In this document: positions 1-33,195 of the stretch, piece after piece
Layout of the letters: every line of letters begins with the position of its first letter
Numbering within the stretch: position 1 is the stretch's first letter
NCBI GenBank assembly: GCA_937863605.1
Contig: CALMGN010000131.1
Location: 1-33,195, forward strand
Source of the DNA: an uncultured Anaerolineaceae bacterium
GTDB taxonomy: Bacteria; Chloroflexota; Anaerolineae; Anaerolineales; Anaerolineaceae
Length of the DNA: 33,195 nucleotides
Reading direction: 5' to 3'
Made by a program: the position numbers and the translations under genes
Notes under the pieces: model-generated
What the model saw: only the letters and a program-made list of their open reading frames with translations
Databases searched by the model: none
Told to the model about the DNA's origin: nothing

Positions 1-347
1 CAGGCGGTAACCACATTATTCCAGGTGTGCCGGCCGCCTATGTGACGCGGCACTACGTGATCGATAGTCAGGTCAAGCGAGCGCTTGCCGCAATATTGGC
101 AGGTGAAATTATCACGCCGGAAGATTTCCCGGCGGTTTAGCCGTACCTGGGTGTGCGGCCGCTGTACCATTTTTTGCAATCGAATAATCGACGGGCGCGG
201 AAAAGTACTGCTGATGGAGTGGATGACCCCCCGGCCGTTGACCACCAGCGCAGCCCGTTCCGCTAATATCAGACCGACCGCCCGCCGCAGATTGCATACG
301 TTGATCGGCTCATAATTGGCGTTGAGAACCAGCACATTTTCGCTCAT
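1..347 (-). CDS. HNH endonuclease family protein (C-terminus cut off by window edge)
   Basis: Manual minus-strand translation from CAT at 345-347: [40 protein letters not shown]...[44 protein letters not shown]. The CxxC...DHxxPRxxGGxxxWxN signature is that of HNH nucleases. It was not listed in the ORF track because it is open at the edge. Confidence 0.9.
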   Translation of the reverse strand, partial: [115 protein letters not shown]

Positions 348-488
348 TTTCAACTCTTTCGGCTGATTATAGCACGAGTGCCACGCGAGAGTTGTTCGTA
401 TCGTTTAAAGGTGTTACGATAAATCAGCTAATTCTAGTCACTGTAATATAAGTGCAGGTTGGGTTCGGCATGAGCAGGGTGTCAGGAG

Positions 489-1400
489 GTGGAAATGCAC
501 CTAATATTGGCAGGCGGCAGCGGTCTGATTGGGACGGCATTAACCCGGCGGCTATTGATTGATGGCCATACGGTTACCATCCTCAGCCGTAACCCGGAAG
601 CGCATGCTGCGCCGGAGGGTGTGCGGTTGGTGCAATGGGATGGGCGCAGCGCCGACGGCTGGGGCAGTCTGGTCAACGAAACGGATGCAATTATCAACCT
701 GGCAGGAGTCAACCTGGGGGGCGGTTTGTGGACCCGTAAGCGCAAAGCGCAGCTCTTGAATAGCCGGCTCGATGCCGGGGAGGCTATTGTAGAAGCGCTG
801 CGCCAGGCAGAAAAGCGCCCGGAGGTGCTGGTGCAATCCTCGGCGGCGGGATATTATCGCGCCAGCGGCGATACACTTTTGGACGAATCCAGCCCGCCCG
901 GCTCGGATTTTCAAGGCAATCTCTGCCAACGCTGGGAGGAATCGACTCATGCCGTCGAGGAGCTTGGTGTTCGACGAGTGGTGATTCGTTCGGGCGTAGT
1001 GTTCGAGCGGAGAGCGTTTATTTTGAAAATGTTTATGTTGCCGTTTCGCATGTTCGTTGGCGGTCCTATTGGTACCGGCAGGCAGTATGTCTCGTGGATT
1101 CATATCCAGGACGAGGTGGATGCGATTCTATTTTTGATCAACCACCAGGATGCTTCCGGGACGTTTAATTTGATGTCACCCCAACCGGTGAGGAATGCCG
1201 AGTTAGGGCGGATGATCGGCCGGGTATTGCACCGTCCTTACTGGTTTCCGGTGCCTGCCTTTGCCATGCGGCTGGCACTGGGTGAGCTTAGCACAGTGGT
1301 CCTTGACTCCTGGCGCGGGGTGCCGACCCGATTGATGGAGCAGGGATTCCGGTTTAAGTTTGAAAATCCCGAGACAGCGCTGCGGGATTTGGCAGGATAA
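489..1400 (+). CDS. TIGR01777 family (YfcH-like) NAD(P)-dependent epimerase/SDR39U1-type protein
   Basis: N-terminal Rossmann GGSGLIGTALTRRLL, NLAGVNL, SSAAGYY, RSGVVF, SWIHIQDEVDAI; length 303 aa. Confidence 0.9.
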   Translation: MEMHLILAGGSGLIGTALTRRLLIDGHTVTILSRNPEAHAAPEGVRLVQWDGRSADGWGSLVNETDAIINLAGVNLGGGLWTRKRKAQLLNSRLDAGEAIVEALRQAEKRPEVLVQSSAAGYYRASGDTLLDESSPPGSDFQGNLCQRWEESTHAVEELGVRRVVIRSGVVFERRAFILKMFMLPFRMFVGGPIGTGRQYVSWIHIQDEVDAILFLINHQDASGTFNLMSPQPVRNAELGRMIGRVLHRPYWFPVPAFAMRLALGELSTVVLDSWRGVPTRLMEQGFRFKFENPETALRDLAG

Positions 1401-1406
1401 TGATTT

Positions 1407-4025
1407 TTACGGATTGATTGCGGTGGACATCAAATCACGGCCGATTTGCGTGGCCAGATTGGGATTATCCTCTTCGAGCACCAAAGCCAGCACCAATGGA
1501 GAGCCAGGCCAGGATTCGATGGTGGCGCTAATATACCAGGTAAGAGATTGTCCATCATCCGTCTGGGCTTGCCCAATGGCGTCCCAAACGGGAAGACCGG
1601 AGGTGTAATCTGTCTTCAAACCTTCTGGGCGGGAGTAAGTCGCATCTACTATGGTTGTTGTGCCGGTTGGCAGCACGATCCAGCCCTGGTGCGGGGTACG
1701 GACTGCAGTTGCCAGGCGTGGTGCCGGCCGGACACCCGAATTGCTGAGTTGAGCGGCTGCCAGGGCCATCTGCAGTGGCGTTACCTTTAATCCTGATTGG
1801 CCGATAGAGGCCAATACGATATCGGTAACAGGCTGGTCGAGGGATGGCGCGATGGTGGGGAGGTCAAATTCAGGAGCGCTGAAGAAGCCGTAATCCTGAA
1901 ACAACTCCCGCATCTGGCTGTTCGACAGACGTTCTCCCAGTTCCACCAACGCACCTGGACAACCGGCGGATACCACGGTTTCCCAGGTGAGCGGGATGGC
2001 TGGGGCACGGGCGCAGGTGAGGATTTTCCCGTCCAATGAATAATTTAACTGTCCGGGATCGGCGTCAAGCGTTGGCTTTACGCGGGCATATAGAAAAGGT
2101 CCAAGAATACTGCCGGGAGGGTAAGCGCCCTGGGTGACCCGGTTTAATAATGGCGCATCGGGATCCGTCCGCCACTGCTCCCATTTTTCATCCATCAGGT
2201 TGGGATCAAACGATGGCTGCGAGGCAATTGCGATGACCTCGCCAGTTTGCATGTTGAGGATCACTGCTGCCCCGATGTGATCGACAAGGACAGCATCGAC
2301 ACTGGTTTGCAGGTCAAGATCGATCGAAATACGCACATCCAAACCGGGTGGTGGTTGACCGTAAATCCACTCGGCCAGCCAGATCGTGGAAGAAGAATTC
2401 CCTTGCAAGCCAGAAAGATATCCATCCAGGCTAGCTTCCAGACCACCTTTGCCAAAAACCGGATCCGAGTAGCCGATGGTTGTTCCCAGTGCGGGATACA
2501 ATAAACTGCGTGTGTAGCTGCCAGATTGACCGGTGGTAATGGATATAGGTTCATTAGAGCGGTCTAGTAGTGAACCGCGCGGGACATAGCGCGAATGGAC
2601 TGCCCATCGCAAATTATCAGTGCGGAATTGCAGGTCGTCGGAACGCACCACAGCCCACCAGCCAGCGGTCAAACCAAGCGCCATCAACGCCCCGGCGATC
2701 CCTGCACCGGTCACCAGGTAAGGCCGCAGCCGGGGCAACTCAGGTGAAGCTGTCTCTTCGTTGCTGCTGATGACCAACAGCAATCCAAGAGCGGTAAAGG
2801 TGGACAGCAGCGATGATCCTCCGTAAGAAACGAACGGCAAGGTTACCCCGGTCAGGGGCAGCATGCGCAGGTTTCCGCCAATAATCAAAATTGACTGAAT
2901 ACCGAAATAGCAGCCCAGGCCGGCAGCCAGGAAGCGGTGAAAATTATTGGCTGCCCGCATGGCGATGTTGAAGGTGCGAAATACGAACAAACCCACCAGC
3001 AGCAGGATTCCGACCAGCCCGATCAGGCCTGATTCTTCCGATATAGATGCAGCGATGAAATCGGATTGGGAGACTGGAACCAACCCCGGGCTGCCCAACC
3101 CCGGACCGGTGCCGAAAATGCGTCCGGTGGCGACTGCCAGGAACGACTGAATCAATTGATAGGAATTTCCCCCCGGGTCAAGCCAGGGATTCAACCAGGC
3201 ATCCACCCGGATGCGGATCACCGAAAAGGTGGAATAGCCCGCTATCCCGGCTGCCAGCAGAAGCCCAAGGCTGATGGCCAATATTCGCCGGCGGGATGAG
3301 GCCAGGTAAACAACGATCGTGTAAATGGCGATGATCAGCGTGGCAGTTCCCAGGTCGCGCTGGGCAACCAGCATGGCGGTTGCGGCCCCGGCCAGGATCA
3401 GGGTTGGGGCCAGCAGTTGCGGCAGGCTGAGTGTTATGTACACCTGACCGGCCAAATAAGCTGCCAGGTAGATAACCAGCAGCAGTTTCAGCGGTTCTGA
3501 CGGCTGAAAGTACTGCCCACAGCATCCCAGCCACAGCCGAGGGCCGTCTCCGCCAGGGTAAGTGCCGAAGAAGAAGGTTAGTGCTGTCAGACCCAGGCCG
3601 CCGGACAGCCAGATATATTTGTAACGCCGCAGAAGCTCGATCCAACCTGGGAACCTGAGCAGCAGGTAAATGACCGCCAGGCCAAGAATCATCCAAATGG
3701 TCTGCCGCATGCCAAAGGTATTATCCAGCCGCCAAATGGTAAGCAATCCCCAACCGCTCAGCAGGCTGGCAATAGGCAGCAAATAGGGATCGTGGTCAGG
3801 CAATCGGCGGTTAAGCTGCTGGTAAAGGAGCGAAAAACCTGCAAGCCAGCCAAAATAACCCATCCAATGCTGCCAACGAAAATCTGCTGCCCAGGAATGT
3901 ACCCGGACTGCCGGAGAAAGGGTCAGCGCTACCGAATACAGGAACAGGAAGATTCCCGCCAGGAACATCAACCGGCGTTGGATGGAATCTCGCGCTGAAC
4001 TGGAGGGGGGAAAAAGGAAGCTCAC
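1407..4025 (-). CDS. FtsW/RodA-type SEDS protein fused to a class B PBP-like module with degenerate transpeptidase motifs
   Basis: 872 aa. N-terminal half is polytopic with SEDS motifs (GDGPRLWLG, FGTGPGLGSPGLVPVSQSDFIAASISEESGLIG, LPFVSYGGSSLLSTF). C-terminal half starts with the bPBP box VPRGSLLDRSNEPIS, followed by YPPGSILGPF, VSAGCPGALVELG and VWDAIGQAQ. Confidence 0.92.
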   Translation of the reverse strand: MSFLFPPSSSARDSIQRRLMFLAGIFLFLYSVALTLSPAVRVHSWAADFRWQHWMGYFGWLAGFSLLYQQLNRRLPDHDPYLLPIASLLSGWGLLTIWRLDNTFGMRQTIWMILGLAVIYLLLRFPGWIELLRRYKYIWLSGGLGLTALTFFFGTYPGGDGPRLWLGCCGQYFQPSEPLKLLLVIYLAAYLAGQVYITLSLPQLLAPTLILAGAATAMLVAQRDLGTATLIIAIYTIVVYLASSRRRILAISLGLLLAAGIAGYSTFSVIRIRVDAWLNPWLDPGGNSYQLIQSFLAVATGRIFGTGPGLGSPGLVPVSQSDFIAASISEESGLIGLVGILLLVGLFVFRTFNIAMRAANNFHRFLAAGLGCYFGIQSILIIGGNLRMLPLTGVTLPFVSYGGSSLLSTFTALGLLLVISSNEETASPELPRLRPYLVTGAGIAGALMALGLTAGWWAVVRSDDLQFRTDNLRWAVHSRYVPRGSLLDRSNEPISITTGQSGSYTRSLLYPALGTTIGYSDPVFGKGGLEASLDGYLSGLQGNSSSTIWLAEWIYGQPPPGLDVRISIDLDLQTSVDAVLVDHIGAAVILNMQTGEVIAIASQPSFDPNLMDEKWEQWRTDPDAPLLNRVTQGAYPPGSILGPFLYARVKPTLDADPGQLNYSLDGKILTCARAPAIPLTWETVVSAGCPGALVELGERLSNSQMRELFQDYGFFSAPEFDLPTIAPSLDQPVTDIVLASIGQSGLKVTPLQMALAAAQLSNSGVRPAPRLATAVRTPHQGWIVLPTGTTTIVDATYSRPEGLKTDYTSGLPVWDAIGQAQTDDGQSLTWYISATIESWPGSPLVLALVLEEDNPNLATQIGRDLMSTAINP

Positions 4026-4897
4026 GAAGGCAAGTATTTCTCCACCAGGATACCCAGTTTTTGGCGGGCTTGTGGGCTGATAAGTGTCCGGTCAGAGATG
4101 ATTGCATCCGCCAGGGCGTGGGTACAGCTGCAGTCCGCGCTCTTTGGAAGCAGTTTGACTAGATTTGAAATGGTCTCGCTGGCTTTCAAGGCGTTTTCGT
4201 TCAGGGTGCGCACCACCATATCAACACTGACCGGGGCTTCGGTCACATGCCAGACGTCGTAATCGGTAATATGTGCCAGAGTTGCGTAACTGAGTTCAGC
4301 TTCGCGGGCTAAAAAGGCTTCCGGGCAAGTGGTCATCCCGATGATGGAGATACCCCAGGCACGGAACAAATTGGACTCGGCGCGGGTTGAGAAGCGCGGT
4401 CCTTCGATAGTGATGAATACCCCGCCTTTGTGCACATTGGCCTGACTCTGGTCAGCGGCGGTTACCAGCATCGCCGATAATTCCTTGCAAAACGGCTCAG
4501 CGACTCCAATATGCGCCACCAGCCCGCCGTCAAAAAACGAGGAGGTGCGCCCGCGGGTGAAATCAACCACCTGATCCGGGACGACGATGTGACCGGGGAT
4601 AAAGTCGTGACGCAGCGAGCCGCAGGCGCTGACCCCGACGACAAATTGGACCCCCAGCGCTTTGAAGGCATATATGTTTGCCCGGTAATTGACCTCGGCC
4701 GGCATCAAGGTATGCCCCAGGCCGTGGCGGGCCAAAAAAGCCACCCGGCGCTCATGCAGGGTGCCGATTACGATGGGAGCGCTGGGTTTACCAAACGGCG
4801 TATCCAGTTCGACCGTTTGAACATCTTCCAACCCAGGGAATTTGTAAAATCCAGAACCGCCGATGATGCCGAGGATGGGTTTTTCTTCCATGATCAT
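4022..4897 (-). CDS. mtnP: S-methyl-5'-thioadenosine phosphorylase (MTAP family)
   Basis: GIIGGSGFYKFPGLEDV, FLARHGLGHTLMPAEVNYRANIYAFKALGV, ACGSLRHDFIPGHIVVPDQVVDFT, TIEGPRFSTRAES, GMTTCPEAFLAREAELSYA. Start may be 4891. Its stop overlaps the start of the SEDS-PBP gene (4 nt). Confidence 0.93.
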   Translation of the reverse strand: MIMEEKPILGIIGGSGFYKFPGLEDVQTVELDTPFGKPSAPIVIGTLHERRVAFLARHGLGHTLMPAEVNYRANIYAFKALGVQFVVGVSACGSLRHDFIPGHIVVPDQVVDFTRGRTSSFFDGGLVAHIGVAEPFCKELSAMLVTAADQSQANVHKGGVFITIEGPRFSTRAESNLFRAWGISIIGMTTCPEAFLAREAELSYATLAHITDYDVWHVTEAPVSVDMVVRTLNENALKASETISNLVKLLPKSADCSCTHALADAIISDRTLISPQARQKLGILVEKYLPS

Positions 4898-4948
4898 TCC
4901 TATGAAGTTGCTGTTTTAAAATATGGTTCAGTGGTGGACTGGCCTTGT

Positions 4949-5380
4949 TTATTCTTTTGGCGCAATCTCTACCCGCATGACAGTTTGTCCAACGCGAATT
5001 TCATCGCCAGAGACCAGTACGGTCATGGTGTTGACGGGTTCTTCGTTGAGAAAGGTACCGTTGGTTGATTTAAGGTCTTCCACCCACCACTGGTTGTGGC
5101 GGTACGCCAGGCGCGCATGGCGGCCTGAGACCGTGTCGTCCAGGATGGGCAGGGTGGTGGTTTGCTCGCGTCCGATGAATATTTCTGATTTTTGAAAGCT
5201 GGCAGGCTCGAACTCGTCCATGCCGATGCGCGTCAGGGTAATGGCGGGCGCCTTTTGGGCGGCCAAAATCAGCGTTTGAACCCGCAGGTCGCGCCAGATG
5301 GTGTATAGCGCCCAGCCTAAAAACGCGTAAAGCGCGATTGCCAGAAAGATGCGAATGATCAGTACAACGATGCCGCTCAT
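4949..5380 (-). CDS. FHA domain protein with N-terminal membrane segment (FhaB-like)
   Basis: N-terminal TM (VVLIIRIFLAIALYAFLGWALY), then FHA signature IFIGREQTTTLPILDDTVSGRHARLAYRHNQWWVEDLKSTNGTFLNEEPV. Confidence 0.88.
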   Translation of the reverse strand: MSGIVVLIIRIFLAIALYAFLGWALYTIWRDLRVQTLILAAQKAPAITLTRIGMDEFEPASFQKSEIFIGREQTTTLPILDDTVSGRHARLAYRHNQWWVEDLKSTNGTFLNEEPVNTMTVLVSGDEIRVGQTVMRVEIAPKE

Positions 5381-5394
5381 GGATTATTCCCGCT

Positions 5395-6162
5395 TCAGGA
5401 TGGAATTTGGGCCGGGGAGGTTCCGGTGGTGCGCGGCCTGGAGGGTGTTTCCTCGCCAAAAATGAGGTTGACCCCCGCCAGGGAAATCACATCCCCCGGG
5501 CGCAGGCTGTGGGTGGTAACACGGCGGCTGTTGACGTAGGTGCCGCCGGTGGAATTCAAGTCGAAAAGGACGCACTCGCCGTGAATGATGCGGATCTGGG
5601 CATGATTGCGCGAGATCCGCGGGTCCGGCAGCACCAGGTCGTTATCTTCCCGCCGCCCGATATTGGTCGCCGCCTGGTTGAGGAGGAAAGTTTGACTGTT
5701 TTCCAATATCAAGAACGGGCCAGACCAGGTTTCAGGGTTAATCGTTGTCAGGGGATCGGAGTCGGCAGCCATTACTGCGGTCGAGTTGACATCCACTTCC
5801 TGGTAAATCAGGACAGCCCGTACGTTTTTTGGATCGAGATCAGAATCGGGCATTAAACGGATCTCCGGATCCCGGGCGAAGCTGCGGTTGCTTTCCGCCG
5901 CCATGTCGAGCAGCACCCGGTTCAGCCATTCCACCCAGTCCGGGTGTGATTCCCAGGCTTTGCAGTTTTCCGGGTGCATGAACAGGTTGAAACTATCCGG
6001 CAGTGGTTCAGCTGAGCGGTTATCCAGCGCAAGCTGGGTGCGCAAGGCTGATATCACGTTCGCTGCCAGCCGCGGCTGAGAATTGCGCCAGGGCAGACGG
6101 CTCATACTGTTCTCGATCAAAGCCTGCAGTCGGCTTTCAAGGCGGTCCATTCGCGAGGTCAT
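5395..6162 (-). CDS. DUF3662-type + FHA domain protein (FhaA-like)
   Basis: N-terminal FhaA-like domain (DRLESRLQALIE...SFNLFMHPENCKAWESHPDWVEWLNRVLLDMAAESN) and C-terminal FHA (TNIGRREDNDLVLPDPRISRNHAQIRIIHGECVLFDLNSTGGTYVNSRRV). Real start may be 6150 (MDRLES). Confidence 0.88.
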   Translation of the reverse strand: MTSRMDRLESRLQALIENSMSRLPWRNSQPRLAANVISALRTQLALDNRSAEPLPDSFNLFMHPENCKAWESHPDWVEWLNRVLLDMAAESNRSFARDPEIRLMPDSDLDPKNVRAVLIYQEVDVNSTAVMAADSDPLTTINPETWSGPFLILENSQTFLLNQAATNIGRREDNDLVLPDPRISRNHAQIRIIHGECVLFDLNSTGGTYVNSRRVTTHSLRPGDVISLAGVNLIFGEETPSRPRTTGTSPAQIPS

Positions 6163-6165
6163 ATC

Positions 6166-6177
6166 TTATAATTATAA
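6166..6177. promoter_or_regulatory. Putative bidirectional promoter core: 12-bp palindrome TTATAATTATAA with TATAAT on both strands
   Basis: TATAAT at 6167-6172 (+) and at 6176-6171 (-), in the 39-bp gap between divergent fhaA-like and archease genes. No convincing -35 on either side. Confidence 0.45.
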
Positions 6178-6201
6178 AGCGAGATTGAGGTAAAAAAGAC
6201 G

Positions 6202-6606
6202 ATGGGTTCTGGGTACGAGGAAATTCAGCATACCGCCGACTGGGCGCTGCATGTCTGGGCGCAGGATTTGACAGGGCTAATGCAGCAGGCTGCATTGGGC
6301 ATGAACGCCTTGATGGGCGTACGATTAACACCGAATGGACGGCTGGAGCATACCTTTAAGGTGGCTGCGGGGGATGCTGAAAGCTTGCTGGTCGCTTTTT
6401 TGAATGCGGTTGTATACGAAATGGAGCTGGATTCCGTCGGGTTCGACACTTTTGAGTTGAAGTTGGACGGGCTGCAGTTGCAAGCCCGGTTGGAAGGAGC
6501 GCCGCTGCTCGAATTGCAGAAAAACATCAAGGCAGTGACGTTCCATAACCTTGAGATTCGATCCTTGGACTGTGGGTTGGAAACGACCATCGTGTTTGAT
6601 GTTTAG
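6202..6606 (+). CDS. Archease
   Basis: 134 aa: YEEIQHTADWALHVWAQDLTGLMQQAALGMNALM...DAESLLVAFLNAVVYEME...IKAVTFHNLEI. Directly upstream of rtcB. Confidence 0.92.
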   Translation: MGSGYEEIQHTADWALHVWAQDLTGLMQQAALGMNALMGVRLTPNGRLEHTFKVAAGDAESLLVAFLNAVVYEMELDSVGFDTFELKLDGLQLQARLEGAPLLELQKNIKAVTFHNLEIRSLDCGLETTIVFDV

Positions 6607-6654
6607 CGGCAATGATGTGGCGGTGCTTGACCCGACCGTGGAGGAGGTTCCGGC

Positions 6655-8106
6655 ATGATCCGGTTGCAGGATATCAAGAAAATCAATGATTACGAGTGGG
6701 AGATCCCGCAGTCCTTTCGCAAGGATATGCGCGTATCCGTCCGACTGTTCGTCACCCGCCGGCTGTTGGAAGATGCGCTCGATGACCAATCGTTGGAGCA
6801 AGCCATAAATGCCGCCACACTTCCGGGAGTGATGCAGCCAGTGGTGGTCATGCCTGATATGCATCAGGGGTACGGCTTCCCGATCGGCGGGGTGGCAGCC
6901 ACGCGTCTGACGGACGGCGTGGTTTCACCTGGAGCGATTGGGTATGACATCAACTGCGGCGTGCGCCTACTCGGATCACAAATTGAACTGGAGGCGGTCG
7001 AACATGTATTATCCGATTTGGCAAACGCACTCAACCGGCATTGCCCGAGCGGGGTGGGGGTTGCCGGGAATTATCATCTCACTGAAGCTGAATTGGATCA
7101 GGTTTGCCGGCTCGGCGCGCGCTGGGCGTTGAAAAAAGGGCTGGCGACCGCGGAGGATTTGCTGCGCACCGAAGAAGGCGGCAGTCTGGATGGCGCTGAC
7201 CCGGCAAAAGTCAGCCCCCAGGCGAAGAAACGCGGGCTGAATCAGCTCGGGACGCTTGGAGCGGGCAACCACTTTATCGAGGTGGATGTCGTTGATCAGG
7301 TGTATGATGCGCAGGCGGCTCAAGCAATGGGCTTGCGGGAAGGCATGTTGGCCTTGCAAATCCACTGCGGCTCGCGCGGATTTGGCCACCAGATCTGCAC
7401 CGACTATGTACAAGACTTGCAAAGCGCAGTTCACCGCTACGGCATAAAATTGCCCGACCGCGAGCTGGTGTGCGCACCCCTGGACAGTCCGGAGGGAAGG
7501 GATTATCTGGCAGCCATGCGCTCAGCGGCCAATTATGCGTTCTGCAACCGCCAATTATTGGCGCATGCCGCGCGCCAGGCCTTTGAAGGAACGCTGGCTG
7601 GTGTGGTTAAGAATTGGCAGCTTTCCCAGGTTTATGATATTGCCCACAACATGGGGAAAATCGAGACCCACGTGGTGGACGGGAAAAAGGTCAAGGTCTG
7701 CGTGCACCGCAAGGGCGCCACGCGGGCTTTTGGCCCCGGCTCACTGGAGCTGCCGGAGGTGTACCGCTCGATCGGTCAGCCAGTGTTAGTGCCAGGTAGC
7801 ATGGGCACCGCTTCATGGGTGTTGGTCGGCACCGCTGAAAGTATGACGCGCTCCTGGGGGTCCAGCTGTCACGGGGCTGGCCGGGTGATGAGTCGCAGCC
7901 AGGCCAAACGCGAGATTCGCGGCGACCGGTTGCGCAGTGAATTGGAAGCGGACGGCATTCACATTCGGGCCGGGTCGCTTCCAGGACTGGCTGAGGAGGC
8001 GCCGCGCGCCTATAAAGATGTCGATGAGGTAGTTGAGACGGTCCATGCGGCCGGAATAGCTCGCAAGGTCGCTCGCCTGCGGCCGGTAATCGTCATCAAG
8101 GGATAA
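6655..8106 (+). CDS. rtcB: RNA-splicing ligase RtcB
   Basis: [113 protein letters not shown]. Confidence 0.97.
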
Positions 8107-8147
8107 AAAAAGGTCTGAATTTGCCTGGCAAATTCAGACCTTTTTTT
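8105..8147. terminator. Bidirectional intrinsic terminator between convergent rtcB and gmd
   Basis: AAAAAAAGGTCTGAATTTG-CCTGG-CAAATTCAGACCTTTTTTT: 19-bp perfect stem, 5-nt loop, T-tract in both directions. Confidence 0.95.
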
Positions 8148-8157
8148 GTGTCCGTGC

Positions 8158-9228
8158 TTATCTTTCCATCGAGACGACCTGGCTGTCCCAGCGGTGCCAG
8201 CCGCCAAAGCGTTCCTCAAGTATTTTTCGGCCTTCGCCTGGGCAGGTCAGCCCTGCGAGTTCAAGGTCGGCATCCACCATGATCTTGACCAGCTCATGGA
8301 AGCGTACCTGCGGCTGCCAGTCCAGCATGCGGTTAGCCTTTGACGGATCGGCTAACAGGTAGTCCACCTCGGTTGGGCGGAAGTAGCGCGGGTCAATGCG
8401 CACATGGTCGTCCCATTTCAACCCGGCATAGCCGAATGCCTCATCCAGGAACTCGCGCACCGAGTGGGCTTCACCAGTGCCGATAACGTAGTCGTCCGCT
8501 TTATCCTGCTGCAGGATCATCCACATGGCTTCGACGAATTCCGGGGCGTATCCCCAATCGCGTTTGGCGTCCAGATTGCCAAGGTACAAATGTTCCTGTC
8601 TGCCAGCTTTGATGGCTGCCACCGCCCGGGTAATTTTACGGGTGACAAAAGTCTCGCCACGGCGCGGAGATTCATGGTTGAACAGGATTCCATTGCTGCC
8701 GAATATCCCGTAACCTTCGCGGTAATTGCGTGTGACCCAGTAGGCATACACCTTGGCGGCTGCATAAGGGCTGCGCGGCTCGAAGGGCGTGATTTCATTT
8801 TGCGGGGGCTTGGCGGCGCCAAACATTTCACTGGAAGATGCCTGGTAGAAGCGTTCGTCAAAACCGCTCTTACGTACAGCTTCCAGGATGCGGATAGTGC
8901 CCAGCCCGGTGACATCACCGGTATATTCCGGCATGTCAAAGCTGACACGCACATGGCTTTGCGCTGCCAGGTGGTAGATTTCGTCTGGGCGAACGTTGTA
9001 GATGATGTTAGAGATCGTCTCCGCGACGGAGACATCGCCGTAATGCAGGTGCAGTTTGACCTCGCCGCCGTTGGGATGCGGGTCGTGGTAGATGTGATCA
9101 ATGCGGCGGGTGTTGAAGGTGCTGGCCCGACGAATTATTCCGTGGACTTCGTAGCCTTTGTGCAACAGCAACTCTGCCAGATAAGAGCCGTCCTGGCCGG
9201 TGATGCCGGTGATTAACGCTTTCTTCAA
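8158..9228 (-). CDS. gmd: GDP-mannose 4,6-dehydratase
   Basis: [120 protein letters not shown]. Confidence 0.97.
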
Positions 9229-9338
9229 GGTTTACCTCCTGAGGGGTCGACGGCGGCCAAACATAAACAGTGGTCAGACCATCTGAGTCGCAAGTATAAA
9301 GGAGGAGGGCTGAACTGTCAATTAACCGTGAGCTGCTT

Positions 9339-9366
9339 GTCATCGCGAGGAACGAAGCGATCTGCG
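9339..9366 (+). repeat. REP-like dispersed palindromic sequence (GTCATCGCGAGGAACGAAGCGATCTGCG)
   Basis: Matches the generic GTCATTGCGAG...GAAGCAATCT style of intergenic repeat. Internal stem ATCGC/GCGAT (9342-9346 / 9357-9361). Confidence 0.6.
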
Positions 9367-9710
9367 CTTACCATACAGAGCGACAATTCATATAACGAGT
9401 TCTGGTCAGTGGTACGGTGCCTTCCGTCCGCAGGGTGCTCAGTGAGGTGGTTCGAACGTACCAAAAATATTTAACCTGCGGTAATCCGGTGCGTTCGACC
9501 CGGTACGTTCAAAGTGGGTGGTTTGATTCGCAAGTAATATAGACAGCTCGGGTCGAATAGCACCCTAACTTCCGAATGTAAAGGAGATCTTCGTCCACCG
9601 GGCGCTCCGTGAAGGGTTTTTGATTGCACCGAATAAATAATTCATGCAGCTAGATGGTGGTAGGTAAATCATGCAGAGAAATTTTCTGTGGAAAGTGTTA
9701 AAGTTGAATT

Positions 9711-9749
9711 TCGCAGATTACATTGCCGCTTCGCGGCTCGTAATGACCT
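9711..9749 (-). repeat. REP-like dispersed palindromic sequence, inverted relative to the copy at 9339
   Basis: Minus strand reads GAGGTCATTACGAGCCGCGAAGCGGCAATGTAATCTGCG. Hairpin ATTAC..GCCGC-TTC-GCGGC..GTAAT. Confidence 0.6.
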
Positions 9750-9760
9750 CTTTAACGGAA

Positions 9761-9786
9761 CCGGGGCGTCCAATCGGACGCCCCGG
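9761..9786 (-). terminator. Probable terminator hairpin downstream of clpC
   Basis: CCGGGGCGTCC-AATC-GGACGCCCCGG, 11-bp perfect stem 24 bp past the clpC stop. The T-tract on the minus strand is weak. Confidence 0.65.
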
Positions 9787-9809
9787 CAGTTAAGCTACCT
9801 CATAGCCTG

Positions 9810-12278
9810 CTATACCGTAGCAGGTTCTTCTTTTTTGGCTTTTTCCGCTTTCCGGAAGGACAACTGTTTATTTTCCTGGTCAAGGTCCACAACCACCGTA
9901 TCGCCTTTTTGGAACTGACCGGCCAGAACACTGATTGAAAGCGGGCTTTCGATGTGTTTCTGCAGGGCGCGCCGCAGCGGGCGGGCGCCAAAGCTGGGAT
10001 CGAAGCCGACCTCGGCCAACCAGTGGACAGCCGCATCCGTGATGGTCACATCCAGGCCGTGCTCGGCCAACCGTTCGCGCACCTCTTGCATTTGCAGATC
10101 GACGATCTTGTACATCTGCTCGATGGACAGCGGCGAGAACATAATAATCTCATCGATGCGGTTGAGGAATTCCGGCCGGAAGGTGGTCTTGAGCGCTTTC
10201 TGGATCTTTTCGTGCTGGATGCGGTCTTCGTCGGAGCTCGCATCCTGCAGGAAGCCAAGCGTGCCGCCCTGGCGCACAAACTCAGTGCCAAGGTTGCTTG
10301 TCATGATCAAGACCGTATTGCGGAAGTCAACCACCTGCCCCTGTCCGTCGGTCAAGCGGCCGTCGTCCAGGATCTGTAGCAGCGCGTTCCAAACTTCGGG
10401 ATGCGCCTTTTCGATTTCGTCGAACAGGATCACCCGGTAGGGGCGGCGGCGGACGGCTTCGGTCAATTGACCGCCTTCCTCGTAGCCCACGTAACCAGGA
10501 GGAGCGCCAAACAGGCGCGAGACGGTGTGCTGCTCGCGGTACTCGCTCATGTCCAGGCGCACCAGGGCTTCCTCATCGCCGAACATGAACTCAGCCAACG
10601 CTTTGGCCAGCTCAGTCTTTCCGACGCCAGAGGGACCGATGAAGATAAACGAGCCAATCGGGCGCCGCGGGTCTTTCAGACCGGCGCGGGCGCGGCGGAT
10701 GGCATCGGAGATGGCTTTAATTGCCTCTCCTTGGCCGATAACCCGCTCGGAAAGGCGATCTTCCATTTGCAGCAGGCGGTCGGCTTCCGATTCCATCATC
10801 TGATTGACGGGAATACCGGTCCATTGTGCCACAACCTGGGCGATGTCATTGACATCCACCACTTCGTCCAGTTTGTGTTCGGTTTCCCATTTATCGCGCA
10901 AGCCGTTAAATTCCTCTTCCATGCGCAGGCGTTCGGCTTTCTTGCGGGCAGCGCGTTCGTAGTCACGTTCAACGCCGGCCAGCTCTTCTTCCGCCATTAA
11001 CTTATCCAGCTCGGTCTTCATATCCTTCAGTTCCGGAGGGAGCGAGAAAAGCGCGACGCGCAGCTTGGCAGCAGCTTCGTCCATCAGGTCAATGGCTTTG
11101 TCGGGCAGACGCCGGTCAGGAACATACTTGGAAGATAAGCGCGCAGCTGCCACCAAAGCCTCATCCGAGAAACGTACCTTGTGGTGCGCCTCGTAGCGGT
11201 CGCGCAGACCATGCAGCATCAGAATCGTGTCTTCGATGGTCGGCTCGTCCACGTACACGGGAGCAAAACGGCGCTCAAGCGCCGAGTCTTTTTCGATATG
11301 TTTGTGATACTCATCCAGAGTGGTCGCACCAATACACTGCAGTTCGCCGCGCGCCAGCGCCGGTTTGAGCATGTTGGAGGCGTCCATTGCACCCTGAGCC
11401 GCTCCAGCGCCAACGACGGTATGCAGCTCATCAATGAACAGGATGATCTCGCCTTCTGACCGCTGCACCTCTTCGATGGCGGCTTTGAGACGCTCCTCGA
11501 ATTCACCGCGGAAGCGGCTGCCCGCGATCATCGCGCCCAGGTCGAGCGAGGTGACGCGTTTGCCCATCAGGATTTCCGGCACATCGTTGGAAGCGATTTT
11601 TTGCGCCAACCCTTCAACGATAGCGGTTTTACCGACGCCAGCTTCTCCGATCAGTACCGGGTTGTTTTTGGTGCGGCGGGAAAGGACCTGCATCACTCGC
11701 AGGATCTCTTTATCGCGGCCAATGACCGGGTCAAGCTTGCCTTCACGGGCCAGTTGGGTCAGGTCGCGCGAGTATTTTTCCAGTGTGCGGTAGCGCGTCT
11801 CGGCTTGCGGGTCGGTTACCCTTTGTCCGCCGCGCAGCTGCATGACAGCATCCAGCACCCGTTCGCGCGTAATGCCAGCGCCTTCCAGCAGGCGGGCCGC
11901 CGGTGTGTTGCGCTCGCTGAGGATCGCCAGGAAAATATGCTCAGTGGAGATGTACTCGTCCTTCAATTTGCTGGCTTCTTCGTTGGCGAGGTCAACAATC
12001 CGTTTTACTCGCGGGGTGATAAAGATTTGTCCTGCGCCGCCGCCGAAAATGCTCGCTTTCGGGCTGGTGCGCAGGATATAGTCAAGCCGCTCGGCAAGCG
12101 TCGCGGGATCTACCTTTAATATCTCAAGAATTTGTGGAATCACGCCCTGGGGTTGCTCGATTAACGCCAGCAAAATATGCTCGGAGTCGATCTGGTTGTG
12201 CCCGTAGCGTTGAATAATTTCAGCAGCACGTTGGGCTGCTTCCTGGGCGCGTTCCGTAAAACGGTCAAATCGCATCAT
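9810..12278 (-). CDS. clpC: ATP-dependent Clp protease ATP-binding subunit, ClpC-type
   Basis: Clp N-domain ([33 protein letters not shown]), two Walker A motifs ([33 protein letters not shown]), short middle domain, [39 protein letters not shown]. Confidence 0.95.
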
Positions 12279-12433
12279 AAGGGTATTGTCCTTGGTAAAT
12301 TAATCTTAAAAACCAATTTAGAAATTATAGCATTTTGGGATTAACAATAACCAAATGAAATGTAAGAGGAATATAAGCGTTCTGGGTTCCTGAAGCAATT
12401 CACCGGATTAATCTTAATCTGCAAGTTTGATGC

Positions 12434-13603
12434 CTACGCCTGGAAAACGATGCTGCCTTCGGTCATGGTCAATTTGACTTGAAGGTCGTCGTCCAACAAT
12501 ATTAGATCGGCATCGTGGCCGATTTCCAGTACACCTTTCTGGTGGGCGATCCCGATCGCGCGTGCAGGCGTCAGCGTAACGACCGGCCAGAGCTCGGATA
12601 GGGGGCGGCGGATATTCGCACTGAAATTTCTCAGCGCCTGGTCAAGGGCAAGCCGGCTGCCCGCCAGAGTTCCGTCCCCTAAGCGGACAATGTTGTCCTT
12701 AACCACAACTTTACGGGTATCAAAATCGTATTCTCCATCTGGCATACCAGTGGTGCGAGTGCAGTCAGACACCAGCAGCATGCCGTATGGACCTTTAGCC
12801 TGGTAGAGGATTTTCTGAACCGCCGGGTGAACGTGGATATTATCGGCGATCAGCTCGCAGCGCAATTCCGGCATGGTCAACCCGGCGCCAATGGCACCCG
12901 GCTGGCGGTGGTGCATGACGCCCATCGCGTTGAAGCAGTGTGTCAAATGCCGTACTCCGCGAGAGACCGCTACTTGCATTTCGTCGTAGGTTGCGGATGT
13001 GTGCCCCGCCGCGACGGTGATCCCCTTTTGGGCGCACTCTTCCACCAGCCATAAATTTTCAGGGTTTTCGGGGGCCAAAACGACCACCCGTACCATATCG
13101 TCGTCGATCCAATGGTGCGCGGTTTCATGGTCAGCTGCAGAACGGATGGACTCGTGAGCTTGCGCACCCGCCCGGTTCGGATTGAGGTATGGGCCTTCCA
13201 AATAGGCCCCCAGCAGGGTCGCGCCGCCTGGAATCCGACCATATACTTTGCCGACAGTCAGTAAAGCCCGGTTGATTTCCTCGTCAGGTGCGGTCCAGGT
13301 GGCTGCCAGGAAAGAGGTTACACCGTGTTGTGCCAGGTGCCGGCTGATGGCCTGCAGTCCCTCGACTGAAGCATCCATCGTGTCGTGTCCGAGCGCGCCG
13401 TGAACATGCAGGTCGATAAAGCCGGGTAGTAAGTTCCAGCCGTTTGCCTCGATGGTGATTACGTCCTCGGTGATCAGCGGCGCCGGTGGAGTGCCCCCTC
13501 CCATGGAGGCAATTTCGCGGCCTTCGACCAGCAGCCAGCCAGGTTCGTAGATCCCGGTAGGGCTCAAGACGCGTGCATTTTTGAACAGGGTTTGGGGAAT
13601 CAT
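12434..13603 (-). CDS. nagA: N-acetylglucosamine-6-phosphate deacetylase
   Basis: NLLPGFIDLHVHGALGHDTMD, GAYLEGPYLNPNRAGAQ, AAGHTSATYDEM, HCFNAMGVMHHRQPGAIG, VSDCTRTTGMPDGEYDF, GTLAGSRLALDQALRN. Confidence 0.93.
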   Translation of the reverse strand: MIPQTLFKNARVLSPTGIYEPGWLLVEGREIASMGGGTPPAPLITEDVITIEANGWNLLPGFIDLHVHGALGHDTMDASVEGLQAISRHLAQHGVTSFLAATWTAPDEEINRALLTVGKVYGRIPGGATLLGAYLEGPYLNPNRAGAQAHESIRSAADHETAHHWIDDDMVRVVVLAPENPENLWLVEECAQKGITVAAGHTSATYDEMQVAVSRGVRHLTHCFNAMGVMHHRQPGAIGAGLTMPELRCELIADNIHVHPAVQKILYQAKGPYGMLLVSDCTRTTGMPDGEYDFDTRKVVVKDNIVRLGDGTLAGSRLALDQALRNFSANIRRPLSELWPVVTLTPARAIGIAHQKGVLEIGHDADLILLDDDLQVKLTMTEGSIVFQA

Positions 13604-13738
13604 GGACAGGGTTCTCGTTACACCAACGAAGGTTATCTTATTTTAACATCGCGCAGCGATTTGTGCGACTGCCGGAGGGCAATCCAGTTAGGCGATAAAT
13701 TCATCGGGCGCATTAGAATCCGGTGTAAAATAACGCAT

Positions 13739-14707
13739 ATGAATGGACCTTACCACTTTTACAGCCCCAATATTCGCCCGATTCTTAAACGTAAGGATTT
13801 ATCCGCCGTTGCCAACCTGGTGGAGCTTTGTTTTGCCGACACCATGGATCCTGACGGACGCGATTATATCCAGCATTTGCGCTGGCTGGCGCAAGGACAT
13901 GCCGGTTTTGGGGCAAATCCCTTCGAGCAAATGGCGCTGCCGGTGCAGGGGTTTTTGTGGGAAGAGGATGGGTTGATTGTTGGCAACCTGACATTGATAC
14001 CCTTTAGCAGCCGGGGAAAAAGATATTTTCTCATCGCCAATGTCGCCACCCACCCTGGTTACCGCCGTCGCGGGATTGCGCGGAAATTGACTCTAACCGG
14101 TCTGGACTATTCCCGGACGCACGGGGCAGCGTCCACCTGGCTGCATGTTCGTGACGATAATCCCCATGCCCAGGAGTTATATCGCAACCTCGGGTTCGAA
14201 GAGCGGCTGCGGCGCACCCTTTGGCAAAATGATTCGTATACTGATCTAGCAGAACCACAGACGCCGAATGGTGTTCTGGTTGGGCAGCGCCACGCTCGCG
14301 ATTGGGCGCAGCAAACTGCCTGGTTGGACCGGGTTTATCCGCCTGAAGTGGTCTGGAATCTGCCGCTCAACAAAAGCCGGCTGCAGCCCGGGTTTTTTCG
14401 GGAACTGCAATTGAAATTGGCCGGCGAGCAAGTGGCGCACCTGACAGCGCGTAAGGATGGCAAGCTGATCGGGTTGGTCACCTGGGAACCTTCGCGAATG
14501 TATGCCGATATCTTGTGGCTGGCGACGGATCCAGAAACTGAGGAAGCCGCGGTTGGGGCATTACTGCCGGGAATTCGTCAGACGTTGCGCCGTAAACGTC
14601 CGCTAATGGTCAACTATCCCGCTGGCCAGGCTCAGGCGGCATTTGAAAACAGCGGCTTTACGCCCCATATGACTTTGATTTGGATGGAAGCGGGATTTTC
14701 TGAATAA
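13739..14707 (+). CDS. GNAT family N-acetyltransferase
   Basis: ORF listed from 13592, but homology-like sequence starts at ATG 13739 (MNGPYHFYSPNIRPIL). GNAT motif YFLIANVATHPGYRRRGIARKLTLTGLDYSRTHGAASTWLHVRDDNPHAQELYRNLGFEE. Confidence 0.85.
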   Translation: MNGPYHFYSPNIRPILKRKDLSAVANLVELCFADTMDPDGRDYIQHLRWLAQGHAGFGANPFEQMALPVQGFLWEEDGLIVGNLTLIPFSSRGKRYFLIANVATHPGYRRRGIARKLTLTGLDYSRTHGAASTWLHVRDDNPHAQELYRNLGFEERLRRTLWQNDSYTDLAEPQTPNGVLVGQRHARDWAQQTAWLDRVYPPEVVWNLPLNKSRLQPGFFRELQLKLAGEQVAHLTARKDGKLIGLVTWEPSRMYADILWLATDPETEEAAVGALLPGIRQTLRRKRPLMVNYPAGQAQAAFENSGFTPHMTLIWMEAGFSE

Positions 14708-14717
14708 GGAGGAGAAT

Positions 14718-15086
14718 ATGAAAAGGTTTTTTATCCGGTTGCTGGTTAATGCGGTTGGTTTATATCTGGCGGTTTACCTGTTGGGCGGTTCCTATATCTT
14801 CCCAAATTCAACCAACTGGGTGAGTTTCTTGTGGTTGGCTTTGATTTTTGGGTTGGTGAACGCCATCCTCCGCCCGCTGTTGATGGTCGTCAGCTGCCCG
14901 ATTATCGTTTTGACCCTCGGGCTGGGAACTTTGCTGATTAATACGGTCATGTTCTGGCTGGCAGGGTTAATTGGCACCCAGTTTGGAGTGGGTTTCACGG
15001 TGAACGGCTTCCTGGGAGCGTTCCTGGGTGCTCTGGTGGTCAGTGTGGTGAGCTTTGTGCTCAGCCTGTTTTTTCACGAAAAATAA
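14718..15086 (+). CDS. Phage holin family 4-type small membrane protein
   Basis: 122 aa, four hydrophobic segments: NAVGLYLAVYLLGGSYI, WLALIFGLVNAILRPLLMVVSCPIIVLTLGLGTLLINTVMFWLAGLI. Confidence 0.75.
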   Translation: MKRFFIRLLVNAVGLYLAVYLLGGSYIFPNSTNWVSFLWLALIFGLVNAILRPLLMVVSCPIIVLTLGLGTLLINTVMFWLAGLIGTQFGVGFTVNGFLGAFLGALVVSVVSFVLSLFFHEK

Positions 15087-15108
15087 ACAGTTGCGGTGAA
15101 TATAAGGG

Positions 15109-15257
15109 CAGGGGCGGGTCGATAAGATTCGCCCCTGTTTGTTCTGTAGGGCGAAATTTTTAATTCGCTCTCCCTCGTCGGTAGGGGCACGGGGGTTATC
15201 TCATTATGACGTATCTATTACGAAACCCCGTGCCTTACCCGTAAGGCGAAATTTTTG
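15109..15257. repeat. Cluster of intergenic palindromic and direct repeats
   Basis: CAGGGGCG...CGCCCCTG (15109-15116/15130-15137); GGCACGGGG...CCCCGTGCC within GTAGGGGCACGGGG (15181) and CCCCGTGCCTTAC (15226-15238); direct repeat GTAGGGCGAAATTTTTAATT (15146) and GTAAGGCGAAATTTTTGAATT (15241). Confidence 0.65.
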
Positions 15258-15260
15258 AAT

Positions 15261-18200
15261 TTATTCTGTTAGAACAGTGAACCTTAGCACCAGGTTGTTG
15301 CCAGCGTCGCTGACCCACACATGCCCTTCGGCATCCACTTCAATGCCCGAAGGCAGACCAAAGCCGTCAGAGGCGGGGCTGTAATCGCCCCAACCTTGCA
15401 CAAACTCACCTTCGCCCGTGAATTCAAGCACGCGGTACCCTTCGGGGTCGGTGATAAAGACATGTCCGGCCTGGTCAACAGCGATGTAAGGTTTATTTTC
15501 AAGCGAAGAGCCGTACCAGGCGGAAACATCCCAGTAACGAACCATATTCGCTTGCAGTGTGTTTGGATTGAGCACAAAGACCTGAACCCGCTGATTCCAG
15601 GTATCAGTGATGAAGATTTCATCCTGGGCACTGATGGCAATGCCAACCTGTTCGTCGAACTGCCCTGGATCAAACCCGGCCGTGCCGAATTGGGTCACGA
15701 ACGTGCCGTCGGAGTTGAAGACGACAATGCGCTTATTGCCAGTGTCGGTGACGTACAACCGTCCCTGAGAGTCGATGGCAATGTCACGCGGCCCCCAGAA
15801 AGCTTCCGGAACTTCGGCCTGGCCAAAGTAACCCCACATCTGGAGGAACTGCCCATCTCCGCTGAACTTTTGGATGCGGTGGTTCCAGGTGTCGGTCACA
15901 TAGACGGAACTGTCAGGTCCAACCGCGATTCCCCACGGCTCGTAGAAGGTCCCGCCGGGCGCGTTGCCGTCAGCTACGTTGGCAAAACTGCCCCAGGCGC
16001 GCACCAATTCGCCAGCAGTGTTGAACTGCTGGATGCGGTGGTTGCGCGAATCCGCCACGTATAGGGAACCATCGGCAGCAAAGGCGATCCCGCGCGGCGC
16101 CTGGAATTGTCCAGCCTGGGTCCCCGATTGGCCTACGATTTGATCTGGGATCAGGTTAATCATGCCCTGGTCATACGGGTTGACCTGTTCCTCGGCAGGG
16201 ATTACCGGTGAAGCGCCGTAATTCCAAATCTGCGCAATCAGATCTTTGCGTACGTACATGCGCAGCTGCTGGGACGGATTCCAATTTGCCAGCGTCAGGT
16301 CGGTGCGTCCGGCGACCTCGGCGTACTCGGTATAGTCGCGGTTGAGCCAGATTTGGAACAGCGCTGATCGCATCTGCGGAGACTTGAACGCGTCGGAGAT
16401 GCGCTGCAAGCTCAGGTTGTAATAATCCTGCATGGGCCACCAGAGGCGGTTGTACTCAAAATATACATAGTTGCCGCGGGTGATCGAATCGAGCTTGGTC
16501 CAATTTTTATACCCGGCAATGATGATCGGATTGTTTTGCAGGTCGCGCGTGGGGTTGTCGGCGAACCAGCGTTTATTGGGGTAATTGCGGAAATACCACC
16601 AGAAGGGATAGTTGGCGTCTGAGTCGTAAGCAACCGCAATGTCCAATCCACGTGTAGTACGCCGCGAGATTTCTTCGACTTGAGCCAAAATATCCTTTGG
16701 ACCACGGGCGGCATGCGCGAACACCAGGAATTCTTGGGCGGTGTCATATTTGATGTACGAAGCAGTGGAGGCAGTGCGCATCGTCAGCACCATCAGCACG
16801 GCTGTGAACACGGCTGCAGCGATATGCAGCACCTCGCTTGAAGTCCATTGGCTGAGCAATTTCAGAATCCCCCACGCCGAAAGCACCAGAGCGATGGTTG
16901 AGAAAATAAACAAACTGGTCGCGCGCAGTTGTTCGAGGGTGTTCCCCTGGAAGGGCGGTTGAGTCCCCAGCACGGAGCTTAAAACACCGCCCAGGCTGGT
17001 GATGAAGATCGGGAGCAGGAGTAGCGCCAGCCAGCTATGGTCTTCGGTCAGGCGTTTCCACGGGCTGGTATCAACAAGATAGCCAAATCCCCAGCCGGCT
17101 GCCAGCAGCAAGGGGAGGGCGATATGGACTGTCAGCCACGGCATGCGTTCGCCAGCGGCAGAATATGCAAACAGCGCAGATATCGACCAGAAAACCAACA
17201 GCGCCAGAACGGGCAGGCGTTGGTTCTGATTGAAGATGACCGGTGCAGGCGCTCCGGCGGCGGTACCTTCCGGCTGCAACTCTAATCCGCCAGCGATACC
17301 CGTTTCATATTCCGGCTGCAAGATTTCAACTTCGCTGCTGACAGCATCCACATCCTCAGGCTCTTCTGGAAGTTGTTCCAATCCGTGTGCCGGGCTGTCA
17401 CCTGGCAGCTGCGACCACTTTTTGTAGCGCGTCCCAAAATAAACCGCGATCAGGGTGCCAAATACCGCCAGGTATTCATAAATTGGAATTTGAATCAGGA
17501 AGTAATAATAGAAAGGCTGCTCGCCACGGTAAACCCCCTGTTGGGACAACCAGTAGCCTAACCCCCCAATGATGCCGGTAAAAAAGCCAAAACCGTTGGT
17601 AAAAAAGGTGGTGAAAAAAACAGTGGAAATGGCATAGAAGATCACAAAATTAGGCAACCAGATGCGCGGTTTCCAGTTCATTCCAATAAAAGCAGAAATG
17701 CCAGTCATCACGACCAGGAAAATACTGGTTCGGATGATGCCCTGGGTGGAATAATCCAACGGATCCCAATTTTGACCAAGCAGTGTACCTACCAGCTTAA
17801 CCGGGAATGCAGTCAGGATGGGCAGGATTAAGGTGCCGCTCAGGATCAAAAGGTCAAAGGAACGCTCCTGTTTGAGGGCATTCCACCCGATGGAACGCAG
17901 CAACACGATGATCGCCACGGCCATCAGCGCCAGGGCAATCACTACTCCGCCGCCCTCTGCAATCTTGATCCAGGACAGGGTAGCGACCACAGTTCCAGCG
18001 GCTTCGGTTTCTGGAGTCGACGCGGTTACTGCCCGGTTGGCGATCGCATTCCAGGCTGCCAGCCCAAGGGTCATCAGCAAAACAATCATCGCTCCGGATA
18101 GCGTCAACAAAAACGTGTTGCGCGATTTGGTTTGGGGCCAACGGGTGCTGGCGATGCGCTGCATGAACAGGAACGCCAGGAATATCAGCAGTTGAGCGGC

Positions 18201-18803
18201 ATAAATGTAATTGGTCTCTTTTGTAATAAAATGCATCGCAGTCGCGATGCCCAGGATGTAGAGCGAAGTGACCTTGCCGTCATGCAGATACTTGAGAATC
18301 GCATAAAGCGTAGCTACACCGTACAGGGCGACATACGCTTCGTTACGCGTGTAGCGGCCGTAAAAGAGCATGTACGGGGAAATCAAGAAGAGGAAACCGG
18401 CGATCAGCGCTCCGGTTCGCCCCAGGTATTTGCGGAACCCGAACAGCACCAGCACAATGGTAGCGATGCTAAATAAGGCAGCCGGGACACGCGACGAAAA
18501 ATCACTGTCACCCAGCAAAAAATACGAAAGGGCAATGGCGTGGAATTGAAATGGCCCGTGGGTAATCGGGTCGTGGACATACCCGCGGCCGGAGACCAAG
18601 TCAAAGGAAGGAATCACATGATTCACTTCATCATGGCTCATCACGCGTTCGCCGAGGATGTAGAAACGGCTAAAGATGGCCAGGATCAAAATGATCGTGA
18701 CCAGCAAAGATTCTATTTTAAATTGTGGGAGAGATCGAAAAACAGGCTTGTCCAACCAGGATGACGAATCAGGGGTTTCGATGGGTGTGTCCATAGGAAG
18801 CAT
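15261..18803 (-). CDS. GT39/PMT-like polytopic glycosyltransferase (TIGR03663-like) fused to a C-terminal NHL-repeat beta-propeller
   Basis: ORF opens at 18941, but the likely start is 18803 (MLPMDTPIETPDSS). N-terminus: GERVMSHDEVNHVIPSFDLVSGRGYVHDPITHGPFQFHAIALSYFLLGDSDFSSRVPAALFS. C-terminus has six NHL-like blades (ex. GQFQAPRGIAFAADGSLYVADSRNHRIQQFNTAGELVRAWGSF). Confidence 0.88.
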   Translation of the reverse strand: MLPMDTPIETPDSSSWLDKPVFRSLPQFKIESLLVTIILILAIFSRFYILGERVMSHDEVNHVIPSFDLVSGRGYVHDPITHGPFQFHAIALSYFLLGDSDFSSRVPAALFSIATIVLVLFGFRKYLGRTGALIAGFLFLISPYMLFYGRYTRNEAYVALYGVATLYAILKYLHDGKVTSLYILGIATAMHFITKETNYIYAAQLLIFLAFLFMQRIASTRWPQTKSRNTFLLTLSGAMIVLLMTLGLAAWNAIANRAVTASTPETEAAGTVVATLSWIKIAEGGGVVIALALMAVAIIVLLRSIGWNALKQERSFDLLILSGTLILPILTAFPVKLVGTLLGQNWDPLDYSTQGIIRTSIFLVVMTGISAFIGMNWKPRIWLPNFVIFYAISTVFFTTFFTNGFGFFTGIIGGLGYWLSQQGVYRGEQPFYYYFLIQIPIYEYLAVFGTLIAVYFGTRYKKWSQLPGDSPAHGLEQLPEEPEDVDAVSSEVEILQPEYETGIAGGLELQPEGTAAGAPAPVIFNQNQRLPVLALLVFWSISALFAYSAAGERMPWLTVHIALPLLLAAGWGFGYLVDTSPWKRLTEDHSWLALLLLPIFITSLGGVLSSVLGTQPPFQGNTLEQLRATSLFIFSTIALVLSAWGILKLLSQWTSSEVLHIAAAVFTAVLMVLTMRTASTASYIKYDTAQEFLVFAHAARGPKDILAQVEEISRRTTRGLDIAVAYDSDANYPFWWYFRNYPNKRWFADNPTRDLQNNPIIIAGYKNWTKLDSITRGNYVYFEYNRLWWPMQDYYNLSLQRISDAFKSPQMRSALFQIWLNRDYTEYAEVAGRTDLTLANWNPSQQLRMYVRKDLIAQIWNYGASPVIPAEEQVNPYDQGMINLIPDQIVGQSGTQAGQFQAPRGIAFAADGSLYVADSRNHRIQQFNTAGELVRAWGSFANVADGNAPGGTFYEPWGIAVGPDSSVYVTDTWNHRIQKFSGDGQFLQMWGYFGQAEVPEAFWGPRDIAIDSQGRLYVTDTGNKRIVVFNSDGTFVTQFGTAGFDPGQFDEQVGIAISAQDEIFITDTWNQRVQVFVLNPNTLQANMVRYWDVSAWYGSSLENKPYIAVDQAGHVFITDPEGYRVLEFTGEGEFVQGWGDYSPASDGFGLPSGIEVDAEGHVWVSDAGNNLVLRFTVLTE

Positions 18804-18964
18804 AATTTCTCGGAGATTTTGGGATTGAAAAATGCGTATTTGACTATACTTTATAGCATAGTTTCTGGCAAGGCTTAGCCCGAACGGTGGTTGACAGGTG
18901 TAAGGCGGGCTTCTATACTGGTTTGAACTTCTGTTTACCAATATCCGCTGTACGAGGTGTCCTG

Positions 18965-20158
18965 GTGTCCAAAACTACCCGATACGCAATGTTTGCCATG
19001 CTCTACTTCGCGCAAGGCGCGGTGTTGAGTTATTTTACAGCGCTGAACTCGCTGTATTTGCTTGGGTTTAACCTGACCATGAGCCAGATCGGGTTGGTCG
19101 GGACAGTCGGGCTGATTCCACTGGTGCTCAAGATATTCCTTGGCATGCTCAGCGATCGGGTCAATTTGTTCGGAAAAGGCCACCGCCGCCCGTATATCGT
19201 CATCGGGCTTTTTTTACAATCTGCCTGCCTGTTGGCAGTCCCTTTGCTGCATCCTGGCAGGCAGTACGGCCTGTTTTTAGGGCTGGCCTTCCTGATGATG
19301 AGCGGCATGGCTTTGTACGATACCGCCACGGACGGGCTGGCACTCGATTCAACGCCGAAGGAGGAACAAGGCGCGATTCAGGGGTTCATGGTTGGCGGGC
19401 GGGCGCTTGGGGTGGTGTTGATTTCAGGCGTAATCGGCATTTTAGTGGAGCGCACCTCCTGGACGGCTGCCTTTGCCTTGCTGGCGGTGTTGAGCCTGCT
19501 GCCGCTGCCGTTGGTTTTCGCTGCCCGCGAACCAGACCGCCGCCCGGAGCAAAAATTCGAGTGGAAGGCCTTCAGCGCTTTCAAAGCCTGGCCTTTGATC
19601 GCGCTTGGCTTGCTAGGGGCGGTATACTCGTTGGTGATTAATGGCGCCAATCAGATCATGAATCCGTTTTTGCAGGAACGCTTCAATATCAGCCTGGGAA
19701 CAGCCGGCCTGGTGACCACCGTCTGGGGGCTGGGTGTGGTTGCCGGCTCGTTGGCGGGGGGGAAACTCGCCGACCGCTGGGGTCACCGTCAGGCGGCTTT
19801 ACGCGCCATTCTGCTGTCGTTTGCCAGCATTTTGCTGCTGGCATTTGTGGTGAATTCGTGGCTGGTTTGGCCGCTGGCAGCCCTGTTTGGGCTGGCATAC
19901 GGTTTCTATGAGACGATTTACTTTGCGATCGCAATGAACCGTACTGATCCGCGTATCGCCGCGTCCATGTTTGCCATTCTGATGGCGGTCGCCAACCTGG
20001 GAACCGGCATTGGCCTGGGTCTGGCTGGCGGTCTGGTGGATTCGGTCGGGTTCGCCTCCACCTTTGCGATTTTGGCGGTGATCAACCTGGCTGGACTGAT
20101 CCTGCTGCCAGCTATCTTTGGCAGGCAAAAGCAGGCCGTCCCGGTCGAAGCCGGGTAA
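18965..20158 (+). CDS. MFS transporter
   Basis: About 12 hydrophobic segments. Repeat MFS loops GMLSDRVNLFGKGHRRPYI and GGKLADRWGHRQAALRA. Probable GTG start at 18965 (VSKTTRYAMFAMLYFAQG), with the ORF open upstream to 18887. Confidence 0.88.
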   Translation: MSKTTRYAMFAMLYFAQGAVLSYFTALNSLYLLGFNLTMSQIGLVGTVGLIPLVLKIFLGMLSDRVNLFGKGHRRPYIVIGLFLQSACLLAVPLLHPGRQYGLFLGLAFLMMSGMALYDTATDGLALDSTPKEEQGAIQGFMVGGRALGVVLISGVIGILVERTSWTAAFALLAVLSLLPLPLVFAAREPDRRPEQKFEWKAFSAFKAWPLIALGLLGAVYSLVINGANQIMNPFLQERFNISLGTAGLVTTVWGLGVVAGSLAGGKLADRWGHRQAALRAILLSFASILLLAFVVNSWLVWPLAALFGLAYGFYETIYFAIAMNRTDPRIAASMFAILMAVANLGTGIGLGLAGGLVDSVGFASTFAILAVINLAGLILLPAIFGRQKQAVPVEAG

Positions 20159-20205
20159 TACCCGCGGACAAATCTGCGTGTAAAATTAATGAAAAAGGAG
20201 CAGCA

Positions 20206-20748
20206 ATGACCCCGGATAATCAGACATCTCCCCAGGTACCTTTCCCCAATGCATACTGGGTCGTTCCCGGAAAATTATTGGCGGGTGATTATCCCGACGA
20301 AATGGAGCAGCACCAAACCCGGCAAAAAATCCTGCGCATGCTCCAGATGGGAATCAATTGCTTTATCGATTTAACCAATCCCGGTGACGTCTCGACCTCC
20401 TATCACCAAATATTAAGAGAGGAGGCTGCTGATTTGGGTGTTGGTGTCGATATATTTGAACATCGGATTGAGGATTTCGGAGTGCCTCAGCCGTTAGAGA
20501 TGAAAGCCATCTTAGATGAGATCGACCAGGCGGTGGAAGCAGAGAAAATTGTGTACGTTCACTGTTTGGCCGGGCTTGGCCGCACCGGGACGGTGGTCGG
20601 CTGCTACCTGGTGCGCCACGGGGAAGAGGGTGAAGCTGCGCTTCAGAAATTAACCGAACTGAGAAAAGCAACATTGAAAGCGCACCTGCCCTCACCGGAG
20701 CACTCCAGGCAGGAAATGATGATATTGGGCTGGCGGGTGGGTCAGTAG
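20206..20748 (+). CDS. Dual-specificity/tyrosine phosphatase-like protein
   Basis: P-loop VHCLAGLGRTGTVVGCYLV (HCx5R) with upstream general-acid-like HRIEDFGVPQ. Confidence 0.88.
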   Translation: MTPDNQTSPQVPFPNAYWVVPGKLLAGDYPDEMEQHQTRQKILRMLQMGINCFIDLTNPGDVSTSYHQILREEAADLGVGVDIFEHRIEDFGVPQPLEMKAILDEIDQAVEAEKIVYVHCLAGLGRTGTVVGCYLVRHGEEGEAALQKLTELRKATLKAHLPSPEHSRQEMMILGWRVGQ

Positions 20749-21174
20749 ATGGACATCGAGATTCGCGAATTCACACCTGCGGATTCTCTTCTGGCGCTAA
20801 CGCTTTGGAAATCCAGCGAGGGGATCGGGCTTAGTGCCGCCGATGAGCCGGAACGCATTGCGGGCTACCTGGCGCGCAACCCGGGCATGAGTTTCACCGC
20901 CTGGGACGGCGAGACCCTGGTAGGGGCAGTGCTATGCGGGCATGACGGACGGCGCGGCTATTTGCACCACCTGGCAGTCGACCGGGCTTACCGCGAGCAG
21001 GGGATTGGAAGGGCGCTGGTTGACCGCTGCCATGCCGCGCTGCAAGCGTTAGGCATCGAAAAGGTCCACATCTTTGTTTACCGTGACAACGAAGCTGCCC
21101 TGGCCTTTTGGAAGGGCGTTCGTTATGTTACGCGGGATACATTGGAACTGATGTCCGCCAGCCTGGATGAATAA
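20749..21174 (+). CDS. GNAT family N-acetyltransferase
   Basis: LHHLAVDRAYREQGIGRALVDRCHAALQALGIEKVHIFVYRDNEAALAFWKGVRY. The ATG immediately follows the upstream stop (TAGATG). Confidence 0.92.
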   Translation: MDIEIREFTPADSLLALTLWKSSEGIGLSAADEPERIAGYLARNPGMSFTAWDGETLVGAVLCGHDGRRGYLHHLAVDRAYREQGIGRALVDRCHAALQALGIEKVHIFVYRDNEAALAFWKGVRYVTRDTLELMSASLDE

Positions 21175-21182
21175 CGCAACAA

Positions 21183-21689
21183 TTATTGCGTAGCTCGCAG
21201 CGGCACCTCGACAATGATTTTGAGGGCATCACCCTCAACTGTGATGGATTTGAACACGGCTGCTTCCCGAACCGCGCCCGCTTCGCGCTGCAGCGCATCT
21301 TCCAGAGCGCGGTTGATCTTGTCCATGGTCGCGGCAGAGTTGTCTGCACCGGGAATGTCCAGGGCGATCACACCCACGCGCGGGGCTCCATCGACCACGG
21401 CAAAGGCCAGGGTCATGCTGCCCTGCACCAACTGACCGGGGGAAATTTCGTAGGTGCCATCCACGCGGATTGAATCCGGTTCGATGAAATCGACAACGTT
21501 GATCGTCGCCTGGGGTTGGCTGCCGCTGGCTGCGGTGATAACTCCCATCACCCCGGAAACTAGCCGGGTGACGGCTTGCTCGTCCAGGCTAATCGGGATC
21601 GCAAGTTTGCCGCCTTTGAGACTGAAATTGCAGGCGCTAGCACCTAGGGCAAGGATCAGGGTGATTAGTGCGATTCGATAGATTTTCAT
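21183..21689 (-). CDS. Lipoprotein of unknown function
   Basis: 168 aa, signal peptide with lipobox-like ALGASAC; convergent with the GNAT gene (8-bp gap). Confidence 0.75.
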   Translation of the reverse strand: MKIYRIALITLILALGASACNFSLKGGKLAIPISLDEQAVTRLVSGVMGVITAASGSQPQATINVVDFIEPDSIRVDGTYEISPGQLVQGSMTLAFAVVDGAPRVGVIALDIPGADNSAATMDKINRALEDALQREAGAVREAAVFKSITVEGDALKIIVEVPLRATQ

Positions 21690-21859
21690 GGTTGATGTTC
21701 CTTCTTAACGCTTATATGAAACCAGTAAAAGAGTAGAGGGAATATAACATAGGGAAGCGGAAGGATGTCAAGGTGTTGCTTGATTGGCGAAAATAAAACC
21801 AAAGGATTTCAAGTTTATACTCGTTATCAAGCTGCCGAGAAAAAATCAAAAAAATTTGT

Positions 21860-22144
21860 TTATTCGGTTTCTACTATTTTCGAAGTTTTTGTCTTTTTCG
21901 TAATCGGATTAACTTCAGAAGCATCTACTGAAATATTTGTTACTTCATTAAATTTTTGGAAGCCAATTTTAAGGACAGGAATAATAGCCGCAGGTTGAAT
22001 TTCGTCAGGGCTCGGTCCGACATTCGCCGCTCCTATTCCAAATTCGACGTAAAGTCCCCAAATTCCTTCATGGATATCTTGGGATTTTAATAGTGCTGTA
22101 ACTACTTCTTTATGCGTAAAGACTAGATTCGTGATCTCAGGCAT
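21860..22144 (-). CDS. Conserved-looking hypothetical protein, third gene of the HicAB-like operon
   Basis: 94 aa; start overlaps the end of the HicB-like gene by 8 nt. Sequence MPEITNLVFTHKEVVTALLKSQDIHEGIWGLYVEFGIGAANVGPSPDEIQPAAIIPVLKIGFQKF. Confidence 0.7.
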   Translation of the reverse strand: MPEITNLVFTHKEVVTALLKSQDIHEGIWGLYVEFGIGAANVGPSPDEIQPAAIIPVLKIGFQKFNEVTNISVDASEVNPITKKTKTSKIVETE

Positions 22145-22661
22145 GGTTTAACTCCATTAGACGGGTGTTTGCACGATTTCCAATGGTAATTTCGGCAATA
22201 TAATTGGCTGGAGTTTCACTGGTATGCATTTTGCCCAATTGTTGGAAATCCCCGATCAAAATAGGTGTACTCGCGACAATTTGGCCAGATAAATTTTCAC
22301 ATAAGTGTTGATATAAATTCTGCGCACCGACTTTTTCAGCAATCGCATCAACAAGAAACTGGTTCAGACTAACCCCATCCATATTGGCAAGCCTGACGGC
22401 TTGTTTATGCAAACTCTTTGGTAAGCGCAAAGCAACCCGCCCTCCAAAATCTTGAGTCATGAAGGGTTCTGGGATAGACAATTCTTGATCAAGTGCGGCT
22501 TCAACCCAGGATTCTGCTGCACTAACCAGGTTTTCCATTGCTTCTGCGATGGTATCACCTTGGGCAAAACAACCAGGGAACTCTACGATTTCGCCTGAAT
22601 AAGTATCATCATCGTTTTTTAGAAATACAAAAGAGTAGGGTTTACTTAGGAAGTTATTCAT
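22137..22661 (-). CDS. HicB family antitoxin-like protein (HicB domain + RHH/toxin-operon type C-terminal region)
   Basis: YSFVFLKNDDDTYSGEIVEFPGCFAQGDTIAEAMENLVSAAESWVEAAL then GGRVALRLPKSLHKQAVRLANMDGVSLNQFLVDAIAEKVG. Confidence 0.88.
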   Translation of the reverse strand: MNNFLSKPYSFVFLKNDDDTYSGEIVEFPGCFAQGDTIAEAMENLVSAAESWVEAALDQELSIPEPFMTQDFGGRVALRLPKSLHKQAVRLANMDGVSLNQFLVDAIAEKVGAQNLYQHLCENLSGQIVASTPILIGDFQQLGKMHTSETPANYIAEITIGNRANTRLMELNHA

Positions 22662-22680
22662 CTATTTACTCAACTTTTCA

Positions 22681-22989
22681 TTAATGGTCTAATAGCCATT
22701 GGCGCCAAGCGTCTACATCATCTTCGAGTGTATTTAGGATGCTTTTTGCAGTGAATTTTGCGATTTGTCGATGACCAGGGATGCTTAATGGAAATCGGTT
22801 TGGCAATTGCCGAAGGACATAGGTTGGTTCTGCTCCACGTTTTGAACGTTCTCTCCCCAATTTTTTAGCGAGAGACTCTAATTCACCCTGTTTGATATTA
22901 CCCGTTCTTGCTCGAAGGGCATTAATTTCCAACTCGAGTTTATTAAGAGTATCTTCGTCCATGATATCACAGGTGATATTGCTTTTCAA
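22681..22989 (-). CDS. Divergent HicA-like (toxin-position) protein
   Basis: 102 aa upstream of HicB-like gene. LGRERSKRGAEPTYVLRQLPNRFPLSIPGHRQIAKFTAKSILNTLEDDV resembles the HicA beta-strand/SIL core. Start could be the internal Met (MDEDTLNKLE, 22962). Confidence 0.6.
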   Translation of the reverse strand: MKSNITCDIMDEDTLNKLELEINALRARTGNIKQGELESLAKKLGRERSKRGAEPTYVLRQLPNRFPLSIPGHRQIAKFTAKSILNTLEDDVDAWRQWLLDH

Positions 22990-23209
22990 TATGTTTAGGG
23001 GATTCTTTGCAAACTCTCATATTCCTCTGCGTGGTTTTCCCCATTAACTCATTCCTAAATACGCTCACTTTTCAATAATTAATCCAATTTATTGTACATA
23101 TTCAATTTCCGGGTTCTCATAACAAATTTGAAAGGTGCGATTTTATAGGTTTACCCTATTAATCCCCCTCAAATTCCCAAGTTGGGGGCCTGAATAATAG
23201 AACATACAT

Positions 23210-23339
23210 TCTATATTTTGGTGATGATAACATTGGAATACAAATTATGTTCATATAATATTATATACGAAGGCAAGAATTGTAGCCAAAACTCTAACGT
23301 CAATTTCCAGAGAATATTAATGTTGCACCAAAATATAGA
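23210..23339. repeat. 14-bp perfect inverted repeat (TCTATATTTTGGTG / CACCAAAATATAGA) enclosing AT-rich DNA
   Basis: Arms at 23210-23223 and 23326-23339, with an internal near-palindrome TTCATATAATATTATATACGAA. Confidence 0.6.
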
Positions 23340-23380
23340 TCACATAGTCGAGCAGCCCTCCTTAGGGAGCAACCTTAAAT

Positions 23381-23407
23381 AAAAAAGAGGATGTCGGGTA
23401 CATCCTC
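23381..23407 (-). terminator. Intrinsic terminator of tRNA-Pro
   Basis: On the minus strand: GAGGATGT-ACCCG-ACATCCTC followed by TTTTTTATTT; starts 8 nt past the tRNA 3' end. Confidence 0.88.
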
Positions 23408-23415
23408 ATAACGTG

Positions 23416-23490
23416 TCGGGGCGGGCGGATTTGAACCGCCGACCTCGCGGACCCGAACCGCGCACTCTAACCGGGCTGAGCCACGCCCCG
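23416..23490 (-). tRNA. tRNA-Pro (anticodon CGG)
   Basis: Minus strand CGGGGCG TG GCTC AGCCCGGTTA GAGT G CGCGG TTCGGGT CCGCG AGGTC GGCGG TTCAAAT CCGCC CGCCCCG A. All four stems pair. CCA is not encoded. Confidence 0.95.
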
Positions 23491-23757
23491 AACGATTGCC
23501 ATTATACTCTACCGCACCCTGCTTTGGCAAGGATTGGTTTTTCAAAGAACGAATGACCTGCCCGGGGCTCCTCGCAAGCAGCCCCCACGATCTTGCACGG
23601 GAGTATAATTCGACCGGTATAATTTCCTTTCCCATCTGGATTCACGCCAGACGGTGAAAATCTGGCATTTCCCATATTCCTTATAAAGCCGAAATTTTTT
23701 CAGTGTGAGGGCGAGTAAAATTCCCTTGCAATCCATCCTATTGATTAATAGAGTGTT

Positions 23758-24996
23758 ATGGGACGAAGACCTTTGATTTTAAATCGCCAGCGGTTGGCAA
23801 TCTGCCTGGCATTCCTGTGGCTGCTGAGCCTGGCGGCGTGTGCTCAGAGCGCAGCCTCCATGGATCACCGCGCAGGTCAGGGGCGGAAGGAGACGCCTGC
23901 TGCTGTGAGTCCGACGGAGCAGCCGACGGAGCAGCCGTCAGATCGAACACCAACACCGACTCTGACCCCGTTCGTTCCGGACCCATTTACCCCAACCCCA
24001 ACAGCATCCCCGACGGCCCAACCAACTCCGAGCCCCACTCCGATTCCTCTGGCGCGCTTCGAGACCGATGCGCTCCACCAGGGGGTACTCCCTGTCAGTT
24101 ACATCCAGGACGAATGCCTCTACCTTGAGGCGCGCTGGAACCCGGACAATGCTGCTCCCGGCACTGTGGTTGTTCCGGTCATGTTCCACGGCATCAGTGT
24201 TGCGGGGCCGCGCGGAAATGACAATATCACCGTCAGTACGGCTTATTTTGAAGCCAGCATGCGCAAAGCCCGACAATTGGGTTTTGAGACCATTTCCATG
24301 CAGCAGCTGGTCGATTTCTTGCAGCACAATGCGTACATTCCGCCGCGTTCGCTCTTATTGATCATTGACGACCGCCGTCTGGGCACGGTTCGCGAACACT
24401 TTTTGCCGGTGCTGAAGAAGTATGATTGGACTTTGACCTTGGCGTACATTACCGGCGTCATCAACGAGCAGGAGTGGAATCAGGTGCGGGATGTGCTGGC
24501 ACGAGGACACACTGAGGTCCAGGCGCATGGGTACCTTCACAATGGCGAGACGTATATCACCGAATGGACCTCGGAAGAGATTATCCGCAATGAGTTGTTC
24601 GCACCGATCACGGCTATAAAAGAGCACCTGGGTTACCGGCCCATTGCTTTTATCTGGCCGGGTGGCAATTTCAACCTGCTGTCCGTTCAAATCGCCCGCG
24701 AAGCCGATTATCAGGTTGGTTTTACTGTTTTTGCCCGCGGTCCGCTGCTTTTCAACTGGATACCGCAGGGTGAAGCGGAACGTGAAATTGGTGATCCGCT
24801 CTTGACCCTGCCGCGCTATTGGAGCACGACGATGTTCAAAAACCTGGATTACGCGGTCGAAATAGGCGCTTCGGCTGCAGCGCAGGCTGAAAAGCAGCGC
24901 GTTGACGAGATCAACTGGTACCGCAGCAACTGTGCAGATTACCCCCCGCTTTCCATCCCCATTCAGAGTAAAGAAGAGGTTCCAGACCGGTGGTAG
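23758..24996 (+). CDS. Polysaccharide deacetylase (CE4/NodB-like) lipoprotein with Pro/Thr-rich linker
   Basis: Lipobox-like LSLAAC, linker TPTPTLTPFVPDPFTPTPTASPTAQPTPSPTPIP, NodB-like LLLIIDDRRLGTVREHFLPVLKKYDWTLTLAYITG, EVQAHGYLHNGE, RPIAFIWPGGNFNLLS. Confidence 0.85.
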   Translation: MGRRPLILNRQRLAICLAFLWLLSLAACAQSAASMDHRAGQGRKETPAAVSPTEQPTEQPSDRTPTPTLTPFVPDPFTPTPTASPTAQPTPSPTPIPLARFETDALHQGVLPVSYIQDECLYLEARWNPDNAAPGTVVVPVMFHGISVAGPRGNDNITVSTAYFEASMRKARQLGFETISMQQLVDFLQHNAYIPPRSLLLIIDDRRLGTVREHFLPVLKKYDWTLTLAYITGVINEQEWNQVRDVLARGHTEVQAHGYLHNGETYITEWTSEEIIRNELFAPITAIKEHLGYRPIAFIWPGGNFNLLSVQIAREADYQVGFTVFARGPLLFNWIPQGEAEREIGDPLLTLPRYWSTTMFKNLDYAVEIGASAAAQAEKQRVDEINWYRSNCADYPPLSIPIQSKEEVPDRW

Positions 24997-25352
24997 ATCC
25001 AAAATGTCCTTTTTGCCGCATCGTTGCCGGCCAGGAGCCGGCACATATCGTTTATCGGGACGATCTGGTGACGGCTTTTCAGACTAATCGTCCGATGGCG
25101 CCCGTCCATCTGTTGATCGTGCCGAACCACCATCTGGAATCGGTTAATGAGGTCGCGGGCGAGGATGAAGCTGCGTTGGGACGCATGGCTGTCGTCGCAA
25201 AACGGTTGGCCAGCGAGCGCGGGGTAGATGGCACCGGTTACCGGCTGGTCATCAACACTGGCCCGGACGCTTTTCAGTCGGTATTTCACCTGCATATGCA
25301 TCTAATCGGCGGGAAACCGCTGCCTCTCCGGATGCTTGGACACGAATTCTAA
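24990..25352 (+). CDS. HIT (histidine triad) family protein
   Basis: CPFCRIVAGQEPAHIVYRDDLVTAF, APVHLLIVPNHHLESVNEV, FHLHMHLIGGKPL. GTG start overlapping the upstream stop. Confidence 0.95.
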   Translation: MVDPKCPFCRIVAGQEPAHIVYRDDLVTAFQTNRPMAPVHLLIVPNHHLESVNEVAGEDEAALGRMAVVAKRLASERGVDGTGYRLVINTGPDAFQSVFHLHMHLIGGKPLPLRMLGHEF

Positions 25353-25353
25353 G

Positions 25354-26886
25354 ATGAAGCCGCGAACCTTCAAACTGCTTGCCGGCATCTCAGCCATAGC
25401 TTTGTTGCGCTGTGTCCTAACAGCACCGCAAGCCGAATTGTGGCGGCCCGGAAGCTCAAACAGCCCATCGGGCCAAACTCCCATCACGGCTGCCACCCCG
25501 CTTCCGGCAACCTATTTACCACCCACTCGTGAACCTGGGCAACCGATTCTTTCGCCAACTCCGGATGCGCAGCGCTTCCTACCGACTCTGCGGGTTAATG
25601 ACGAACAGTATGTACTGCAACCCGGAGATACCCTTGGCAAAATTGCCCAAAAATTTCAGGTTAGCCTGGATCAGTTGATCAGCGCCAACCAGATTGGCAA
25701 TCCGGATCTTGTGGATGTCGGACAGGTGCTGGTCATTCCGGTCGCAACACCTCAGGCCCCCGGTTCGGCCTTCAAAATTATCCCCGACTCTGAATTGGTT
25801 TACGGGCCAGCCAGCATGACGCTCGATGTATTCCAGTATGTTAAATCTACCGGGGGATACCTGGCCAATTATCGCGAAACGCTGGACGACGGCATGTATA
25901 CCGGCGCAGAAATAATTCTCAAAGTTGCGCGTGAATATTCGGTCAACCCGCGCATCCTGCTGGCGGTATTGGATTATATGAGCGGTTGGGTTACCCGGGC
26001 TGAGCCAGCTGAAGGGACTTTGAATTACCCCATGCTGTATTTTGACGGGGACCGGGTTGGGCTGTACCGCCAATTAGCCTGGGCGGCCAACCAGTTGAAT
26101 CGCGGCTATTACCTGTGGAAGGTCAATGCCCTCTCACATTTTGCGCTGGCGGATAACGGCATGACGCCGGCGAATGGGACGATCAATGCTGGCACGGCAG
26201 GCGTGCAACAACTGATGGCAGCCTTGTTTGGCCGCTCTGAATGGGATAAAGCTGTCAGCGACCAGGGTATTTTCGCCACTTACAGCAGCATGTTTGGCTA
26301 TCCGTTTGATCTGGCGATCGAACCCATGATTCCGGCTGATCTTACATCCCCTCCGATGCAGTTGCCATTTGAACCTGGTGTCGTATGGTCGTTCACTGGC
26401 GGACCGCACGGCGGTTGGGGAGATGGGTCGGCCTGGGCAGCCATTGATTTCGCCCCCCCGCCCGGCGCCTACAACTGCTCGGTGAGCGATGCATGGGCGA
26501 CAGCGGTAACAGGTGGAACCGTGGTGCGCTCAGAAACCGGCGTGGTGGTCCTTGACTTGGATGGAGACGGGCTCGAACAAACCGGCTGGACAGTGCTTTA
26601 TTTGCATATCTCCAGCAGCGAGCGCATCCCGGCTGGATCGGTGGTGGCAATTGGCGACCGGATTGGGCACCCCTCGTGTGAGGGAGGGGTTTCGAATGGA
26701 ACGCATCTACACCTCGCGCGGCGGTATAATGGTGAGTGGATACCTGCCGATGGACTTCAGCCATTCAATTTGGACGGTTGGATATCAAGGGGGGTGGGTG
26801 TGGAATATAACGGAACATTGGAGCTGAATGGAGCAACGGTTGAGGCCTGGGACCGCCTGGTACCGCAAAACCAAATATCCCGGTAG
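25354..26886 (+). CDS. LysM + M23-like metallopeptidase protein, paralog 1
   Basis: LysM (YVLQPGDTLGKIAQKFQVSLDQLISANQIGNPDLVDVGQVLVIP), middle region, M23 features GPHGGWGDGSAWAAIDFAPP, LYLHIS, THLHLARRYNGEWI. Listed ORF starts at 25336; 25354 is more likely. Confidence 0.88.
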   Translation: MKPRTFKLLAGISAIALLRCVLTAPQAELWRPGSSNSPSGQTPITAATPLPATYLPPTREPGQPILSPTPDAQRFLPTLRVNDEQYVLQPGDTLGKIAQKFQVSLDQLISANQIGNPDLVDVGQVLVIPVATPQAPGSAFKIIPDSELVYGPASMTLDVFQYVKSTGGYLANYRETLDDGMYTGAEIILKVAREYSVNPRILLAVLDYMSGWVTRAEPAEGTLNYPMLYFDGDRVGLYRQLAWAANQLNRGYYLWKVNALSHFALADNGMTPANGTINAGTAGVQQLMAALFGRSEWDKAVSDQGIFATYSSMFGYPFDLAIEPMIPADLTSPPMQLPFEPGVVWSFTGGPHGGWGDGSAWAAIDFAPPPGAYNCSVSDAWATAVTGGTVVRSETGVVVLDLDGDGLEQTGWTVLYLHISSSERIPAGSVVAIGDRIGHPSCEGGVSNGTHLHLARRYNGEWIPADGLQPFNLDGWISRGVGVEYNGTLELNGATVEAWDRLVPQNQISR

Positions 26887-28477
26887 GCGTGCGGGATTCA
26901 CCGTTGTCTTGTTGGCCTGGTTGATTTCAACCATCGCCTGCTCGCAAGGTTATGTATCCACCTTCGACCTGACGGCGACCGCACTCTTTTCGAGCAGCGG
27001 CGCTGGCGGGGGGGATATTTTACCCGAGTCCGAGACACCCGTCGCACCGACACCGGTGAATACCCCCGAACCTGCCTTATTAGCCACGACCATGGCCGCG
27101 CAGGATATGCCTCCCACGCTGATTATCGAAACCCCTGACCCTACCTCGCCGCATACAACCCCTCTACCACCGATTCTGTACTACACCCAGGCCGGTGACA
27201 CTCTGCCTGCGGTCGCCATCCGCTTCGGGGTTAACCAGGAAGAAATCACCAGCAACGAAACTTTTGATGTGACCGGTTTTATCCCGGCTGGAAAATTGCT
27301 GATCATTCCGAACCGCCTGGAGGCTACCGGCCCGGCGGACTCCGTCATGCCGGACAGCGAAATCGTCTACTCGCCTTCGGCTCTTGGATTCGACATTGAC
27401 GCCTTTGTCCAGGGGGCGGGCGGTTATATGGCTGGTTACCGTGAATATCTGGCGGACGGCTGGAATTCCGGCGCGCGTGTCATTCAAAAAGTCGCCATTG
27501 AAAACTCGATCAACCCGCGGATGCTGTTGGCGCTGGTGGAATTTCAGGCTGGCTGGGTTTATGGCCAACCTGCAAATCTGGCAGTCACCGATTACCCGAT
27601 GGGTTTTATTAACAAAGATAAAAAAGGCCTGTACAAACAGCTCAGTTGGGCGGTACAGCAGCTTTCGATCGGGTATTACGGCTGGCGGGAAGGACTTTTT
27701 ACCAGTTTGACATTTAATAATAATACCCAGTTGCGTCTGGCTCCGACGATTAACGCAGGCACGGCTGCCGTTGAGTTCCTCTTCTCCCGACTTTACCATC
27801 CTGACATCTGGAATGGGATAATGTTTGGCAACGATGGTTTCGGAGCGCTTTACGAGCGCATGTACGATAATCCCTGGGTGCGCGCCCAAACCGTTGAACC
27901 TTTGCTGCCGGTTAATTTGACCCAGCCGGAGTTACAATTACCGTTTCTGCCAGGCCGCATCTGGAGCTTTACTGGCGGTCCCCATTCCGCGTGGGGACCA
28001 GACGGCGCCCGGGCAGCGCTCGATTTTGCCCCCTCGGCAACCGAATCCGGCTGTGTCAAATCTGATGACTGGGTGGCAGCAGCGGCTACCGGTCTGGTGG
28101 TGCGCTCCGGTAACGGCGTCGTGGTCGTCGATCTTGACGGCGATGGTTATGAACAAACCGGTTGGACACTTCTTTATTTACATATTCGCAGCGACGGCCG
28201 CGTACCGCTGGGTGCCTGGGTCGAGCAGGGAAGTTTGATTGGCCATCCGTCGTGTGAAGGCGGGGTAGCGACCGGGACACATGTTCATTTTGCCCGAAAG
28301 TATAACGGCGAATGGGTGCTGGCTGGTGGCCCAATGCCCTTCAACCTTGACGGTTGGACCGCCAAGGCTGGTGCCAAGCCGTACCAAGGCTCTTTAACCA
28401 AAGATAGCCTGGTGATCGAAGCCTGTACCTGCGGATCGTTTGAAACCCGCATCCTTCGTCCAAAAGATGGAAATTAA
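26828..28477 (+). CDS. LysM-like + M23-like metallopeptidase lipoprotein, paralog 2
   Basis: Signal/lipobox LAWLISTIAC; YYTQAGDTLPAVAIRFGVNQEEI; GPHSAWGPDGARAALDFAPS; LYLHIRS; THVHFARKYNGEWV. The overlap with paralog 1 suggests the start could be downstream. Confidence 0.88.
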   Translation: MEQRLRPGTAWYRKTKYPGRRAGFTVVLLAWLISTIACSQGYVSTFDLTATALFSSSGAGGGDILPESETPVAPTPVNTPEPALLATTMAAQDMPPTLIIETPDPTSPHTTPLPPILYYTQAGDTLPAVAIRFGVNQEEITSNETFDVTGFIPAGKLLIIPNRLEATGPADSVMPDSEIVYSPSALGFDIDAFVQGAGGYMAGYREYLADGWNSGARVIQKVAIENSINPRMLLALVEFQAGWVYGQPANLAVTDYPMGFINKDKKGLYKQLSWAVQQLSIGYYGWREGLFTSLTFNNNTQLRLAPTINAGTAAVEFLFSRLYHPDIWNGIMFGNDGFGALYERMYDNPWVRAQTVEPLLPVNLTQPELQLPFLPGRIWSFTGGPHSAWGPDGARAALDFAPSATESGCVKSDDWVAAAATGLVVRSGNGVVVVDLDGDGYEQTGWTLLYLHIRSDGRVPLGAWVEQGSLIGHPSCEGGVATGTHVHFARKYNGEWVLAGGPMPFNLDGWTAKAGAKPYQGSLTKDSLVIEACTCGSFETRILRPKDGN

Positions 28478-28489
28478 CGATTGGGAGAA

Positions 28490-29974
28490 ATGAAAATCAA
28501 GACCTGGGCGCGAACCTTGGGTTTGGTGCTCATTTTGCTGACTACGGCCTGCCAGCCTATTGACCTTACCCCGGTGCCTGAGCCGGTGGTTGAGGAAGTT
28601 CCTGCGCCTCCAACGCCGGACAGCCCCATACCGACTGCATTGCCCGCCCGCCCGCCTTATGAGCCGGGTACTCTGGTGGCGTACATGGCTCAGACCGGCG
28701 ACACTCTGCCGGTCTTGGCTGCACATTTCAACACCACCGAAGCAGAAATCCGGCAAGCCAATCCGATTATCCCGGGCGACGCGACCACTTTACCTGCTGG
28801 TTTTCCAATGCAGATCCCGATCTATTACCGTCCGTTATGGGGCACCCCTTACCAGATTGTGCCGGACAGCCTGTTCGTCAACGGCCCGGCGCAGCGTGAA
28901 TTTGATGTCGTTGCCTTTGTCAATGACCAACCGGGATGGTTGAAAGATTACAGAGTCTCACTGTCAACTGGAAATTTACGCGGCGGCGAAATCGTCAACC
29001 ATGTTGCCGTCAATTACAGTCTCAGTCCGCGTCTGCTGCTCGCCATGCTGGAATATCAATTGGGAGCCTTGACCAACCCTGAACGGCCGGAAAGTCTGGA
29101 ACGCTACTCACTGGGGTATCGCAACCCCCAGTATGTCGGACTGCTGCGCCAGTTGACCTGGGCAGCGAATACGCTCAACAACGGCTATTACGCCTGGCGT
29201 ACCGGCCATTTGGACACCTTCGATCACCTGGACGGACGCACCGAAAGGCCTGACCCCTGGCAGAATCCCGCGACCGTAGCGCTGCATTACTACTATTCAA
29301 AATTATTTCCCGATGATGCCTACAAGTACGCGGTTAGCGGCAGCGGGTTTGCGCAAACTTACTTGAATCTGTTTGGCGACCCGTGGGGTAATGTTGTCGC
29401 GCACATCGAGGGATCATTACACCAACCAGCACTTGCCCTGCCTTTTGCAGCTGGAAGGTCATGGGCGTTCACCGGAGGACCGCACACCGGCTGGGGGGAT
29501 GGCGATCCGCTCTCGGCGCTCGATTTTGCACCGCCAAGTGTGGTGGGCGGCTGCTCCGAGGCTGAGGATCCGGCTACGGCGATTGCCGACGGCATCGTTG
29601 TACGCACCGGTGACGCGTTGGTCATGCTAGACCTGGATGGCGACAGCGATGAACGCACTGGCTGGGTGATTATGTACCTGCACCTGGCGAATGATTCATT
29701 GCCAGCCGCCGGAGCGGTTATGCTTAAGGGCGACCCGGTTGGCATGCCGTCCTGCGAGGGTGGTCGCGCGACCGGTTCCCATGTGCATATTGCCCGCAAA
29801 TACAACGGCGAGTGGATCCCGGCAGAGGGTGCGCTGGCTTTCAACCTGGACGGCTGGGTGGCAAAAAATGGGGATACGGCCTATGAAGGCACCATGACCA
29901 AGTTAGGCCGCTCCATCCGCGCCTGTGTCTGCTCGGATCGCAACAGCCAAATTCAAGCCAGCCTGCAGCAGTAA
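28490..29974 (+). CDS. LysM-like + M23-like metallopeptidase lipoprotein, paralog 3
   Basis: Lipobox LILLTTAC; YMAQTGDTLPVLAAHFNTTEAEIRQANP; GPHTGWGDGDPLSALDFAPP; MYLHLAN; SHVHIARKYNGEWI. Confidence 0.88.
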   Translation: MKIKTWARTLGLVLILLTTACQPIDLTPVPEPVVEEVPAPPTPDSPIPTALPARPPYEPGTLVAYMAQTGDTLPVLAAHFNTTEAEIRQANPIIPGDATTLPAGFPMQIPIYYRPLWGTPYQIVPDSLFVNGPAQREFDVVAFVNDQPGWLKDYRVSLSTGNLRGGEIVNHVAVNYSLSPRLLLAMLEYQLGALTNPERPESLERYSLGYRNPQYVGLLRQLTWAANTLNNGYYAWRTGHLDTFDHLDGRTERPDPWQNPATVALHYYYSKLFPDDAYKYAVSGSGFAQTYLNLFGDPWGNVVAHIEGSLHQPALALPFAAGRSWAFTGGPHTGWGDGDPLSALDFAPPSVVGGCSEAEDPATAIADGIVVRTGDALVMLDLDGDSDERTGWVIMYLHLANDSLPAAGAVMLKGDPVGMPSCEGGRATGSHVHIARKYNGEWIPAEGALAFNLDGWVAKNGDTAYEGTMTKLGRSIRACVCSDRNSQIQASLQQ

Positions 29975-30071
29975 GAGGGGAAACAAGAGTAGTTCCCGTC
30001 TTGATCGAAATTAATTGCTTAGCAGCGGGCGTCCATTGTCAGGATGACCAATGTGGTTTTGCCCCTCACCC

Positions 30072-30299
30072 CCCCGCTCCCCGAAAGTGGCTTGATTTTT
30101 TACTGACTATGAATCTTTCGGGGAGCGGGGATTAAATGAATTTCGAGTGTTTTTGCGCCGATACAGCGCAAAAACACTCGATTATGAAGAAGCCCGCCCC
30201 ATGAATGGGGCGGGATGGGTGGGGTTGATAACCCATCGATCACGAAGGGCGTTCGCGAACATCGAGATAAAAGGGTGCGTTACGGTTTTGAACGCACCC
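30072..30299. repeat. Array of consecutive hairpins/palindromes in the intergenic region
   Basis: H1 CCCCGCTCCCCGAAAG/CTTTCGGGGAGCGGGG (30072-30087/30115-30130); H2 CGAGTGTTTTTGCGC/GCGCAAAAACACTCG (30144-30158/30166-30180); H3 CCCGCCCC/GGGGCGGG (30193-30200/30207-30214); H4 ATGGGT/ACCCAT (30215-30220/30231-30236); H5 GTTCGCGAAC (30251-30260); H6 GGGTGCGTT/AACGCACCC (30273-30281/30291-30299). Confidence 0.85.
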
Positions 30300-30372
30300 G
30301 AAAGTAATCTTATTGGTACGTTCGACCCAATTCGATAAAAATATGCGTAGCTTGTTACCGAGGCAGACCTGA

Positions 30373-30861
30373 TTAATCGGGTTGAGCGGCACCCTGCGAA
30401 GAAGCTGTTTCCGGCTCTTTAATCGTAATTTTGGTTTTGAAATCCACGTTGCCCTTGAGTGTATTGGTAACCGAGCAGTATTTATTCTCGGAAAGCTGAA
30501 CGGCTCGTTCTACCGCTTCCGGGTCAATATTGCGGCCGGTCACCACGTACTCGAGGGTCATGCCGATGAACTTGCGCGGGTGATCCATTGCCCGGTCAGC
30601 ATAAACGATGACCTCAAAACCGGTCACATCCAGGCGTTTTTTTTGCAGAATGGATATTACATCCATCGCGGTGCAGCCGCCCACGGCAATAGCGACCAGT
30701 TCGGTCGGACGCACAGCAGAATCACCCCCGCCGGATTCAATCCTGGTGTCCATTTTGACCTCAAAACCCGAATCGGCGACGCCAGTAAATTTTAGTTCTC
30801 CACCCCAGACAACTTTTGCTTTCACGCTTCCTCCTTGTTTATGAGCCCCCACGGAGCTCAA
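30373..30861 (-). CDS. OsmC/Ohr family protein
   Basis: TRIESGGGDSAVRPTELVAIAVGGCTAMDVISILQKKRLDVTGFEV...VQLSENKYCSVTNTLKGNVDF; both family cysteines present. Confidence 0.93.
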   Translation of the reverse strand: MSSVGAHKQGGSVKAKVVWGGELKFTGVADSGFEVKMDTRIESGGGDSAVRPTELVAIAVGGCTAMDVISILQKKRLDVTGFEVIVYADRAMDHPRKFIGMTLEYVVTGRNIDPEAVERAVQLSENKYCSVTNTLKGNVDFKTKITIKEPETASSQGAAQPD

Positions 30862-30871
30862 ATATATTTTA

Positions 30872-31123
30872 TCAGGTAAAACAGCCGCCCTGCGTATAAT
30901 GGCAAACGGGGCAGACTAGATTTAACAAACCGTCGTAATCCATAACGCCCAGGGTGCATTTTGGGCATGGCATTCCGGGTTCTGCCGCAGCGCGGACAAG
31001 GTTAATTTCCTGACCAGGTTCGTCTGGAACAGGCCGGTCGGTTATGAAATTCTCCACTTTTTCGGTCATGTGCCTTGCTGCCGGGCAGCCCCGGTTCACT
31101 TCGGTAGATATAGAATCCCCCAA
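30872..31123 (-). CDS. Small zinc-ribbon-like protein of unknown function
   Basis: MPCPKCTLGVMDYDGLLNLVCPVCHYTQGGCF: two CPxC knuckles. Real start may be 31069 (MTEKVENF). Confidence 0.6.
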   Translation of the reverse strand: MGDSISTEVNRGCPAARHMTEKVENFITDRPVPDEPGQEINLVRAAAEPGMPCPKCTLGVMDYDGLLNLVCPVCHYTQGGCFT

Positions 31124-31139
31124 AAGGTGCGGCGGCAGG

Positions 31140-31391
31140 TTACTTGTTTAGATAATCTTCCAGATGCAGCCGGGTATACAGGCGCGACTTAATCTCATCA
31201 GGCAGGGGGTTGGTGGGTTCCGGCTGTTTATACAGGTCAATAGTTTTGCGCATGGTATTGACGACAATGGTGCAATTTTCACACTCGCTCATGTGCTTCT
31301 CTAATTCGGCACACAGCTCCGGCGGCAGTTCACCGTCGATATATTCAGATATGGTGGACGCCAGTCCTTTACAATTGCATATCTCTGTCAT
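31140..31391 (-). CDS. Zinc-finger (zf-HC2/ZAS-type) anti-sigma factor, soluble
   Basis: CKGLASTISEYIDGELPPELCAELEKHMSECENC: C-x25-H-x3-C-x2-C. No transmembrane segment. ATGA overlap with the sigma gene. Confidence 0.88.
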   Translation of the reverse strand: MTEICNCKGLASTISEYIDGELPPELCAELEKHMSECENCTIVVNTMRKTIDLYKQPEPTNPLPDEIKSRLYTRLHLEDYLNK

Positions 31392-31996
31392 TCGGATGAT
31401 TTCTCCGTGAGCCGTTCAGCATAATAGAGGGATAACTGGTTGCGCAGATTCAAGCGGGCACGGAGTAAACGGGTTTTCACCGCAGTTTCCGTCAGCCCGA
31501 GCATTTCCGCCGTCTCCCTTATGGAAAGCCCTTCCATGTCGCGCAACATAAAGACAACCCTCAGCGTTTCCGGTAATTCATCCACGGCCTGATCCAACCG
31601 CTGCCTTGACTCCGCAGACAGCAACTCGTCCTCAGGCAGGCAGCACCAATCGGTTAGCACCATCCCGGGATGCGCATCTTCTTCTTCAGGATCTTCATCC
31701 ACTGGTACCAGATTCAACCGGCGTTTTCGCAGCCCCATTAAGGCCTCATTGACTGCGATGCGGTACAACCAGGTGGAAAGGCTGGAGCGCCCCTCGAACT
31801 CTGGCAGAGCGCGAAGTGCTTTTATGTAGGTTTCCTGCAGAACGTCTTCCGCATCCTGAGGGTCGCGCAGGATTTTGAGCGCCAGCCGATAGATATGATT
31901 GGATGTGGCATCTACCAGGCGCGCAAACTCGGCCCGATCTCCAGCTTTGAGCGCGGCAAGTGAAATGTTCGGATTGTTAAGGCTCTCTTCACTCAT
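31388..31996 (-). CDS. ECF-type RNA polymerase sigma factor
   Basis: Region 2 NHIYRLALKILRDPQDAEDVLQETYIKALRALPEFEGRSSLSTWLYRIAVNEAL; region 4 LPETLRVVFMLRDMEGLSIRETAEMLGLTETAVKTRLLRARLNLRNQL. Confidence 0.95.
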   Translation of the reverse strand: MSEESLNNPNISLAALKAGDRAEFARLVDATSNHIYRLALKILRDPQDAEDVLQETYIKALRALPEFEGRSSLSTWLYRIAVNEALMGLRKRRLNLVPVDEDPEEEDAHPGMVLTDWCCLPEDELLSAESRQRLDQAVDELPETLRVVFMLRDMEGLSIRETAEMLGLTETAVKTRLLRARLNLRNQLSLYYAERLTEKSSE

Positions 31997-32036
31997 TTAG
32001 ATGACCCATGAGCTAAAAAGATACCCATCTTCCTGG

Positions 32037-33080
32037 CTATGAAAGCGCCCAGGTCGGCAGAACGTCCAGGTTGAGCGGGTCACGCTGCCCATAGGCGTAA
32101 TGGTAGTAGCCGGCTGCAGCGATCATGGCGGCGTTGTCAGTGCAGAGGAAGATCGAGGGAATTTGCACCGGGAAGTCTTTCTGGGAGCTGAATGCGTCGC
32201 GCAGAGCGGTGTTGGCCGAGACGCCGCCCGCCACCAGCACTTCTTTGACCTGGTAAACGCGGGCAGCGTGGAGTGTTTTGCTTACCAGAACGTCCACCAC
32301 AGCGGCCTGGAAGCTGGCAGCCAGGTCTGCTACCGGCAGCGGCTGATTTTGGCTTTCCAGCTCGCGCACGGTGCGTAAAACCGCGGTTTTCAACCCGCTA
32401 AAGGAGAAATTCCAGGTGCCTTCCAGCCGGGAACGCGGGAAGGAAAACGCTTCTGGATTACCATCGCGCGCGATTTTTTGAATGGAGGGTCCGCCAGGGT
32501 AAGGCAGGCCGATCAAACGGGCAACCTTATCAAAAGCTTCGCCGGCAGCATCGTCCAACGTCCCGCCCAAACGGCGGTATTCCAGATGCGAGGTCATTAA
32601 ATTCAACTCGGTGTGCCCGCCGGAGACGAGCAGCGCCAGTAAGGGGAACTGAGGGGGTTGGGGAGGGTTAGGCGTGTCGTGTTGATAAATCCACGACGAG
32701 TAGATATGACCTTCCAAATGGTTGACCCCGATCAATGGCAGATTGGAGGATATTGCCAGCCCTTTGGCCATATTCATGCCGATCACCAGGGAGCCTGGGA
32801 GCCCCGGCCCGCGGGTGACCGCGATGGCATCGATATCGCTCAAACCCAGGTGAGCGCGCTGCAGAGCCTCATCCACGATTGCGTAAATCGTGCGGATGTG
32901 CTGGCGCGAAGCCACTTCGGGGAAAACGCCGCCATATTGGGTGTGAATGTCGATTTGCGAAGCAACTACGTTGGAGAGGAGCGCGCGTCCGTTTTCGATC
33001 ACCGCTGCGGCTGTTTCATCACAGGAAGATTCAATCCCAAGGATACGAGCGGGAGGAAAGTCAATCAATGCACGGTCCAT
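32037..33080 (-). CDS. tsaD: tRNA N6-adenosine threonylcarbamoyltransferase
   Basis: ILGIESSCDETAAAVI, QIDIHTQYGGVFPEVASRQH, VTRGPGLPGSLVIGMNMAKGLA, GVNHLEGHIYSSW, LLVSGGHTEL, DDAAGEAFDKVARLIGLPYPGGP, VAGGVSANTALR. Confidence 0.97.
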   Translation of the reverse strand: MDRALIDFPPARILGIESSCDETAAAVIENGRALLSNVVASQIDIHTQYGGVFPEVASRQHIRTIYAIVDEALQRAHLGLSDIDAIAVTRGPGLPGSLVIGMNMAKGLAISSNLPLIGVNHLEGHIYSSWIYQHDTPNPPQPPQFPLLALLVSGGHTELNLMTSHLEYRRLGGTLDDAAGEAFDKVARLIGLPYPGGPSIQKIARDGNPEAFSFPRSRLEGTWNFSFSGLKTAVLRTVRELESQNQPLPVADLAASFQAAVVDVLVSKTLHAARVYQVKEVLVAGGVSANTALRDAFSSQKDFPVQIPSIFLCTDNAAMIAAAGYYHYAYGQRDPLNLDVLPTWALS

Positions 33081-33195
33081 AAGGTTGATTTTATCCTACA
33101 ATGCATGAGAAGTCCAAAAACCTGACCAGCTTTTCTGTTTACCGGTGAATATATGCCTATATTGGGATTAAAGATTAAAACGCAAAGAACACGGG

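Follow-up and report, generated by a model that had tools for sequence, protein, structure and literature searches.

An uncultured Anaerolineaceae bacterium encodes, in a single open reading frame (ORF), a SEDS polymerase of the FtsW/RodA type joined to a class B penicillin-binding protein (bPBP) that has lost its catalytic motifs. The protein is probably a third SEDS polymerase of its genome, one whose pseudo-transpeptidase has been kept as a built-in activator while crosslinking takes place in trans. By current understanding, SEDS polymerases depend on a bPBP for their activation, a role distinct from the crosslinking chemistry of the bPBP itself. The same loss of the catalytic site extends across the whole order to which the bacterium belongs; the dead partner thus seems to be retained for another job, which is probably to switch the polymerase on.

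The ORF lies on the reverse strand of the window (the whole stretch of 33,195 nucleotides that was analysed) at positions 1407..4025. It starts with GTG at 4025, ends with a stop codon at 1407-1409 and encodes 872 residues with no internal stops. Pfam matches both halves—FTSW_RODA_SPOVE (PF01098) at residues 102-423 (E 1.5e-69) and Transpeptidase (PF00905) at residues 585-777 (E 1.1e-18)—in agreement with the first-pass annotation, which had described one ORF uniting a SEDS domain with a bPBP module. The SEDS module (residues 1-425; 2751..4025, reverse strand, as are all features of the fusion) consists of the FTSW_RODA_SPOVE domain and, in the structural model, two extra N-terminal helices. 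Behind a linker of about nine residues follow the bPBP transmembrane helix, also placed by the model (residues 434-460; 2646..2726), a membrane-proximal domain delimited by alignment and model (residues 461-584; 2274..2645) and the pseudo-transpeptidase domain (residues 585-872; 1410..2273). The bPBP entry box PRGSLLDRSNEP (2547-2582) persists in the membrane-proximal domain, as had been claimed. The N-terminal region of the bPBP half is short and gives no match to the Pfam family PBP_dimer. The AlphaFold2 model of the fusion is confident (pLDDT 88.6, pTM 0.81), and in a PDB fold search entries of Mycobacterium tuberculosis PbpA, which match the PBP half, took ranks 1-6; the nearest solved structure, 3UN7, has a TM-score of 0.75 on the target.

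Of the features of an active D,D-transpeptidase, the fusion has the fold but none of the SxxK, SxN and KTG motifs. Alignments place S639-I-L-G642 at the SxxK position (2100..2111), where the catalytic Lys is lost, and A816-I-G818 at the KTG position (1572..1580), both as originally read. Structure prediction, which had been proposed as a check, yielded a PbpA-like fold in which SILG, at the SxxK position, opens a helix (638-652) and AIG, at the KTG position, belongs to a strand (813-821), both in line with expectation. The SxN motif is also lost, as the annotation had stated, but its site had been misplaced: instead of SAG at 1972-1980, the alignment gives G688-C-P690 at 1956..1964, with Ser and Asn lost and Cys retained. 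There is no sign of a hidden Ser/Lys/KTG triad, a possibility rejected because no Ser or Lys is invariant in the transpeptidase half among 42 homologues. The Cys of GCP (C689) is invariant along with C671 (2013..2015; alignment columns C256 and C238). A role as a substitute nucleophile is disfavoured, because Cys is also the central residue of SxN in many relatives whose motifs are intact (SCN). Because, in addition, cysteines of M. tuberculosis PbpA fall at about the places of C671 and C689 in a profile comparison, the pair probably forms a structural disulfide.

The SEDS half retains its hallmarks, as the annotation had noted. D322 (3060..3062), in QSDFIAASISEESG, aligns with the RodA and FtsW of the same genome as the equivalent of the SEDS catalytic Asp (D262 of E. 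coli RodA). Both S321-D322-F323 and S400-Y-G-G403 are invariant in the alignment of 42 homologues. In RodA, the polymerase is blocked by the substitution D262A (PMC6207328).

Relatives, the class and the phylum were searched, and 125 loci with readable motifs were taken into the counts. Among these, dead bPBPs are fused at 62 loci and separate at 20 (19 lacking all motifs and one retaining only KTG); intact bPBPs are separate at 42 loci and fused at one, so that 63 of the 125 are fusions. In the window's own order all homologues examined are dead; most are fused and some separate. The corresponding clade on the SEDS tree comprises 54 loci, all dead (48 fused, six separate). Assemblies of the same genus carry dead fused homologues at 85-87% identity, and no close homologue with intact motifs was found in this clade. 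The possibility of an assembly error or a local mutation is rejected by the 62 dead fused loci, which come from separate genomes. Two observations from elsewhere in the sample may be recorded here. The only fused live case seen is a SEDS-bPBP fusion of 967 residues in genome G337 (L149:2656-5556), with intact STFK, SSN and KTG. In a pair of sister genomes, the bPBP motifs are intact in G133 (L125), while only KTG is left in G066 (L107), the loss in the latter being either recent or an artefact of assembly.

The six separate dead loci of the own-order clade fall mostly on basal branches of the SEDS tree, which indicates that in the window's lineage the death of the bPBP came before its fusion. 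On the same tree, the death of the bPBP appears as a recurrent event. At least three changes between dead and live and at least eight between fused and separate are required; on the assumption that the loss of three motifs is irreversible, about seven losses are counted by eye, a soft figure given the weak support of many deeper forks and an uncertain root.

Within the genus, dN/dS is 0.06-0.08 for the SEDS module; the helix together with the membrane-proximal part has 0.05-0.09 and the dead transpeptidase 0.07-0.13. These values are rough because several synonymous distances exceed 1. Across the phylum, transpeptidase distances divided by SEDS distances give a ratio of 1.79 for the window's own dead clade and of 1.17 for live relatives, whereas for the membrane-proximal part the two ratios are 1.25 and 1.40, respectively. 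Taken together, the low dN/dS and the faster evolution of the transpeptidase half alone show that the dead domain is under purifying selection, relaxed only in the part that once did the chemistry. Several families are missing a segment of some 48 residues around the SxN region, but structure prediction still yields a fold for the remainder of the trimmed form (pLDDT 85.5). Purifying selection, acceleration confined to the transpeptidase half and trimming in some lineages all fit the reading of the dead partner as an activator.

Alternatively, the third SEDS/bPBP pair might be redundant and in the course of being lost, its locus decaying and for the most part without function. It is indeed missing from several relatives, including G023 (a single-contig genome, 99% complete), and hence dispensable. 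In family f13, 14 of 18 genomes gave no match to it, and in three others (G048, G347 and G346) the protein stops shortly past a single extra helix, which occupies the place of the bPBP helix, and no bPBP was found nearby; in G346 a GyrA-like ORF comes next. SEDS hallmark residues are also lost in three of the four f13 members that are helix-only or cut by a contig end (G346, G347 and the contig-cut G349). With so many genomes lacking a match and the hallmarks so eroded, decay of the whole system is possible and may be under way in f13. As an account of the locus at large, however, decay is quite improbable: dN/dS is low throughout (0.05-0.13), the SEDS residues are invariant, the locus is found in most sampled families of the order and its gene order is conserved. 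As a separate observation, a 765-residue ORF in G023 (L187:1690-3984) looks like a fusion of an FtsW-type SEDS protein with MurG and is followed downstream by a MurC/MurB-like ORF.

Upstream of the fusion, on the same strand, lies a gene for S-methyl-5'-thioadenosine phosphorylase (MTAP; 4022..4897), whose stop codon overlaps the start of the fusion (GTGA). It is preceded by two genes for FHA-domain proteins, one matched by Pfam in an FhaB-like position (4949..5380) and one with an FhaA_N-like N-terminus (5395..6162; 23.8 bits, just under the 25-bit Pfam cut-off). The order FHA-FHA-MTAP-SEDS-bPBP recurs, with variations, across the phylum. Further along the window, on the forward strand (6655-8106), lies a gene for an RtcB-like RNA ligase. 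The protein has 483 residues, yet NCBIfam matches it best to an intein-containing RtcB model 961 positions long.

This neighbourhood recalls an actinobacterial cluster, which in M. tuberculosis has the order fhaA-fhaB-pstP-rodA-pbpA-pknA-pknB. In the window and in many relatives, FHA genes likewise lie upstream of a SEDS gene followed by a bPBP, and the PBP half of the fusion is closest to PbpA by fold (3UN7) and second closest by profile. There are also differences. MTAP stands between the FHA genes and the SEDS gene, at the place of the phosphatase, and no counterpart of PstP or of PknA/PknB was found in the cluster; PbpA is an acylatable enzyme made from a separate gene, whereas here the bPBP is fused and dead. 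The third SEDS protein is best explained as a peptidoglycan polymerase of the FHA-cluster (RodA-PbpA-like) lineage to which its cognate bPBP has become permanently attached.

The FHA genes, present upstream throughout the phylum, are relevant to a second alternative. The dead bPBP might be mainly a binding or sensing module, whose emptied cleft would bind stem peptides or partners without catalysis and relay the status of the wall to the SEDS module or to a circuit of FHA proteins and Ser/Thr kinases. The genome has four Ser/Thr kinases, all on contigs other than that of the window, and the transpeptidase shell is under purifying selection in most members. Nevertheless, the outright deletion of the SxN region in several lineages and the transpeptidase half being the fastest-evolving part argue against a conserved ligand pocket, and this alternative is unlikely.

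The remaining wall synthases of the genome were also surveyed. A RodA gene adjoins an intact PBP2 gene, a further, FtsW-like SEDS protein is encoded on contig C120 and a gene for intact FtsI adjoins a MurF-like ORF. Contig C286 carries an intact bPBP of the MecA_N type, for which no SEDS partner was seen, and contig C289 a class A PBP. The search for separate active bPBPs, advised in the first-pass annotation, has therefore yielded three with intact motifs (PBP2, FtsI and the MecA_N-type protein) besides the class A PBP. The MecA_N-type bPBP is present in 41 of 43 genomes with a dead partner and in 12 of 33 with a live one; the raw Fisher p of 2e-8 reflects just two or three independent contrasts on the tree, and since the co-occurrence is not phylogenetically independent, no link between the two is claimed. 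Contig C33 (L075:963-3845) encodes a class A PBP-like protein of 961 residues, with a partial Transgly match and a Transpeptidase match of 10.6 bits. As its ASGSLQTSFL stretch contains no evident SxxK, it may be a second dead PBP of the genome.

It is also conceivable that the third SEDS protein makes another glycan, or strands meant to stay uncrosslinked, the chemistry of the bPBP having been lost where crosslinking was unwanted. The recurrence of the losses and their subsequent maintenance would suit this, as would the presence of RodA/PBP2 and FtsW/FtsI sets alongside. However, nothing points to a different substrate, the SEDS protein has the usual hallmark residues and no glycan-modifying gene was identified adjoining the fusion, which makes this the least probable of the alternatives.

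The suggestion that the dead bPBP acts as a built-in activator is supported by the clade-wide loss of the motifs, the lack of a triad elsewhere and the separate active bPBPs; polymerase activity and activation are themselves predictions. The SEDS module would polymerise lipid II into glycan strands, held in its active state by the bPBP transmembrane helix and membrane-proximal domain. The dead transpeptidase shell would serve as structure or as a docking surface without crosslinking, and another PBP would crosslink the strands in trans, candidates being the MecA_N-type bPBP and the class A PBP.

Several systems offer parallels. Catalytically inactive PBP2b of Bacillus subtilis and SpoVD of Clostridioides difficile still serve their SEDS partners, and PBP3 can supply transpeptidation (PMC12713402); these, however, are laboratory point mutants and not a fixed natural state. 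The transmembrane helix of PBP2 alone stimulates RodA in vitro (PMC10449877), and the natural helix-only forms of f13 resemble that RodA-helix construct. Engineered RodA-PBP2 fusions share the module order of the natural protein (PMC6207328, PMC10449877) but are man-made and keep an intact transpeptidase unless drug-blocked or truncated. The solved RodA-PBP2 complexes (E. coli, PMC10449877; PDB 6PL5) likewise present a SEDS-bPBP pair, and the PBP half of the fusion matches chain B of 6PL5; they differ in having an intact active site, a larger pedestal domain and natively two chains. PMC10449877 also mentions a natural SEDS-PBP fusion, citing the genome of Rhodococcus sp. RHA1, which likewise has both modules in one ORF, and makes no mention there of lost catalysis.

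Natural SEDS-bPBP fusions and engineered dead bPBPs are already known. Within literature coverage lying mostly outside subscription journals, the searches found no report of a natural, clade-wide and recurrent dead SEDS partner and nothing relevant on SEDS fusions of Chloroflexi. Until now, the demonstration that activation and crosslinking are separable in bPBPs has come mainly from laboratory mutants. In the present case evolution itself has apparently separated the two, and more than once. A broader proposal, put forward tentatively and with less confidence than the reading of the fusion itself, is that there is a class of SEDS polymerases permanently uncoupled from their own crosslinker: in Chloroflexi the bPBP would have died repeatedly, often then become fused, and persisted in the sole role of activator, in some cases approaching a bare transmembrane helix. 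The loci form a graded natural series—intact, dead, dead and fused, trimmed and helix only—and so offer ready-made proteins for asking which part of a bPBP switches a SEDS enzyme on, including, in the fusion, what is predicted to be, and probably is, a beta-lactam-blind polymerase.
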